In this document: piece after piece, positions 1 to 64,000 of the stretch | Layout of the letters: the number at the start of each line of letters is the position of its first letter | How positions within the stretch are numbered: position 1 is the first letter of the stretch | Origin: Algimonas arctica | GTDB taxonomy: Bacteria; Pseudomonadota; Alphaproteobacteria; Caulobacterales; Maricaulaceae | DNA: 64,000 nt | Assembly (NCBI RefSeq): GCF_014652695.1 | Contig: NZ_BMZH01000001.1 | Coordinates: forward strand, 248,001-312,000 | Direction: 5' to 3' | Made by a program: the position numbers and the translations under genes | The notes under the pieces: model-generated | Told to the model about the DNA's origin: nothing | What the model saw: the letters and a program-made list of their open reading frames with translations, nothing else | The model's database searches: none

Positions 1-2
1 AG

Positions 3-245
3 GCGCTTTCCGGACATAGTTTAGTGTCCAAGACAGAGGCCGCTTTATCGGCAGGATGCGATATTGCTCTGCAATGCTCCGGACAGATGCCCGATATGAT
101 TGACGTCGCCAAAGGCTGTAAACCCCTAGAGGGCAAAGCCTTGGAGCGAGCGAAAATCGCCGAGAATTCAACAAACTATGCGGAAAACTATGATCGGGAA
201 GAGGCCGAAGCGGAGTTTGATAGCATACTGTCGCCCTTCGTATGA
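3..245 (+). CDS. nagZ: Beta-N-acetylhexosaminidase NagZ, C-terminal fragment
   Basis: This is the 3' end of a gene that begins before the window; the frame is open from base 3 to the TGA at 243-245, giving the last 80 residues. The stretch AGCDIALQCSGQMPDMID matches the closing part of glycoside hydrolase family 3 NagZ, which removes GlcNAc from anhydro-muropeptides in cytoplasmic peptidoglycan recycling. The catalytic residues lie upstream and cannot be checked. An internal GTG at 24 is not a real start because the frame stays open to its left. The stop overlaps the scpA start by 4 nt, and nagZ-scpA-scpB is a common alphaproteobacterial order, which supports the call. Confidence 0.85.
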   Translation, partial: ALSGHSLVSKTEAALSAGCDIALQCSGQMPDMIDVAKGCKPLEGKALERAKIAENSTNYAENYDREEAEAEFDSILSPFV

Positions 246-1066
246 TCGTCGTGACGGAAGACTTTGAAGAAGACCTTTTCTTCGACGCCTCGGATGCGGC
301 TGAAGACAGCGAAGATGCGCTTCTGCTGGACATTGATGGGTTTGAGGGTCCGCTTCACTTGCTGCTTGAACTCGCGCGAAAACAGAAAGTCGACCTCGCA
401 CGCGTGTCGATTTTAGAGCTTGCTGAGCAATATTTGCATTTCATCAAAACGGCGCAGGACCTCCGGATTGAGCTGGCCGCTGATTATCTCGTCATGGCCG
501 CGTGGTTGGCCTATCTTAAGTCCCGCTTGATCCTGCCGAGCGAAAAGGCTGAGAACGAAACCCCTGAAGCGCAAGAGCTCGCGGCGATGTTGGCGTTTCG
601 CTTGGAGCGACTGGACGCCATGCGCCGCACGGTCAGCGGCTTGATGCGTTTGCCTAAAACCGGGCAGGAAATTCTTGTGCGCGGCGCGCCTGAAGGCCTT
701 CGATCTCGCACAACGCCTTTGTTCGAAGCAGAACTATTTGATTTATTGAAAGCCTACGGCACGTCCCGAACACGCTCCGCCTTTCAACACCATACATTGC
801 CTAAGCCGAAAGTGCTAAGCATGGAGGAGGCGAGAAATCGATTGAAACGCGCGATGGCAAATACACGCGTGGACTTGTCTCAGTGGACAGAAATGGACAG
901 TTTGATTGATCGCCGTAATTTATCGGATGATGTGCCGCAAAGCTCGGTTAAAGCTTCCTCACTCCTCGCAGGGCTTGAGCTTGCCAAAGAAGGCGATATT
1001 GAACTCCGTCAAACCTCCGCCTTTCAACCCATATATTTGCGGACTACCAATAAGGGCGGATCATGA
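242..1066 (+). CDS. scpA: Segregation and condensation protein A (ScpA)
   Basis: 274 residues. ScpA is the kleisin subunit that bridges the SMC heads in the bacterial condensin complex together with ScpB. After an acidic N-terminus of about 25 residues, the kleisin segment FEGPLHLLLELARKQKVDL is typical, followed by YLVMAAWLAYLKSRLILP. The C-terminal winged-helix part is less distinctive. The ATG overlaps the nagZ stop (ATGA) and the stop overlaps the scpB start, so the three are probably translationally coupled. The partner smc is at 35820-39263 in the same window. Length fits the family. Confidence 0.95.
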   Translation: MIVVTEDFEEDLFFDASDAAEDSEDALLLDIDGFEGPLHLLLELARKQKVDLARVSILELAEQYLHFIKTAQDLRIELAADYLVMAAWLAYLKSRLILPSEKAENETPEAQELAAMLAFRLERLDAMRRTVSGLMRLPKTGQEILVRGAPEGLRSRTTPLFEAELFDLLKAYGTSRTRSAFQHHTLPKPKVLSMEEARNRLKRAMANTRVDLSQWTEMDSLIDRRNLSDDVPQSSVKASSLLAGLELAKEGDIELRQTSAFQPIYLRTTNKGGS

Positions 1067-1815
1067 CCCGACCGACATCAGATCGGCTCGACAAAGCCAC
1101 CGCCGGGATCGAGGACGATATTATTCGACTCTCGGAGCGGTTGAAACAATCAGGTGAGGGAGACCCTCTTCCGCGTGACCTGCGCTTGCTCGAAGCCTTA
1201 CTCTTTGCGGCGTCAGAACCGATTGATGTCGCGACGTTGCGGGATCGGATGCCCAAAGACACAGATGTCGGTATGCTGCTCGCACGGCTGCAACGCGATT
1301 ACGCGGACCGCGGGATCAACCTCGTCTCAATAGCGGACCGGTGGCGCTTTCAAACAGCTCCGGATTTAGCGAGTAATCTCATTGATGTGCGTGAAGCACC
1401 ACGGAAGCTCTCGAAGGCGGCGTTAGAAACACTCGCGATTATTGCCTATCATCAACCCGTCACCCGTGCCGAAATCGAAGATGTGCGTGGTGTGGCTGTC
1501 TCAAAAGGGACTTTGGATGTGCTGATGGAATTGGGCTGGGTTCGCTTGCGGGGCCGCCGCCGAACGCCGGGCCGTCCTGTGACTTATGGCTCAACCGAAG
1601 GGTTTTTGGCCCATTTCAACCTCGAACAGATCAGCGATCTTCCGGGACGTGATGAGTTGAAGGCGGCTGGCTTGCTTGATCCGCGCCTGCCAAAAGACTT
1701 CGAAATGCCGGAGCCATCCATGTTGGATACGTTGCAAAACGACGAAGATCCGCTGGAAATGGACACAGAAGATGCTGAGTTTTTCGCAGATTTCTTGGCG
1801 GATGATGACGATTGA
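1063..1815 (+). CDS. scpB: Segregation and condensation protein B (ScpB)
   Basis: 250 residues. ScpB dimers bind the ScpA kleisin and regulate SMC. The tandem winged-helix fold is signalled by LRLLEALLFAASEPIDV near residue 42 and by LSKAALETLAIIAYHQPVTR, then IEDVRGVAVSKGTLDVL, the most conserved ScpB block. The N-terminal 40 residues and the very acidic C-terminal tail (residues about 215-250, many D/E) are variable regions. The start overlaps the scpA stop by 4 nt. Confidence 0.95.
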   Translation: MTRPTSDRLDKATAGIEDDIIRLSERLKQSGEGDPLPRDLRLLEALLFAASEPIDVATLRDRMPKDTDVGMLLARLQRDYADRGINLVSIADRWRFQTAPDLASNLIDVREAPRKLSKAALETLAIIAYHQPVTRAEIEDVRGVAVSKGTLDVLMELGWVRLRGRRRTPGRPVTYGSTEGFLAHFNLEQISDLPGRDELKAAGLLDPRLPKDFEMPEPSMLDTLQNDEDPLEMDTEDAEFFADFLADDDD

Positions 1816-1893
1816 GTGATATTGCGTCGACAATACCCGCCCAACTGATTGGGCGCGATTGACCCACTGCCTCCCGGCCACTAGAGATAAGCC

Positions 1894-2109
1894 ATGTTAA
1901 CAGCACATCCCATCGGCATCATTGCTATTATCGTTATTGCCTTACTGGTATTTGGCGGACGCGGCAAAATTAGCAATATTATGGGTGACTTGGGTAAGGG
2001 CATTACGTCCTTCAAAAAGGGGCTGAAAGACGAAGTCGGCGATGCAAAGACCGCAGACGTTGACCCAGCCGATGACGCGCTGGACGTTACACCCCGTAAG
2101 AAAGACTAG
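1894..2109 (+). CDS. tatA: Twin-arginine translocase subunit TatA
   Basis: 71 residues. TatA oligomers form the passage for folded proteins in the Tat export pathway. It has one N-terminal membrane helix (about residues 6-20, [15 protein letters not shown]), the hinge GGRGKI, an amphipathic helix ([20 protein letters not shown]) and a charged tail. The first residues MLTAHP differ from the usual MGxxSIWH opening, but the hinge and amphipathic helix are standard. It sits 78 nt after scpB and 9 nt before tatB, so it leads a tatABC unit. Confidence 0.93.
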
Positions 2110-2118
2110 GCTCAGCCC

Positions 2119-2427
2119 ATGCTCCCGTCCTTCGGTTTCGGGGAAATGGTGGTCATTGTCCTGCTCGCCATTATTGTCGTCGGTCCGAAAGACCTTCCTA
2201 AAGTCATGCGCAAACTCGGCAACTTCATGGCTCGCATTCGCGCGATGGGGCAGGAATTTAAAGATGCGTTCGATGATATGGATGCGGATGATGAGATTAA
2301 ATCTCTACGCGCTGAAATCGAACAAATGAAAAGCCTCGGCTATTTAGATGATGAACTCCAAGACGATATCCTCGATTTGAATACGGAATTGCGTGACGCG
2401 ACTGACCTGTCCTCAGACAAGACATGA
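2119..2427 (+). CDS. tatB: Twin-arginine translocase subunit TatB
   Basis: 102 residues. TatB pairs with TatC to receive twin-arginine signal peptides. The N-terminus MLPSFGFGEMVVIVLLAIIVVGPKD is split here as a membrane helix (FGEMVVIVLLAIIVV) followed by the GPKDLP hinge that separates TatB from TatA. An amphipathic helix and an acidic tail follow (DDMDADDE). The stop overlaps the tatC ATG by 4 nt. Length is on the short side of TatB but complete. Confidence 0.93.
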   Translation: MLPSFGFGEMVVIVLLAIIVVGPKDLPKVMRKLGNFMARIRAMGQEFKDAFDDMDADDEIKSLRAEIEQMKSLGYLDDELQDDILDLNTELRDATDLSSDKT

Positions 2428-3260
2428 CAGACCCGGCTAAATTAGAGACGGATCAACCGGACGCAGATGAGGTCGAATCCTCCCGCGCGCCCTTGCTCGA
2501 ACATCTTAACGAACTCCGCTCCCGCATGATCAAATCGGTTTTGGGCGTTGTGGGCGGGATGATCTTATGTGCGCCGTTTTTGAATTATATTGTCGATTGG
2601 CTGCTGTGGCCGTTTGAGCAAGCGATTATCCGTTACAATGTCCGTATGGTGGATTTGGGCAAGCCTATCCTGGATATGGAAATCATCGCGACGCAGCCGT
2701 TGGAAACCTTCTTTGTGAAGTTAAAGATCGCAATGTTTGGCGGAATCGTGATCGGATTTCCGATCATCGCCTATCAAATTTACCGTTTTGTCGCGCCGGG
2801 GCTGTACAAGAATGAGAAGGGCGCATTTCTCCCCTATCTGATTATGAGCCCGGTTTTGTTCGTCGCGGGGGCGTGCCTCGTTTTCTTCTTTGTCTTTCCT
2901 TTCGTCATGGAATTTGCGTTGGGGCAGCAGGCCATTGGGGGCGGGCAAGAGATCAAGCTTCTGCCGCGGATCGCAGATTATCTTAAACTGTCCACGACGC
3001 TCTTTCTCGCCTTTGGCATGTCGTTCCAACTGCCCGTCATTCTATCGCTTTTGGGGCGCGCAGGGATTGTCAGCGCGGCGCAACTACGCAGTTGGCGCAA
3101 ATATGCGATTTTAGGCATTGCCGTATTCGCTGCGTTCGCGACACCGCCCGACCCGATCACGCAATTCATTCTCGGCGGTGCGATCTACCTGCTGTATGAA
3201 ATATCAATTCTGGCTGTAAAAGCCGTTGAGCGCAAAGCTGAGCCAGATACGCCAGTTTAG
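2424..3260 (+). CDS. tatC: Sec-independent protein translocase TatC
   Basis: 278 residues, multi-spanning membrane protein that recognises the RR signal peptide. Family landmarks are LLEHLNELRSRMIKS before the first helix, YQIYRFVAPGLYKNEK in the second loop, LSTTLFLAFGMSFQLPV and FATPPDPITQFILGGA towards the end. Six membrane segments can be picked out. It is coupled to tatB by an ATGA overlap. In Caulobacter-like genomes serS-surE-pcm often follow; here a LysM gene follows directly. Confidence 0.96.
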   Translation: MTDPAKLETDQPDADEVESSRAPLLEHLNELRSRMIKSVLGVVGGMILCAPFLNYIVDWLLWPFEQAIIRYNVRMVDLGKPILDMEIIATQPLETFFVKLKIAMFGGIVIGFPIIAYQIYRFVAPGLYKNEKGAFLPYLIMSPVLFVAGACLVFFFVFPFVMEFALGQQAIGGGQEIKLLPRIADYLKLSTTLFLAFGMSFQLPVILSLLGRAGIVSAAQLRSWRKYAILGIAVFAAFATPPDPITQFILGGAIYLLYEISILAVKAVERKAEPDTPV

Positions 3261-3316
3261 CGGTTCCTTAACGCTGATAATCTTATCCTTAGCCGAAACA
3301 TTGGATAGGATACGTC

Positions 3317-4090
3317 ATGCGCCAGCTTCTTTTGGTTGCCCTTATTTCATCACTAGCCCCATCGGCTTTCGCACAAGCGCATGATTTATCAGCGCCAACT
3401 GGGTTGATCGTTGAGGCAAACCATCCTGCCGAAGTCACAGCCTCGGTCCAAGTCACGCCCGCAACCTCAGTTACGCCCCCAGCGGTGGCGAAAACCGAAC
3501 TGCAAAAAGAGGCTGAACGCATTGCCGTTTTCCGGAACGCAATGGGCCTTGATAATCCTACGCCCAGCCCCGTTTTGACACCAACTCCGCTTCAGGCAAA
3601 TTCTGTTCAGGCTCCCGCGGCGCCAAACGGGCTGCAACCGATGAAACTTTACGACACACCTGCGACAGGCGTGGTCCACACAGTCGTCAAAAAAGACACG
3701 CTTTATAATATCTCTAAACGCTACGGCGTGACGGTCGTTGAACTCAAGCAGGCGAACCAACTTAGTGGCTCCGCTATTCAACTTGGACAAAACTTGCTGA
3801 TCCCCGTCCAGAAACAGGTTGTGGCGGCGAACACCCCCAACCTTCGCACGGTAACGCAGCCCATCGCCCCAGCGCTGGAGACTGAAACAGACACGAAATT
3901 AGCAGCGGACCCTGTCCATCGACGGATCATGGCCTATGCTGTTTTGTCCGGGGATACGCTGGCGGCGATTGCGCGGCGGACCTGTGTTTCGGAAGATCGG
4001 CTCATCAGTGGAAACGATTTGTCTAACCCTGACAAACTCAGTCCGGGGCATATGCTGTCACTTCCTGAGGACCATTGTCTAGCGCAATAG
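3317..4090 (+). CDS. Secreted protein with two LysM domains
   Basis: 257 residues. A signal peptide (MRQLLLVALISSLAPSAFA, residues 1-19) leads into a Pro/Thr/Ala-rich linker. Two LysM modules follow: about residues 115-161 (HTVVKKDTLYNISKRYGVTV) and about 207-253 (YAVLSGDTLAAIARRTCV). LysM binds the glycan backbone of peptidoglycan, so the protein should sit in the periplasm or cell wall. In related genomes the gene between tat/surE/pcm and yajC usually encodes LysM plus an M23 endopeptidase; no M23 domain or HxH motif is present here. AGGA about 6 nt upstream supports the ATG. Confidence 0.85.
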   Translation: MRQLLLVALISSLAPSAFAQAHDLSAPTGLIVEANHPAEVTASVQVTPATSVTPPAVAKTELQKEAERIAVFRNAMGLDNPTPSPVLTPTPLQANSVQAPAAPNGLQPMKLYDTPATGVVHTVVKKDTLYNISKRYGVTVVELKQANQLSGSAIQLGQNLLIPVQKQVVAANTPNLRTVTQPIAPALETETDTKLAADPVHRRIMAYAVLSGDTLAAIARRTCVSEDRLISGNDLSNPDKLSPGHMLSLPEDHCLAQ

Positions 4091-4121
4091 CGTTTAATCC
4101 CCGTCATCCTGACGCGATTGC

Positions 4122-4149
4122 TTGCGGATAGCGCGATCGCCCTTATATA
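4122..4149 (+). promoter_or_regulatory. Possible sigma70-type promoter for yajC-secDF
   Basis: TTGCGG at 4122-4127 and TATATA at 4144-4149 are separated by 16 nt and lie about 60 nt before the yajC start. The fit to TTGACA/TATAAT is only fair, so this is a candidate, not a firm call. Confidence 0.3.
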
Positions 4150-4166
4150 GCCGCCAAACACTCATT

Positions 4167-4187
4167 GTCGGAGAGTCTCTCTCCGAC
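4167..4187 (+). other. Perfect 9-bp hairpin carrying a GANTC site, yajC leader
   Basis: GTCGGAGAG and CTCTCCGAC form a perfect 9-bp stem around a TCT loop, 23 nt before the yajC ATG. No T-run follows, so it is not a standard terminator. The sequence GAGTC (4173-4177) inside it is a GANTC site, the target of the CcrM methylase encoded at 42420-43580. It could be a leader-RNA stem, a methylation-sensitive site, or both. Confidence 0.5.
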
Positions 4188-4210
4188 ACGACTTGCAGGC
4201 GGAGCCTCCT

Positions 4211-4537
4211 ATGTTCATGACGCTGATCCAACAGGCCACTCCAGCAGGCGGGGCGGGAACAGCCGTCGGTGGCCAGTTCCTGATGCTCGCCGTCATCGGC
4301 TTGATTTTCTACTTCCTGCTCATTCGTCCGCAAAGCCAGCGGATGAAAAAGCACAAGGCGATGCTGAGTGAAATTGCGAGAGGCGATGAAATCGTCACCA
4401 ATGGCGGTTTGATCGGCAAGGTCAAAAAAGTCTCTGACGATGACCTGACGATCACTGTGGCCACAAATGTTGATGTGAAGGTCGTTCGGACCATGATTGC
4501 GGATGTGCGTAATCGCAAATCCGCTGCGAACGATTAG
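4211..4537 (+). CDS. yajC: Preprotein translocase subunit YajC
   Basis: 108 residues. YajC is a small single-pass membrane protein that associates with SecDF. One membrane helix (about residues 20-40, FLMLAVIGLIFYFLLIRPQ) is followed by the cytoplasmic signature RPQSQRMKKHKAMLSEI and GDEIVTNGGLIGKVKKV. The ATG at 4211 is chosen because GGAG lies 6 nt upstream; a TTG at 4193 would extend it by six residues without a better ribosome site. secD begins 11 nt after its stop. Confidence 0.95.
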   Translation: MFMTLIQQATPAGGAGTAVGGQFLMLAVIGLIFYFLLIRPQSQRMKKHKAMLSEIARGDEIVTNGGLIGKVKKVSDDDLTITVATNVDVKVVRTMIADVRNRKSAAND

Positions 4538-4548
4538 GCCCGGCGTCG

Positions 4549-6186
4549 ATGCTATTTTTCTCGCGCTGGAAGACGTTCTTCATCATCGGGCTGGTTGCGC
4601 TCGGCATTATATTTGCCGCGCCCAACGCGATGAAGCCTGAGACACGAGCGAACCTTCCAGGGTTCATGCAGAAAACGATCAACCTCGGCCTCGATTTGCA
4701 GGGCGGGGCGCACATGCTGCTCGAAGTCGATTTGTCGAGCGTGCTGCAACAAGCGCTGGTGAATGAACGCACAGGTATTCTCACCGAGCTCCGCGACTCA
4801 AACCTTCGTGCCGATACGATTCGAATAACGAACGGTATTGTTGTTGGTAAAATGCGCCGCGCCGAAGATCAGGCCGCAGCCTTGGATATTGTTCGCGCGT
4901 TGAGTGTCCCTGTTGACCCGTCGCAGATTGGCTCTCCGAAAACAACAATTGTCACACCTGTCGGGAATGACGGTTTTTCAGTTGAAATCACAGCCGCGCA
5001 AATTGAATTCATCCGTAAACGCACGATTGATCAGTCGATCGAAGTGCTGCGTGACCGGATTGATCCGTCGGGGACAACAGAAATGACGTTGGTTCGCGAA
5101 GGCGATGACCGCATTTTGCTACAAGTTCCCGGTGCCAAAAACATCGACGAAATCAAGGCTGCCATTAATAAGACGGCCAACCTGTCTTTCCACTTGGTCC
5201 ACGGCGACAGCAACAATGAGCGGGCTTTGCGTCAAGCGATGGAAACATTCGACCCTGTTACGGGTGAAGCGCGCTTAGCCAGTATTGGGACGCGCTATTT
5301 CCCCAATGAAGATGGCGCTGGCGGTCTGATTGTTGAAGAAAGCACGCGGATCACGGGGGAGTGTCTTGAGAATAGCTCGCCGGGTGTTGATCCGGACCGG
5401 GGCAATCCGATTGTGAACTTCAAGTTTAATTTCCGTTGTTCCCGCCTATTTGGTGAGATGACAGCACGAAACATTGGTCGTCCCTTCGCCGTTGTTTTGG
5501 ACGGTCAGATTATCACGGCACCGAATATCCGGTCGGCTATCACGGGTGGACGTGGTTATATTGAAGGTAGCTTCACGCCTGACTCCGCGTCTGAACTGTC
5601 CCGCCTCCTAAACGCCGGCGCGCTTCCAGCAAAGCTCTTGATCGTCGAAGAACGCACGGTCTCTGCTGAGTTGGGTGAAGCGTCGATCCGCGCCGGGCAG
5701 GTGGCATCTGTCATCGGTCTTTTGGGTGTGGCGATCTTTATGTGGCTCTCTTACGGACTCCGTTTTGGGACAATTGCTGTCTTAGCACTGGCAACGAACA
5801 TTGCCTTGATTGCGGCGGCCCTTACGATTTTGGGTGCGACACTGACCTTGCCCGGGATTGCCGGGATTATCCTGACGATCGGGATGGCGGTGGATGCAAA
5901 CGTGTTGATTTTCGAACGTATTCGCGAAGAAACTTACAATGGTCGTCCGCCTGTCAACGCGATTGAGACGGGCTATCGCCGCTCTCTTGCGCCGATTTTG
6001 GATGCCAACATCACAACAATGATCGCGGCGATCACTCTTTATTTTGTTGGCTCAGGCCCGGTTCGCGGCTTTGCCGTGACGCTGGCCATCGGGATTGTCA
6101 CGTCGGTCTTTACCGCCGTTGTCTTTGCCCGCTTGCTGACGGCAACATGGTTGCGCGGGACGCGACCTAAAACATTGCCGATCTAG
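4549..6186 (+). CDS. secD: Protein translocase subunit SecD
   Basis: 545 residues. SecD works with SecF as a proton-driven RND-type motor that helps pull proteins through SecYEG. The N-terminal membrane helix is followed by INLGLDLQGGAHMLLEV, the classic SecD entry motif. A large periplasmic domain follows, including RDRIDPSGTTE and the AVVLDGQIITAPNI block. Five more membrane segments lie in the last 180 residues, with AGIILTIGMAVDANVLIFER and the FAVTLAIGIVTSVFTA block. It is between yajC and secF (9-nt gap), a standard cluster. Confidence 0.97.
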   Translation: MLFFSRWKTFFIIGLVALGIIFAAPNAMKPETRANLPGFMQKTINLGLDLQGGAHMLLEVDLSSVLQQALVNERTGILTELRDSNLRADTIRITNGIVVGKMRRAEDQAAALDIVRALSVPVDPSQIGSPKTTIVTPVGNDGFSVEITAAQIEFIRKRTIDQSIEVLRDRIDPSGTTEMTLVREGDDRILLQVPGAKNIDEIKAAINKTANLSFHLVHGDSNNERALRQAMETFDPVTGEARLASIGTRYFPNEDGAGGLIVEESTRITGECLENSSPGVDPDRGNPIVNFKFNFRCSRLFGEMTARNIGRPFAVVLDGQIITAPNIRSAITGGRGYIEGSFTPDSASELSRLLNAGALPAKLLIVEERTVSAELGEASIRAGQVASVIGLLGVAIFMWLSYGLRFGTIAVLALATNIALIAAALTILGATLTLPGIAGIILTIGMAVDANVLIFERIREETYNGRPPVNAIETGYRRSLAPILDANITTMIAAITLYFVGSGPVRGFAVTLAIGIVTSVFTAVVFARLLTATWLRGTRPKTLPI

Positions 6187-6195
6187 GATAAGACT

Positions 6196-7215
6196 ATGCG
6201 TGATATTTCACTCGTCAAATTCCTGCCGGTTGAGCCGCGCGTTCCATTCGTCAAATTACGAATTGGTGCGGCTGTTTTGTCAACTATCGCAGTTGTCTTT
6301 TCGCTGTTTCTGTTTCTTACAAACGGATTGAATTACGGCATCGATTTTTCTGGGGGCGTTGTCACGACCGTAGATTTCGGACAGGCTCCGCCGTCTGACG
6401 TGCAGGGTTTGGTGCAAGAAGAGTTCACGGGATCGACGGTGCAGAATATTTCGCAACCTGCGGGTTCTGCCATCATGTACGATTATCTGCGTATTAGTCT
6501 GCCGTTGCAAGATGAAGACTTGGCAACCGAGGGTGAGACGGCTGATGCTGATGAAATCAGACAGGCTCAGACGGATGCTCAACAGATTGCTCAAAAAGAG
6601 CTGATTGATTTCCTTGAGAGCCGATATGAAACGGTCCGTATTGATGCGACGGAAACTGTGTCCGGCAAGGTTTCGGGTGAACTCCGTCGCAAAGGTCTGC
6701 TCGCGGTCATTCTCGCGCTTGGCTTTGTTCTTGCCTACATCTGGTTCCGATTCGAGTGGCAATTCGGTGCGGGCGCGGTTGTTGCGCTGTTGCACGATGT
6801 TATTTTGACGCTCGGTGTGTTCGAGCTGTTCCAGATCGAATTTAACCTCGCCATTATCGCTGCTATCCTGACCATTGTCGGGTATTCATTGAACGATACG
6901 GTGATCGTTTATGACCGTATTCGTGAAAACCTCCGCAAGTTTAAGAAAATGCCTTTGGTCGACATCATTAATGTGTCGATTAATGATACGCTGAGCCGGA
7001 CTATTTTGACGTCTGTCACCACATTACTTGCTCTGACAGCTCTTTTCATTCTCGGTGGACCGGGTCTGCGCGGATTCTCATTCGCGATGATCTGGGGCGT
7101 GATTGTTGGGACTTACTCGTCAATCTTTGTCGCCAGCCCGATGTTGCTTATGCTCAACCTTAAGCGCGGGTCTCGGGTCGACGCGCCGAAAGACGCCGAA
7201 TCCCAGACGGCGTAA
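6196..7215 (+). CDS. secF: Protein translocase subunit SecF
   Basis: 339 residues, partner of SecD. LNYGIDFSGGVVTTVDF near residue 48 is the SecF hallmark, and VGYSLNDTVIVYDRIRENLR near residue 230 is the conserved membrane-domain motif. Six membrane segments are visible. A stretch rich in acidic residues and glutamine (about residues 108-135) inside the periplasmic loop makes it slightly longer than the shortest family members. Downstream is a strong hairpin (7226-7247), not another sec gene. Confidence 0.97.
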   Translation: MRDISLVKFLPVEPRVPFVKLRIGAAVLSTIAVVFSLFLFLTNGLNYGIDFSGGVVTTVDFGQAPPSDVQGLVQEEFTGSTVQNISQPAGSAIMYDYLRISLPLQDEDLATEGETADADEIRQAQTDAQQIAQKELIDFLESRYETVRIDATETVSGKVSGELRRKGLLAVILALGFVLAYIWFRFEWQFGAGAVVALLHDVILTLGVFELFQIEFNLAIIAAILTIVGYSLNDTVIVYDRIRENLRKFKKMPLVDIINVSINDTLSRTILTSVTTLLALTALFILGGPGLRGFSFAMIWGVIVGTYSSIFVASPMLLMLNLKRGSRVDAPKDAESQTA

Positions 7216-7225
7216 TATTGATCAC

Positions 7226-7247
7226 GGCGACGCTGCGCTGCGTCGCC
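7226..7247 (+). other. GC-rich hairpin after secF
   Basis: GGCGACGC and GCGTCGCC form a perfect 8-bp stem around TGCGCT, 11 nt after the secF stop. No T-tract follows, so it may act as an mRNA-end stabiliser or a weak terminator. The rest of the 200-nt gap to 7416 holds a TATAAT on each strand (7321-7326 plus, 7250-7255 minus), neither with a convincing -35 box. Confidence 0.4.
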
Positions 7248-7415
7248 GGATTATAGGGACCCCGTTCCGCCTCAAACGTTGAGGTCGGGCTGTCTCCCGA
7301 AAAAAACCCATAGACGGGCCTATAATAAGGTGGAGCCGGAACATAGCTCACGCTAACGGCTCGCGCGGGTTTCAAAAACCTCGACAATTGTAAACGCGAG
7401 CGCCACAGTCGCGCT

Positions 7416-9278
7416 ATGGAACTCGCTGGCTCGCACTATTTCACTGAAATAAGAGACACGCAGGCGTGGCGATCCCGCGGCCTTCTGGCTCTCTATTGTT
7501 TTGGTGTGGCAAGTTTGATTGCCGCAATCGTCACATTCATTGCGCATAATTGGACTTATCTTGGCACAGGGATGAAACTCGGCGGTTTGGGCGCGGCACT
7601 CATTATCTGCGCGGGTCTGTGGGTCATCAAAGGTTTCGACCGACCCAGCGCGCAGAGTTTTGGCATTGCTGTGCAAGTGTTGATTGGTGTCTGGCTCGCG
7701 GCAGCGGGACAACTTTATCAAGCTCCCGGTGGGTTACAGGACTTATTACTGACATGGGCCGTTCTAGGCGTGCCCTTCGTTCTGGTTTCACGCTCAGCGC
7801 CGCATTGGGCCGTCTGGTTTGGGGTCATCTGGCTTGCTGCCATTTCGCCCATGGGGTTGGAGGTGCTCGCCGCCGTTGGTCCCGATTGTCTGGATGCGAT
7901 ATGGCTGGCGGGCGCCGTGATCTTGGGTGCGGGCGTCATGGGATCGCTTTATAAACGCAGTCCGGTTTGGCTCTCGGCTTTGTTAGCCATTGGGCTCGGC
8001 ATACTGTGCATTGGCGCAAGCTGGCTCGGCCTATTTGATGCCAAGCGGTTAGGTCAGTTTGGGCCGTCTCTCATTGCTTTAGTCCTGCTCGGGGTGACGG
8101 GATGGCGTTCTTACGCCCTGAAAGTTGCGTCCCCGACCGCCATTATCGCGAGTGCCGTCGCCATTGTCTGTGTGTCGATCTTTGGCGAGCTAATTTCGGG
8201 TGTGTTTGACGAGCCTGTCTTGTTTTTCTTCCTCATGACCGGATTGGTCTGCGCCGCGACCTTTGGGTTGGTGGTGTTCTTTAAACACCTCAGAGTGTTC
8301 ATTGATGCGGATGAACCGGACACTGATGGAGCTGATACGGACCCTTGGTATATGGACGCCTTAATCGGGGCTGGTGGGGTTTTAACGGCGGGCTTTGCGT
8401 GCGGATTGATCGGGGCAGTCATAGGCCTATCGGGTCTGATGGAGAGCAATTGGGGCGTGTCCTTGTCGATTATCGGCGCAGGCGTTTACGCTCTGTCGAT
8501 TGCCATTAGGCAGAGACAACCAGGCCAGTTCATCCGGTTTATGTTTGGGACGTTTATCCTTGCTTGGATGAGCTGTCTGGCCTTGGGTCTGGGTGAAGCT
8601 GCGAGTGAAACTTTCGTTGCCGGACTTGTTTTGTTGGGGCTCTCCATTGTGACGGTCTGGCTTGTCTCCGGAGACAGGATTTTGTCCGCGCTCATGGCTG
8701 TTTCGGCCTGTATCGGGATGGCTTTCATTATTACCGAATTGTTGGGTCAAAGTTGGGATGTTGCTGTCCTTATGTGTGTCTACACAGTTTTGGGACTGGT
8801 CTTCAGTACGGTCTTGTTGCGGGGCCGAGTACATATCCACCTTACGGCGGTCTTCCTCATCGCGGCAATAGCGACAGGATTGATTGCGGGGATGGATATG
8901 GGTCATTTGGCTGACTCGAGTTGGACGCTGATTGATATTGTGAATGGCCTACTCGCTGCGGCGGGAGGGGCATGGCTTTGGCTTCGCTATGTTCGGTCAA
9001 CGGGACTGACTTGGCCGATCTTTGTCGTTTTGATCGTCATAGCCATCATTCTACCGACCGGCGCAGTCCCGGCCATGCTGCTGCTCATGTTGGCGTATTC
9101 AATCGGATCACGGGCTCTATTCTTGATCGGCGTGATTGCAATGGCGTGGTTCCTGTTCTCCGCTTATTTTGATCTTTCCATGACCTTGATCGCGCTCTCA
9201 GGCATCATGGCAACGGTCGGGGTCGGATTGCTCGGGATTTGGGCCTTCGCCAGCAAACGCGTGGAGATCGCGTCATGA
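7416..9278 (+). CDS. DUF2157-type polytopic membrane protein
   Basis: 620 residues with about 18-20 hydrophobic segments. The N-terminus (residues 20-60, LLALYCFGVASLIAAIVTFI then AHNWTYLGTGMKL) resembles DUF2157, a predicted bacterial membrane family. Its function is not known. The stop overlaps the ATG of the GDYXXLXY protein downstream by 4 nt, a pairing that is usual for DUF2157 genes and suggests the two act together in the membrane. The pair is placed between secF and sodB, where many alphaproteobacteria instead keep a small Mth938-like gene. Confidence 0.7.
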   Translation: MELAGSHYFTEIRDTQAWRSRGLLALYCFGVASLIAAIVTFIAHNWTYLGTGMKLGGLGAALIICAGLWVIKGFDRPSAQSFGIAVQVLIGVWLAAAGQLYQAPGGLQDLLLTWAVLGVPFVLVSRSAPHWAVWFGVIWLAAISPMGLEVLAAVGPDCLDAIWLAGAVILGAGVMGSLYKRSPVWLSALLAIGLGILCIGASWLGLFDAKRLGQFGPSLIALVLLGVTGWRSYALKVASPTAIIASAVAIVCVSIFGELISGVFDEPVLFFFLMTGLVCAATFGLVVFFKHLRVFIDADEPDTDGADTDPWYMDALIGAGGVLTAGFACGLIGAVIGLSGLMESNWGVSLSIIGAGVYALSIAIRQRQPGQFIRFMFGTFILAWMSCLALGLGEAASETFVAGLVLLGLSIVTVWLVSGDRILSALMAVSACIGMAFIITELLGQSWDVAVLMCVYTVLGLVFSTVLLRGRVHIHLTAVFLIAAIATGLIAGMDMGHLADSSWTLIDIVNGLLAAAGGAWLWLRYVRSTGLTWPIFVVLIVIAIILPTGAVPAMLLLMLAYSIGSRALFLIGVIAMAWFLFSAYFDLSMTLIALSGIMATVGVGLLGIWAFASKRVEIAS

Positions 9279-9829
9279 TCCGGATTGCGCTAGTTATTGT
9301 TGGCCTTCTGTTGTGTGGCTGGAAATTTACTTCGGGTTTTGTCGCGGCTGAAGCGATCCGGCAAAACGGGGAAGAGATTCTTTTCGAATTAGCGCCCGTT
9401 GATCCGCGGGACTTGTTTCTCGGCGATTATATGACGCTTAATTATGATCTAGGTTTGGATGGTCGCTGGGACGAGGAGAGCGCAGACTTTGATAGGCCTA
9501 TTCCAGAAGAGCCTGACGCGGTGTCTGGCGTTGGCGTTGTCAAAATCACAGACGGGGTTGCCACATTTGTGAGGTTCGATGCGTTAAGCCCGCTGGCCGA
9601 AGATGAACGGCTGATCCGCTTCACGAAAAGACGGCGTTGGGCGCGTGTCTCTATCGGCGGCGACCGCTACTATTTCCAATCAGGCACCGGTGATCGGTTT
9701 GCGGAGGCTGAATACGGCATCTTTCGTGTCATGCCCGATGGTCGCGCGCTTTTGTCTGGACTCGCAGATGAAAAAAAACGCCCCATCCTGATTGCAGGAG
9801 AGGCGCCTTTAAAAATCTTAGAGGACTAA
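9275..9829 (+). CDS. GDYXXLXY domain protein
   Basis: 184 residues. One N-terminal membrane helix (IALVIVGLLLCGWKFTSGF) precedes an extracytoplasmic domain with LFLGDYMTLNYDL, the GDYxxLxY signature that names this family of unknown function. PVDPRD just before it and the central PLAEDERLIRFTKRR stretch also fit. The ATG at 9275 lies in ATGA with the DUF2157 stop and has GTGGAG about 8 nt upstream; an in-frame start 36 nt earlier would extend into the preceding gene and is unlikely. It ends 4 nt before the convergent sodB stop. Confidence 0.8.
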   Translation: MIRIALVIVGLLLCGWKFTSGFVAAEAIRQNGEEILFELAPVDPRDLFLGDYMTLNYDLGLDGRWDEESADFDRPIPEEPDAVSGVGVVKITDGVATFVRFDALSPLAEDERLIRFTKRRRWARVSIGGDRYYFQSGTGDRFAEAEYGIFRVMPDGRALLSGLADEKKRPILIAGEAPLKILED

Positions 9830-9832
9830 AGA

Positions 9833-10417
9833 TTACTTCAGATTGCTCTCTGCGAAGTCCCAATTGACCAGTTTTTCAAGAAAACTATTCATATAGGAAG
9901 GGCGTGCATTCTGGTAATCCAGATAATAAGCGTGTTCCCACACATCCATAGTCAGCAGTGGCGTGACGCTTTCGCCTTCGACAGGTGTGTGAGCATTGGC
10001 CGTATTGGTCACATCAAGTGTGCCGTCACTTTTTTGAACGAGCCAGGCCCAACCAGAACCAAACTGGCTGCCGCCCTTATCTTTGAACGCGGTCACGAAA
10101 TCCTCGTAGCTACCGAAGTCGCGGTCAATCATTTCACCAATTTTACCGCTCGGCTTGCCGCCACCATTAGGCGACATTGAGTGCCAATAAAATGTGTGGT
10201 TCCACACCTGAGCGGCATTGTTGAATAAGCCGCCTTCTGAAGCTTTGACGATCTCTTCGAGGCTCATGCTCTCATATTTTGTGCCCTCGATCGCGGCATT
10301 CAGCTTATTGACGTAAGCTTGGTGATGTTTGCCATAGTGATAGTTCAGCGTCTCTTCGCTGATCGTTGGTGCGAGCGCGTCGCGTGCATAAGGAAGGTCG
10401 GGAAGTTCGAAACTCAT
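9833..10417 (-). CDS. sodB: Superoxide dismutase, Fe/Mn family
   Basis: 194 residues. It converts superoxide to oxygen and hydrogen peroxide. MSFELPDLPYARDALAP opens the alpha-hairpin domain; metal ligands are visible as the His of YGKHHQAYVNKL (first), the His of NHTFYWHSM (second) and DVWEHAYYLDY, which contains the Asp and third His. The GGGKPSG and SQFGSGWAWLV segments favour the iron-type subfamily. The start at 10417 is preferred over the ATG at 10423 because AGGAG abuts the latter and is 6 nt from the former. Confidence 0.96.
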   Translation of the reverse strand: MSFELPDLPYARDALAPTISEETLNYHYGKHHQAYVNKLNAAIEGTKYESMSLEEIVKASEGGLFNNAAQVWNHTFYWHSMSPNGGGKPSGKIGEMIDRDFGSYEDFVTAFKDKGGSQFGSGWAWLVQKSDGTLDVTNTANAHTPVEGESVTPLLTMDVWEHAYYLDYQNARPSYMNSFLEKLVNWDFAESNLK

Positions 10418-10631
10418 AATCATCTCCTGATGGGTTACTAATCTTTACGCAAAGGCCTGCGCAATGTTCCTGAATAGGCTGAAATTGGTCGCATAGACTC
10501 AAGACCCGCCAGTGATCGCAAATAATCCGAGCCCATGCTGCGAATGACTGACCTTTCCGGCGGATGGTCTTGCGTCTTATATATTCGATAGGCATTTGGC
10601 ACAGGTTCCGCAAGACGCAGCAAGGACGCAT

Positions 10632-11375
10632 GTGCCCATTGATATCAACAGCTCAGTAATTGACCGATTGGACGGGGTGGACCCGGACAGAATGCGCGCT
10701 GCGCGGCTGGCCGATCCCGACATTCGGGACCGTCTGTTTGCGCTCTATGCTTTTCATGCGGAACTCGCCAAAATTCCGGAGCTGGTGAGTGAGCCCATGA
10801 TGGGACAGATTCGCTATCAATGGTGGCGGGATTGTCTGAACGAAATTTACGGAGCAGGTCCGGTACGGACCCACGAGGTCAGCACGCCGTTAGCTGCGAT
10901 GGTGTCGCAAAGCGGAATTAGCCGCTTCATGCTCGACCGGATCATTGATGGCCGCGAACGCGATCTCGACCCGACACCCTTTGCGACGATTCAAGCGGCA
11001 ACAGATTATGCGGACGTCACATCAGGCGCTTTGGCGCAGGCGGCCGTCATGATTTGCCGCGGTGAGGGCGGTTTGATTGCTGGACGCGCGTGGGGTTTGA
11101 CGGGGTTGGCGCGCAGTTACCGATACTATGCGGAGGGAATGTTGAGCGAAGTGACGTTTGGCGATCTGCTGGCCGCGAGTTCAGAAGCTTATTCTGACGC
11201 ACGGGTCGGCGCGGTAAAGACCGCGATGCCAGCGCTGGCCTATGTGTCGCTCGTTCCCGGTTTTATTAAAAGGATGCGCCGCATCGAGTATAAGGCGAAG
11301 ACCGATGTGCCGGGCTACGCCCCGTTCTCAAAACAGTTCAGAATGCTCGTAAGCGTGGCGCGCGGACGGCTCTAG
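10632..11375 (+). CDS. Squalene/phytoene synthase-fold protein (NDUFAF6-like)
   Basis: 247 residues. The fold is recognisable from [37 protein letters not shown] and [17 protein letters not shown]. The two Asp-rich motifs that bind prenyl diphosphate in true squalene and phytoene synthases are not visible, which fits the NDUFAF6-like group linked in mitochondria to complex I assembly rather than a carotenoid enzyme. GTG 10632 has AAGGA 5 nt upstream and is preferred to the TTG at 10596. It converges with trmFO, overlapping by 4 nt. Confidence 0.7.
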
Positions 11376-12751
11376 GCCGACCACGCCTTTAAATCGGTCA
11401 ACGCCCGCTCTGCCATCACGCGACGCTTCAGACGGGTCTTTTCTTTGCCTCGAATCCGGGATCCATCCGCACGACGATAAGTCGGCGGGTCTATCGGCGG
11501 GAACAGGCCGAAATTTACGTTCATCGGCTGAAACTTGGCCTTTGGTCCGGACATAAATCCCCCGGTGACATGTTCGACGAGCGCGCCGAGGGCCGTCGTG
11601 ACGGGCGGTGCGGATACAGTCTCGCCTTTCGCCTGTGCTGCCGCCATACGGCCCGCGATCAAGCCGAGGGCCGCGCTTTCGACATAGCCTTCCACGCCCA
11701 TGATTTGTCCGGCGAAGCGTAAATCTGGACGCGACTTCAAACGGAGCTGACCGTCGAGCAATTTCGGGCTGTTGATGAAGGTGTTGCGGTGGATGCCGCC
11801 AAGGCGGGCGAAGACGGCTTTTTCCAAGCCGGGGATCATCCGGATCACATCGGCTTGTGAGCCATATTTCATCTTTGTCTGAAACCCGACCATATTATAA
11901 AGCGTGCCGAGCCCATTATCTTGGCGGAGCTGCGCGATCGCGTAAGCTTTGACTGTCGGATTGTGGGGGTTGGTCAGGCCAACAGGTTTCATTGGGCCAT
12001 AGCGCAATGTTTCCGGTCCGCGGGACGCCATCACTTCAATCGGAAGGCAGCTCTCAAAATAAGGCGTGTCTTTTTCAAACTCTTTAAATTCGGTTTGCTC
12101 GGCTTCGATGAGTGCATCAATGAAGGCCAGATATTGATCCTTATCGAGCGGACAGTTGATATAATCCGCGCCGTCGCCGCCCGGTCCCTTTTTGTCATAG
12201 CGCGATTGAAACCACGCTTTGTCAAAATCGATACTATCCTTGTAAATGATCGGGGCAATCGCATCGAAAAAGGCGAGGGAGTCGACGTCGGTTTCGGCCA
12301 AAATAGCATTTGCAAGCGCGTCGGACGTTAGCGGCCCTGTGGCGATAATAGAATTGCCCCATTCTGCAGGCGGTAGGCCCTGTACTTCGCCATATTCGAT
12401 GGTGATGTTCGGGTGCTGGCTGAGCATGGTCGTTACAGCCTCTGAGAAAGCCTCACGGTCAACTGCTAAAGCCCCGCCCGCAGGGAGGCGAAACAAATGG
12501 CCCATGCCCATAATGACTGAGCCGTTGCGCCGCATTTCTTCGTGCAAGAGCCCAACGGCATTGCCGAGATGATCATCAGAGCGGAAACTATTGGAACAAA
12601 CGAGTTCAGCGCAGCCGCTGGTCTGATGTGCCGCGGTCATACGGTGCGGTCGCATTTCGTGTAGTATTACGGGCACGCCCGCTTCGGCGACTTGCCAAGC
12701 GGCTTCTGATCCAGCGAGGCCAGCACCGATAATATGGACGGGGTTTATCAT
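11372..12751 (-). CDS. trmFO: tRNA (uracil-54-C5)-methyltransferase TrmFO, folate-dependent
   Basis: 459 residues. TrmFO uses methylenetetrahydrofolate and FADH2 to make ribothymidine at position 54 of tRNAs. The FAD-binding motif is at the N-terminus ([21 protein letters not shown]), followed by [13 protein letters not shown] and [12 protein letters not shown] with the conserved Cys. Later blocks [17 protein letters not shown] and [16 protein letters not shown] are all typical. The start at 12751 (MINPVHIIG) places the dinucleotide motif at the expected distance; the frame extends 12 codons further upstream without family support. Confidence 0.95.
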
Positions 12752-12861
12752 AGGCCGCGACCTATGCGGACTAGATAGATTTCGCAACCAAACCCGACAG
12801 ATAGGCGTGCGTGTTGTCAGCGCAGGTAGCTCGCGCTAGAGGTGTATTCAGGGAGACCAAC

Positions 12862-13851
12862 ATGTTGCCATTAGAGCCAACGCCTTATTCGAAAGATTAC
12901 GAAATCACCGATGCCATGTTCGGGGCTTTTCGGTCGCCGGGGGGCATGCCGTTTTTCTGGAAATTGCTTGGTTGGGGGACGTTGCTGTTTACCGTCATGG
13001 GGTTGTTGTTGATTAAGCCGATGTTGGAGTCTTATGTCGATATAATCCGCATCGGCATTATGGTGGAAACAGATCCGGACCAAGCGGCACGAATGTTTGG
13101 CGTTATAGGCCAATTTTTCTTCCAGATAATTCTATTCTTGTTCGGTTACACGTTGGGTGTCGCGCTAATCCGAGCCGCTTTCTTCAGAGCTTACTATTAC
13201 GACGATTTCGGCGGTACGATCCCATTCAAATTGGGCGCGGATGAAGTACGACAGTTCTTAGCTTACTTAGGGTTTTACGCTGTGATCATGGTGTTCATTC
13301 TCTTGCTGACACTCGCAGTCATGATCCCCAGTTCTATTATTGCGGCAGTAAGCAGCGGTGAGTCCGTGGCTGTTATGGTGCTCATAATGATAGTCCTCTA
13401 CATTGCTATGATCGCGGGATATATTTGGATTGGTGTTCGTTTGTCCTGCGCCAGCGCACTGACCGCTTTTAACGGTCGCACGCATGTCCTTGCCGCGCGC
13501 TATGTATCCAAAAATCGTTTCTGGGCACTCTTTGGGTCGATACTTGTCGCGGGCATAATGGGTTATGTGGCGAGCAATATAGGGACAACATTGGGTATGC
13601 AGTTGGCCTTTCCGGACTTGAGTTTTGCTGAGTATATTAAATTATCAAGTGGGCTGGATTCCGAATCCACTCTGGAAACTTTGGAACGTCTGTCTGAATC
13701 AGCGTCGTTCAATGTCATGTCTGTTTTGGCGATTATTCTAATCAGCGTAGGTTATTCATTTTACAACCTCCTGCTCTCGGGTCCACAGGCTTATTTCACT
13801 CGGCAATGGGCGGAAAGCGGGGCGGCGGCGTATGAGGACAGCCATCCGTAA
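12862..13851 (+). CDS. Polytopic membrane protein, unknown function
   Basis: 329 residues with about six membrane segments (near residues 35-52, 85-108, 128-155, 165-190, 225-245 and 290-310). I do not recognise a family with confidence. The loop ARYVSKNRFWALFG resembles inner-membrane families in which a short amphipathic helix separates membrane pairs. The ATG has GGGAG 6 nt upstream and is preferred to a start 51 nt earlier. The stop is 13 nt before the next gene's start, so the two may form one unit with the TonB-like protein. Confidence 0.6.
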   Translation: MLPLEPTPYSKDYEITDAMFGAFRSPGGMPFFWKLLGWGTLLFTVMGLLLIKPMLESYVDIIRIGIMVETDPDQAARMFGVIGQFFFQIILFLFGYTLGVALIRAAFFRAYYYDDFGGTIPFKLGADEVRQFLAYLGFYAVIMVFILLLTLAVMIPSSIIAAVSSGESVAVMVLIMIVLYIAMIAGYIWIGVRLSCASALTAFNGRTHVLAARYVSKNRFWALFGSILVAGIMGYVASNIGTTLGMQLAFPDLSFAEYIKLSSGLDSESTLETLERLSESASFNVMSVLAIILISVGYSFYNLLLSGPQAYFTRQWAESGAAAYEDSHP

Positions 13852-13864
13852 CGGGAGAGGTCGC

Positions 13865-15019
13865 ATGCTAATTTCGAAGGGCCTCCTTCTTGTCATTTTG
13901 TTGATTTTTGCGCCTCTCTTTGCGCAAGCAAAGACGCCACCGGAAGTGCTGCAACCGTATAAACAATATGTTTCTGCGCTTGAAGCGGGCGATGTTGACG
14001 AAGCCGGCGCGCGTGCAGAGCAGGCCTATAACGCGGCCTTGAGAGAGCTCGGTCGCGACGACCCCCTCATTGGCACGCTAGCGCATAATTTGGCAGACCT
14101 GCTCTATGACGACCCTGACAGACAAATAAAACTCTACCGTCAGGCAATCGCTCTGACACCGATGATGAACGCAGACGATATTATCATCGTCGCACAACGT
14201 TGGGTGGCCTTGGGGCAGGCACATGCCGTTCGTCCGGTCAGCCCCCTCGTGGACTTTAAATCGAGCGCGAAAGACATTTCAGAAGGGTGGGAGTTTATTG
14301 AAGAACAGTCGTTACAAGATACGACATTCGGGGGTGAAATGATGGTTCTAAAGGGGTGGGCTGCAGCGTCTCTGAATAAAGTGGATGAAGCGCTCAGTTG
14401 GTATGAAAAAGCCGATGTCATTTTTTCCGGCCCGAACCATGAATATTTTAGCCTGCTTGAATATATGAACAAGGTGCTCCGGGGTAAAACTCTCATCGTT
14501 TATGATCGCAACATCGAAGGCGCGATCGTTTTGCAGGACGTGATGCAAAATTTAGAAGGAAAACTTCCGGCCGACCACCCCTACGTCAAGGATGCTTTTA
14601 ATACGTGGCTCTGGGCTCGCTCTAAGATTGAACAGTCTGGGGATACAGAAAATGCGGCAACAGCCGGTGTTTGCAAATGTTGGCCCTACGATGAGATATC
14701 GAAAAAAGCGCCTGTCCCGATTGTTCGTATGCCACCAATCATGCCGTCTGCCGCAAAGCGGTCAGGCCGGGTTATGATGCGGTTTTCTGTCTCGAGAGAT
14801 GGGAGTCCTGAAGATATCGAAATCATCGGTTACACCGACAAAGTTTTCATACGGTCTGCGTCCAGGGCGATTAAAAAGTGGAAGTATGATGTGAACGAAG
14901 ATCATTCGTATGTAGATCTTCAAAAAATCGTCACAACTATTTCGTTTCTATTGATGACGGAAAGAGGCAAACTTTTACCTGAAAATGAGATGACGATGCT
15001 CCTCAATGTGGGAGAGTAG
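13865..15019 (+). CDS. Periplasmic TPR-like protein with TonB C-terminal domain
   Basis: 384 residues. A signal peptide (LISKGLLLVILLIFAPLFAQA) leads into helical repeats reminiscent of TPRs (about residues 25-260; for example EALSWYEKADVIF). The last third (about residues 300-370) has RSGRVMMRFSVSRDGSPEDI and RASRAIKKWKYD-like spacing, the TonB C-terminal fold that contacts outer-membrane receptors. Unlike canonical TonB there is no Pro-rich linker, so it more likely resembles the TPR-TonB-C proteins common in Caulobacterales. GGAGAGG 5 nt before the ATG sets the start. Confidence 0.65.
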   Translation: MLISKGLLLVILLIFAPLFAQAKTPPEVLQPYKQYVSALEAGDVDEAGARAEQAYNAALRELGRDDPLIGTLAHNLADLLYDDPDRQIKLYRQAIALTPMMNADDIIIVAQRWVALGQAHAVRPVSPLVDFKSSAKDISEGWEFIEEQSLQDTTFGGEMMVLKGWAAASLNKVDEALSWYEKADVIFSGPNHEYFSLLEYMNKVLRGKTLIVYDRNIEGAIVLQDVMQNLEGKLPADHPYVKDAFNTWLWARSKIEQSGDTENAATAGVCKCWPYDEISKKAPVPIVRMPPIMPSAAKRSGRVMMRFSVSRDGSPEDIEIIGYTDKVFIRSASRAIKKWKYDVNEDHSYVDLQKIVTTISFLLMTERGKLLPENEMTMLLNVGE

Positions 15020-15063
15020 CTGAGGCTTTAGAAACGGTCAGAAATCTTCGGACCTGCCGCTAC

Positions 15064-17925
15064 TTACTCCGCGGAGGAACGAGCCGCCGCCTTTTCCAAC
15101 ATAGGCTTGAGATAGCGTCCGGTCCAACTGCCTGCAATCGCAGCAATATCCTCAGGCGTTCCAACGCCCACGACTTCGCCGCCGCCGTCACCGCCTTCGG
15201 GACCAATATCAATGACCCAGTCGGCCGTTTTCACAACGTCGAGATTATGCTCGATGATGATCATGGTGTTCCCAGTGCCGACGAGTTCTTGCAGCACCGT
15301 CAGCAGCTTGTTGACGTCTTCAAAATGGAGGCCCGTTGTGGGTTCATCCAAAATATAGAGCGTGCGGCCTGTGGCGCGTTTTGACAGTTCTTTGGCCAGT
15401 TTAACCCGCTGGGCTTCGCCGCCAGACAGCGTGGTCGCTTGCTGCCCGACTTTGATATAGCCAAGTCCGACGCGTTGCAGCGTGACCATCTTATCGCGAA
15501 TGGACGGCACAGCTTTGAAGAAGCCAGCCGCCTCATCAATATCCATGTCGAGCACGTCCGCGACGGACTTACCTTTGAACTTAATCTCGAGCGTTTCGCG
15601 ATTATAGCGAGCGCCCTTGCAGACATCGCAGGTGACATAGACGTCTGGCAGGAAGTGCATCTCGATCTTGATCACGCCGCCGCCTTGGCAGGCTTCGCAG
15701 CGTCCGCCTTTGACGTTGAACGAGAATCGACCCGGCTTGTAGCCCCGTGTCTTGGACTCGGGCAGGCCCGCGAACCAATCCCGAATTGGAGTAAAGGCCC
15801 CGGTATAGGTCGCCGGGTTGGAGCGCGGCGTCCGACCAATGGCCGATTGATTGATGTCGATCACCTTATCAAGCTGGTCGAGGCCGAGGATGTCGCGATG
15901 CGGCATCGGAGGCTTTGTCGCTTTGTTCAGCTTGCGCGCAGCGGATTTGTAGAGCGTTTCAATTGTGAGCGTTGACTTACCCCCGCCCGACACACCCGTG
16001 ACGCAGGTCATCACGCCAAGCGGAAAATCCACATCGACATTTTTAAGGTTGTTGCCGGAGGCGCCTTCGACACGGATGACTTTTTTCGGATTGATCTTGC
16101 GCCGTTGAGTCGGAATAGCAATTTCCTTCGCGCCGGTCAGATATTGCCCCGTCAGCGATTTCTTTGACCGCATGATTTGGTTGGGCGTGCCGCTGGCGAC
16201 AACTTCGCCGCCATGAATGCCGGCTTTCGGTCCCATATCGACAACATAATCCGCCATGAGAATCGCTTCTTCATCGTGTTCAACGACGAGGACCGTGTTG
16301 CCGAGATCGCGCAGCTCTTGGAGTGTTTCGAGGAGACGCGCATTGTCCCGCTGATGCAGTCCAATAGACGGCTCATCCAAGACATAGAGAACGCCCGTAA
16401 GGCCTGAGCCAATTTGTGAAGCGAGGCGGATGCGTTGACTTTCGCCGCCAGACAATGTTCCGGACCCGCGACCGAGCGTGAGATAATCCAGCCCGACAGC
16501 ATTGAGAAATTTTAGACGATCCGTGATTTCCTTTAGGATCCGTTCCGCAATTTCCATGTCTTTAGCAGAAAGTTTTGTCTTCAGGTCCTCAAACGTTTCC
16601 AAGGAATGCGCGATGCTCATATCGCCCGGTTGAGCGATATCCATCATGTCGACTTTGACGGACAGCGCTTCGGGCTTGAGGCGACGGCCGGCGCAACTGT
16701 TGCAGAGCGAATCGGACATATACTTGGACAGCTCTTCTCGCCGCCATGTGCTTTCCGTCTCGCGATAGAGCCGCGACAGGTTGGGCACCACGCCTTCGAA
16801 TGATTTCTTGGTTTTATAGGTTCGGCGACCGTCCTTAAATTCAAATTGTATTTTCGTGCCGCCCGTCCCGTTCAGAACAACGGATTTGGCCTTTGCTGGC
16901 AAGTCTTTGAACGGGGTCTTGGTCGAGAAATCATAGTGATCAGCGAGCGCTTGTAATGTCTGAGCGTAAAGACCGGACGGCGTTTTCGACCAGGGCAAAA
17001 TCGCGCCTCCGGCAAGGCTGCGGCTCATATCCGGGATAACTAAATCAGGATCAAATTTTAGTTCTTTGCCCAGCCCGTCACAGGTCGGGCAGGCCCCTTG
17101 GGGGGAGTTGAATGAGAACAAGCGCGGTTCTATTTCTTCGAGCGTAAAGCCGGATACAGGGCAGGCGAACTTGGCGGAAAATGTCAGGCGTTTTTCGGAG
17201 TCATCGGCATTTTCAGCAATCGCCAATCCATCCGCAAGCCGGAGCGCTTGTTCCAGCGAGTCGGCCAAACGCGTCTCGACACCGGGGCGCACAACCACGC
17301 GATCGACAACGACATCGATATCTTGCTTGAATTTCTTGTCGAGCACTGGGGCCTCTTCGAGGCGAACCAACTCCCCATTGATCTTGGCGCGTTGATAACC
17401 CGTCTTCATCCACTCGGCGATTTCCTTGCGAAACTCACCTTTGCGGTTTCGGACAACGGGCGCGAGCAGATAGAGTTTTGTGCCGTCTGGCATCGCCATG
17501 ATTAGGTCCACCATCTGGCTTACGGTTTGACTTTCGATGGGAAGCCCCGTTGCCGGTGAATAGGGCACGCCAACACGCGCCCACAGGAGGCGCATATAGT
17601 CGTAAATTTCCGTGACTGTTCCGACGGTCGAGCGCGGGTTCTTAGAAGTCGTTTTCTGCTCAATCGAAATGGCCGGGGAGAGACCGTCGATACTATCGAC
17701 ATCCGGCTTGCCCTGTAGCTCTAGGAATTGGCGCGCATAGGCAGACAGGCTCTCGACATAGCGCCTCTGTCCTTCCGCATAGATCGTATCAAACGCGAGG
17801 GAGGATTTGCCAGAGCCAGACAGCCCTGTGATGACGACTAACTTGTCGCGCGGCAGATCGATATTCACGTTTTTCAGATTATGCTCGCGCGCGCCGCGAA
17901 CCTGAATATGTTTACTCATGGCCAT
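15064..17925 (-). CDS. uvrA: Excinuclease ABC subunit A (UvrA)
   Basis: 953 residues. UvrA finds bulky DNA damage and loads UvrB in nucleotide excision repair. Two ABC ATPase halves are clear: Walker A motifs [14 protein letters not shown] near residue 33 and [15 protein letters not shown] near residue 645, with signatures [12 protein letters not shown] and [12 protein letters not shown]. Zinc-binding Cys pairs are visible ([16 protein letters not shown] with CDVCKGA). Two ATGs, 17925 and 17919, compete as starts. Its upstream region has a LexA box, so it should be SOS induced. Confidence 0.98.
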
Positions 17926-17996
17926 GTGGTCATTCCCGGCGGTTGGTCTTTTACGCGATACGTGTTGTTTACGGCTGAGCGTCGAAATCGTTCAAG

Positions 17997-18011
17997 GAAC
18001 ATTTCGTGAAC
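17997..18011 (-). promoter_or_regulatory. LexA (SOS) box of uvrA
   Basis: GAAC-ATTTCGT-GAAC on the plus strand, equal to GTTC-N7-GTTC read towards uvrA, is the established alphaproteobacterial LexA site. It starts 72 nt before the uvrA ATG. A TTGACT -35 candidate for uvrA (18021-18026, minus) lies just upstream, so the box covers the spacer and -10 zone where a repressor would block transcription. Confidence 0.8.
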
Positions 18012-18159
18012 ATACCTGATAGTCAAAACGTCGTCGTCGGACAAGCGATCTATCAGCCTCTATATATCTTCACATGAAATAGGGATTGCCCACATTGTTT
18101 TGTAGGCCTGCGACTCGACTCTTCTCAGAGTCCTTCGCAAAAGGCTGTGCCGGACGGTC

Positions 18160-18188
18160 TTGCAATGGGAACGAAACCGGAACATAAT
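18160..18188 (+). promoter_or_regulatory. Sigma70-type promoter of ssb
   Basis: TTGCAA (18160-18165) and CATAAT (18183-18188) are separated by exactly 17 nt and end 60 nt before the ssb ATG. The second LexA box fills the spacer and touches the first base of the -10 element. Confidence 0.65.
18169..18183 (+). promoter_or_regulatory. LexA (SOS) box of ssb
   Basis: GAAC-GAAACCG-GAAC, a second perfect GAAC-N7-GAAC site, lies between the -35 and -10 elements of the ssb promoter. Such placement is typical of direct LexA repression. Confidence 0.8.
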
Positions 18189-18248
18189 AATTTTTAGCGC
18201 ACGCCGGGCGAAGTGATCCGGCGCATCCGAAAGGCGAAGGAATATAGT

Positions 18249-18782
18249 ATGGCAGGATCAGTTAATAAGGTCATCTTGATCGGCAATGTCGGCACTGACC
18301 CCGAAATCAGAACATTCGGAAATGGCGGCAAGGTTGCGAACCTGTCGCTCGCCACGTCGGAAAGCTGGCGTGATAAGCAGTCCGGCGAAAAGAAAGAAAA
18401 GACGGAATGGCATCGTGTCGCTGTCTTTGGCGAAGGTCTCGTCGGTGTGATCGAGCGTTATGTCAAAAAAGGCTCCAAGCTCTATATCGAAGGCAAGTTG
18501 CAGACCCGCAAATGGCAGGACCGTGACGGCAATGATAAATATACGACCGAGATCGTCTTACAGGGTCCGGGCACAAACCTGACGATGCTCGATAGCCGTA
18601 ATTCCAGTGGCGGTGGCGGTGATTATGGTGGCGGCGGTGGAAACATCGGCGGCGGAGGTGGCGGAGGCTACAACCAAGACAGTGGTCGAGGCGACTATGA
18701 TCAAGGCGGCGGCTCACGCTCCGCCTCCAAAATGGACGGCCCGAAACAAGACTTTGATCTGGACGATGAAATCCCGTTTTAG
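18249..18782 (+). CDS. ssb: Single-stranded DNA-binding protein SSB
   Basis: 177 residues. SSB coats single-stranded DNA in replication, repair and recombination. The OB fold covers about residues 1-110 ([55 protein letters not shown]). A Gly-rich disordered linker follows, and the acidic tip DLDDEIPF recruits partner proteins. The ATG at 18249 has AGGA 8 nt upstream and matches the family N-terminus; the frame extends 12 codons further upstream. Divergent from uvrA and probably SOS-induced. Confidence 0.97.
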
Positions 18783-18806
18783 AGGGTTCGACATGATCAC
18801 GGATTT

Positions 18807-18830
18807 GGGGCGCTTCGGCGCCCTTTTTCT
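18807..18830 (+). terminator. Rho-independent terminator of ssb
   Basis: A GGGCGC/GCGCCC stem with a TTCG tetraloop, extended by one G-T pair, is followed by TTTTTCTTT. It starts 24 nt after the ssb stop. Confidence 0.85.
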
Positions 18831-18871
18831 TTCCGGCATGATCTATGGTATAAACTCATAAGGGAGAGAGT

Positions 18872-19225
18872 ATGACTTACGTTGATGTGTTTGTGGCCGC
18901 CGTGCCGCACAAGAATAAGGCCGAGTATATCCGCCACGCGGAGGCCTTTGCGAAAATGTTCAAACGGCAGGGGGCCATAGCCTATTCCGAAGCGTGGGGT
19001 GACGATGTGCCGGACGGGACTGTGACTTCCATGCCGATGGCGGTTCAGAAGACAGAGGATGAAGACGTTGTCGTTGGCTGGACGATTTGGCCGGATAAAA
19101 CGACACGCGACGCCGGTTGGGCTGCGGCGGAGAGTGATCCGACCATGGCTGAGTTTGGATCAACGATGCCGTTTGATGGCAAGCGCATGATTTACGGCGG
19201 GTTCAATCAAATCGTGAGCGGGTAG
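18872..19225 (+). CDS. DUF1428 family protein
   Basis: 117 residues. The sequence starts TYVDVFVAAVPHKNKAEYIR and ends FDGKRMIYGGFNQIV, both typical of DUF1428, a dimeric alpha-beta (ferredoxin-like) family of unknown function. The central VVVGWTIWPDKTTRDAGW is also conserved in the group. GGGAGAGAG just upstream serves as the ribosome site. It stands alone after the ssb terminator and converges with the PLP decarboxylase. Confidence 0.85.
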   Translation: MTYVDVFVAAVPHKNKAEYIRHAEAFAKMFKRQGAIAYSEAWGDDVPDGTVTSMPMAVQKTEDEDVVVGWTIWPDKTTRDAGWAAAESDPTMAEFGSTMPFDGKRMIYGGFNQIVSG

Positions 19226-19243
19226 CGCTCCGACCGACCGGCG

Positions 19244-20617
19244 CTATTTTTTGAAAACCACGTCGTTCTCGGCGACAAATGTCTCCAGAGTTTTGAAGAA
19301 GTTGAGAATATCATCCGTGTCATTGGTGGCATTGATCGTGACCAAGCGGATGAACGTGTCGTCTCTGAAGGACCCGTAACCGACAAGCAGCTCTGAATGT
19401 TCATAGAGCGCGGTGCAAAGTTCTGTGGCGAGGATGCCTTTGTAATTGAAACAAATGGCGACTGTGTCGTCCACACTGTAATCCGAATAGTCAGGATGGC
19501 GTCGGACATAGTCGCGGGCCGTGTCGGCGAGTTCAAACTGCTTATTGACGATAGCGGCCAAGCCGTTCGTGCCGACACTCTTCCAAAGCACCCAGAGTTT
19601 TAGCGCATCGTTTCTACGGCCGCATTGAATGGATGTTTTGCCCGGATTAAATCCGTCATGGTCTGTTTGATATAGGTAGCTTGCGTCGTTGGAAAACGAG
19701 TTGTGGAGGTTCTTCTTGTCCTTCACCACAATCAAGGAGCAGCTCAGCGGTGTGCCGAGCATTTTATGCGCGTTGATCGTGAAAGAATCGACGTTTTCAA
19801 CGCCGTCAATAAGATGCCTGTATTGGTCACTGAACAGAACAGACCCGCCATAGGCCCCATCAACATGGAGCCAGATATTGAATTCTTTGGCGATGGCCGA
19901 CGCTTCGACGAGATTATCAAAAGCGCCCAGTACGGTCGTGCCGGCGGTGCAATTGATCAGGATCGGATGGAATCCGTTCGCGACATCCTCTTGAATAGTT
20001 TTTCTTAAAACCTCAGGGTCCATACGGCCTTGATCATCGGTCGCGATCATCCTCACATTATCCCGGCCAATGCCTGAAAAAGCGGCATTCTTGGGCGTGC
20101 TGTAATGACTTTCTATCGACGTATAGACGGTCATTTTTTGCTGAACGCCTTCAAAGCGTATGTTTTGATTAAAGGCATCGCGGGCCATCAGCATACCCAT
20201 GAAGTTGGTCATAGACCCGCCGGGCGCCAACGTGCCGTCTGCGTCCTCGCCCCAGCCAATTATATCGCACACTTGGCGTAAGAGGGTTTTCTCTACGGCA
20301 ATCTGAGGGCCCGCCGCTTTGTATGTCGCCATACTGTTGTTGAGAATAACAGAGAGCAAGTCGCCGAGGATGGCTTTATCTTGACGCCCGCCAAACAGTT
20401 GATTGAAAAACCCTGTCGTCGCCGTACGAGGGGACGTGAAGATGAGGTCTTTCAGAGCGGCTTCTAACTCAGTGGTGCTTATGCCGTCTTTTTGTAATTT
20501 GAGATCAAGACGCTCATATACGGTGGCGGAAGGGATGTGCTCCGCAACCGGATTTTTGGCCTCATCCGCTAAAAGTTCACGGACCAGCCGATCAAAAACT
20601 TCTAGTGTTTGTTCCAT
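19244..20617 (-). CDS. Pyridoxal-phosphate group II decarboxylase
   Basis: 457 residues, related to glutamate, cysteine-sulfinate and aromatic amino-acid decarboxylases. Visible landmarks are GYFNQ-like TTGFFNQLFGG near the N-terminus, LAPGGSMTNFMGMLMAR, the cofactor region WLHVDGAYGGS with the Asp that pairs with the pyridine ring, and DSFTINAHKMLGTPLSCS with the Schiff-base Lys. ISIQCGRRNDALKLW-like SIQCGRRNDALKLWVLWKS fits the glutamate/sulfinoalanine branch. Substrate cannot be decided. ATG 20617 is preferred over TTG 20632; both have weak ribosome sites. Confidence 0.85.
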   Translation of the reverse strand: MEQTLEVFDRLVRELLADEAKNPVAEHIPSATVYERLDLKLQKDGISTTELEAALKDLIFTSPRTATTGFFNQLFGGRQDKAILGDLLSVILNNSMATYKAAGPQIAVEKTLLRQVCDIIGWGEDADGTLAPGGSMTNFMGMLMARDAFNQNIRFEGVQQKMTVYTSIESHYSTPKNAAFSGIGRDNVRMIATDDQGRMDPEVLRKTIQEDVANGFHPILINCTAGTTVLGAFDNLVEASAIAKEFNIWLHVDGAYGGSVLFSDQYRHLIDGVENVDSFTINAHKMLGTPLSCSLIVVKDKKNLHNSFSNDASYLYQTDHDGFNPGKTSIQCGRRNDALKLWVLWKSVGTNGLAAIVNKQFELADTARDYVRRHPDYSDYSVDDTVAICFNYKGILATELCTALYEHSELLVGYGSFRDDTFIRLVTINATNDTDDILNFFKTLETFVAENDVVFKK

Positions 20618-20667
20618 GATCTCAAATTCCAATTTGTAAACGTCGCAATAGAATGAGGCACGCCCAG

Positions 20668-20684
20668 AGGCCCCTTATGGGCCT
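20668..20684. other. Short palindromic hairpin between two minus-strand genes
   Basis: AGGCCC and GGGCCT pair perfectly around CTTAT in the gap between the aminopeptidase stop and the decarboxylase start. No T-run follows on either strand, so its role is unclear. Confidence 0.3.
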
Positions 20685-20713
20685 GTCCGTCCTACCAATT
20701 AATACGGGGGCTT

Positions 20714-22486
20714 TTAGAGAGGGCGGCAAGCCTGCTTTAGCCAAGCGGCGATTTCGCCATCCAACTCAGGACCGATCTCTTTTTGAACGCGGGCGTGATA
20801 TTCATCGACATAGTCACGTTCAGCGCGGGTCAGCATGTCCGTGTCGATTAGCGCCCGGCAGAAAGGTGCCAGCGTGAGCGTATGGAAGCCGTGCATTGGA
20901 CGTTCGCCACCGGAGATATCTTCGGCTTGCGTGACATATTGCAAATTTTCGATCCGGATACCGTATTCACCCGCTTTATAATAACCGGGCTCGTTTGAAA
21001 CAATCATGCCCGTTTCTAGGGCGACGTTGTTGGGCGTCTTCGAAATCCGTTGTGGTCCTTCATGGACGCCAAGGAATGCACCAACACCGTGACCTGTGCC
21101 GTGATCATAGTCTAATCCGGCTTGCCAGAGGGGGTAGCGCGCGATGGCGTCGAGATTTGACCCCGTGGTGCCGGAGGGGAAACGGATCGTGGCTAGCGCG
21201 ATATGGCCTTGTAGCACGAGTGTGTAACGCTCACACATTTCCTGTGTCGCTTTGCCGATCGGAACCGTGCGCGTAACATCGGTCGTGCCGTCAACATATT
21301 GGCCGCCACTATCGACCAAATAAAGCGTTCCCGGCGCAAGGGGCAGGGTGGTCGCCGTATTGACGCGGTAATGACAATGCGCGCCATTGGACCCGGCCCC
21401 GGAGATGGTCTCAAATGAGAGGTCTTTCAGCAAGCCCGTATCATGGCGGAACGTTTCCAACTTCACGGCCGCATCAATCTCGTCAAACTGTCCCGATTGA
21501 GCCTCTGTGTCGAGCCAGTGGAGGAAGCGGATTAAAGGCACAGCATCCCGGCGATGCGCCGTTTCTGAGCCGCGCAATTCAGCGCTTGATTTAATGGCTT
21601 TGGGCAGCGCGACCGGGTCCTCTTGAGCGAGGACGGTTGCGCCAGCGTCTTTAAGGGATTGGGAATGCCAAGCTGAACTTGTGGTGGGATCGACAATAAG
21701 TGTTTTACCCGACCAGTTAGATAGGTCCGCGGCTAACGCGTCTTCCGAAGTAACGCTGACTTCATTGCCAAGATGCGAGCGAACATCACCAGACAGCTTA
21801 TCTGGGTCCACATAGAGCGACACGAGGCCGGCCTTGTCAATGATCGCATTGGCCAACATCAACGGTGTACAGCGCACATCAGACCCGCGCAGGTTAAGCA
21901 ACCACGCAATTGATGCGGGTGCCGTCAACATGGCCGCGTCTGCGCCCGCATGGGCGATGGCTTGGCCAATTTCTGCGCGCTTTTGCGCGTGATTTTTACC
22001 GGATAACATATCGGGTTGAATAGCGACTGGGCCCTTGGGGGCCGCAGGCCGGTTTGTCCAAGCAGTATCAATTGGGTTTACCTCTAGCGCGACTAATGTT
22101 GCACCAGCGCCCTCGGCAGCGTTGCGGAGCGCAGAGACGGCTTTGGGCGGATGCAGACGCGGATCATATCCGATCGTCTCGCCTTTGCGGAGATTGGCAC
22201 GAAGCCATGCGGTAATACCGTCTTCCAGTCGCGCAAACCCAAACAGATCGCCATCAACTTGCTGACGCACTTGCAACGTATAGCGGCCATCCGTGAACAT
22301 TGACGCACGGTCGTTAAGAACAATGGCGGCCCCTGCGGATCCGGTGAACCCTGTGGCCCACATCAGCCGCTCATTATAGTCGGGCAAATATTCGTTATTA
22401 TATTCGTCTTCATGCGGGATCAGCAGGCCGTCGAGCTTAAGGCGTTTCAGTTCGGCGCGTAAGAGCGGGACATTGTCCCGTCCCAT
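20714..22486 (-). CDS. Xaa-Pro aminopeptidase, M24 family
   Basis: 590 residues. It should remove an N-terminal residue that precedes proline. Two creatinase-type N-terminal domains (about residues 1-290) precede the pita-bread catalytic domain. Metal ligands are visible: the Asp pair in YLVDSGGQYVDGTTDVTRT, the His in HGTGHGVGAFLGVHEGP, and the Glu residues in VSNEPGYYK and GIRIENL. The start at 22486 is chosen because GGAGGG lies 6 nt upstream; the frame continues 22 codons further without a ribosome site. Length matches the long three-domain APP type. Confidence 0.9.
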   Translation of the reverse strand: MGRDNVPLLRAELKRLKLDGLLIPHEDEYNNEYLPDYNERLMWATGFTGSAGAAIVLNDRASMFTDGRYTLQVRQQVDGDLFGFARLEDGITAWLRANLRKGETIGYDPRLHPPKAVSALRNAAEGAGATLVALEVNPIDTAWTNRPAAPKGPVAIQPDMLSGKNHAQKRAEIGQAIAHAGADAAMLTAPASIAWLLNLRGSDVRCTPLMLANAIIDKAGLVSLYVDPDKLSGDVRSHLGNEVSVTSEDALAADLSNWSGKTLIVDPTTSSAWHSQSLKDAGATVLAQEDPVALPKAIKSSAELRGSETAHRRDAVPLIRFLHWLDTEAQSGQFDEIDAAVKLETFRHDTGLLKDLSFETISGAGSNGAHCHYRVNTATTLPLAPGTLYLVDSGGQYVDGTTDVTRTVPIGKATQEMCERYTLVLQGHIALATIRFPSGTTGSNLDAIARYPLWQAGLDYDHGTGHGVGAFLGVHEGPQRISKTPNNVALETGMIVSNEPGYYKAGEYGIRIENLQYVTQAEDISGGERPMHGFHTLTLAPFCRALIDTDMLTRAERDYVDEYHARVQKEIGPELDGEIAAWLKQACRPL

Positions 22487-22666
22487 CTTTGGCCCTCCGA
22501 CAACGTCAAAATTTTGTATCATGTCTATCGTGATTTTACCCATGCCCAACATCTAGGCGCTTTGGACCGGAAGGGAAAGCGGTCCACCTGAGTTTCGCTG
22601 GCATTCGATATTTTGGGCAAAAAATGATCTATTTATTTGATGTTTTCTCTAAACGGGACAACAACA

Positions 22667-22682
22667 TTAACGCGAGCCTAAC
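22667..22682 (+). promoter_or_regulatory. Possible CtrA binding site
   Basis: TTAA-CGCGAGC-CTAAC differs by one base from the Caulobacter CtrA consensus TTAA-N7-TTAAC. It lies about 145 nt before the first small Arg-tailed ORF and about 180 nt before the aminopeptidase. A single match of this kind can arise by chance. Confidence 0.35.
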
Positions 22683-22728
22683 AAGGATGTGAATTGCTAC
22701 CCGTTTTTGCATAGCTAAGTTGGTGCAC

Positions 22729-22803
22729 TGTAGGTTCAATTGGGTCAGGGGCAAACCTACATACAAGTCACTCAAAAAAGGGTGACGACAATCAGGTCGC
22801 ACC
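22729..22803 (+). ncRNA. Structured 5' leader with mutually exclusive hairpins
   Basis: Three stems can be drawn. P1 is TGTAGGTT (22729-22736) with AACCTACA (22754-22761), 8 bp perfect. Hairpin A is GTCACTC (22767-22773) with GGGTGAC (22780-22786) around AAAAAA. Hairpin B is GGTG-(A)-CGAC (22781-22789) with GTCGCACC (22796-22803), 8 bp with one bulged A. A and B share bases 22781-22786 and cannot form together, as in attenuators and riboswitches. The ORF start is 23 nt beyond. No known riboswitch class is recognised; transcription is inferred. Confidence 0.45.
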
Positions 22804-22825
22804 GCAAAGACAGAAGAAAAATAAC

Positions 22826-22957
22826 ATGTCCTATCAATTCAATGCCAGCACCTTGCGCCCGCAAAGCAAGGTCAAAGTCGGCGGCGAAATCGCTACGGTT
22901 AGTCTCCTGACCCGTCGCACTATCCGTCAGAACCGTCGGGCTCAACGCGCGCTCTAA
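22826..22957 (+). CDS. Small Arg-tailed protein 1 (43 aa), unknown family
   Basis: 43 residues starting MSYQFNASTLRPQ and ending LLTRRTIRQNRRAQRAL. The last 17 residues are strongly basic and align without gaps to the end of the second small ORF at 23147-23275, pattern LL[ST]RR[ST]xRxxRRxxR[AG][LV]. Such a tail suggests binding to RNA, DNA or an acidic partner. AGAAGAAAAAT precedes the ATG as a weak purine-rich ribosome site. A terminator follows 26 nt after the stop, and a structured leader precedes it. It does not resemble any family I know; being real depends on the paralogue and its flanking signals. Confidence 0.6.
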   Translation: MSYQFNASTLRPQSKVKVGGEIATVSLLTRRTIRQNRRAQRAL

Positions 22958-22983
22958 GGTTTATCCGTATTTCGCTTTTAATA

Positions 22984-23012
22984 GCTCGGACCCCGTGTCC
23001 GGGCTTTTTTTT
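22984..23012 (+). terminator. Rho-independent terminator after small ORF 1
   Basis: GCTCGGAC pairs with GTCCGGGC (one G-T pair) around CCCGT, followed by eight T. It lies 26 nt after the stop of the 43-aa ORF and marks that ORF as a separate transcript. Confidence 0.85.
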
Positions 23013-23042
23013 ATGTCGAAATCTCACAAGTGTTCATAAATG

Positions 23043-23064
23043 CATGATATATGTCATAATCATG
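23043..23064. promoter_or_regulatory. AT-rich inverted repeat upstream of small ORF 2
   Basis: CATGAT and ATCATG form 6-bp arms around ATATGTCATA, about 83 nt before the second small ORF. The place and symmetry suit an operator in a promoter region; the regulator is unknown. Confidence 0.35.
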
Positions 23065-23086
23065 TGAGTATGAATGAATCTATCTT

Positions 23087-23126
23087 TCTGACATAGAGAT
23101 TTCAGTCAGACAGCGGATAATTCCGC
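23087..23126 (+). ncRNA. Leader hairpins of small ORF 2
   Basis: TCTGAC (23087-23092) pairs with GTCAGA (23105-23110), and GCGGA (23113-23117) pairs with TCCGC (23122-23126) around TAAT. The stems sit 20 nt before the ORF and imitate the hairpin-rich leader of the first small gene, though the sequences are different. Confidence 0.35.
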
Positions 23127-23146
23127 GACTTAGAAAGAGAGATAAA

Positions 23147-23275
23147 ATGGCTTATCAACCGGATACAAAGCGGCTCATTGAGACTGCCGTGCCGATGAAA
23201 ACGGCTGAACCCCTTACGAAACTTTTGTCACGCAGGTCGCAACGGCGGTCCCGCCGCATCATTCGGGGTGTTTAG
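23147..23275 (+). CDS. Small Arg-tailed protein 2 (42 aa), paralogue of the first
   Basis: 42 residues starting MAYQPDTKRLIETAV and ending LLSRRSQRRSRRIIRGV. The start (M-[SA]-YQ) and the 17-residue Arg-rich end match the 43-aa ORF at 22826-22957, whereas the middles differ, which points to an old duplication. GAAAGAGAG about 6 nt before the ATG is a good ribosome site. It ends overlapping the prmA stop by 4 nt on the opposite strand. Function unknown; a nucleic-acid-binding or ribosome-associated role is inference from the charge only. Confidence 0.6.
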   Translation: MAYQPDTKRLIETAVPMKTAEPLTKLLSRRSQRRSRRIIRGV

Positions 23276-24123
23276 TCTCGCGATGCTAAGAGTGACGTCC
23301 AGCCATCCAGGCTGGGCTTCAGCGCCACGCTGAGGCCTTCGGCTCGAAAGGCGTCGGCAACCCATTCGGCTTGCGCATCTAAAATGCCTGATAAAATTGC
23401 AAACCCTTTTGGATTCATAGCCTGCGCAATATCACCCGCCAGCCCCCGCAAAGGGCCCGCCAAAATATTCGCGATAATGAGATCAAACGTCTTTCCCTTC
23501 AGGGCCGGCGTATCAAACCCGTCGGCTGTGACGGACCGAAACTGAACGCCGTTGATGGCGGCGTTCACGTCTGCGACTTCGGTTGCGACAGGATCAATAT
23601 CGGTCGCGAGAATATCCGCGTCGGGGAACAGCATTGCCGCTGCAATCGCAAGAATGCCGGCCCCTGTGCCAAGATCCAATATTGTCGCAGGGTGTAGGCC
23701 TCGTTTTTCTTGTTCATCTAACATCAACAAGCAGCCCGTCGTTGTGCCGTGATGGCCTGTGCCAAAGGCTTGGCCAGCATCGAGCAGAACAGGAAAAACC
23801 GCGTCATCTGGCGGTGTGTCGTGGCTGCCATGAACGAAAAACCGTCCGGCCTTTATGGGGGGAAGCCCTGATTGGCTCAATCCAACCCAGTCTTCATCCG
23901 GTAATTGCGCGACTGTGCTTTCAACGTGGGTGGGCATTTCGGATTGAGCCGCTTTTGCTGTGGCTTCGGCCTCATAAAGCGCTTGAACGCTGACCGCCGT
24001 TTCGCCCTCATCAAAGATCGATATGGCGAGGGCTTCTTTCATCTCATCGAAACCGAGTTGTTCGGCGAGATCATAGCCAATGTCACGCGGAGCGCGCACA
24101 GTTAGAGCAAAGGGCTGTGTCAT
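23272..24123 (-). CDS. prmA: Ribosomal protein L11 methyltransferase PrmA
   Basis: 283 residues. PrmA trimethylates ribosomal protein L11 using S-adenosylmethionine. The SAM-binding motif TILDLGTGAGILAIAAAML is near residue 145 and the catalytic-loop motif DLIIANILAGPL near residue 215. AFGTGHHGTTTGCL just before motif I is a PrmA signature. The ATG 24123 overlaps the stop of the upstream lipoprotein gene (ATGA) and has GGAG 9 nt before it; the frame runs nine codons further without need. Third gene of a coupled minus-strand set with uvrD. Confidence 0.93.
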   Translation of the reverse strand: MTQPFALTVRAPRDIGYDLAEQLGFDEMKEALAISIFDEGETAVSVQALYEAEATAKAAQSEMPTHVESTVAQLPDEDWVGLSQSGLPPIKAGRFFVHGSHDTPPDDAVFPVLLDAGQAFGTGHHGTTTGCLLMLDEQEKRGLHPATILDLGTGAGILAIAAAMLFPDADILATDIDPVATEVADVNAAINGVQFRSVTADGFDTPALKGKTFDLIIANILAGPLRGLAGDIAQAMNPKGFAILSGILDAQAEWVADAFRAEGLSVALKPSLDGWTSLLASRD

Positions 24124-25487
24124 GGTCTTGGGCTCCGGTTCACGTCGCACGTCTTAAGTCGCGCCTTAGACCCGTCCGCACCGCAAATAATGAAATCCAT
24201 AATCTCGGGTTGGCGGACATGGCCATTATGCGCGAAAGCCGGGTCGACGAAACTGTTAACAAACGGGATTATTGGTTCGGCAAATTCGACCCGCATGTCG
24301 ATGACATTAAAGCCGAGCCGGTCAACGAGCTTGCGCCGGTCCAGCGTTTCGAGACCTGAATCTGCCGCTTTAAAAGCTGGATCAATTTTACTGTTCTTAT
24401 AAAGCTGTTCGTAAAACGGAACGAGTTCATAGGTCAGAAAATCATTGATTTCGGAGAAGGCAATCAAGGTGGGTCTATCTTTTGGCGCATAATCTGACGG
24501 CTTGAATGCTACGCTATCTGACAAATCAGAGAGGCTAAGCAGCGGAATTTGATTGGCCAGCATGAAGACCTGCGTCTGGCGGATCATGGCATCATGCACA
24601 GTCTCGCGGCTATCCGTCATCGCGTCTCGAACCACGTCAAGCGCGATCTTGGACCCGAGCGATTCCGCGACGAAAGCAAACGGATCACCATTCATTTTCA
24701 TTTGCTCGGCTGCAGCACAAATTTCTTGATAATCAACTTCGTGGCCGATGGTTTCAAATGACAGCCCATTCGCTTCGAGAGCCGCCGCACACATGGCCCC
24801 GCGAATAGCATTGCGAATTTCCAGACCCGCAGGGCCGAGATACATGATCGCATCAGAGAAACCGTAATTGACGAATTTGTCTTTAAGGTTGCGGTTTAAG
24901 GGTCGCCGTAGTCCAGAGAAATCAAGCGAGTCGCCTTGGCTATCATCTTGTCCGACATGAGCATTTTGCAGGCTCTCCCACATCGTTTCATCCCAGAATA
25001 TCCGGTAAATAACATAGCTGAGGTCATCGCGAACAGGGAGGGTTTGACGGTCCATACAGACAAGGCGATCCAGTTGCAGTTGTCGGCCGGGGATCGCCGT
25101 CCGGTAGCGTTTGATCTCAGGAGATTTTATATAGACATGATTGCGAAGCGACAGATCGTTCTTTTTTCTATCCCGACCGCAGAGTGCGCTGACCACTTTT
25201 TTTTCGACATCTAAGCCGTAAGCGTCTGCGACCCCGGTGATGAACGCATTCGCGAGAGGTTTCTCATTCGGGTTTTCGACCCATCCAATACCGTGTAAAA
25301 AAATAATATTGACCCGGCGTTTATCTGTGTGGGGCGCCCTGTCAGCCATCGCCTCTAGCCCATCAAAGGCGGCGACGCCCGGGACCTCTGACGCGAGTGA
25401 ATTGACCTGCAAAAGCGAAAAGTTGACGCTGGCGCAGCCGGATAACATCCATGCAAGAGCCAGAGTGAACAGCGGTTTCGTGCTCAC
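24120..25487 (-). CDS. Lipoprotein with alpha/beta-hydrolase-like features
   Basis: 455 residues, GTG start overlapping the uvrD stop (GTGA). A lipobox is clear: LALAWMLSGCAS, so Cys18 should be lipidated. VNIIFLHGIGW near residue 62 looks like the oxyanion strand of alpha/beta hydrolases, and FVAESLGSKIALDVV near residue 276 has the nucleophile-elbow shape but with A-x-S-x-G instead of G-x-S-x-G. A catalytic Asp and His cannot be assigned securely. A lipase- or esterase-like protein at the membrane is the best inference; I know no named family. Confidence 0.6.
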   Translation of the reverse strand: MSTKPLFTLALAWMLSGCASVNFSLLQVNSLASEVPGVAAFDGLEAMADRAPHTDKRRVNIIFLHGIGWVENPNEKPLANAFITGVADAYGLDVEKKVVSALCGRDRKKNDLSLRNHVYIKSPEIKRYRTAIPGRQLQLDRLVCMDRQTLPVRDDLSYVIYRIFWDETMWESLQNAHVGQDDSQGDSLDFSGLRRPLNRNLKDKFVNYGFSDAIMYLGPAGLEIRNAIRGAMCAAALEANGLSFETIGHEVDYQEICAAAEQMKMNGDPFAFVAESLGSKIALDVVRDAMTDSRETVHDAMIRQTQVFMLANQIPLLSLSDLSDSVAFKPSDYAPKDRPTLIAFSEINDFLTYELVPFYEQLYKNSKIDPAFKAADSGLETLDRRKLVDRLGFNVIDMRVEFAEPIIPFVNSFVDPAFAHNGHVRQPEIMDFIICGADGSKARLKTCDVNRSPRP

Positions 25488-27859
25488 ACCTCAGACGCCC
25501 GTTGGACAAAACCGTCCAGCACCATTTTCTCGCCCGCCTTTTCGAATTCCACTGTCAATTTTGTTCCATCAGCCGCTTTCACAGCGCCGTAGCCGAATTT
25601 ATTGTGAAAGACACGTTCGCCAACCGCGTAATTCGATGTCTTGCCTTTGGCCGGACGACGAACGGCATGGCCTTCAATGTCTTTTGGCGCGCGACCAAAG
25701 TTATTGTCTTTATTGTTTTTATAGCGTTGCCAACCGGGCGAGGTCCGCCCAGAATCTTGCGCAGCCGTAAAGCTCCGACCAAAACTTTCTTGCAAGCGGC
25801 TCGTAATCAAAGAGGGATTATATTGATTGGCCTCGCTCTCCACATCGACATGTTGGATCGGCAGTTCGTCAATAAAGCGCGATGGCAGGCTACTTTGCCA
25901 GCTCCCGTAGAGCTGTCGATTGGCAGCAAAGTAGATTTTTGCCATTTCGCGCGCGCGCGTAATACCGACATAGGCAAGGCGGCGTTCTTCTTCTAATCCG
26001 GCCATACCGCTTTCATCGAGTGAGCGTTGACTCGGAAATGTGCCTTCTTCCCAGCCGGGCAGGAAAACGAGCGGAAACTCCAGCCCTTTGGCGCTATGTA
26101 GCGTCATCAGGCTAATCTCGTCCTCTTGCGGCCCTGTTTCAACATCCATCACAAGGCTGACATGTTCCATGTAGGCGTCGAGCGTGTCGAACTCGCCCAT
26201 GGCATTGATGAGTTCTTTTAGGTTATCCAACCGGCCTTGCGATTTGGCATCCTTATTATCGCGCCACATTTGTGTGTAGCCGGATTGATCCAGAATGCGT
26301 TCGGCCATTTCGGTGTGTTTTGCGTCTTCCGCCTCTTTACGCCAGCGATCGATATCAAGCAGGAACGCGCGCAGTGCGGAGCGCGCTTTACCGCGTACTT
26401 CATCGGTCCGGACAATGGTCCGTGTGGCGGCCTCGATCGACACATTCATCGCGCGGGCCGCCTCTTGTAATTTGCGTACGGAGGTTGCGCCGATGCCACG
26501 CTTGGGCGTGTTGACGATGCGTTCGAACGCCAGATCGTCTGTGTCTGACCGTAACACGCGCAAGTAAGCATGCGCATCGCGGATTTCCAACCGTTCAAAG
26601 AAACGGGGTCCGCCAATGACCCGGTAAGGTAGGCCGAGCTGGATGAACCGTTCTTCAAAGTTCCGCATTTGCCGCGAGGCGCGTACAAGGATTGCGACGT
26701 CATTGTAGGACCGTCCCTTGGACTTCCAATTCTCAATATCGCCGCTGATGATGCGTGCTTCCGCTGGACCGTCCCAAACCCCGGTTACAGCGACTTTGTT
26801 GCCGCCCATATCCTCGGTCCAGAGCGTCTTGCCGAGCCGATCTTTATTGGCTGCGATAAGTCCAGAAGCAGCGCCGAGAATATGTTCCGTGGAGCGGTAA
26901 TTGCGTTCGAGGCGGATAACTTTTGCGCCCGGAAAATCTTGATCAAAGCGCAAGATATTATCCACTTCCGCCCCGCGCCACCCATAAATGGATTGATCAT
27001 CGTCGCCGACACAACAGACATTATGGGCGCCTGTACCGCCTGTATTTTGCGCCAGCAAACGCAGCCACAAATACTGCGCGACGTTCGTATCCTGATACTC
27101 GTCGACCAGCAGATAACGGAACTTATTGTGATATTTCGCCAGCACGTCCGGATGTTTTTGGAAGATCGTAATGTTGTGCAGTAGCAGGTCGCCGAAATCA
27201 GCGGCGTTCAGAACCTTCAATCGGTTCTGATAGGTGGTGTAAATTTGCACCCCTTTGCCTTCGGCGAAAGCGAAGCCGTCATTGGCGGTGAGCTTGTCAG
27301 GGGTCAGCCCCTTATTCTTCCATCCATCAATGAGGCTGGCCATATAGCGGGCGGTCCAGCGCTTATCGTCAATGCCGGCGGCTTGGATGACTTGCTTGAG
27401 CAAACGGATTTGGTCGTCCGTATCCAAAATCGTGAAACTGCTCTTTAATCCGACCAGTTCCGCATGAATGCGAAGGATTTTCGCAGCGATGGAGTGGAAT
27501 GTGCCAAGCCACGGCATCCCTTCGACCTGTTCCCCCATCAGTTTCGCAACCCGTTCGCGCATTTCTCGCGCGGCCTTATTGGTAAAGGTGACGGAGAGGA
27601 TTTGGCTGGGGTAGGCGAGGCGGCTGCGGATAATATGCGCCAGCCGTGTTGTTAGAACCCGTGTCTTGCCAGTGCCTGCACCCGCTAGCACCAATAGCGG
27701 GCCTTCTGTCGTCAAGACGGCGTCCCGTTGTTCAGGGTTCAGGCCGTCGAGATAATCCGCTTCGGACACGGCGGTCCGGGTCGGCATCGCGCGCGATGAA
27801 ATCGACCCGGCTGTCGATGGCGGGGGCGGGGCAGGTTGGAACGAATCGGACGAAGGCAT
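25484..27859 (-). CDS. uvrD: ATP-dependent DNA helicase UvrD/PcrA
   Basis: 791 residues. This is a superfamily 1A 3'-5' helicase for excision and mismatch repair. Motifs in order: LNPEQRDAVLTTEGPLLVLA, Walker A GAGTGKTRVL, SVTFTNKAAREMRERV, LLVDEYQDTNVAQY, VGDDDQSIYGWRGAEV, LERNYRSTEHIL, MTLHSAKGLEFPLVFL and RRLAYVGITRAREM. A C-terminal Tudor-like region (VGERVFHNKFGYGAV) is typical. MPSSDSF at 27859 is chosen as start; the frame extends 60 codons upstream into low-complexity sequence. A partial LexA-like site is just upstream but has a mismatch. Confidence 0.96.
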   Translation of the reverse strand: MPSSDSFQPAPPPPSTAGSISSRAMPTRTAVSEADYLDGLNPEQRDAVLTTEGPLLVLAGAGTGKTRVLTTRLAHIIRSRLAYPSQILSVTFTNKAAREMRERVAKLMGEQVEGMPWLGTFHSIAAKILRIHAELVGLKSSFTILDTDDQIRLLKQVIQAAGIDDKRWTARYMASLIDGWKNKGLTPDKLTANDGFAFAEGKGVQIYTTYQNRLKVLNAADFGDLLLHNITIFQKHPDVLAKYHNKFRYLLVDEYQDTNVAQYLWLRLLAQNTGGTGAHNVCCVGDDDQSIYGWRGAEVDNILRFDQDFPGAKVIRLERNYRSTEHILGAASGLIAANKDRLGKTLWTEDMGGNKVAVTGVWDGPAEARIISGDIENWKSKGRSYNDVAILVRASRQMRNFEERFIQLGLPYRVIGGPRFFERLEIRDAHAYLRVLRSDTDDLAFERIVNTPKRGIGATSVRKLQEAARAMNVSIEAATRTIVRTDEVRGKARSALRAFLLDIDRWRKEAEDAKHTEMAERILDQSGYTQMWRDNKDAKSQGRLDNLKELINAMGEFDTLDAYMEHVSLVMDVETGPQEDEISLMTLHSAKGLEFPLVFLPGWEEGTFPSQRSLDESGMAGLEEERRLAYVGITRAREMAKIYFAANRQLYGSWQSSLPSRFIDELPIQHVDVESEANQYNPSLITSRLQESFGRSFTAAQDSGRTSPGWQRYKNNKDNNFGRAPKDIEGHAVRRPAKGKTSNYAVGERVFHNKFGYGAVKAADGTKLTVEFEKAGEKMVLDGFVQRASEV

Positions 27860-27967
27860 GATAGACAGAACATAGGGACAACACCGGGTCGTGGCGAGGG
27901 GAGAGACTGCGGTGCGGCAATCCCTCGGCTGGCTTGTGTTAAACCCATCTCGCGTTAAGATCAGGCC

Positions 27968-28705
27968 ATGAAATATATTGCTCCGCTTGCTCTTTTTATC
28001 AGCCTTGCCAGCGTCGATTGGGCTTATGCCCAAGCCCAAGACGAAATTATCGTGACAGGGTCAAGAATATCCATTCAGGATGAAATTCCAGGTCGGTTCT
28101 TGACCGTTCCGGGCGATAATCTTCTGCTCGAAGTTGAAATTGAAAGTGACGCGCGAGCCCAATCCGAGCGGTTGACCGAAATCATGGATACAATTGGGCT
28201 GTTTCAAGCAGCCGCCATGAAATCATCCGGCATTAGCCTCTCTTTCGTGGATGAGGGTAGCATCGTGCGTTCGCTATCGCCGAGTGTCTATGAAGCCGCG
28301 ATTGGGAATGGCTACCGTCCCGATACGAGTGTTGCCACGATCCAAGTGAAAACAGCTATTCCGAAGAATGTCAGTGATACGTTTGCCATCTCCACGAAAC
28401 TTTCGAAATTTGTCGAAACAATTCCAGAGCGGGGTCGGGTCACAATTTCCGAGAGTGGGTCAGTTGTGATCTCTGTCGTCGATCCGCAGCAATACCGCCC
28501 GGCTGTGATCCGTGAGGCGTTGGATGAAGTGAACGCTATTCAAGCGCAATTAGGCGAGGGTTACCGCGTCATTTTGAGTGATATTGACGAACCGATGGGC
28601 AGTTTTCGGGCGGGCGACCTCAGCCTCGGGTTTTTCATTCCGTATGACTATGTCATTGTTCCGGACACGCTGACGGCGCTCACGCTGGACCATTATGATG
28701 ATTGA
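27968..28705 (+). CDS. Secreted SIMPL-like protein with VTGSRI motif
   Basis: 245 residues. A signal peptide ends at YAQA (about residue 22) and is followed by QDEIIVTGSRIS, a string that normally begins the plug of TonB-dependent receptors in Caulobacterales. The rest is not a receptor: 245 residues are too few for a barrel. The helix-strand pattern QSERLTEIMDTIGLF and IREALDEVNAIQAQLGEGYRV recalls SIMPL/DUF541 periplasmic proteins, but only loosely. Function unknown. It diverges from uvrD with about 108 nt between starts. Confidence 0.5.
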   Translation: MKYIAPLALFISLASVDWAYAQAQDEIIVTGSRISIQDEIPGRFLTVPGDNLLLEVEIESDARAQSERLTEIMDTIGLFQAAAMKSSGISLSFVDEGSIVRSLSPSVYEAAIGNGYRPDTSVATIQVKTAIPKNVSDTFAISTKLSKFVETIPERGRVTISESGSVVISVVDPQQYRPAVIREALDEVNAIQAQLGEGYRVILSDIDEPMGSFRAGDLSLGFFIPYDYVIVPDTLTALTLDHYDD

Positions 28706-28741
28706 GGTTTTATCCACCGCCGACGCCCTAGGGTTCCGCCA

Positions 28742-29170
28742 ATGTTAGGCACGCTCTACAATTCTGATATCCTCACCCTGTCATCGACGCTCAAAAATGA
28801 AGCCTTGGATGCGCCGGATGGCACGGCGCGCAAAGTCAGTAAGCTGTGTGGGTCGTGGGTGGAGATTGATGTGAAGATGGAGGGAGCGCGCGTGCAAGAC
28901 GCGGCGCTTCGTGTGCAGGCCTGCGCGCTTGGCCAAGCAAGCGCCGCGATCCTCAAAGAACAGCTCATCGGAGCGAGCTTGGACGATTTAGTCGCAGCAC
29001 GAGACGGATTGCGGGTGATGTTGAAAGAGAATGGCGCCCCACCGACGGGACGGTTCTCGCGCCTCGCCATTCTTGAAGGGGTCAGAGCCTATCCCGCGCG
29101 TCATCAAAGCACGATGTTGGCGTTTGTGGCGGCGGTCGAGGCGGTTGAGAGAGCGTTGGAGGCCAGTTGA
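28742..29170 (+). CDS. Iron-sulfur cluster scaffold, NifU N-terminal-like
   Basis: 142 residues. The alphaproteobacterial IscU/NifU-like family is visible from MLGTLYNSDILTLSSTL, LCGSWVEIDVKMEG (first Cys) and VQACALGQASAAILKEQL (second Cys). Such short members often have fewer cluster ligands than IscU, and here the third Cys is not evident, so a scaffold or carrier role is likely rather than certain. It lies 36 nt after the SIMPL-like gene. Its TGA overlaps the ATG of the glycosidase gene. Confidence 0.75.
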   Translation: MLGTLYNSDILTLSSTLKNEALDAPDGTARKVSKLCGSWVEIDVKMEGARVQDAALRVQACALGQASAAILKEQLIGASLDDLVAARDGLRVMLKENGAPPTGRFSRLAILEGVRAYPARHQSTMLAFVAAVEAVERALEAS

Positions 29171-30837
29171 TGAAGTATTCAGCCGTATGTTTTGGCGGAT
29201 TCTATGGGCTGTTACTTGTGGCGTGCGCAACAGAAGCTGCTCCTGACACCCGACATACCGTTCATTATGGTGAAACGTGGCATCTTCACGCTGATGCCAG
29301 CGAGCTTATTGAATCTCGTGAGGCTTTCTTGAATAACCGAATGGATATTCACGTGAAGTTTCCAGATGGATCAACCCGTGTAGTGCCCGGCTATCTATCC
29401 AAATCTGAAGATCATGACGGGTTAGCGTTTCATGCCAACCTCGTAATTGATCAATTGGGCGACTACGAAATCGAAATTGCTCGATGTTCAGGGGAGAAGA
29501 TCGCGATCAGATCAACGCCATGCGAGGATGTGACTGTTGTCAATCGGGTTCGTTGGACGGCGAAAGATCGCGATCGAAGAGATTTTCCTCCAATTTCCGC
29601 CCTGACGCAGGGCGAGTTTCGCTATCTAATGCAAGATGGAACACCGTTCCTCAAAACGGGCGCAGGTTCTCCCGAAAATATCCTCGCCTATGCCGACTTC
29701 GATGGCACTTACGATTCTGGCGGCGCGACATTCCCGGCATTGGGTGAGGATCAGCTACATAAATTTGAACCTCATTTGAAAGATGCCCGCGCCGATGACC
29801 CAACGTGGGATGATGGCAAAGGCGCGGCGTTGCTTGGCCTGTTCAACTATTACGAAGAGGTCGGGGTCAATTCGCAATATCTGGTTGGGATGAATATTCA
29901 TGGCGACGGGGGGGATGTCTCGCCTTGGGTAGTGCATGATGATCCCTATGTCTTCGATGTCTCGAAGCTCGCGCAGTGGCAGGCCGTGTTTGAGCACGCT
30001 AACAAGCGCGGTGTCGCGATCCACTTCTTTTTCACTGAAACAGAGAATGAAAGTTTTTTTGAAACGCATGACGGGATGACGATTGGCGAGGGTTTCGCAC
30101 CGTCTCGTAAGCTCTATTACCGTGAAATGGTCGCGCGCTTTGGCCACCTTCCGATGATCATTTGGAACTTGGGCGAAGAAAATGGCGTCATCGGCAATTC
30201 TGGTGAAGATCCCTACCGCCAACCCACGTCTCCGAAGCAGCGCGGTGAATTTGCCGATTATATCGCCACGTTAGACACGCGCGGCCATCCCATTGTCGCG
30301 CATAATTGGCCGGACGCTGAGGCGGCCCTGTATAGCGAACTGCTCGGCCGCCCCAGTTTTTCGGGTATCAGCCTGCAAGCGCATGACAATTACTTCGACA
30401 AGATCGTGGAGTGGACGGAAAAATCCGCAGCGGCAGGGCGGCCTTGGATGGTCAGTGTAGACGAACCGCTCGGCTGGGAGTTTGGCGCGCGTCCCGATGC
30501 CGAGGTCGAGCGTCGTAATGAAATTCTCACCGTGCTGTGGCCGGCCTTTTTAGCGGGAGGAGCGGGCGTGGAATGGTATTTTGGCTGGCAGAATAATGCG
30601 CCGACATCCGATCTATCAAATGAGGATCAACGCAGCCGCGATGCGCTCTGGAGAGCGAGCACTCAGGTGCGTCAATTCTTCGAAACGCTTCCGCTGACTG
30701 AGATGTCTGCGCGCCGGGATGGCGACATGATGGTGTTTGAGGGCGGTGGGCATCGGTTGGAAATGGTCGGAGAGACGGTCACCTATACGGCCCCCAACGA
30801 CACGCCGAGGGCACTGGACACCTTCAATCCGATATGA
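29170..30837 (+). CDS. Lipoprotein glycosidase, DUF5060/DUF4038-like
   Basis: 555 residues. The N-terminus (MKYSAVCFGGFYGLLLVACA) ends in a lipobox Cys. An immunoglobulin-like DUF5060 domain (about residues 28-130) is followed by EFRYLMQDGTPFLKTGAGSP, the DUF4038-type entry into a TIM barrel. The acid/base candidate is in MIIWNLGEENG and the nucleophile candidate in MVSVDEPLGWEFG. It probably attacks a plant or algal polysaccharide; the substrate cannot be named. ATG 29170 overlaps the NifU-like stop (TGATG). Confidence 0.75.
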   Translation: MKYSAVCFGGFYGLLLVACATEAAPDTRHTVHYGETWHLHADASELIESREAFLNNRMDIHVKFPDGSTRVVPGYLSKSEDHDGLAFHANLVIDQLGDYEIEIARCSGEKIAIRSTPCEDVTVVNRVRWTAKDRDRRDFPPISALTQGEFRYLMQDGTPFLKTGAGSPENILAYADFDGTYDSGGATFPALGEDQLHKFEPHLKDARADDPTWDDGKGAALLGLFNYYEEVGVNSQYLVGMNIHGDGGDVSPWVVHDDPYVFDVSKLAQWQAVFEHANKRGVAIHFFFTETENESFFETHDGMTIGEGFAPSRKLYYREMVARFGHLPMIIWNLGEENGVIGNSGEDPYRQPTSPKQRGEFADYIATLDTRGHPIVAHNWPDAEAALYSELLGRPSFSGISLQAHDNYFDKIVEWTEKSAAAGRPWMVSVDEPLGWEFGARPDAEVERRNEILTVLWPAFLAGGAGVEWYFGWQNNAPTSDLSNEDQRSRDALWRASTQVRQFFETLPLTEMSARRDGDMMVFEGGGHRLEMVGETVTYTAPNDTPRALDTFNPI

Positions 30838-30852
30838 CCTTCTCAAAATAGC

Positions 30853-30878
30853 TATAGTGTGTTATAATATACTATAAC
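30853..30878. promoter_or_regulatory. Overlapping inverted repeats before exbD-like gene
   Basis: GTTATA (30861-30866) and TATAAC (30873-30878) are perfect arms around ATATAC, and TATAGT (30853-30858) pairs with ACTATA (30871-30876). This AT-rich symmetric element ends 12 nt before the ATG and could be an operator, for example of an iron-responsive regulator. It does not match the Fur or Irr consensus closely. Confidence 0.4.
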
Positions 30879-30890
30879 TTGTGGGGTGAC

Positions 30891-31286
30891 ATGAGACGAT
30901 CTATTCGAAGAGCCGATGATGATGCCGGCGTCGATATGACACCGATGCTGGATCTCGTTTTTATATTGCTAATTTTCTTTATCGTTTCCGCTGTCTTTCT
31001 CGATGAGAGCGGAATCGCCTTCGCAGAAACGCCAGACACAAACGCGTCTCCCTCACCACTCCCGACGATCCTCGTGCATTTAGATACGGTGGACGCAGCC
31101 TTTATCGAGGGTGAACGGGTCAGCCTACCGTCGATCCCGGCGCGCATTCAGGCGTTGCGGGCCCATGCACCGGATGCGGTCGTGTCGGTTCAGGCACAGG
31201 CCAAGACGAGTGTCTCGGCGGTTGTGTTCGTCAAAGATAGAATGGACGCGGCCCAAATCCCGGTCACGATCAAAATTGAGCCATAG
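30891..31286 (+). CDS. ExbD/TolR-like biopolymer transport protein
   Basis: 131 residues. VDMTPMLDLVFILLIFFIVSAV (written here in parts: VDMTPMLDLVFILL, IFFIVSAVF) is the ExbD/TolR membrane helix, including the Asp that conducts protons. A periplasmic beta-alpha domain follows (about residues 60-131). ExbD needs an ExbB/TolQ motor partner, but none is adjacent. The ATG at 30891 has a GGGG run 5 nt upstream; the frame can be extended four codons. Confidence 0.8.
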   Translation: MRRSIRRADDDAGVDMTPMLDLVFILLIFFIVSAVFLDESGIAFAETPDTNASPSPLPTILVHLDTVDAAFIEGERVSLPSIPARIQALRAHAPDAVVSVQAQAKTSVSAVVFVKDRMDAAQIPVTIKIEP

Positions 31287-31478
31287 CCTGTGTGAGAGTT
31301 ACGAGCCCGTGTGCGCGGTTCCTCAGCTGGGCCGCTAAAATTTGGACAGCCACTGGGCCTGATTGTGGCTCCCGATCCTCCTGATTTCGCCCTCTTCGTC
31401 AGAGCCCTCAAGCACCCCGATCAAATTTTGAATGTAGGATTGGGAACCATCTCGGATGTTTGGCCGTTTATTTTACGA

Positions 31479-31492
31479 GAGCAATATTGCTC
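31479..31492. promoter_or_regulatory. Perfect 14-bp palindrome upstream of DUF1328 gene
   Basis: GAGCAATATTGCTC is fully self-complementary and ends 19 nt before the DUF1328 ATG, which fits an operator. The remaining gap back to 31287 holds no gene that I can support, although an open frame runs through it into DUF1328. Confidence 0.4.
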
Positions 31493-31511
31493 ACTCATCA
31501 GGGAGAAAACA

Positions 31512-31676
31512 ATGTTACGCTGGGCCATTATATTTTTCGTTATCGCAATTGTCGCCGCCGTCCTCGGTTTCGGTGGTATCGCCGGAGCCGCGTCCGGGAT
31601 CGCCACACTCTTATTCTATGTCTTTATCATCCTCTTCGTGATCGGCCTGATCATGCATTTGGTTCGTAAAGCTTAG
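31512..31676 (+). CDS. DUF1328 small membrane protein (YtjA-like)
   Basis: 54 residues. [20 protein letters not shown], then IAGAASGIA, then a second membrane helix with [14 protein letters not shown] is the complete DUF1328 pattern of two membrane segments. These proteins are widespread in proteobacteria; function unknown, sometimes stress related. GGGAG 7 nt before the ATG at 31512 sets the start, although the open frame extends to 31311. It ends 25 nt before a terminator. Confidence 0.9.
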
Positions 31677-31701
31677 CCAAGCGTACGTCGCGACATATAG
31701 A

Positions 31702-31731
31702 AAAGCCCGGACAAATGTCCGGGCTTTTTTT
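31702..31731. terminator. Bidirectional terminator between DUF1328 and DUF547 genes
   Basis: GCCCGGACA pairs with TGTCCGGGC around AA, preceded by AAAA and followed by seven T, so it works for both converging genes. The arm GTCCGGGC with T-run is the same as in the terminator at 22984-23012. Confidence 0.9.
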
Positions 31732-31743
31732 ATGCACTAAACT

Positions 31744-32961
31744 CTATTTGCCAGTTTCAGGAGCCGGAATTTGATCGGCGAGAGGGCCGATCTGAATGAA
31801 GCTTGGGCCGCTTGGCTTCCCGAAATCGGCATCGTCCACCGTCTGAACATCTTCAATTGTCACAGAGCCAAAGAGGCCGCGTTTACGAATGCGACGGAAC
31901 TTTTCACTCTGCTCTGAGAGCGCACGCGCCAAGACTTGTGGCGGCCCGGACGTGCCCGTTTCGCTATAATTGTTGACTTCAGAGAGCTGAATACGATCTG
32001 AATCGCCATTCGTCAGATCAGCGACAGATGTTTCATAACTGGCGATCTTAAACGGCTGCGTTGCCTTTAGGAGCTGCTCTTTTACATCTTCGTTTGACAA
32101 GCCGATCATGTGAGACCGGACGTCACGATCAAAGTTGCTAAAGAAATAGGGGGCCGCATCTTGGTAGTGACGTGAGATATGAGCTGTTTTGCCATAAACC
32201 ATCACACCGCGAAGAGAGTTGGCAAACTCTTCAGCTGAAAACCGCAGAGTGTCTTGCATATTAGAGGCTGTGTAGGCTTTGCGCTGCAAAGATGGTGACC
32301 CGATATCACCGTGGAAAAATCCGTAAATGACCAGCGGATCATTCCAGTTTTTATAAACAATATCTTCTCGGATGTTACGCAGCGAAAGGGACACGCCGTC
32401 AATTGTCACTCTGCCAATGTCATGAAAGGATCGACCATCAGGGTCAGTTTCCCGTGACGGGTCTTTGATGGGGTAATGGGACGCAATGGCTTGAATCACC
32501 AAAGCATTATGCAGGTTAAGCCAATAGGCGAGCTGTTCACTTCTCGGCAGCATGGAAATGCCAACGCTGTTACCGATGCTCTCTAGATCAGTTACATAGT
32601 CATCTATGATCTGTCTGAATTCAGGGCCCATTTTTTCGAACACAACTTTATTGCCTTCAAGACGGTAAGGCGATGTGTGTCCAAACACACGGCGAGAGCC
32701 GACAATCGGCTCTGGCTTCGAGGCACGCTGTCTTAGACTTGGTCCTGTATAATAGACCATTTCCTTGAGCATCTCGTCCCAGATTGTGAAATCCAAGCGA
32801 ACTGATCGTATTGGGTTGGGCGTGAAGCGATCGAATTGCGAGGCCGTGACGGCCAGACTGGAGTTAAACGCAGGAGACCGAACCGTTTGTGCTTGTGCAA
32901 AAACGGGAGCGCTTGCGCTCAGCGCAAGCAATAATGAAAGGGAAATGGTTGTGTGTCTCAT
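31744..32961 (-). CDS. Secreted DUF547 family protein
   Basis: 405 residues. A signal peptide (RHTTISLSLLLALSASAPVFAQA, cut after about residue 23) precedes DUF547, recognised by RSEQLAYWLNLHNALVIQAI and by ISLSLRNIREDIVYKNWNDP-like SLSLRNIREDIVY. The helical core FEEFANSLR-like EEFANSLRGVMVYG also fits. DUF547 function is unknown. The C-terminal 100 residues are not part of the recognised domain. It is monocistronic, with a terminator at its end and the atp operon upstream in the same direction. Confidence 0.8.
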   Translation of the reverse strand: MRHTTISLSLLLALSASAPVFAQAQTVRSPAFNSSLAVTASQFDRFTPNPIRSVRLDFTIWDEMLKEMVYYTGPSLRQRASKPEPIVGSRRVFGHTSPYRLEGNKVVFEKMGPEFRQIIDDYVTDLESIGNSVGISMLPRSEQLAYWLNLHNALVIQAIASHYPIKDPSRETDPDGRSFHDIGRVTIDGVSLSLRNIREDIVYKNWNDPLVIYGFFHGDIGSPSLQRKAYTASNMQDTLRFSAEEFANSLRGVMVYGKTAHISRHYQDAAPYFFSNFDRDVRSHMIGLSNEDVKEQLLKATQPFKIASYETSVADLTNGDSDRIQLSEVNNYSETGTSGPPQVLARALSEQSEKFRRIRKRGLFGSVTIEDVQTVDDADFGKPSGPSFIQIGPLADQIPAPETGK

Positions 32962-32998
32962 AAAAACCCTAAAGCATAAAACGAGACAATAATCCAGA

Positions 32999-33025
32999 AA
33001 TAATTATCGAAAAACGATAATTATT
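32999..33025 (-). terminator. AT-rich hairpin at the end of the atp Fo operon
   Basis: AATAATTATCG and CGATAATTATT form a perfect 11-bp stem with an A5 (plus strand) loop, 9 nt after the atpF stop as read on the minus strand. The T-tract after it is broken (TCTGG), so it may end transcription weakly or protect the mRNA 3' end. It also lies 38 nt before the DUF547 start and could have a role there. Confidence 0.45.
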
Positions 33026-33034
33026 GAGCGGAGG

Positions 33035-33556
33035 CTAGTTAAGCGCGCCACCCATTTGGCTAAGACCATCTTTGAAAAGACGGGTCCGATCTGCCGCGCT
33101 CATCTCTGTGCGAATGATTTGTTCGGCTATATTTACGGCTAAGTCAGCCGCTCTGGATTTAACTTCGGCTAAAGCTTGAGACTCAGCAGATGCGATCTTA
33201 GCTTCGGCTTGGGCGGCACGGCGATGCAAACGGTCTGTAAGGTCCGTACGCGCCTTAGCGGCCATCGCCTCGGCATCGCGACGCGCGCGCTCGACGATTT
33301 CTTCTGCAAGAGTTTCTGCTTCGGCTTGCTTGCGCTGGTAAGAGGCGAGCAAAGCTTGGGCTTCTTCACGCAAGCGACGGGCTTCATCAAGTTCCCTCCG
33401 GATCGTATCGGCGCGTTTATCCAGCGCTGATCCAGCGGCTTTGAAGCCACCTTTCCAAGCGACAAGTGCAAGAAACAAAAGAACCGGGACAAGAACCCAG
33501 AATTCTGATGCGAGGTACCAGGCTTTGCCGCCCGCAAAAATGAGGTTGGCCGTCAT
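33035..33556 (-). CDS. atpF: ATP synthase Fo subunit b
   Basis: 173 residues. Subunit b forms the peripheral stalk with b'. A single N-terminal membrane helix (EFWVLVPVLLFLALVAW) is followed by a long, charged coiled coil (ALDKRADTIRRELDEARRLR, EEAQALLASYQRK) to the C-terminus. It is last in atpI-atpB-atpE-atpF'-atpF, starting 4 nt after b'. The alphaproteobacterial operon keeps b' and b as separate genes, as seen here. F1 genes are elsewhere. Confidence 0.93.
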   Translation of the reverse strand: MTANLIFAGGKAWYLASEFWVLVPVLLFLALVAWKGGFKAAGSALDKRADTIRRELDEARRLREEAQALLASYQRKQAEAETLAEEIVERARRDAEAMAAKARTDLTDRLHRRAAQAEAKIASAESQALAEVKSRAADLAVNIAEQIIRTEMSAADRTRLFKDGLSQMGGALN

Positions 33557-33560
33557 GGGA

Positions 33561-34097
33561 TCAAGCCTTGTTCAGAGCAGCCGTCAATGCGGCTTTGGTG
33601 ACTGTCTTGCCCGTCAGTTGAGAGACAATTGTCCCGGCAACATCTGAGGCAACGGCATCAATGTTGGACAAAGCCGCCGTTTTGATTTCGCGAATACGGG
33701 CTTCCGCAATGTCGGCTTCGCGTTCAGCGTCCGCATCCGCGGCATCTAGTTCGGATTGAATTTCGGCGTCAAGAGATTGACGCGTGCTTTCAGCAACATT
33801 GGCGGCCTTAGCCCGGGCACTGCGGAGGGACTCTTCAAAGGCTTTTTCGGCTTCTTCAGCCTCAACTTTCATGCGCGTGGCGCTGTCGAGGTCATCCGCG
33901 ATCCGGTCTGACCGATTAGCAAGTGTGTTGCGTAAGTTCGGCAGAATGAATCGCGACAAAGCGAAATAAAGAACGGCAAAAGTCAGGGCGAGCCAGAAGA
34001 TCTGGCTCGTCCATGTGGAGAGGTCGAGTTGCGGCAAGCCCACAGCAGAAGCTTCTGCTGCGTGGTCACCACTTTGAGGGATGGTTTCAGCCGCCAT
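33561..34097 (-). CDS. atpF': ATP synthase Fo subunit b'
   Basis: 178 residues. After an N-terminal hydrophilic stretch, LDLSTWTSQIFWLALTFAVLY (residues about 26-46) forms the membrane helix, then SRFILPNLRNTLANRSDRIADDL opens a coiled coil typical of b'. It pairs with atpF to form the stator. ATG 34097 is preferred over ATG 34112 because GGAG lies 9 nt upstream only of the former. Its start is 48 nt after the atpE stop. Confidence 0.92.
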   Translation of the reverse strand: MAAETIPQSGDHAAEASAVGLPQLDLSTWTSQIFWLALTFAVLYFALSRFILPNLRNTLANRSDRIADDLDSATRMKVEAEEAEKAFEESLRSARAKAANVAESTRQSLDAEIQSELDAADADAEREADIAEARIREIKTAALSNIDAVASDVAGTIVSQLTGKTVTKAALTAALNKA

Positions 34098-34145
34098 CAA
34101 CTTAATCTCCATTAAACTGACACGAAGGTCAGTCGATCAAAAAGC

Positions 34146-34367
34146 CTAGACGAACAGGATGATCATGGCGAGAACGAAGCCGAACAGGCCCGTCGCTTCG
34201 CAAAGCGCAAAACCGAGCAGCAGGTTTGTCTGCTGGCTGGCGGCTGCGGATGGGTTACGCAGAGCACCTTCGAGGTACTTTGAGAAGATCGAACCGATGC
34301 CAATGCCGGCGCCGATGAGGGCTGTACCAGCTAGGCCGGCACCGATGTAACGTGCTGCTTCTTCCAT
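34146..34367 (-). CDS. atpE: ATP synthase Fo subunit c
   Basis: 73 residues, the proteolipid of the rotor ring. Two hydrophobic helices flank the polar loop GALRNPSAAASQQ. The ion-carrying Glu lies in LLGFALCEATGLFGF. Nothing in the sequence suggests a sodium-binding variant over a proton one. GGAGAAA before the start gives a good ribosome site. Confidence 0.96.
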   Translation of the reverse strand: MEEAARYIGAGLAGTALIGAGIGIGSIFSKYLEGALRNPSAAASQQTNLLLGFALCEATGLFGFVLAMIILFV

Positions 34368-34408
34368 TTTATTTCTCCTTGGAAATCGCTGTGTTAAACG
34401 TGAAAAAC

Positions 34409-35161
34409 TTAGTGATGACCGACGTGATAGACGTCGTTCAGATAAACGCAGGTCAAGATTGCGAAAACGAAGGCTTGAAGCGCTGCGACAAGAAATTCAA
34501 GCGCGACGATCCCTAATGTTCCGACAACCGGAAGGATAACGCCGACGGACGTGATACCACCCTTGGCCAGCAAGAATGCAGCAAAGATAGCGAAAAGCTT
34601 CAACAGAACGTGGCCCGCAACCATATTGGCGAACAGACGCACGGCGAGTGTGACGGGGCGCGATAGGAACGAAATAATCTCAATCGGGATAATGATCAGA
34701 TACATTGGCAAAGGCAGGCCGGATGGGGCGAATATCTTAAACCACCCGAGGCCGTTTTTGAAAATACCCGCGACCATTACCATCAAGATCGTAAAAATGG
34801 CAAGCGCGGCAGTGACCGCAAGGTGCGACGTTGTTGTAAAGGCGTATGGGTTCATCCCGATCAGGTTAGAAAACAGAATGAAGAAAAATATTGCGAAGAC
34901 GTAAGGCATGAAGCGCATCGCTTCCGGCCCAACTGTGTCGCGAACCATGTCGGCGATAAATTCGTAGGACAATTCGCCCATCGACTGCATCCGTCCGGGG
35001 ATGAGCTTGCCGCGCATTGTCAGGATGAAAAATCCAATGATCAAAACGACAGACACGACCATCCAAAAGGACGAATTCGTCCAGGACACCGTTTGTCCGG
35101 CGATCTCAAATAGATCGGCTTCGCGCTCGATCTTAAACTGTTCCATGGGTCCGCTAGCCAC
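34409..35161 (-). CDS. atpB: ATP synthase Fo subunit a
   Basis: 250 residues, the proton channel. Motifs LSYEFIADMVRDTVG, FFILFSNLIGMNPYAFT, LAVRLFANMVAGHVLL (essential Arg) and LEFLVAALQAFVFAILTCVYLND are all visible; five to six membrane helices. GTG 35161 is used because AGGAG lies 7 nt upstream; an internal ATG at 35146 is the alternative. Follows atpI by 11 nt. Confidence 0.97.
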   Translation of the reverse strand: MASGPMEQFKIEREADLFEIAGQTVSWTNSSFWMVVSVVLIIGFFILTMRGKLIPGRMQSMGELSYEFIADMVRDTVGPEAMRFMPYVFAIFFFILFSNLIGMNPYAFTTTSHLAVTAALAIFTILMVMVAGIFKNGLGWFKIFAPSGLPLPMYLIIIPIEIISFLSRPVTLAVRLFANMVAGHVLLKLFAIFAAFLLAKGGITSVGVILPVVGTLGIVALEFLVAALQAFVFAILTCVYLNDVYHVGHH

Positions 35162-35172
35162 GTCCCGCTCCT

Positions 35173-35541
35173 TCAGTCTTCATCATCCGGTTCGGGGACT
35201 TTATCACCAATTGGCAAATGAGCCGATTTCGCATTCATGGCATCCGCCGTACGAAATACACTCATAAACCCGGCGGCAATGCCGAACCCAAGCCCTAAAA
35301 AAAAGCCCCAGGGTTTCGTTCCGAGGAGTGTGTCGATCCCAAGACCGAGAAACATCCCCACAAGAACGGACACCAGAAGCTCCGTGCTTAATCGCCATGC
35401 CATTCCAAGTAAGGAGTTGTCGTCTCTCTTATCGGGACCGATTTTTGCAGCGCGTCGCGCGTGAGCGCTAGCGAGCTTACTCTCGAGCGTGTCGAGATCG
35501 GTCGGCGAGGAGGGGTCGGACTGTCCGTTCTTTTCCGGCAT
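35173..35541 (-). CDS. atpI: ATP synthase assembly protein AtpI
   Basis: 122 residues. Two membrane helices near residues 55-75 and 85-105 with WRLSTELLVSVLVGMFLGLG, LGTKPWGFFLGLGFGIAAGF and MSVFRT are typical of alphaproteobacterial AtpI, which helps build the c-ring. The N-terminal third is hydrophilic. ATG 35541 is chosen (a TTG three codons earlier is possible). It leads the Fo operon, with a promoter candidate about 60 nt upstream. Confidence 0.9.
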   Translation of the reverse strand: MPEKNGQSDPSSPTDLDTLESKLASAHARRAAKIGPDKRDDNSLLGMAWRLSTELLVSVLVGMFLGLGIDTLLGTKPWGFFLGLGFGIAAGFMSVFRTADAMNAKSAHLPIGDKVPEPDDED

Positions 35542-35601
35542 GAAAACCAAGTGTTACGCCTCCAAAAGAGTACTGGGACAGCACCCTTCGAAAGCGCGCT
35601 C

Positions 35602-35630
35602 TACCTAACCAAGCGGATAGGGGAAGTCAA
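35602..35630 (-). promoter_or_regulatory. Promoter candidate of the atp Fo operon
   Basis: Read on the minus strand, TTGACT (35625-35630) is followed after 17 nt by TAGGTA (35602-35607). The -35 is good and the -10 poor. It is the best candidate in the 278-nt gap between atpI and smc; the rest of the gap shows no gene. Confidence 0.35.
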
Positions 35631-35819
35631 CAATGGTAGGCGCGTTGTTAAGTCGCTGTTATCACATGTAAATTTCGTTTTTCGTAAAGGTTTTGACAGA
35701 CTTTTTTCAGAACGGTTCAAAGCCAACGCGAGTCAGCCGTCTTGAGGGCATAATTTAGGAAGAACACCTATCTCGTCATCAGTCCCGGTTAGAAATGCTT
35801 TGGCGAGTGTCCCGACAAA

Positions 35820-38800
35820 TTATTCTGCGGCCACCAACTCTTCGGCGCGTGCGAGCTCGACGGACAGCAATTGCGACACGCCTTGCTCAGCCATTGTCAC
35901 GCCGAATAGACGGTCCATGCGGCTCATGGTGACAGGGTTGTGGGTGATGGCGATGAATTTCGTGTTGGTGAGGCGTTTCATCTCGTCCAGCACATCGCAA
36001 TAGCGCCCGACATTATAATCATCGAGCGGCGCATCGACTTCATCGAGAACACAGACCGGCGCTGGGTTGGACAGGAAGACGGCGAAAATCAGTGCCGTCG
36101 CGGTCAACGCTTGCTCCCCACCAGAGAGAAGGCTCATCGGTTTGAGTGTTTTACCCGGCGGACGAGCGAAAACTTCTAGGCCCGCTTCCAGAGGATCGTC
36201 GCTTTCTGTCAGGCTCAGCCACGCTTCGCCGCCCCCAAACAGGGTGACGAAGAGCTTGGCGAAATGGCCATTCACGACATCGAAGGCTTCGAGCAGGCGC
36301 TGACGCCCTTCGGTATTCAACTCATCAATACCTTCGCGTAAACGTGCGATGGCTTTGATCAAGTCTTCGCGTTCGGTGACCATGGTGTTGAGCGTTTCTT
36401 CTTGCTCAACCGCTTCTTCATCCGCACGTAGATTGACGCTGCCGAGCTTCTCGCGTTCTGACGCTAACCGTTCTAGCTTTCGCTCTATATCGTTCTCAGA
36501 CAGGGCCAATTCTGGCGAGAGCTCGCCGAGGTGTTCACTCAGTTCTGACGGTTCGCATTGCAGCGTTTCGTTAATACGCGCTTTGGTCTCGCCAATCCGT
36601 TCTTTCGCCGCAATGAGTCGCGCGTCGGCACCGGCACGCGCCTCTCGGGCTTCTCCGGCCAGACGCTCCAGATCGCGCGCGTTGATTTCAGCCTCACGCA
36701 GTGCCGTTTCTGCCCCCGCGAGCGAATCGGCGGCCGTTTTACGCCGGGCTTCTGCGTCACCTAATTGGGCGAAGAGCGCTCTGCGGCGGTCTTCGAATTT
36801 ATCCGGCCCTTCCGTCGCGGCCTGATAGTTCATTTCGGTGGCATCACGGCGGCCTTGCAAGGTCGCGACACGGTCGGTAGCTTGGCTTTGGCGACGGTTC
36901 CAATCCGAGCGTTCCGACTCGACCGCTTTTAACCGCGTTGTCCGGGCGTCAATGGCGTTCCGTAGTGATCGATAGGTTGTGTTTTTTTCGTCAGCATCCG
37001 CGCGTGCCGCAAAAAGCCGCTCTGAAAGAGCTTCACGTTTCGGACCCAAAGTTTCGTCGCGATCCGCGCCATCGACAGCGGACTTGGCCGCGTCGCGTTG
37101 TTGACGCAACTCTGTGATTTCGGACTGCAGGCGCTCAATGCGCTCTTCTAAGGATCGCTTTTGCGCCGTTTCGCGGGCGACATCCGTTTCATATTGCGCA
37201 AAGGCGGCTTGCGCGGCCCGTTCTTTGCGTTCCAGCTCGGGCAGGACGGCACGAGCGGTGGCCGCCCGGTCCTTGGCGGCGTTTCGACGATCACGGGCGC
37301 GCTCAAAAGCGGTTTGCGCTTGCGTTACAGCGTCTTCCGCGGCGTCGATTTCCGCGACCATATCTTGCAAGCGGCCTTGTTGCTTTAACCGAACGGAGGC
37401 GGCTGTTTCTGCGCCCGCTTCCATCACAAACCCATCCCAACGAATGACATGACCCCCGCGGGTGACAAGACGCTGACCGGGTTTGAGCTGTGATGCTAAA
37501 TCAACCGCACTGTCGGTGACACCGATTTGACCCAATCGGGCGACCAGCTCCGCCGGGCCGCTGACAAGATGAGAGAGCGGTGTCGCACCAGACGGGAGAG
37601 ACTGAGACGCTTCCGCCGCGCCCGTCCACCGCAAAGTCGCACTGCCGCCAACGCCGGCTTCTAAATCTTCGCCAAGCGCGGCGGCCAGCGCTTGCTCATA
37701 TCCTTTTTGGACCGTGATTTGTGACAGGGCGGTGGCGTGATCGCGGGACCCGCGATTAACGATCCGGTCCAGCGCAGACCGCTCAGACGTGAGTACGCCG
37801 AGTGCAGACTTGGCATCTGACAAAGCTTCCCGCGCAACTTGATCCGCTTCCTCCGCTTCATTCCGACGCGCCGCTGCGTCACGTTCCGCCGATTTGGCGG
37901 CTTCGAGGGCCGTCAGCGCATCCTTGGCGGATGCCGTAAACAGGTTCGCCGACGCGCCGCTATCGGATGACATGGACGCCAGTTTCGACTGGGCATCTTC
38001 GAGTTCACGTAACCGACCCGATAAACGGCGTTCCGATTGGTCTAATTCCCGCGCGGCGCTTTCCGCCCGGGCCGTTTGTCCGGCGATCAATGTCGTGAGT
38101 TCGGACATATCTGCTTCGATCTGATTGCGCAGACGCAACGCCACTTCGGCCTCATCTTGCGCCGCATCGAGCGTGGCCGATTGGTCGCCAACCGCAGCGA
38201 GATTATCATATTCGATTTTCAGCCGCGCTTCGGCTGTTTGTGCGTCAACAAGAATGCCGCTTTCGCGTTCAATGTCCGCGCTGAGCTGTTCGATTTGCGC
38301 TTTAAGCTTGCGGACTTCCGATGTCGCGGCTTGCTCGTCAGCTTCCAGCGATTCTTTGGCCGCATTCAATCGGGCGAGGACCGCGGCCGCGATCAATTGT
38401 TCTTCTTGCTTGGGCTTGAGTGTGCCGGACAGATCGGCGGCGAGACGTTGGGCTTCGGTCGCTTTTAGAGCCGTGTCTTGAACATTGGCTTCACACGCTC
38501 GTAGCGCGTCGGTGGCTCCAGACAATGTGTCCAAGGCAGCAACCCAACGTTTCCGCCATAGGAGCGCTTTATATTCATGGATTTCGCCCGCGAGCCGCTT
38601 GTAGCGCGACGCTTGCCGCGATTGACGGCGTAGGCTCAACAACTGGCTTTCGATCTGCGCGACAATATCTTGCAAACGGTCGAGATTATTTTCGGCAGCC
38701 CGAAGACGTAGTTCCGCTTCGTGACGGCGGGAATGAAGCCCCGATATCCCAGCCGCCTCTTCCAACACCCGGCGGCGGTTGGCGGGTTTAGCGGAAATCA

Positions 38801-39263
38801 GCTCGCTGATTTGGTTTTGTCGGACGAGAGCCGGGGAGTTTGCCCCGGTGGACGCATCGGCGAAGAGAAGCTGCACATCCTTGGCGCGCACAGTCTTGCC
38901 ATTGACTTTATAGGTCGACCCTTTGCCTTTGGTGATAACCCGCATAACTTCGAGTTGTTCGGAATCATTGAAGGCCGCAGGGGCCACCCGCGCGCTATTA
39001 TCAATTGTTAGTGTGACATGGGCTTGGTTGCGGCCTTGTCGTTGGCGCGTTCCAGAGAAGATGACATCTTCCATCTGTGCGCCGCGCATGGCCTTGGCAC
39101 TATTCGCGCCCATGACCCAGCGCAAAGCTTCGAGCAGGTTGGATTTGCCGCAACCATTGGGTCCGACGACGCCCGTCAGACCCGGTTCTATAATAAAATC
39201 AGTGGGTTCGACGAAGCTCTTAAAGCCTGTCAGATTGATCTTGTCGAAGACCAGCGAGCCCAT
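35820..39263 (-). CDS. smc: Chromosome segregation ATPase SMC
   Basis: 1147 residues. SMC dimers hold and organise the chromosome with ScpA/ScpB (242-1815). Walker A VVGPNGCGKSNLLEAL is near residue 32. Long coiled coils surround a hinge (about residues 500-620, with ALGEDLEAGVGGSATL). The C-terminal signature LLSGGEQALTATALIFAVF and Walker B PVCVLDEVDAPLDDYNVG complete the ATPase head. It is followed closely by the dsbA-like gene downstream on the same strand side (4 nt). Length is typical. Confidence 0.97.
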   Translation of the reverse strand: MGSLVFDKINLTGFKSFVEPTDFIIEPGLTGVVGPNGCGKSNLLEALRWVMGANSAKAMRGAQMEDVIFSGTRQRQGRNQAHVTLTIDNSARVAPAAFNDSEQLEVMRVITKGKGSTYKVNGKTVRAKDVQLLFADASTGANSPALVRQNQISELISAKPANRRRVLEEAAGISGLHSRRHEAELRLRAAENNLDRLQDIVAQIESQLLSLRRQSRQASRYKRLAGEIHEYKALLWRKRWVAALDTLSGATDALRACEANVQDTALKATEAQRLAADLSGTLKPKQEEQLIAAAVLARLNAAKESLEADEQAATSEVRKLKAQIEQLSADIERESGILVDAQTAEARLKIEYDNLAAVGDQSATLDAAQDEAEVALRLRNQIEADMSELTTLIAGQTARAESAARELDQSERRLSGRLRELEDAQSKLASMSSDSGASANLFTASAKDALTALEAAKSAERDAAARRNEAEEADQVAREALSDAKSALGVLTSERSALDRIVNRGSRDHATALSQITVQKGYEQALAAALGEDLEAGVGGSATLRWTGAAEASQSLPSGATPLSHLVSGPAELVARLGQIGVTDSAVDLASQLKPGQRLVTRGGHVIRWDGFVMEAGAETAASVRLKQQGRLQDMVAEIDAAEDAVTQAQTAFERARDRRNAAKDRAATARAVLPELERKERAAQAAFAQYETDVARETAQKRSLEERIERLQSEITELRQQRDAAKSAVDGADRDETLGPKREALSERLFAARADADEKNTTYRSLRNAIDARTTRLKAVESERSDWNRRQSQATDRVATLQGRRDATEMNYQAATEGPDKFEDRRRALFAQLGDAEARRKTAADSLAGAETALREAEINARDLERLAGEAREARAGADARLIAAKERIGETKARINETLQCEPSELSEHLGELSPELALSENDIERKLERLASEREKLGSVNLRADEEAVEQEETLNTMVTEREDLIKAIARLREGIDELNTEGRQRLLEAFDVVNGHFAKLFVTLFGGGEAWLSLTESDDPLEAGLEVFARPPGKTLKPMSLLSGGEQALTATALIFAVFLSNPAPVCVLDEVDAPLDDYNVGRYCDVLDEMKRLTNTKFIAITHNPVTMSRMDRLFGVTMAEQGVSQLLSVELARAEELVAAE

Positions 39264-39266
39264 AAT

Positions 39267-39986
39267 TTATTCAGCAGACTCAACAGTAGGTGTCTCTTCG
39301 TCCGTCACCTCAGAAGGTGTTTCACCGAGTAGACCCATAAGGACTTCGTCCATCGCTTCGACAGATCCGATTTTAGCGGCTTTGCCATTAATGAAGAATG
39401 CCGGAGTTCCGGTGACGCCCTCATCAAAACCTTGCTCCATTTTACTATTGATATGATCGCGATGGGCCTCATTGGCCATACAGGTCGCAAACTCTTCTTC
39501 GCTCAGGCCGGACGCTTTGGCGAGATTGATATAGGCGGTCCGGGCATTCCCAGCCTGCGCCATCTGTGTGATTTGTTGCAAACGATCAAACTGGAGCTTG
39601 ATGTTTTTGAAGTAGTTATCAGGATCGGCGCAGAGCGCGATTTTGAACCCGGCTTCTGCCAATTGTGGGTTACCAGTCAGGAATTCGCGAAAGACGAACC
39701 GGACTTTACCCGTATCAACATAGCGCGCCTTGAATTCAGGATAGACCGTCTGATGCCAATAGGAGCAGCCAGGGCAGGTTACAGACGCATATTCCACGAT
39801 GACAAGCGGCGCATCGACGCGGCCAATGGCGTGATCGTCGGGGCGCTCATAAGATGTTCGGTCCGCAGTTGACGCTGTCGTGGGCGTGCTCGTTGCGGTT
39901 CCGTCTGTTGTCTCGGCGGCATTTCCACACGCCGTAAATAAGGCTGCAGTGCCGATGAGGAGTGTTGTGCGAATCAGTGAGGCCAT
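39267..39986 (-). CDS. DsbA-family thiol-disulfide oxidoreductase, lipoprotein
   Basis: 239 residues. MASLIRTTLLIGTAALFTACG has a lipobox, so the protein is probably membrane anchored in the periplasm. A Thr/Ser-rich linker precedes the thioredoxin fold with YASVTCPGCSYWHQTV, giving a CPGC active site, then EFLTGNPQLAEAGFKIALCA and the cis-Pro region GVTGTPAFFINGKAA. This is the ScsC/DsbA-like type with an inserted helical domain. ATG 39986 is chosen. Ends 3 nt before smc begins, so it may be co-transcribed with smc. Confidence 0.88.
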   Translation of the reverse strand: MASLIRTTLLIGTAALFTACGNAAETTDGTATSTPTTASTADRTSYERPDDHAIGRVDAPLVIVEYASVTCPGCSYWHQTVYPEFKARYVDTGKVRFVFREFLTGNPQLAEAGFKIALCADPDNYFKNIKLQFDRLQQITQMAQAGNARTAYINLAKASGLSEEEFATCMANEAHRDHINSKMEQGFDEGVTGTPAFFINGKAAKIGSVEAMDEVLMGLLGETPSEVTDEETPTVESAE

Positions 39987-40093
39987 GGTGGAGCATCCCG
40001 AATTGGAGGTGGAGTTCAAGCCGTGCCTAAACGAATCAGGGGCGCGGATCAGCTATAAAAGACGGTGTTTGTGGATAGCCCGTGGCGTAAACA

Positions 40094-40753
40094 CTAAGGA
40101 CGGGCAGAGGAACGACCTTCAACCCAGCCTTTGATCGCGTTTGCATCATTCGCGCCGTTCATCACAGAGCCATTGAAAATGAAGGAAGGAATGTTGGAAA
40201 TTCCGGCGGCTGCAGCACGATCAGCAGAGGTTTGAAGCGTTTCCATATGAACTTCTTCGCTGAGACAGGCGGCAATACTGGCCGCGTCATCTAAGCCGGC
40301 GACTTTGGCGATGCCGTCATATTGTGACTTGATCATCATGCCGTCATTGGACCCAGCTGCCTTAAGGATCGTGTCTTGTCGGGCGAATTGATCTTCAATA
40401 ACCTTCATATAATCCTCTTCAACCGCACATTCTGCCATCAAAAACCCGGTGAGGGAGAGTTGCAGAGGCTGACTTGGAAGAGGGCGAAATATAACGCGGA
40501 GTTTTCCGGTTTCAATCAGGTCGGATTTTACCACTGGCCAATCTTTGGCAAACCAGCTGCCGCAATGCGGACAAACATTCGACGCATAGACAATAAGGTT
40601 GTTTTGAGCGTCCGCGCTGCCAATTACATTATCCGTTGGCGCTTCGCTGAACACATGGGTTGGTGTGGGATGATCATGACCGTCAGTCGTGGGATCCGCA
40701 AATGCCGGTGCGGCGACGAAAAGAGATAAAGCGATAATCGACGCGCGGATCAT
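40094..40753 (-). CDS. DsbA-family thiol-disulfide oxidoreductase
   Basis: 219 residues. A cleavable signal peptide (RASIIALSLFVAAPAFA) leads to a DsbA-like fold with IVYASNVCPHCGSWFAKDW, giving a CPHC active site as in DsbA, and the cis-Pro region ISNIPSFIFNGSV. It is a second, weakly similar copy beside the lipoprotein version; the pair may differ in redox direction or client range. The start overlaps the DciA-like gene's stop by 4 nt. Confidence 0.88.
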   Translation of the reverse strand: MIRASIIALSLFVAAPAFADPTTDGHDHPTPTHVFSEAPTDNVIGSADAQNNLIVYASNVCPHCGSWFAKDWPVVKSDLIETGKLRVIFRPLPSQPLQLSLTGFLMAECAVEEDYMKVIEDQFARQDTILKAAGSNDGMMIKSQYDGIAKVAGLDDAASIAACLSEEVHMETLQTSADRAAAAGISNIPSFIFNGSVMNGANDANAIKGWVEGRSSARP

Positions 40754-41313
40754 GATTGGTTCCTAATAACTTCGCGGCCGAGCCGCCCCAAGACATCCTT
40801 TAACCGCTCATTGCGGACTTGTGTAAGGCCTTCGCGCAGTGCGTGTTCTTCTGAAGGGGTCAACCCACGTTTGGGTTTCTCGGCGGGAGATGTATTGGCG
40901 GTTGGGGCCGATTGGACAACCTGAATGCGGGACACATGGCCTTCGCCAAGGTGGGTGTTCAGGCGCTGCAAAATAGGGCCTGAGGCCGCTAAAATGAGCG
41001 CGGCAGCGGGGCCGGGCGCGCTAATCACAAGTGTCCGTTCACCGTTACTGGCCCGAAACCGGACGGGGCTGCTGATCTTTGACCACCGTGGGCCCATAAT
41101 CTCCGGCCAAACATCGGCCAATGCGAGGGCGGAGCTGCCCCGTTTTTGCCCGCCTTTTTTGGCGAGTGGACGCATAACCCGGTTCACGGCCATGCCCGCG
41201 CTTGGTAACATACGGGCTTGCGGACGAGCGCGACGCGCTTCTAGGTAGCGCTCGACTTTGGCGCGCTCAGCGGGTGTGAGAGGACGGTTTGTCACGCGTG
41301 ACTTATCCGTCAT
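40750..41313 (-). CDS. DciA-like protein (DUF721)
   Basis: 187 residues. The DUF721 core is LALADVWPEIMGPRWSKIS followed by RTLVISAPGPAAALILAA and LQRLNTHLGEG. DUF721 includes DciA, the ancestral helicase loader that brings DnaB to the origin, so the same role is plausible here. The N- and C-terminal parts are basic and disordered. It is coupled with the CPHC oxidoreductase and diverges from mutY. Confidence 0.8.
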   Translation of the reverse strand: MTDKSRVTNRPLTPAERAKVERYLEARRARPQARMLPSAGMAVNRVMRPLAKKGGQKRGSSALALADVWPEIMGPRWSKISSPVRFRASNGERTLVISAPGPAAALILAASGPILQRLNTHLGEGHVSRIQVVQSAPTANTSPAEKPKRGLTPSEEHALREGLTQVRNERLKDVLGRLGREVIRNQS

Positions 41314-41370
41314 TACGGGCGGCAGGTAAAGCGAACAGGACTGCGCTTAGAATTAACAAATAGAAACGCC

Positions 41371-43646
<2,276 letters not shown>

Positions 43647-43776
43647 TTAAACCCGATATTTTTCAAAGGTTAACGGAAATTAGGGTCGGTAAATATCCAC
43701 AGGTCAGAACGTTAACTTTTACCGTTGCGCTTTGGTCCATTAGAAGGCCATAAAGATCGCAATGAAGGGAAATTTT

Positions 43777-45084
43777 ATGAAGACTACACTCCTCGCAACA
43801 GCCCTATTTATGGCGGCGACCCCGGCTTTTGCTGCAGATATGAGCACCGAGTTACGCACCCATGTGCAGGCCGATTATGACGCGAACCTGTCGAGCCTGT
43901 TTGTTCACCTTCATGAAAATCCGGAACTTTCCTTTCGTGAATTTGAGACATCAAAACGTATCGCGTCCGAACTGACCGCGCTGGGATATGACGTGACAAC
44001 TGGCGTGGGCCAGACCGGAGTCGTCGCTGTGCTGAAAAATGGTGACGGTCCAACCGTTATGATTCGCGCCGATATGGACGGACTTCCGGTCAAGGAAGAC
44101 ACGGGGCTGTCCTACGCCTCGACGGCGACACAGATCGGAATCGACGGGATCGAAAATCCGGTCATGCATGCCTGCGGACATGATGTGCATATGACATCAC
44201 TGATCGGCACGGCGCGTCAACTGATGCGGCTCAAGGACGATTGGTCGGGGACGCTCGTTCTGATTGGACAACCGGCCGAGGAAATTATCTCCGGTGCGCG
44301 CGCGATGATTAAGGACGGTCTTTATGAGCGTTTCCCAAAACCGGACTACGCCATTGGGTTCCACGTTGGGGCCGCGGGCCCGGCGGGTAAAATCATGGTG
44401 CCTAAGGGACTCGCCTACTCAAGCTCCGATAGTGTCGATATTCATGTTCACGGCGTCGGTACGCACGGGGCCTCGCCGCACCAAGGGGTTGACCCCATTT
44501 TAGTCGCTAGCGCCATTGTCGTGAATCTACAAAGCATCGTCAGTCGATCCATTAGCCCGCTCCAACCCGGTGTCATTACAGTCGGCACCTTCAACGCCGG
44601 AAGAAAGAACAATATTATTGGCGATCAAGCCGAGTTGAAACTCACCGTTCGGTCGGATGACCCTGAGGTTCGCACAACACTGCTCGACTCTATCGATCGT
44701 GTCGCAAGAGGCACGGCAATCGCTTACGGCGTCCCTGAGACCTTAATGCCCGAAGTGACACGGCTCTCGCGCAATACGCCGCCTCTGAAAAATGATGAGG
44801 AAGCAGCCATATTTGTGGAACAGGCTCTTGTCGCAGCGATGGGAGCGGACACGATCGTCGAACCGATCCGCCTTGGTATGGGCGCGGAAGATTTTGCTGA
44901 GTATATCACGCCGGAACTTGGCGTAACGGGCGTCTTTCTATCGGTTGGCGGCACACCGGTTGACGAGTTGGACACAGCCGCAGGGCATCACTCGCCATTC
45001 TTCAAAATTGCGCCGGAACCGTCGATCACAGCGGGAACCGAAGCGATGACCCTAACGGCGATGAGCCTATTTAACCGGGAATAG
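43777..45084 (+). CDS. Secreted M20-family amidohydrolase/carboxypeptidase
   Basis: 435 residues. A signal peptide (KTTLLATALFMAATPAFA) is followed by the M20D fold: LHENPELSFREFET, VMIRADMDGLPVKE, MHACGHDVHMTSLIG and the His/Glu region GQPAEEIISGARAM, which hold metal ligands. GAEDFAEYITPELGV near the end is a further conserved block. These enzymes cleave amide bonds of N-acyl amino acids or peptides; the signal peptide places it in the periplasm. Start ATG 43777 is favoured by AAGGGA upstream over ATG 43762. Confidence 0.88.
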   Translation: MKTTLLATALFMAATPAFAADMSTELRTHVQADYDANLSSLFVHLHENPELSFREFETSKRIASELTALGYDVTTGVGQTGVVAVLKNGDGPTVMIRADMDGLPVKEDTGLSYASTATQIGIDGIENPVMHACGHDVHMTSLIGTARQLMRLKDDWSGTLVLIGQPAEEIISGARAMIKDGLYERFPKPDYAIGFHVGAAGPAGKIMVPKGLAYSSSDSVDIHVHGVGTHGASPHQGVDPILVASAIVVNLQSIVSRSISPLQPGVITVGTFNAGRKNNIIGDQAELKLTVRSDDPEVRTTLLDSIDRVARGTAIAYGVPETLMPEVTRLSRNTPPLKNDEEAAIFVEQALVAAMGADTIVEPIRLGMGAEDFAEYITPELGVTGVFLSVGGTPVDELDTAAGHHSPFFKIAPEPSITAGTEAMTLTAMSLFNRE

Positions 45085-45150
45085 TGACCACCTGTGGACC
45101 AATACGCGCGCAGGTTTCGATCTGCGCGCGAAATCGGCTAAGCACGCCCC

Positions 45151-45945
45151 ATGCGCCAATATCTCGACCTTCTCGCCCACGTTATGGAAAAAGGCACAGA
45201 CCGCAGTGACCGGACGGGCACGGGCACGCGCGGCGTGTTCGGCTATCAGATGCGCTTTGATCTGGCCGACGGCTTTCCGATGGTCACGACCAAGAAACTG
45301 CACCGCAAGTCCATCATCCACGAACTCCTCTGGTTCGTCGCGGGCGATACGAACATCACTTACCTGCAAGAGAATAGCGTCAAAATTTGGGATGCGTGGG
45401 CGGACGAAGACGGTGATCTCGGCCCGGTCTACGGCAAGCAATGGCGCCGCTGGGAAGGCCCAGACGGCAAAGTCATTGATCAGCTTATACAGGTCATTGA
45501 GAGTATTAAGACCAACCCGAATTCGCGGCGTCACATTGTTAGCGCGTGGAATCCCGCCGATGTTGAGGACATGGCCCTGCCGCCGTGTCACTGCCTGTTT
45601 CAATTCTTTGTCGCGGATGGGAAATTGTCCTGTCAGCTCTATCAACGCAGCGCCGACATTTTCCTCGGTGTCCCATTCAATATCGCGAGCTACGCGCTGC
45701 TCACCCACATGGTCGCGCAAGTCTGCGGTCTAGAAGTCGGTGACTTCGTCCACACGTTCGGCGACGCGCATATCTATCACAATCATTTCGACCAAGTGCG
45801 CGAACAGCTTACGCGCGAACCGATGGGGCTGCCGACGTTAGAATTGAACCCGGATGTGACGGATATTGAGGGCTTTACGTATGCGGACGTGAAACTGGCG
45901 GGCTATAAAGCGCACCCGCATATTGCGGGGAAAGTGGCGGTGTAA
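45151..45945 (+). CDS. thyA: Thymidylate synthase ThyA
   Basis: 264 residues. It makes dTMP from dUMP with methylenetetrahydrofolate. [19 protein letters not shown], the Cys nucleophile in [13 protein letters not shown], the phosphate-binding [20 protein letters not shown] and [14 protein letters not shown] are all present. The length is exactly that of bacterial ThyA. The usual companion folA is 2.4 kb away at 48364, separated by an AT-rich broken gene and three minus-strand genes. Confidence 0.98.
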
Positions 45946-45948
45946 GGT

Positions 45949-46437
45949 ATGAGCGAGCCTAATGACTTACAAACCATATTAGATTCGTTAAGAACTTTTT
46001 TAGCGGCTTCTTGGTCGTCATCTATGAAATTCGAAAGATTTGACCGTTTCGAAAATTTTTGAATTGACTGGCTTCAGGCAAATTGGGAGCTGATGGTTGA
46101 AAGCAGTGTCCTCGACTTTCCAGACTTTCTTGAAATTTACGGCGACGGCGCAGACATTAACGGAGCTAGTTCGCGAATTTTATTCCCCGATAAGTTAGCA
46201 ACGAAAAGAATTATCTGCTGCCCACCTTCTGGTGCTATAATGCAAGATCTTCTTACCGGAGACAAAATTGTGCATGGGAACAGCCATCTTGTCTTTGATC
46301 GTTTTGTAAGGATGACAAAGAGCGGATGGTATGAGGAGGCTCCTGACTTTGATTATATACTTTGCACACAAGGAAGTCGCGAAATTGTCATGCCCATTGA
46401 AACAACACAGTTTGAACTAATCTCTATCGGGTCTTAA
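45949..46437 (+). pseudogene. Interrupted ORF with one in-frame TGA, unknown function
   Basis: From ATG 45949 the frame reads 37 codons, meets TGA at 46060-46062, then continues without another stop to TAA at 46435-46437. The residues around the stop (MKFERFDRFENF, then IDWLQANWELMVESSV) look like one continuous protein of about 162 residues. A TGG Trp codon changed to TGA is the simplest reading. The downstream part (114 residues from ATG 46093) keeps acidic, compact sequence and could be made alone. The DNA is visibly AT-rich compared with neighbours, suggesting transfer. I do not recognise the family. Confidence 0.55.
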
Positions 46438-46760
46438 GCCTTCTTCACAAACTCCGTCTTCAACTTCATCGCGCCGATCCCGTCGATCTTGCAGTCAATA
46501 TCGTGATCCTCATCAACCAAACGGTTGATCCGAACTTTTGTCCCGACCTTCACGGTTTTGCTCGTGCCTTTGACTTTTAAGTCTTTGATCAGCGTGACCA
46601 TGTCGCCGTCTTGTAGCTCATTGCCATTGGCGTCGCGGTAGACTTTGGCCGCGCTGTCGGCGGCAGCCCATTCGTGGGCGCATTCGGGACAGATCAGCAG
46701 CGGGCCGTCTTCATAGACATATTCGCAGGCGCATTCAGGGCAGGGTGGAAGTTCGGACAT
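46434..46760 (-). CDS. PhnA/YjdM-like zinc-ribbon protein
   Basis: 108 residues. It begins [19 protein letters not shown] then ICPECAHEW, two CxxC pairs of a zinc ribbon, followed by the domain [20 protein letters not shown] and [13 protein letters not shown]. This is the YjdM (PhnA) family, once linked to phosphonate use, but its role is not settled. Complete length. It converges with the broken AT-rich ORF, overlapping by 4 nt. Confidence 0.88.
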
Positions 46761-46767
46761 AATAGGA

Positions 46768-47772
46768 TCAGATCAGAGCGAGAGGGATATAGGGAAGACT
46801 GGCGATGATAATTGTCAATCGGGTGAGCATGCTGCGCGCAATGCCAAAGGGCAGGGCGGTGAGTTTGGTGCCGAGCCAGAGGACGAGGGCGATAACGGGG
46901 AACATCCAGAGCGGGAGTATGGCGAGCGACAGGAACGCGGCAGCCAAGAGGAGCACGGCCAGTCCGGCGACGGCTTTGGTCACGGAGAGTTCGCCTGCTG
47001 CAATCGGTCGGTTCGGCTTTTCGTCGCGCCGATCCTGATGAATGTCGCGTAGATCATCAATCAAAGCGAGTCCGGCGACGGTTAGCATCCAAACGACGGT
47101 GGCCCAGACAGGCAGCCACAGGTTTGTAGCAACGCCTTTATAGACTGCCGCGGTAACGAGGATCAGAAGCGGTAGTGGAAACCAGAGGCGCCACGGTCGC
47201 ATGGCCTTGAGTAATGTTCCCAGTTCCGATGTGCGCTCTTCCAAAATTGTGACGGTCTCGCCCGCTGCGGTCCGGGTCTTGGTCGTCCCGTGGGGTGGTC
47301 GCATGCCGTAAGCGCTGTGCGCGACTTTCCACACGGCAAAGTCCTGCCGGCTGTTGCCCGCATAATCGAACCCGTCGGGGAACCGCTCGGACAGGAACGC
47401 GGCCTTATTCTCAGACGTCATATTATAGGTCGGTGACGTGCCGAAGCTCTCGGTGATGAAATCAAGCCGCGCGCCTAAACGGTCCACCAATGATTGTTCC
47501 GAGCCAGAGCAGAGATAGACCTCGCGTCCGTCGGCCACGGCCTGCTCTGACAGGGCGACGATTTTCGGCTCCAATGGCATGACGTCTATGTCGAGTGTCT
47601 CGCTGATCCGTGCGACCATTTCTTGCTTCATCTGCGGTTTGTCGTCTTTTCCGACGCGCGCATAATGCAGCGCTTGGTCCGGATCGCGCATCACGGCGGC
47701 CAGAATCATTTCATGCGTCAGGTCGTTTTTGAGCAATGTCCCATCAACATCCAAAATAAGCGGGCGGCTCAT
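46768..47772 (-). CDS. HAD phosphatase fused to truncated UbiA-like domain
   Basis: 334 residues. The HAD domain (about 1-200) has [27 protein letters not shown] and [19 protein letters not shown]. The UbiA part starts at [15 protein letters not shown] near residue 210 and keeps one Asp-rich region, [20 protein letters not shown], then stops after PYIPLALI, about four membrane helices in. UbiA prenyltransferases need a second Asp motif in the later half; it is absent here, so the fusion is probably C-terminally truncated and may lack transferase activity. Start ATG 47772 overlaps the transporter stop (ATGA). Confidence 0.75.
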
Positions 47773-48335
47773 GCCGAATCTCGTTCCATCGTGTTCCGAA
47801 TAATCCACCAGATCACGAATGCGCCAAGCATTTTTCCGATGATACTCATCGCGACATTGGGGAGGGTGAACATCCCATCGCGGATCGCTTCCGCGCCGAG
47901 GAGAAAGACGGATGTGTCGATAGGCGCTGCGATGGCGGAGGAGAGCAACACGCGCGAAGAGAGTTTGAGCTTGGTAAAGGTAAAGACGAGCCAATCGATC
48001 ATTTCTGATACGGCGAACGCAATGCCGGACGCCAATGCTAATTCGCCGCCTGATGTGACCCATGTGAGGCCGAGCGCAATGGCCATCGCGAGTAAAACCC
48101 AATGCCCAATTTCGCGTTGGGCGAAGTCGCGCACGACAAGGACAAGTCCGGTGACGATGGTGACGGGGTTGAACATCCATCCCAAGCCGGGAAGCTCCAC
48201 CATCGGCGCCCACGTAAAGCTCCAATTGATAAACGGGATCAGCAGGACATAAACCAATGTTATGATCACGGCCCGCGTCGGGGTGGAGAACGGCTCTTTT
48301 GTGGCGTAAGTCGACATAATTGCGCCTATACGCAT
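47769..48335 (-). CDS. VUT-family (YhhQ-like) queuosine precursor transporter
   Basis: 188 residues with about six membrane helices. The family pattern is WMFNPVTIVTGLVLVVRDFA followed by QREIGHW and EMIDWLVFTFTK with SAIAAPIDTSVFLLG. It takes up queuosine or preQ precursors in related bacteria. The start at 48335 has GGGAGG 6 nt upstream; an internal ATG at 48317 is the alternative. It begins only 28 nt from the divergent folA ATG. Confidence 0.75.
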   Translation of the reverse strand: MRIGAIMSTYATKEPFSTPTRAVIITLVYVLLIPFINWSFTWAPMVELPGLGWMFNPVTIVTGLVLVVRDFAQREIGHWVLLAMAIALGLTWVTSGGELALASGIAFAVSEMIDWLVFTFTKLKLSSRVLLSSAIAAPIDTSVFLLGAEAIRDGMFTLPNVAMSIIGKMLGAFVIWWIIRNTMERDSA

Positions 48336-48363
48336 CACGCGCCTCCCTGTAACCCTCATCGCT

Positions 48364-48903
48364 ATGAATCTCTCGCGCCCTCCCATTCTCGCCGCCATCG
48401 TTGCGCGCTCCACAAATCATGTCATCGGTCGCGATGGCGAATTGCCGTGGCGGCTGCGGTCTGATTTGCAACATTTCAAACGGGTGACCTTGGGCAAGCC
48501 GTGTTTGATGGGGCGTAAGACGTGGGAGAGCTTACCGTTTCCTTTGCCGGGACGCCCCAATCTGGTGCTTACGCGAGACGCAGAATACCAAGCTAAAGGC
48601 GCAGAGGTGTTTACCGACCTTCACGCCATGGTCGGACGCGGGGCAGAGCTGGCGGGATCGCTCGATGTTGACGAAGTGATGATCATTGGCGGCGCGCAGA
48701 TATACAAATCGCTTATGCCGTGGATAGGCCGTATCTATGAGACCGAAGTCGACGTGGTGATTGAGGGGGATGCGTATTTCCCTGAACTGACCGCTAAAAC
48801 ATGGGTTTCGCATGATGAGACGCAGCATTCTGCCGGCAAAGGCGACGACCATGCGTTCAAAACCCGCAGGCTAGACCGCCGATTGTCAGAGTCATCATCT
48901 TGA
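48364..48903 (+). CDS. folA: Dihydrofolate reductase FolA
   Basis: 179 residues. It reduces dihydrofolate made by ThyA. The pattern ILAAIVARSTNHVIGRDGELPWRL, split here as ILAAIVARSTNHVIG and DGELPWRLRSDLQHFK, is clear; GKPCLMGRKTWESLPFPLPGRPN and IIGGAQIYKSLMPWI are conserved. No Shine-Dalgarno is visible before the ATG. The C-terminus is slightly longer than in E. coli. Confidence 0.95.
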   Translation: MNLSRPPILAAIVARSTNHVIGRDGELPWRLRSDLQHFKRVTLGKPCLMGRKTWESLPFPLPGRPNLVLTRDAEYQAKGAEVFTDLHAMVGRGAELAGSLDVDEVMIIGGAQIYKSLMPWIGRIYETEVDVVIEGDAYFPELTAKTWVSHDETQHSAGKGDDHAFKTRRLDRRLSESSS

Positions 48904-48954
48904 AAGCCGTTCACGCCTACGCCACATAGAGCTGGATTCGATTGGAGACCATGA

Positions 48955-50109
48955 ATGGCGGACAATAATTCACCCTGGGGGCCGAAAGGCGGCTCGGGCG
49001 ACAAAGGGAACGGCAATTCGCCGTGGGGAACAGGCGGCAAAGGCAGCGGCGGGAAAAAACCGACCGGCTCCGGCGGCCCGGACCGTTCTGCTGATCTCGA
49101 CAATGTTATTGAGGGTTTTAAAGCCCGCGTGAAATCTGGCGGCCCGCGCCGTCCGGGGTCTGGCGGCGGTGGCGGCGGTGACATGCCGAATTTCAAGCTT
49201 GGACCTTTTGGGCCGCTCGGGATCGTTTTGGCCATTGGTGCTGTTTTGCTGATCTCGACCTCTGTCTATACGGTTGATCAGACAGAACGCGCGCTCGTTC
49301 TTCGTTTTGGTGATTATGTTCGCACAGAAGGCCCCGGCCTTAAGTTCAAACTGCCAAGCCCGATTGAGACAACCTATAAGCAAGAAACCGAAATCATCCG
49401 TAAGGATGCGATTGGCGGCAATGATGCGTCATCGCTGATGCTGACAGGTGATGAGAATATCGTCGATATTGATTTTACGGTTCTGTGGCGGATCAGCGAT
49501 CTCGCGAATTACTACTTTGAAGTCGAAAACCCGGCACAAGCGGTCGAAGCCGTCGCAGAAAGCGCGATGCGTGAAGTGATCGGTCAAAATGAGCTAGAAG
49601 GCATTATCACGACGGATCGTCTGGCGATCACGACATCCGTTCGCGATCTGATGCAGAATGTTTTGGACGAATATAAAACGGGCGTCCGGATCGTCGAAGT
49701 GCAGTTGCAAAAAGCAGATGCGCCTGACCAAGGGAACGTCGTTGATGCCTTCCGCGATGTTGTTGACGCCGCACAAGAGCGTGAAACAACAATCAACGAA
49801 GCCACATCGGTACAGAATGATGTCGTTCCCCGCGCGCGCGGTGACGCGGCTCAAATCCTGCAAGAAGCGGCGGGTTACCGCGACTCTGTGATTGCTGAAG
49901 CTAAGGGTGAAGCCGAACGCTTTAACTTGATCTATCAGGAATACCGCCTCGCGCCCGTCGTGACGCGGCAGCGTATGTATCTCGAGACAATCGAAGAAGT
50001 GTACGCGCCCGCTGAGAAAATCATCCTCGATAGTGATGCGGGGACGGGCATTGTTCCTTACCTGCCGCTTGATAAAATCGGCGCTAATCGCCCGCGTGGA
50101 GGTCAGTAA
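48955..50109 (+). CDS. hflK: FtsH modulator HflK
   Basis: 384 residues. HflK and HflC form a membrane cage around the FtsH protease. The N-terminus is Gly/Ser/Pro-rich and disordered (SPWGPKGGSGDKG), a single membrane helix follows (FGPLGIVLAIGAVLLIS), and the SPFH domain begins with YTVDQTERALVLRFGDYV. GETTINEATSVQND-like TTINEATSVQNDVVPRARGD leads into the coiled coil. The stop overlaps the hflC ATG (TAATG). Confidence 0.95.
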   Translation: MADNNSPWGPKGGSGDKGNGNSPWGTGGKGSGGKKPTGSGGPDRSADLDNVIEGFKARVKSGGPRRPGSGGGGGGDMPNFKLGPFGPLGIVLAIGAVLLISTSVYTVDQTERALVLRFGDYVRTEGPGLKFKLPSPIETTYKQETEIIRKDAIGGNDASSLMLTGDENIVDIDFTVLWRISDLANYYFEVENPAQAVEAVAESAMREVIGQNELEGIITTDRLAITTSVRDLMQNVLDEYKTGVRIVEVQLQKADAPDQGNVVDAFRDVVDAAQERETTINEATSVQNDVVPRARGDAAQILQEAAGYRDSVIAEAKGEAERFNLIYQEYRLAPVVTRQRMYLETIEEVYAPAEKIILDSDAGTGIVPYLPLDKIGANRPRGGQ

Positions 50110-51002
50110 TGAAAAACCCTCGTCTTATAATGCTCGCCGTTCTCGGCGGCGCAATTATCCTCGCAATCGTGGCCTCTCTCTTCACCGTTGAAGAGCATGA
50201 ACAAGCCATAGTCTTCCAGTTTGGTGAAGCGAAGCGGGTCGAAAACCCGTGGGGCGGCGAAGCCAATGCCGGTCTGAAAATGAAAACGCCGTTTATTGAA
50301 AACGTCGTTTACCTGTCACGCCGGAACCTCGAAGTCGATCTTCGTCCAGTTGAACTTTTGGCCGCTGACCAAGAACGCCTGATCGTTGATGCCTTTGTGC
50401 GTTACCGCATCACCAACGCCATCCGCTTCTATGAGAAGCTGCGTGACGAACGCGGTGCGCAGGATCAACTTCAAGCGATCTTTGACTCAACGCTACGCGA
50501 TGTTCTTGGTCGTGTAGATACACCGGAAATTATTTCCGGTCGTCGGAGCGAACTGATGGCTGAAATTCAGTCTGTCGCGGACGGCGTTGCCGAAGCCGAA
50601 GATTTGGGCATCGACATCATCGACGTGCGGATCAAACGGGCCGACCTTCCACGTGAAAACTATGATCGTGTGTTCAAGCGCATGGTCTCGCAGCGGAACC
50701 TCGAAGCGTCACTGCTTCGCGCTGAGGGTGAAGAGCAAGCGCAAGAAATCCGTGCGACAGCGCAAAAAGAAGCTCGGGTTATCCGCGCTGAAGCGCAACG
50801 CCAAGCGGAGGTCATTCGCGGTGAAGGCGATAAACAAAGAAACGCGATCTATGCGTCGGCCTATTCAAAAGACCCCGAATTCTTTGCCTTCTATCGCTCT
50901 ATGGAGGCCTATAAAAAAGGTCTCGGCGAGAACACGACCTATATCTTGTCCCCGGACTCAGACTTCTTGGGATATCTTGATGACCAACGAGGCGGGCGTT
51001 AA
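50109..51002 (+). CDS. hflC: FtsH modulator HflC
   Basis: 297 residues. N-terminal membrane helix (LIMLAVLGGAIILAIVASLF), then the SPFH domain VEEHEQAIVFQFGEAKRV and RRSELMAEIQSVADGVAEA, and RNLEASLLRAEGEEQAQEIR in the coiled coil. Its Gly-containing late helix YKKGLGENTTYILSPDSDFL is characteristic of HflC. It starts in TAATG with hflK. Confidence 0.95.
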   Translation: MKNPRLIMLAVLGGAIILAIVASLFTVEEHEQAIVFQFGEAKRVENPWGGEANAGLKMKTPFIENVVYLSRRNLEVDLRPVELLAADQERLIVDAFVRYRITNAIRFYEKLRDERGAQDQLQAIFDSTLRDVLGRVDTPEIISGRRSELMAEIQSVADGVAEAEDLGIDIIDVRIKRADLPRENYDRVFKRMVSQRNLEASLLRAEGEEQAQEIRATAQKEARVIRAEAQRQAEVIRGEGDKQRNAIYASAYSKDPEFFAFYRSMEAYKKGLGENTTYILSPDSDFLGYLDDQRGGR

Positions 51003-51026
51003 TCTGTCAAACAGGGGCTGCGCGCA

Positions 51027-51233
51027 ATGAGCGCGGCCACTGTTCTGCTCCTCGTGTTCGGCGGCGCGCTCGCCGTCGAGGGCTTGGGTTGGGCTCTCGC
51101 GCCCGACGCCATGCGCCGCGCCTCTGCCGAGGCGATGGCGATGCTGGATTCTCAGCGTCTCTCCCGCCTAGGCTTGCTTTGCACGGCGTTGGGGCTCTTG
51201 ATGATCTGGATCGGTGTGCGTCTCCACGGTTAG
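51027..51233 (+). CDS. DUF2065 small membrane protein (YjeT-like)
   Basis: 68 residues. Two membrane segments (LLLVFGGALAVEGLGWAL and LGLLCTALGLLMIWIGV) around PDAMRRASAEAMAML fit DUF2065, a family often coded between hflC and downstream genes. Function unknown; it may help the HflKC complex. It starts 24 nt after hflC. Confidence 0.85.
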   Translation: MSAATVLLLVFGGALAVEGLGWALAPDAMRRASAEAMAMLDSQRLSRLGLLCTALGLLMIWIGVRLHG

Positions 51234-51320
51234 TCGGATGAGGCTAATCTGACACAATCGTCATGCAAGGTCGGCGTTCGCCGTCTTGGCAAATCACTGA
51301 AACTACCGCACAGGGATGTT

Positions 51321-52724
51321 ATGTTTCGTACCATCTGTCTTGGCTTGACCCTCTCCCTCACTCCGTTCGTGAGCGCGCAGGCGCGACCTGTTCCGGATAA
51401 TTTTGTTGATCTAACAAAGCGCCTGTCGCCCGCTGTGGTCAATATTTCGACGGCTCAAACCGTTGAGTTTGGCAACGAGAACGTTCCGACTTTCCCTGAA
51501 GGCTCTCCGCTCGAACGGTTCAACGATTTTTTCGGAAATCGACCGGGACGTGACGGACGTGTGTCCAAGTCACTTGGCTCGGGCTTTGTGATTGACGCCA
51601 GTGGCTATATCGTGACCAATAATCACGTGATTGAAGATGCTGACTTGATCGAAGTCACTTTTCCGAATGGCGATACGTTTGAAGCGGCGCTGATCGGTCG
51701 GGATCCAGCCACTGATATTGCTGTTCTCAAGATCGATAGCGGCGAAGCCTTGCCTTTTGTATCCTTCGGGGACTCGGACGCATCGGAAGTCGGGGAATGG
51801 GTCATCGCGATTGGTAATCCGCTCGGCTATTCAGGGTCCGTGACGGCCGGCATTATCTCCGCGCGCAATCGGGATATTTCGGCGGGCAATTACGACGACT
51901 TTATTCAGACTGATGTTGCGATCAATCAAGGCAATTCAGGCGGCCCTTTGTTTAATATGGACGGCCAAGTCATTGGTGTGAACACGGCGATTATTTCGCC
52001 GACAGGCTACTCCATTGGACTGAGCTTCTCCGTCCCGAGTGATTTGGCCAAGAGTGTTTCAGCGCAGTTGATCGAGTTCGGAGAAACCCGGCGCGGGTAT
52101 CTTGGTGTCCGGACGCAAAAAGTGAGTGCCGATATTGCTCAATCTTACGGTCTGAAAAGTGCTAAAGGCGCGCTTATTCGCTCACTGGTTGACGACGGAC
52201 CTGCGGCGAAAGCCGGGCTAGAACGCGGTGATTTGATCTTGCGTATTGGCGACCGTGATATTGACGACACGCGCATCATGTTTCGCGCGGTTGCCGAAGC
52301 GCCCATCGATACGGATGTCACAATCGAATATATCCGTAAGCGTAAGCGCCGTACGGCGACGGTGCGTATGGAGCGATTGGCTGAAAACCTTAGCACCGAA
52401 GAAAAGCTTCAATTGGAAGTTGACGCGGGGAATGCCGAACGAACAATTGGTGGGCTTTCTGTCGAAGCGCTAACGGATGATGTGCGCCGCGCCAATCGTA
52501 TTAAACCGGACGTAAATGGGGTTCGAGTCGTCACGATTGCAAAGCGGTCTCGGGCCTCCGGAAAAATCCTAAAGGGCGATATTATTGAAGAAGTCGCGTT
52601 CGAATCGGTCAAGACACCGGCTGAATTTGAAGCGGCGTTGCAAATGGCCTTAGAGACGGGTGAGCCCGTCACCCTTCTGATCAATCGTGGCGGAAATTAT
52701 ATTTTCTTCGCCTTAAACGGCTAG
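51321..52724 (+). CDS. degP: Periplasmic Do/Deg serine protease
   Basis: 467 residues. A signal peptide (SLTPFVSAQA, about residues 12-22) is followed by a trypsin-like domain with the triad: His in IVTNNHVIED, Asp in PATDIAVLKI and Ser in NQGNSGGPLF. Two PDZ domains follow (GYLGVRTQKVSADIAQSYG near residue 260 and one near residue 380). It degrades or refolds misfolded envelope proteins. Placement after hflKC-DUF2065 is usual for alphaproteobacteria. It converges with serB, overlapping by 4 nt. Confidence 0.93.
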   Translation: MFRTICLGLTLSLTPFVSAQARPVPDNFVDLTKRLSPAVVNISTAQTVEFGNENVPTFPEGSPLERFNDFFGNRPGRDGRVSKSLGSGFVIDASGYIVTNNHVIEDADLIEVTFPNGDTFEAALIGRDPATDIAVLKIDSGEALPFVSFGDSDASEVGEWVIAIGNPLGYSGSVTAGIISARNRDISAGNYDDFIQTDVAINQGNSGGPLFNMDGQVIGVNTAIISPTGYSIGLSFSVPSDLAKSVSAQLIEFGETRRGYLGVRTQKVSADIAQSYGLKSAKGALIRSLVDDGPAAKAGLERGDLILRIGDRDIDDTRIMFRAVAEAPIDTDVTIEYIRKRKRRTATVRMERLAENLSTEEKLQLEVDAGNAERTIGGLSVEALTDDVRRANRIKPDVNGVRVVTIAKRSRASGKILKGDIIEEVAFESVKTPAEFEAALQMALETGEPVTLLINRGGNYIFFALNG

Positions 52725-53593
52725 TCTTCAATAAATTCAACATCAGAATACCCTTGGAAATACAGGGCTGTACGTAAGTCTGTGCACGTAATGGCGCTAT
52801 GGGCGGCGGCGGCGACAGCGGGTTTCGCGTAATAGGCCAGGCCCAAGCCAGCCGCCTCGATCATCGCTAAATCATTTGCCCCGTCACCGATGGCAAGGGC
52901 GCGCGTCGGGTCGCCATCACAAATGTCGATCAACGCGTCAAACTTCGCTTCACGCCCCAAAATCGGATAACCAACAGTCCCGGTTAGGGTTCCATCCGCG
53001 TCGACTAGTTGGTTCGCTTGATGGTTGAAAAAACCGCAGGCCGCAGCGACGCGTTCGCTGAAGAATGTGAATCCGCCGGATACGATCAAAGTCTTTGCCC
53101 CGTTCGTTGCCATCGTTTGTGCCAAGGTTCGGGCTCCGGGATTAAGCCGTATACGTTCGTCAAAACAGCGTTGCAGAGTCGATACGGGCAAGCCTTTTAA
53201 CAGGCTGACACGTTCTTCTAACGCGCCTTCAAATCCGATTTCGCCGCGCATGGCGCGTTCTGTGATCTCGGAAACGCGGTCTTTGACGCCTGCGAAATCA
53301 GCGAGCTCATCAATACATTCTTGCCCGATTAAGGTGCTGTCCATATCACAGATCAACACCGTTTTGCGACGTCCTGCGACGGGTTGCACGCAGACATCCC
53401 CGGTGATTTTCGCGGCGGCGAGGATGGCGCGTGCGTCCGCGCTGTCCTTGGCTGTTGAGACAGCTTCGACGGCGCGGCCGGGGGATAGGGTTTTGACATC
53501 ACGAAACCCGAGGGCCTGAACGCCTGCCGCTAAAATGTCGCCGCTGTGGTCCGGGAGGACAAATGTGGTGATCTGTTCTAGGGGCGCAGTCAT
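52721..53593 (-). CDS. serB: Phosphoserine phosphatase SerB
   Basis: 290 residues. HAD-type enzyme for the last step of serine synthesis. The nucleophile loop is LICDMDSTLIGQECIDELA, then LKGLPVSTLQRCFDERIR, TLIVSGGFTFFSERVA and AIGDGANDLAMIEAAGLG (motif IV). About 85 N-terminal residues before the HAD domain form a small regulatory-like domain. ATG 53593 is chosen; the frame extends 32 codons further. It diverges from miaA. Confidence 0.95.
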   Translation of the reverse strand: MTAPLEQITTFVLPDHSGDILAAGVQALGFRDVKTLSPGRAVEAVSTAKDSADARAILAAAKITGDVCVQPVAGRRKTVLICDMDSTLIGQECIDELADFAGVKDRVSEITERAMRGEIGFEGALEERVSLLKGLPVSTLQRCFDERIRLNPGARTLAQTMATNGAKTLIVSGGFTFFSERVAAACGFFNHQANQLVDADGTLTGTVGYPILGREAKFDALIDICDGDPTRALAIGDGANDLAMIEAAGLGLAYYAKPAVAAAAHSAITCTDLRTALYFQGYSDVEFIED

Positions 53594-53612
53594 GACAGGG
53601 CTCGTATAAATT

Positions 53613-54536
53613 ATGGGGCAAGCGATGGAAAAAATTCTCGGGGAAATGCCCCTAGTTGTCTGTATCGCAGGCCCGACGGCCAGCGGCAAGTCGGCCTATG
53701 CCGTTGACATCGCAAAAGCCGTGGGTGGTGAAATCATCAATGCTGACGCGTTGCAGGTCTATGTCGATTTGCATTGGCTCTCCGCGCGCCCAACCGAGGC
53801 AGACATGGCGGGCGTGCCGCATCATCTGTTTGGTTATGTGTCGGGCGACACACTTTATTCGACCGGCGATTGGGTGCGCGATGTGGTCCCAGTTATTTTG
53901 CAGGTCATGGGGCGCAACCGAATTCCGATTATTGTTGGTGGGACGGGCATGTATTTTCGCGCGCTGCTCGAAGGGCTCGCCAATGTCCCTCCAGTGCCGC
54001 GCGATATTGCGAGCGCTGTTGACCTGATCCCAATATCAGAAATGCGCCGCCAAGCCGAAGAGATTGATCCCGCGGCATCGTCGCGAGTTCTTGGCGACGA
54101 CCCGCAGCGATTGGCACGAATCATTGGTGTTCACAGAGCGACGGGTCGCGCGCTCTCGAGCTGGCAAGATGACACTCGTCCGATCATCCCAGCGCAGTTT
54201 ACCCGTCGGTCAGTCCTGCTGCCTGATCGTGTTTCGCTCTATGCGCGGATCAATCAACGATTTGATCAGATGTTAGAGGCCGGTGGGCTGGAAGAAGCAC
54301 AAACCGTCCACGCTCTCGGGTATCCCGCACGCGCGCCCATGCTCAAAGCGATCGGCCTCTCACACCTTCTGTCATATCTCGACGGGGAGTGTGACTTGGA
54401 AAATGCGATAGAGACGGCCAAACGGGATACCCGCCGCCTCGCCAAGCGGCAAATGACATGGTTTCGGAACCGCTGCACCGATTGGACGGTGCTCAAAAAT
54501 GAGGCGGAGAAGGAAATATACGCACAAAGTCTATGA
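53613..54536 (+). CDS. miaA: tRNA dimethylallyltransferase MiaA
   Basis: 307 residues. MiaA isoprenylates adenosine-37 of tRNAs reading UNN codons. P-loop CIAGPTASGKSAYAVDIA, INADALQVYVDLHWLSARPT and IIVGGTGMYFRALLEGLA are typical. The conserved YARINQRFDQMLEAGGLEEAQ and RLAKRQMTWFRNR occur later. The ATG at 53613 has no clear ribosome site; ATG 53625 is possible. The stop overlaps the TVP38 gene start by 4 nt. Confidence 0.95.
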   Translation: MGQAMEKILGEMPLVVCIAGPTASGKSAYAVDIAKAVGGEIINADALQVYVDLHWLSARPTEADMAGVPHHLFGYVSGDTLYSTGDWVRDVVPVILQVMGRNRIPIIVGGTGMYFRALLEGLANVPPVPRDIASAVDLIPISEMRRQAEEIDPAASSRVLGDDPQRLARIIGVHRATGRALSSWQDDTRPIIPAQFTRRSVLLPDRVSLYARINQRFDQMLEAGGLEEAQTVHALGYPARAPMLKAIGLSHLLSYLDGECDLENAIETAKRDTRRLAKRQMTWFRNRCTDWTVLKNEAEKEIYAQSL

Positions 54537-55192
54537 AGGGACCCTTATACGATATCTCCGTGCTGATTGGCCTTAGCCTCCTCGCGGCGCTGCTCGTCTA
54601 CCTCTTTCGAGAACAGGCGAATGCTGCCATCAATTTGATGGGAACCTATTCCGGTACGCCGATGGCTATCGGCGTGGCCGTCTTGATCTTCTTTATCGGA
54701 TCAATTTTCTTTGTGCCACAATGGGCCTTGATCGCAGCAGCAATAGCCGCTTTTGGCTTGGTCGATGGCTCTGCGATTGCTTGGTTCGCGACGATGGTAT
54801 CAGTCACCGCCCATGTATTTGCGGCCCGGGCCTTAGCTCGGCGGTTTGAAGAGCGCCTTCATATTCAGAGGCTCGATTACCTCAGGTCATTGTTTAAACG
54901 AAATAGTGTTCAATCCGGCTTTCTCGTTAGATTGATCCCAACCGGACCCGCTATTTTGGTCAATGTTGCTGCTGGGTTATTCGGAGTTAGCCGAGGCGGT
55001 TTTTTACTGGGATCGGCTCTCGGCGTTATCCCGAAAATTCTCCTCACTGGAATCGTTGCGTCCGAGCTTATTTCCTCAGCGCAAGGCAAACAGTTCAGTC
55101 TCTGGTTGGCTGTCGGGGCGGTCGGCTTGATTGCTCTGTCACTGATGACGCGCAAGGCGCGACCTCCGCGTCAGAAAATCGCCTCTAAATAG
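54533..55192 (+). CDS. TVP38/TMEM64-family membrane protein
   Basis: 219 residues, about five to six membrane segments. FFIGSIFFVPQWALIAAAIAAFG, split as FFIGSIFFVPQW and ALIAAAIAAFGLVDG, and LVRLIPTGPAILVNVAAGLFGV followed by LGSALGVIPKILL fit the VTT/DedA-like family, proposed lipid scramblases or transporters. Coupled by ATGA to miaA. Confidence 0.8.
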   Translation: MKGPLYDISVLIGLSLLAALLVYLFREQANAAINLMGTYSGTPMAIGVAVLIFFIGSIFFVPQWALIAAAIAAFGLVDGSAIAWFATMVSVTAHVFAARALARRFEERLHIQRLDYLRSLFKRNSVQSGFLVRLIPTGPAILVNVAAGLFGVSRGGFLLGSALGVIPKILLTGIVASELISSAQGKQFSLWLAVGAVGLIALSLMTRKARPPRQKIASK

Positions 55193-55325
55193 CAGTGATT
55201 TGCCAGGCTAAGGGGATAGAAGGCTTGCAATTACGTGCCTAGATTTACATTACCATAGCACTACGCGGAATTTCGGACGGATTCTCGATGGCAGCGTTCA
55301 CCAGCTGTTAACATGCTTTCCCTGA

Positions 55326-56417
<1,092 letters not shown>

Positions 56418-56456
56418 TCACACTCATCCGCGCGTCGCGGGAAGGGCATTGCTAGC

Positions 56457-57350
56457 GTGGCCCGATCGGGATCGAATAAATCGGAAGGCCGGATTGGCCT
56501 ACTCTTGATGATCGTGCTGAGCGCGGTCTTGTTGTTTACCCAACGCGATGCCGCGACAGAACGCCGCTCAACGCCTTTACTCGCAAGCGATATCCAAGCC
56601 CCTGTTGCCGTGTGGCTCAGTGCGCCCTTCCGTCACTTAGAAGGGGCTGTCGCCGATGTCGAAGGAGGGCGACGCGCTTTGCAAGAAAACAAGGCCTTGC
56701 GTGACGAGCTGACAAGCCTGCGCGTGGATAATGCCCGTTTGCAAGCCCAACAGGCGCGCCTACAGCGCCTGGAAAAATTACTCGCAGTGGACCGGACGGG
56801 AGATATCCCGGATTACAGGATTTCCGCCCGTGCCGTGTCTGATCCATCCGGACCTTTTGTGCGGTCGCTTTTGATCGCTTCAGGACGAGAGAATGGTGTG
56901 GAAGAGGGTTATGCCGTGCTGTCCGATGCCGGGTTGGTAGGGCATGTTGTGAGCGCAGGGCAGCGATCCGCACGGGTTTTGCGGCTGGATGATTTGAATA
57001 GCCGCGTCGCCGTGATCAGTGAGCGATCCGGCGCGCGCGCGATCTTAGCGGGCGCCAATAATGATCGACCCATGTTGGCATTTGTCGCCGATCAGGACGA
57101 CTGGCAGGTTGGAGACAGAGTGTTGACATCGGGCGATGATGGCCGCCTGCCAGAAGGTCTACCCATTGGCACGGTCCTGCCAGGGGATCGACTGGCGGTT
57201 GAACTCGACTTTCTCGCCACACCGATCGATTGGGTGTTTGTGCTGCCCTACAGTCAATTGGCCGATCCCAGTGACGTTGACATTGCGTTGGACCCTTCAG
57301 CTGACGACAATGGCGACACAGCATCAGCGACAACAGAGGAGGCAAACTAA
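56457..57350 (+). CDS. mreC: Rod shape-determining protein MreC
   Basis: 297 residues, GTG start. A membrane helix (GLLLMIVLSAVLLFTQ) is followed by a coiled coil (ENKALRDELTSLRVDNARLQ) and the beta-barrel domain with YAVLSDAGLVGHVVSAGQRS and VLRLDDLNSRVAVISER. MreC organises PBP2-RodA from the periplasm. The TAA overlaps the mreD ATG. Confidence 0.94.
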   Translation: MARSGSNKSEGRIGLLLMIVLSAVLLFTQRDAATERRSTPLLASDIQAPVAVWLSAPFRHLEGAVADVEGGRRALQENKALRDELTSLRVDNARLQAQQARLQRLEKLLAVDRTGDIPDYRISARAVSDPSGPFVRSLLIASGRENGVEEGYAVLSDAGLVGHVVSAGQRSARVLRLDDLNSRVAVISERSGARAILAGANNDRPMLAFVADQDDWQVGDRVLTSGDDGRLPEGLPIGTVLPGDRLAVELDFLATPIDWVFVLPYSQLADPSDVDIALDPSADDNGDTASATTEEAN

Positions 57351-57862
57351 TGGCCTATCTCGGTGTCAGCCCGGTCCTGCGGAATGAACGGCTCATTCCG
57401 GCGGTGATCGCCTTACTAATAGCAGGAATTATTAGCGCACTCGATATTCGATTGTTTGGACAAAGCTGGCCGTTGATGTGGATCCCGTTTGTCACTGTCG
57501 CGCTTTGGCCGCGTCGGGTTGGGCTTTGGGCTACCGGATTATTGCTGTTTTTCGGCGGGCTTTGGGTGGATTGGACGACATGGGGCGCGCCCGGACAATG
57601 GCCGCTCGTCTTTTTGTTGACCTATGCCTTGATCCGACCAGACTTCCGCGAAGGGGCCCGCGGTCTTACGGCCGGAATGACGCGGTTCACTTTGGCCTTA
57701 TGTGTCGGCGTGCCTGTTTTCATCCTGTCGGGATGGGCCGTTTATGAAAGTTGGCCTGATTGGGGCGCGCTTGGGCGCGGTGTTGTTGTGGCCGTGCTTT
57801 TCGTGCCTTTCATGATCTTTGTAAGGGATAAATTGGCCGGCCGAATGAGCGGAAATGATTAG
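57350..57862 (+). CDS. mreD: Rod shape-determining protein MreD
   Basis: 170 residues, about five membrane helices. The family is poorly conserved; support comes from LFGQSWPLMWIPFVTVALWP in the middle, length and its place directly after mreC and before mrdA. It starts in TAATG with mreC and stops 2 nt before the next gene. Confidence 0.88.
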   Translation: MAYLGVSPVLRNERLIPAVIALLIAGIISALDIRLFGQSWPLMWIPFVTVALWPRRVGLWATGLLLFFGGLWVDWTTWGAPGQWPLVFLLTYALIRPDFREGARGLTAGMTRFTLALCVGVPVFILSGWAVYESWPDWGALGRGVVVAVLFVPFMIFVRDKLAGRMSGND

Positions 57863-57864
57863 TC

Positions 57865-59748
57865 ATGGGCCGTAAATCGACACAAACTAAAAAAGAGGAT
57901 CGGGCCAAATCAGACGCCCAAATGACGCGCCGAACGGCCGTTTTGAGTGTGGGCGGTCTCGGGATGTTCGGAGTCTTGACCGGGCGGTTTTACCAACTCC
58001 AAATCCAGCAAAGCGAAAACTATCTCGTCCTCTCAAATGATAATCGGTTTAATTTTCAAACGATCGTGCCGAGCCGTGGCATTATTCGTGATCGTTACGG
58101 GGAGCCACTCGCCACGAACACGCTCGACTATCAAGTCGAACTCATCGCGGAACAGATAGATGACCTTGATCTAACCTTATCTAAGCTGGCTGACGTGGTT
58201 CATTTGTCAGAGGGGGAAGTGAAACGCATCCGCCGTGATATCCGCCGTCGGCCAGATTTTGTCCCTATTACGGTCAAGGACCATGTTGATTGGGATGATT
58301 TTGCGGCGCTCAATATGCGTGTTCATGCGCTGCCGGGTATTATTCCAAAGGCAGGCGAGGGGCGGTCCTATCCGGATGATGGCCTGTTTTCGCATGTGAT
58401 TGGCTATGTCGGAAAAGCAAATGACGCGGATGTGTCTCGCGATGATGATCCGCTTTTGTTGCAACCGGCCTTTCGGATTGGAAAGACAGGGGTTGAACAA
58501 GCCGCCGACACGCGTCTCCGGGGGAAATCAGGAAAACTGAAAGTCGAGGTCAATGCGCGCGGTCGCGTAGTCCGTGAATGGCCAAACCCGCAAGATGACG
58601 CAAAACCGGGGGATGATGTCTTCCTAACGCTAGATGCCGATCTTCAGCGCTTTGCTGCGAAACAGTTTCAGGACGATAGTGGCGGGATCGCGGTTATGGA
58701 TATCATGACGGGCGAACTCCGAACCTTGCTCTCCATGCCAACGTTTGATGCCAATTTGTTCGTCTCAGGTCTGACGCAGGCAGATATGGACGGGCTCAAT
58801 AATGATGAGAAGCGCCCGCAATATAATAAGGTTTTGTCAGGCGGTTACTCGCCTGCATCGACCTACAAAATGGTTGTTATGTTGGCCGCTTTGAAAAGTG
58901 GCAAAGTTGATCCGGATCAACGGGTATTCTGTGGTGGGAAAGTCCGTTTGGGTAATCGCCTCTTTCATTGTTGGCGGCGCGAAGGCCACGGTCCTGTCGA
59001 TATGCGCGATGGGCTCAAGCATAGCTGCGACACATATTTCTATGAAGTCTCGCAAATCATTGGGATTGAAGCGATTGCCGATATGGCGCGACGTTTGGGT
59101 CTTGGGCAACGTTACGGAATTGGGATCGCGGGCGAAAAAGAAGGTATTGTTCCGGACGCAGCATGGAAACGTGACCGTCTCGGGGCAGGATGGCGTATGG
59201 GGGATACGCTCAATGCATCCATTGGACAGGGGTTCGTTCTCGCGACGCCAATGCAATTGGCTGTTATGTCGGCGCGGTTGGCCAACGGGACCAAGGCGGT
59301 TTTACCAAGCCTGTTTGCAGGGGAAGACCGCGACGTTTTCAATGATCTCGACATCGACCCGTCGCATATGGGTTTTGTTCAAGATGCGATGTGGAGTGTC
59401 TGCGAGGAACCGGGTGGGACAGCTTACCGTTCTAATGGTCTTGGACTAGTGGGCCTTGATATGGCGGGAAAAACGGGAACGTCGCAGGTCCGTGGGATTT
59501 CACGTTCCGAACGGGCGACGGGGGTTATTTCGAATTCGAACCTGCCTTGGAAATACCGCGATCATTCAATCTTTGTTGGGTATGCGCCCTATGCAAACCC
59601 GCGCTTTGCTGTGGGCTGTGTTGTTGAGCACGCCGGATCAGGCGCAGGTCGAGCAGCGGCGATAACACGTGCTGTGTTGGGCGAAGCGCTCCGCCGGGAT
59701 GGTCTTGGACCGCAGACAAGTAACGCGCGAGATCAGCCGGGCCTATGA
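57865..59748 (+). CDS. mrdA: Penicillin-binding protein 2 (MrdA)
   Basis: 627 residues. The elongation transpeptidase. An N-terminal membrane anchor (AVLSVGGLGMFGVLTGRFYQL) is followed by the pedestal starting NRFNFQTIVPSRGIIRDRYG. Catalytic motifs are ASTYK (Ser-x-x-Lys) near residue 330, HSCDTYFYEVSQIIG (Ser-x-Asp), and KTGTSQVR near residue 535. It stands between mreD and rodA in the standard order; rodA ATG overlaps its stop. Confidence 0.95.
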   Translation: MGRKSTQTKKEDRAKSDAQMTRRTAVLSVGGLGMFGVLTGRFYQLQIQQSENYLVLSNDNRFNFQTIVPSRGIIRDRYGEPLATNTLDYQVELIAEQIDDLDLTLSKLADVVHLSEGEVKRIRRDIRRRPDFVPITVKDHVDWDDFAALNMRVHALPGIIPKAGEGRSYPDDGLFSHVIGYVGKANDADVSRDDDPLLLQPAFRIGKTGVEQAADTRLRGKSGKLKVEVNARGRVVREWPNPQDDAKPGDDVFLTLDADLQRFAAKQFQDDSGGIAVMDIMTGELRTLLSMPTFDANLFVSGLTQADMDGLNNDEKRPQYNKVLSGGYSPASTYKMVVMLAALKSGKVDPDQRVFCGGKVRLGNRLFHCWRREGHGPVDMRDGLKHSCDTYFYEVSQIIGIEAIADMARRLGLGQRYGIGIAGEKEGIVPDAAWKRDRLGAGWRMGDTLNASIGQGFVLATPMQLAVMSARLANGTKAVLPSLFAGEDRDVFNDLDIDPSHMGFVQDAMWSVCEEPGGTAYRSNGLGLVGLDMAGKTGTSQVRGISRSERATGVISNSNLPWKYRDHSIFVGYAPYANPRFAVGCVVEHAGSGAGRAAAITRAVLGEALRRDGLGPQTSNARDQPGL

Positions 59749-60875
59749 CAGTTCGGTTTGAGGAATTTGAAGGGGTTGGGAGTAAGCTCTATCAGCTCAA
59801 TTGGCTGCTGCCTGTTTTGGCAGGGCTGCTCGGGTTGGTTGGGGTCATGGCGATTCTGTCGGCCAATAATGGTGTGTGGCAGCACGGGGCTATGCAGCAC
59901 AGTGTGCGGATCACATTTGCCTTTATGGTTATGATCGGTGTCGCGCTGACGAATATACGGGTTTGGTACAGCTTGGCTTATCCTGCCTATTTCGCGGCTT
60001 TGCTCCTACTCGTGGGTGTCGAGTTTTTCGGGATTAATGTGAACGGGTCGGTTCGCTGGCTGCAATTGGGTCCGATTCGTATTCAGCCCTCAGAAGTTAT
60101 CAAGCCTGCGGTCGTGCTTGCACTCGCGCGTTTTTATCATGACTTACCAAGTTGGCGTGTGTCTGACCCGATTGGTTTGGCGGGAGTCTTGTTCCTGATT
60201 GGGGCACCGATGGCTCTGGTCCTGCGCCAGCCTGATTTGGGCACCTCGCTTTTGATCTGTGCGACTGGTGCGGCGATCATTTTCTTGGCGGGGGTCAGTT
60301 GGCGGGTGATTACACTTGGGTCTGTGCTTGTCGCGATCAGTGTTCCCATTGTCTGGCAGTTTGGTCTTCGGGACTATCAACGCGGTCGTATTTTGACATT
60401 TCTTGACCCGAGTCGGGATCCTGCGGGGGCCTCATACCATATCACGCAGTCCAAAATCGCGCTCGGATCGGGCGGCGTTTCTGGCAAAGGGTATATGCAA
60501 GGATCGCAGCGCCAAGGCGGGTACGTGCCGGAGAACAGCACCGATTTTATTTCGACCGTCATCGGAGAGGAATTCGGGTTTATTGGGTCACTGGCACTGA
60601 TGGGTCTTTATATCGCCGTCATCGCGGCCTGCATTCGTTTGTCGATGCAATGCAAAGCCGTTTTCTCGCGCCTCCTTATTTTGGGTCTCACGACAACCTT
60701 TGCGCTCTATATTTTTATCAACCTCGGCATGGTGATGGGGTTGCTGCCTGTCGTTGGTGTTCCTCTGCCTCTGGTCTCTTACGGTGGGACCGTTATTCTC
60801 GTTGTGATGGGAAGTTTTGGTCTGATGCTATCGGCACATCTTCACACGGGGACGCCCTTACCAAGAAGTGATTGA
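59745..60875 (+). CDS. rodA: Rod shape-determining protein RodA
   Basis: 376 residues, SEDS glycosyltransferase and partner of PBP2. About ten membrane helices; RWLQLGPIRIQPSEVIKPAVV, QPDLGTSLLICATGAAIIFL and VPLPLVSYGGTVILVVMGSFG are family marks, as is FISTVIGEEFGF. ATG overlaps the mrdA stop by 4 nt. Its last 18 nt overlap the convergent REC-Hpt gene. Confidence 0.96.
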   Translation: MTVRFEEFEGVGSKLYQLNWLLPVLAGLLGLVGVMAILSANNGVWQHGAMQHSVRITFAFMVMIGVALTNIRVWYSLAYPAYFAALLLLVGVEFFGINVNGSVRWLQLGPIRIQPSEVIKPAVVLALARFYHDLPSWRVSDPIGLAGVLFLIGAPMALVLRQPDLGTSLLICATGAAIIFLAGVSWRVITLGSVLVAISVPIVWQFGLRDYQRGRILTFLDPSRDPAGASYHITQSKIALGSGGVSGKGYMQGSQRQGGYVPENSTDFISTVIGEEFGFIGSLALMGLYIAVIAACIRLSMQCKAVFSRLLILGLTTTFALYIFINLGMVMGLLPVVGVPLPLVSYGGTVILVVMGSFGLMLSAHLHTGTPLPRSD

Positions 60876-61670
60876 GGGAAACTCCGTCACGGAGGGGCAA
60901 GATGAGCTGTTTGTTGCGTCCAATAAAACCGCTTCAAGCACAGGCAAACTATCCCTGACGGCATGGAGGAGGCGGGCCACCCCTTCGATAACCTGATCCT
61001 TCGGGGCCTCGCGCAATTTTTTGGCGAGATAAGGTGCGCGGTTCATGCCGACAGTTAAAGAGGCACTCCGCAGGGAATGGAGTGCGTTGAGAAATTCTTT
61101 CCGTGAGGACATATCCTGTTCCAAATAGCCGGGTAAGGCGCGTGATAGCTCCTTGAGCGCGGTCGATAAGCCAGATCGATAGCTTCGCAGAATTCGCTCT
61201 CTCGTGACATCATCGGCTTGCCCAGGGCCATCGCGTATGATGGCTTCGTCCATCAGCGGTCTCGCGGCCGCATCCTGCCCGTTGGCGGCGATGCCGATAA
61301 TCGACGGTCGTCGGTGATTCTTTTTCACCAGTAAGGCGGCCGACAAATCTCCGGGGCGTAAGGGTTTTGCGATGACGCCGTCAAAGCCTGAGGCGCGGTA
61401 TAGGGCAATATCCTTTTCTGTATCATAGGCAGACAGAGCAAAAATGTGCGTCGGTCTTGATGTGTGTTGTTGAAGATATTGGACGGTTTGGAACCCATCC
61501 ATAACAGGCATGACAATGTCCAGGAGCAACACGTCATAGGGCATGGATTGCGTTTTTACGACGGCTTCGGCTCCATTGGTGACGAGGGTCACATCATGGC
61601 GTTCCCGCTCGAGGATCAACTGCGCAATAAGACGGTTTGTCAGGTTGTTTTCTGCTAATAAAACACGCAT
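60858..61670 (-). CDS. Response-regulator (REC) protein with Hpt-like C-terminus
   Basis: 270 residues. REC domain (1-120): VLLAENNLTNRLIAQLIL, phosphoacceptor Asp in DVLLLDIVMPVMDGFQTV, Ser/Thr in IFALSAYD and Lys in GVIAKPLRP. After a linker, FLNALHSLRSASLTVGMNRAPYLAKKLRE (given here in pieces: FLNALHSLRSASLTVGM, APYLAKKLRE) looks like an Hpt helix with a candidate His in ALHSLRS. A REC-Hpt hybrid suits a phosphorelay as used for alphaproteobacterial cell-cycle control. No histidine kinase is adjacent. Confidence 0.75.
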   Translation of the reverse strand: MRVLLAENNLTNRLIAQLILERERHDVTLVTNGAEAVVKTQSMPYDVLLLDIVMPVMDGFQTVQYLQQHTSRPTHIFALSAYDTEKDIALYRASGFDGVIAKPLRPGDLSAALLVKKNHRRPSIIGIAANGQDAAARPLMDEAIIRDGPGQADDVTRERILRSYRSGLSTALKELSRALPGYLEQDMSSRKEFLNALHSLRSASLTVGMNRAPYLAKKLREAPKDQVIEGVARLLHAVRDSLPVLEAVLLDATNSSSCPSVTEFPSITSW

Positions 61671-61795
61671 AGGTCGCGCTTAAATACTGCAACTTAAAAT
61701 TCACTAAACAGATTATACGTTTTTGCCACCATGTTGTCTTGACGCAACCGCTCAAGCCCCTAATCAGAGCGCTGAATTCTTGGGGGAGTTTTAGT

Positions 61796-63163
61796 ATGCC
61801 AGCAGCACCCGGGACGGCAGAATGGTCGTCACGTTACGCTTTTATCATGGCCGCCGTCGGGTCGTCGGTGGGCTTAGGGAATCTTTGGCGCTTCTCTAGC
61901 GAGGCCGGGTCCAATGGGGGCGCTGCCTTCATTCTTATTTATCTACTCGCCGTTGTGTTTGTTTGTATTCCGGTTCTGATGAGTGAATATCTCGTCGGCC
62001 GAGCCGGGAGTTCCGCTAATGCCATCGACAGTGTTGCGGAAGTCGCGATCCAATCAAAAGTGACAAAAAATTGGACTCTCCTTTCGTGGGTCGGGATGGT
62101 TGCGGGCTTTATGATTGTGACGTTTTACTGCGTCGTCGCGGCTTGGGTTGTGCGATACATCTTCAAATTTATCGGGAATGACTTTGCGGGTTTAGAAGCG
62201 GACGCCGTTGCGGGCGTGTTTGTCAACTTTATCTCCACGCCCATGCAAGTTCTGCCGTGGTTCTTACTTTTTGCGGTCCTCACCATTTGGTTGGTGTCGC
62301 GCGGGGTTAATCGCGGGATCGAAATGGCGGCCAAGATTTTGATGCCCGTCTTTTTCGTCCTCCTTGTTGGGCTCGCGATTTTTGCGGTAGTCAGCAACAT
62401 TGGGAATGGGGGAACGGGGCAAGCGCTCAACTTCCTTTACACGCCGGACTTCAGCAAAATTAATGGTGGCGTCGCCAGCGCGGCCCTCGGTCAGGCGTTC
62501 TTCTCCGTTGGTATTGGCTCGGCGATTATGATCACCTATGGCTCTTATTTGCCACAGAACGTTTCAATTCCGAAAGCGTCCGTGATTGTTGGGCTGACGG
62601 ATACAGCGGTTGCGTTGATTGCAGGCTTGGCGATTTTCCCGATCGTATTTGCATTTGGTTTGGCGCCGGGTTCTGGGGCAGGCTTGTTCTTCATCACTTT
62701 GCCTAACGCGTTTGCGTCAATGGGCGCGGCCGGACCTATTATCGGCGCGGCGTTCTTCTTCCTCGCCTTCTTTGCTGCGATTACGTCCTCGGTCAGTTTG
62801 CTAGAGCCGTCCGTCGCCTTTGTGTCAGAGCGCTTCAAGATGACCAAAGCCAAAGCGGCTTGGGTGGCTGGATCGGTCATGATTGCTGTCGGTTTAATCA
62901 GCGTATTCGGTGTCAATCCGGGCGGTGATACCTATGCATTGGATGCGATCGATACCTTTACAGGGCAGGTCATGTTGCCGCTCGCCGGATTGCTGATCGT
63001 GCTCTTTGTCGGCTGGCGTGTTGATAAAGCGATTATTGCGACGGAGTTTGCAGACAGCAGAGCGCTCGGGAATATTTTGCTAATCCTGACGCGCTTTGTC
63101 GCGCCGGTCTTCGTTGCCGTGGTCTTGGTATCGTCTGTCTACGGGGCCTATTTCGCCTCATAA
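61796..63163 (+). CDS. Sodium:neurotransmitter symporter family transporter
   Basis: 455 residues, about 11-12 membrane helices. AAVGSSVGLGNLWRFSSEAG, with the unwound NSS helix 1 and Na+ site, and FILIYLLAVVFVCIPVLMSEYLVG (split: FILIYLLAVVFV, PVLMSEYLVG) mark the family. It takes up amino acids or related solutes with sodium; substrate unknown. The ATG at 61796 has GGGGGAG 7 nt upstream; the frame extends 19 codons further. Confidence 0.92.
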   Translation: MPAAPGTAEWSSRYAFIMAAVGSSVGLGNLWRFSSEAGSNGGAAFILIYLLAVVFVCIPVLMSEYLVGRAGSSANAIDSVAEVAIQSKVTKNWTLLSWVGMVAGFMIVTFYCVVAAWVVRYIFKFIGNDFAGLEADAVAGVFVNFISTPMQVLPWFLLFAVLTIWLVSRGVNRGIEMAAKILMPVFFVLLVGLAIFAVVSNIGNGGTGQALNFLYTPDFSKINGGVASAALGQAFFSVGIGSAIMITYGSYLPQNVSIPKASVIVGLTDTAVALIAGLAIFPIVFAFGLAPGSGAGLFFITLPNAFASMGAAGPIIGAAFFFLAFFAAITSSVSLLEPSVAFVSERFKMTKAKAAWVAGSVMIAVGLISVFGVNPGGDTYALDAIDTFTGQVMLPLAGLLIVLFVGWRVDKAIIATEFADSRALGNILLILTRFVAPVFVAVVLVSSVYGAYFAS

Positions 63164-63301
63164 GAGAAGCAATTTGCACTTCCGAACCTAACGAGCTTTT
63201 AACCGTCTTATTCAGACAAAGTTCAAGTCAGTCCTGTAAGGACATAGGTAACGTTAATTCAAATACTCTGCAGCCTTAACGCTGCAAGCCGGGAATGGAT
63301 A

Positions 63302-63919
63302 ATGAGAACTGGACTTATCCTTATCACGACGACCGCGCTGTTCTGTACGGGCTGCGCAACCGTTGATCTGCAAAATATGGCGGGGTCTTCTGACACGGCC
63401 TCGACGATGCAGTATGAGTCCGAGAGCAACGTCGTACAACGCGCCGTTGAAAAGCTTCGCGATGCCTTTGCATCACGCGGTTTCGGCGCCAAAACATCCC
63501 AACGTAAGATGGAAGCGGCCGCGGACATGCTTCTGAATGGCCTTTTAGCGCAGACTGTGTCCTCGGACGAAGGTGACTATGCGGCCACGCCTAAACCTGT
63601 TGCTGCGGTGATCGAAGATATCCAAATGGCCCGCGGCCACGTGGAGCAGACGACACGCGCAGCAGAGGTTTACTTAGAAGTCGCGCCTCAGAATCGCTCG
63701 CTTGATGATGAATTGAAAAGTCTTGAAGCTGCCTTGCTGGCCTCAGAACGCGCGACGCAATCTTTCCAATCCGCTTTACCCGATAGTAAATATGCCGACC
63801 TTGATGATCTTCGACGCTCAGTCGATGCGCTCCGCGATGTCACTGACGCGTTTGGTCAGCGAGTTCGCATGTCACACTCTGACAAGCTTGCGGTCGACGC
63901 GGCGTCACGCGTCGGATGA
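63302..63919 (+). CDS. Lipoprotein, unknown function
   Basis: 205 residues. MRTGLILITTTALFCTGCA has a lipobox (FCTGC), so the mature protein is lipidated. The rest is mainly alpha-helical and charged (KPVAAVIEDIQMARGHVEQT, LEAALLASERATQSFQSALP), perhaps a coiled bundle. I know no family for it. It stands after a 138-nt gap behind the symporter and probably has its own promoter; a small GCAGC/GCTGC hairpin lies just upstream. Confidence 0.6.
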   Translation: MRTGLILITTTALFCTGCATVDLQNMAGSSDTASTMQYESESNVVQRAVEKLRDAFASRGFGAKTSQRKMEAAADMLLNGLLAQTVSSDEGDYAATPKPVAAVIEDIQMARGHVEQTTRAAEVYLEVAPQNRSLDDELKSLEAALLASERATQSFQSALPDSKYADLDDLRRSVDALRDVTDAFGQRVRMSHSDKLAVDAASRVG

Positions 63920-64000
63920 CTCTCTAGTTTTGCCGTAAATTCTATTTTTGTCTAACGGCTGACGGCTTTGGCCTCTTGACCCGGTCGGGGGTCTGCCGCA

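Follow-up and report, generated by a model that had tools for sequence, protein, structure and literature searches.

Tandem genes for a small arginine-tailed protein in Algimonas arctica and their probable place in an LsrB/VtlR-type sRNA regulon

Two short open reading frames lie in tandem between a pepP-like and a prmA-like gene, as we take these neighbours to be, in the window, that is the whole stretch of 64,000 nucleotides of Algimonas arctica that was analysed. The window's genome is G000 in our locus labels. The following features were located:

20714..22552, minus strand: pepP-like Xaa-Pro aminopeptidase gene, the left neighbour, also in relatives
22697..22714, no strand given: copy 1 operator, CTACCCGTTTTTGCATAG, whose right half matches fully and whose degenerate left half has 4 mismatches to CTATGCATnnATGCATAG; 3 of 200 upstream shuffles as good
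22734..22737, plus strand: GTTC element in the -35 region, 19 nt behind the copy 1 operator
22758..22763, plus strand: -10-like TACATA, 43 nt behind the copy 1 operator, offset conserved
22826..22957 including the stop codon, plus strand: copy 1, a small protein of 43 aa, MSYQFNASTLRPQSKVKVGGEIATVSLLTRRTIRQNRRAQRAL (reading frame list, alignment, dN/dS)
22904..22954, plus strand: Arg-rich C-terminal tail of copy 1, LLTRRTIRQNRRAQRAL (alignment, AlphaFold2 model, helix-face angles)
22983..23012, plus strand: intrinsic terminator of copy 1 (fold; similar element in loci L010 and L011)
23030..23047, no strand given: degenerate operator of copy 2, GTGTTCATAAATGCATGA, 5 mismatches; 8 of 200 shuffles as good
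23090..23095, plus strand: -10-like GACATA of copy 2, a weak match, 42 nt behind the operator (sequence, offset)
23147..23275 including the stop codon, plus strand: copy 2, a tandem paralogue of 42 aa, MAYQPDTKRLIETAVPMKTAEPLTKLLSRRSQRRSRRIIRGV (reading frame list)
23222..23272, plus strand: Arg-rich tail of copy 2, LLSRRSQRRSRRIIRGV (alignment)
23272..24150, minus strand: prmA-like ribosomal L11 methyltransferase gene, the right neighbour

Both ORFs are present where the earlier note had placed them, each starting with ATG and ending in an Arg-rich tail of 17 residues. Six tail arginines are invariant in the alignment (R30, R31, R34, R37, R38 and R41 in copy 1 numbering), all of them common to both window copies. 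AlphaFold2 models of ten sequences predicted a helix at residues 27–42, with a mean pLDDT of 90 at residues 31–40 and 62–73 elsewhere. On a helical wheel the six arginines occupy an arc of 120 degrees, from 280 to 40 degrees. Since the hydrophobic moment of the tail is unexceptional (4–29% of shuffles were equally high), we read the helix as one-faced from the placement of the invariant arginines only. The terminator proposed for the first ORF was recovered as a hairpin at 22983–23005 followed by a T-run, with a fold z of -4.3. Hairpins had also been proposed for both leaders, and thermodynamic folding gave a z of about -3.2 for each, but the consensus fold of five copy 1 leaders from the same genus, which aligned poorly, contained no conserved pair. 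The start pattern ATG-NNN-TAY-CAR was uninformative, with 51 matches in the window's genome.

Neither ORF matched Pfam or NCBIfam at E-values up to 10. When 20 family members were compared with Pfam, no match at a meaningful E-value was obtained, RNA-binding families included, and none of the 20 matched DUF1127 (PF06568) at E up to 1. A PDB profile search with the family matched no solved structure, blastn of 22660–23280 against plasmids and distant genomes gave no match, and open-licence papers on the host taxa together with small proteins, sRNA or LysR yielded nothing on the family. The window pair looks like part of a so far unnamed protein family.

The family recurs between pepP and prmA in many genomes of family f1, which we read as Maricaulaceae-like, and in more diverged form in family f2, which we read as Hyphomonadaceae-like (both labels are our own reading). 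Single-sequence searches of 60 relatives returned few clear matches and several weak ones that lie exactly between pepP and prmA and share the tail pattern. When 299 genomes of the order were searched with a profile, 74 had a match at E up to 0.05, and many of these matches were weak and in other frames. We read 26 profile-hit loci from 26 genomes: pepP and/or prmA flank 25 of them as in the window, L092 being without this context, and a tail-bearing ORF was found by pattern in 24 and by translation in L088. The gapless tail described earlier is thus real and beyond chance. Pooling all fetched loci gave 43 ORFs at 40 distinct loci, with a single copy in 37; the window's genome and L279 have two copies, and L084 has two plus a third, earlier ORF read by eye. 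This further upstream copy in G103 (L084:1180-1335, plus strand, MAFFGKPEPKENEKVKSEATPKRRRKAPKSEEIGFIVRREHRRQHREDRAL) had been missed by the profile. Among 80 named loci (of 588 confirmed ones) the pepP/prmA gap holds the tail pattern in 10, including Robiginitomaculum sp. (L157) and Hellea balneolensis (L160) and, more diverged, Hyphomonas (L173, L177, L182, L186) and Henriciella (L178). Two further tail-pattern matches among these 80, in L200 and L225, were judged spurious.

At the level of the class, a search of 289 genomes at E up to 0.001 returned the window's two ORFs and one weak match with an internal stop. It also missed G036 (f2), whose ORF had been seen, so this search may overlook remote members. 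In the f2 genus g25 (L110, L111) pepP and prmA are spaced by about 70 bp with no gene between them, and four loci of families f3 and f5 (L117, L119, L126, L127) have gaps of 67–85 bp; these short gaps indicate that the small gene either was inserted in a particular clade or has been lost more than once.

In all 15 homologue pairs computed, pN was smaller than pS. Eight pairs pooled, in a set that uses one sequence twice, gave a pS of 0.48, a pN of 0.083 and a dN/dS of about 0.11. The window copies themselves are near synonymous saturation (pS 0.91). GGAG-like ribosome-binding sites precede the start codons of many relatives. Judged from sequence, both ORFs are real genes of one small-protein family with six invariant arginines near the C-terminus, as the proposal of paralogous genes had held. 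That proposal had been tied to homologous ORFs in related genomes and to substitutions that respect the reading frame and keep the motif; such ORFs were found at pepP/prmA, and the pooled dN/dS was 0.096 in the tail and 0.117 in the front part.

A TGCAT element that recurs upstream of the small gene resolves to an operator of 18 bp, CTATGCAT-NN-ATGCATAG. Its centre is located 83–126 nt before the start codon in 40 of the 43 ORFs (for L079 and L115 a later start codon was chosen by the script, which lengthens the distance). The best site within 220 nt upstream has 0–2 mismatches in 22 ORFs, 3–5 in 18 and 6–7 in 3; the sets of ORFs and sites were found via the protein profile or the operator pattern and are not unbiased samples. 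The right half of the copy 1 operator is also present in relatives. Of 40 small-gene promoters, 24 carry GTTC behind the operator, at an offset of 19 or 20. A TATATA-like -10 element (5 of 6 letters) stands at offset 42–44 in 26 of these 40 and in 33 of 46 promoters of the sRNA candidates described below, compared with at most 3 and 4, respectively, in any other window of three offsets; each promoter was counted once, with no tie-break on offset. If transcription starts about 7 nt after the -10 element, the operator centre would lie near -64. Both the gene and the shared operator are well supported by these sequence comparisons.

Not every member has a good site. Both operators of the window are weak, with 4 and 5 mismatches. 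That of L010, with 6 mismatches, does not exceed chance, as 47 of 200 shuffles match equally well; L090, L094 and L011 also have poor sites (19, 16 and 10 of 200), and the downstream copies L279_1850 and L084_1841 have no recognisable operator site. In the window, copy 2 has kept the spacing between operator and GACATA, and from this the duplication probably took the promoter along.

Other small ORFs were met beside pepP. L010 (1150-1350, plus strand) and L018 (1147-1323, plus strand) each have, between pepP and the operator, another small ORF that shares the pattern PA-x-D-x-x-DFEYP, and L023 perhaps has the same ORF on the minus strand at about 1765-1950, with looser likeness; none of this type was seen in the window at 22552–22700. 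In L103 and L106 (genera g9 and g8) a different small basic ORF ends in (S/T)TDV(D/N)A(Y/F)L...(K/R)R and lacks a good operator, the best site having 7 and 5 mismatches.

Searching the window's genome with TTTTTGCATAGC alone gave one exact copy and no excess with one mismatch; it took the full palindrome, applied to relatives, to reveal the second target. A search of eight genomes that allowed up to 3 mismatches found the operator again after a lysR gene, besides six 3-mismatch sites elsewhere (L146-L151). Among the matches listed, a site with at most 2 mismatches occurs in 67 of 119 family genomes versus 10 of 119 for the reversed pattern, and the 75 distinct sites fetched from them divide into 22 at pepP/prmA, 33 next to lysR and 20 elsewhere. 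Those with 0–1 mismatch, again among the matches listed, number 28, of which 10 are at pepP/prmA, 17 at lysR and 1 elsewhere (L296); among the listed 2-mismatch sites, 19 of 47 distinct ones are elsewhere. PhaR/AniA, considered as a possible binder of the operator, was set aside because sites with 0–1 mismatch lie at two places only, with one exception. Among the sites elsewhere, the surroundings of L250, L252, L256, L276 and L296 were read. In genus g8 (L250, L252, L253, each from 1620, plus strand) a CCATGCATTTTTGCATAG site precedes a conserved hydrophobic ORF of 33 aa, MDRLSATLAAVLQIGFTLAVFGGVIIAVAPTLA in L250 and L253, which could be a further small-protein target.

The operator beside lysR precedes a structured sRNA candidate with UCCUCCCC loops of anti-Shine-Dalgarno type. 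In the window's genome it was located as follows:

G000:C7, about 160642-160772, minus strand: sRNA-like element between the operator and a kinase gene (coordinates from L300)

This candidate comprises two hairpins, one with GUCCUCCCC and one with CUCUCCCC, then GAAGACUU and a terminator, and folds at -47.4 kcal/mol (z -5.1), with 0 of 200 shuffles as good. Its CTCCCC loops and terminator recur in relatives. Outside the genus, a CCTCC-rich element with a terminator follows lysR in 11 of 14 f1/f2 loci, with operators that are often degenerate (2–7 mismatches), and the kinase follows in none. At the other three f1/f2 loci (L306, L307, L313) and at 3 of 3 loci of family f4, lysR is without operator or sRNA-like element. 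That the second operator belongs to a promoter driving the hybrid histidine kinase gene was considered and dropped, as an sRNA-like element is found there where the kinase is unmatched and, where the kinase is present, lies between it and the operator.

An alignment of 27 sRNAs has invariant CGC, CCC and GACT columns (L306, L307, L313, L318 and L320, having no terminator, are omitted from the sRNA set). The terminator covaries: of 11 predicted pairs, 8 are changed on both sides, and every one of these 8 belongs to it. In the consensus fold of the 27, the terminator is recovered together with three middle-hairpin pairs, each of them intact in 25 sequences and broken in 2; the first hairpin, where the alignment is poor, is not recovered. 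Rfam gave weak likenesses for the lysR-adjacent element, to ar14, presumably NfeR1, in L310 (34.5 bits, cut-off 58.8) and to suhB/mmgR in L315 (26.5 bits, cut-off 41), yet these stay below the curated cut-offs and the window genome's own candidate has no relevant match. For ar15, which we take to correspond to AbcR, no Rfam match was found in 14 sources at E up to 1 or at the own locus at E up to 5.

The LysR protein itself has as its best PDB match 9HH1, the LsrB of A. tumefaciens, with 271 bits against 125 for the next chain. In the window's genome, trxB directly precedes its gene. The same order is found in 5 of 6 loci of the genus, the window genome's own locus counted, in only 1 of 17 loci of f1/f2 and f4 outside the genus, and in 31 of 34 lysR-bearing operator loci, and so is not general in the two families. 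The protein has a single cysteine, C144, from the conserved pair C144/C273; C273, which Agrobacterium LsrB needs, is missing.

LsrB/VtlR has been reported in Rhizobiales to recognise the box GCAT-N3-TG-N3-T and to activate the neighbouring sRNA AbcR1 as well as genes for very small proteins; in A. tumefaciens, VtlR directly activates abcR1, atu1667 and vrsA (PMC7486931, PMC8844928). We compared this box with our sites at 46 sRNAs; the set has 50 members, and the four whose operators exceed 5 mismatches were omitted. GCAT is present in 46 of 46, which the search had partly selected for, and the last T of the box in 45 of 46, which it had not (T frequency there 0.34); the full published box including TG occurs at 5. 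At the small-gene sites the last T is found in 19 of 40. In L105 the palindrome and an exact box overlap in one site, TTATGCATGGCTGGATTC. Among 29 loci of other orders, an exact box follows lysR within 300 nt in 5, compared with a shuffle mean of 0.42 and as many in 0 of 500 shuffles. From these comparisons LysR is likely the regulator of the operator, and its position and similarity suggest that it binds there and activates.

The arrangement resembles the LsrB/VtlR regulon of Rhizobiales (AbcR1, VrsA, Atu1667, BAB1_0914, BAB2_0512) in a LysR nearest to LsrB and encoded behind trxB in the window's genome, an sRNA that adjoins lysR, and a very small protein whose unlinked gene has a box of similar type. 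It differs in the sRNA, which here has CUCCCC loops and matches neither AbcR nor ar15 in Rfam, in the box, which is an extended palindrome, in the regulator, which keeps one conserved sensing cysteine, and in the small protein, which is not DUF1127. Combining PMC12501420 with published VtlR target data identifies the B. abortus small proteins as DUF1127. Across 16 f1 and f2 genomes DUF1127 was found in 0 at E up to 0.01, and the sole match in 18 genomes, in the f3 genome G049, lies inside an open frame of 873 codons.

CcsR-type sRNAs carry the CCUCCUCCC motif. A small basic protein tied to sRNAs of this kind is likewise found in the CcaF1-CcsR1-4 system (CIN1 locus) of Rhodobacter sphaeroides, where CcaF1 is described as a small RNA-binding protein co-transcribed with the CcsR sRNAs. 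There, however, a DUF1127 protein and the sRNAs share one transcript under RpoHI/RpoHII, whereas here the operator is common to two loci and the small protein falls outside DUF1127.

Taken together, the window probably holds tandem copies of a small-protein gene that is specific to the lineage and part of an LsrB/VtlR-type sRNA regulon; the protein would probably be an RNA-binding partner. A lineage-specific replacement of the small protein in such a regulon is our best reading. The LysR encoded behind trxB would bind CTATGCAT-NN-ATGCATAG some 64 bp ahead of each transcription start and activate two genes, the lysR-adjacent one for the structured sRNA with UCCUCCCC loops and the one for the small protein at pepP/prmA. 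The sRNA loops would pair with the ribosome-binding sites of target mRNAs. The Arg helix would bind RNA, be it the sRNA, its targets or the RNase/ribosome machinery, and the small protein would modulate the same response as the sRNA. The earlier note had suggested RNA, DNA, the ribosome or an acidic protein as possible partners of the basic tail; RNA binding by the tail is our leading hypothesis because of the analogy with CcaF1. An RNA-binding arginine-rich motif is an Arg-rich alpha helix that binds RNA; for the tail a helix at 27–42 is predicted, with the invariant arginines on an arc of 120 degrees, and its RNA binding is putative.

The main rival, which we consider unlikely, is that the gene belongs to the same regulon but the tail binds a protein instead of RNA, for example the PAS hybrid histidine kinase behind the sRNA or another kinase. 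Small Arg-rich DUF1127 proteins of A. tumefaciens bind the sensor kinase PhoR and act through it (PMC12501420), and a PAS-HisKA-HATPase-REC hybrid kinase does follow the lysR/sRNA locus in the window's genome. Yet the sRNA has its own terminator before that kinase, no such kinase was found behind lysR in the 17 loci outside the genus, and G036, G052 and G293 (f2) have the small gene and no kinase behind lysR, though it could lie elsewhere in the genome.

Improbable in our view is a second alternative, an ordinary gene with a shared operator that is used by some transcription factor other than the neighbouring LysR. The operator palindrome is even, whereas LysR boxes are usually of the T-N11-A type with odd spacing, also published as TTA-N7/8-TAA; LysR is proposed as regulator from position and similarity, and lysR stands without operator in 3 of 14 f1/f2 and 3 of 3 f4 loci. 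Against this, the operator lies directly behind lysR, its calculated position near -64 fits LysR activators, for which such a site is typical, the sRNA sites retain GCAT and the final T of the LsrB/VtlR box, and the L105 site joins palindrome and exact box. That chance produced two short ORFs in a conserved intergenic region, with low-complexity arginine matches of the sort common in these genomes at E 0.01–1, is hardly credible given the synteny, the ribosome-binding sites, the shared operator and the purifying selection, and is contradicted by the pN/pS of the homologue pairs.

Returning to the regulon with an RNA-binding small protein, the claim of an undescribed system holds in part: the pair has no Pfam or NCBIfam match and the protein family appears so far unnamed, but the circuit appears to be of a known kind, with parallels in LsrB/VtlR and CcaF1. 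A more specific version, which we regard as tentative and rather doubtful, is that an unrelated Arg-helix peptide took over the role of RNA-binding partner where DUF1127 was not found. It would be a convergent micro-chaperone dedicated to an anti-Shine-Dalgarno sRNA under an LsrB-type regulator, with repeated tandem duplication that in the window included the promoter.

The order of trxB followed by an LsrB-like LysR gene is widespread in the class (L323-L351, L300-L305; 24 of 29 loci of other orders). Such trxB-linked regulators suggest that LsrB-like proteins are not confined to Rhizobiales, unlike the statement in PMC11975290 that LsrB is unique to that order. The regulon proposed here would add a case with two targets whose sRNA reaches no Rfam cut-off. 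Whether small Arg-rich proteins tied to sRNAs bind RNA or protein is a question raised in PMC12501420. If our reading is true, an unrelated family would occupy the same regulatory slot, so that the slot and not the fold would have been kept by selection, and this family may serve as a second system for testing what such proteins bind.
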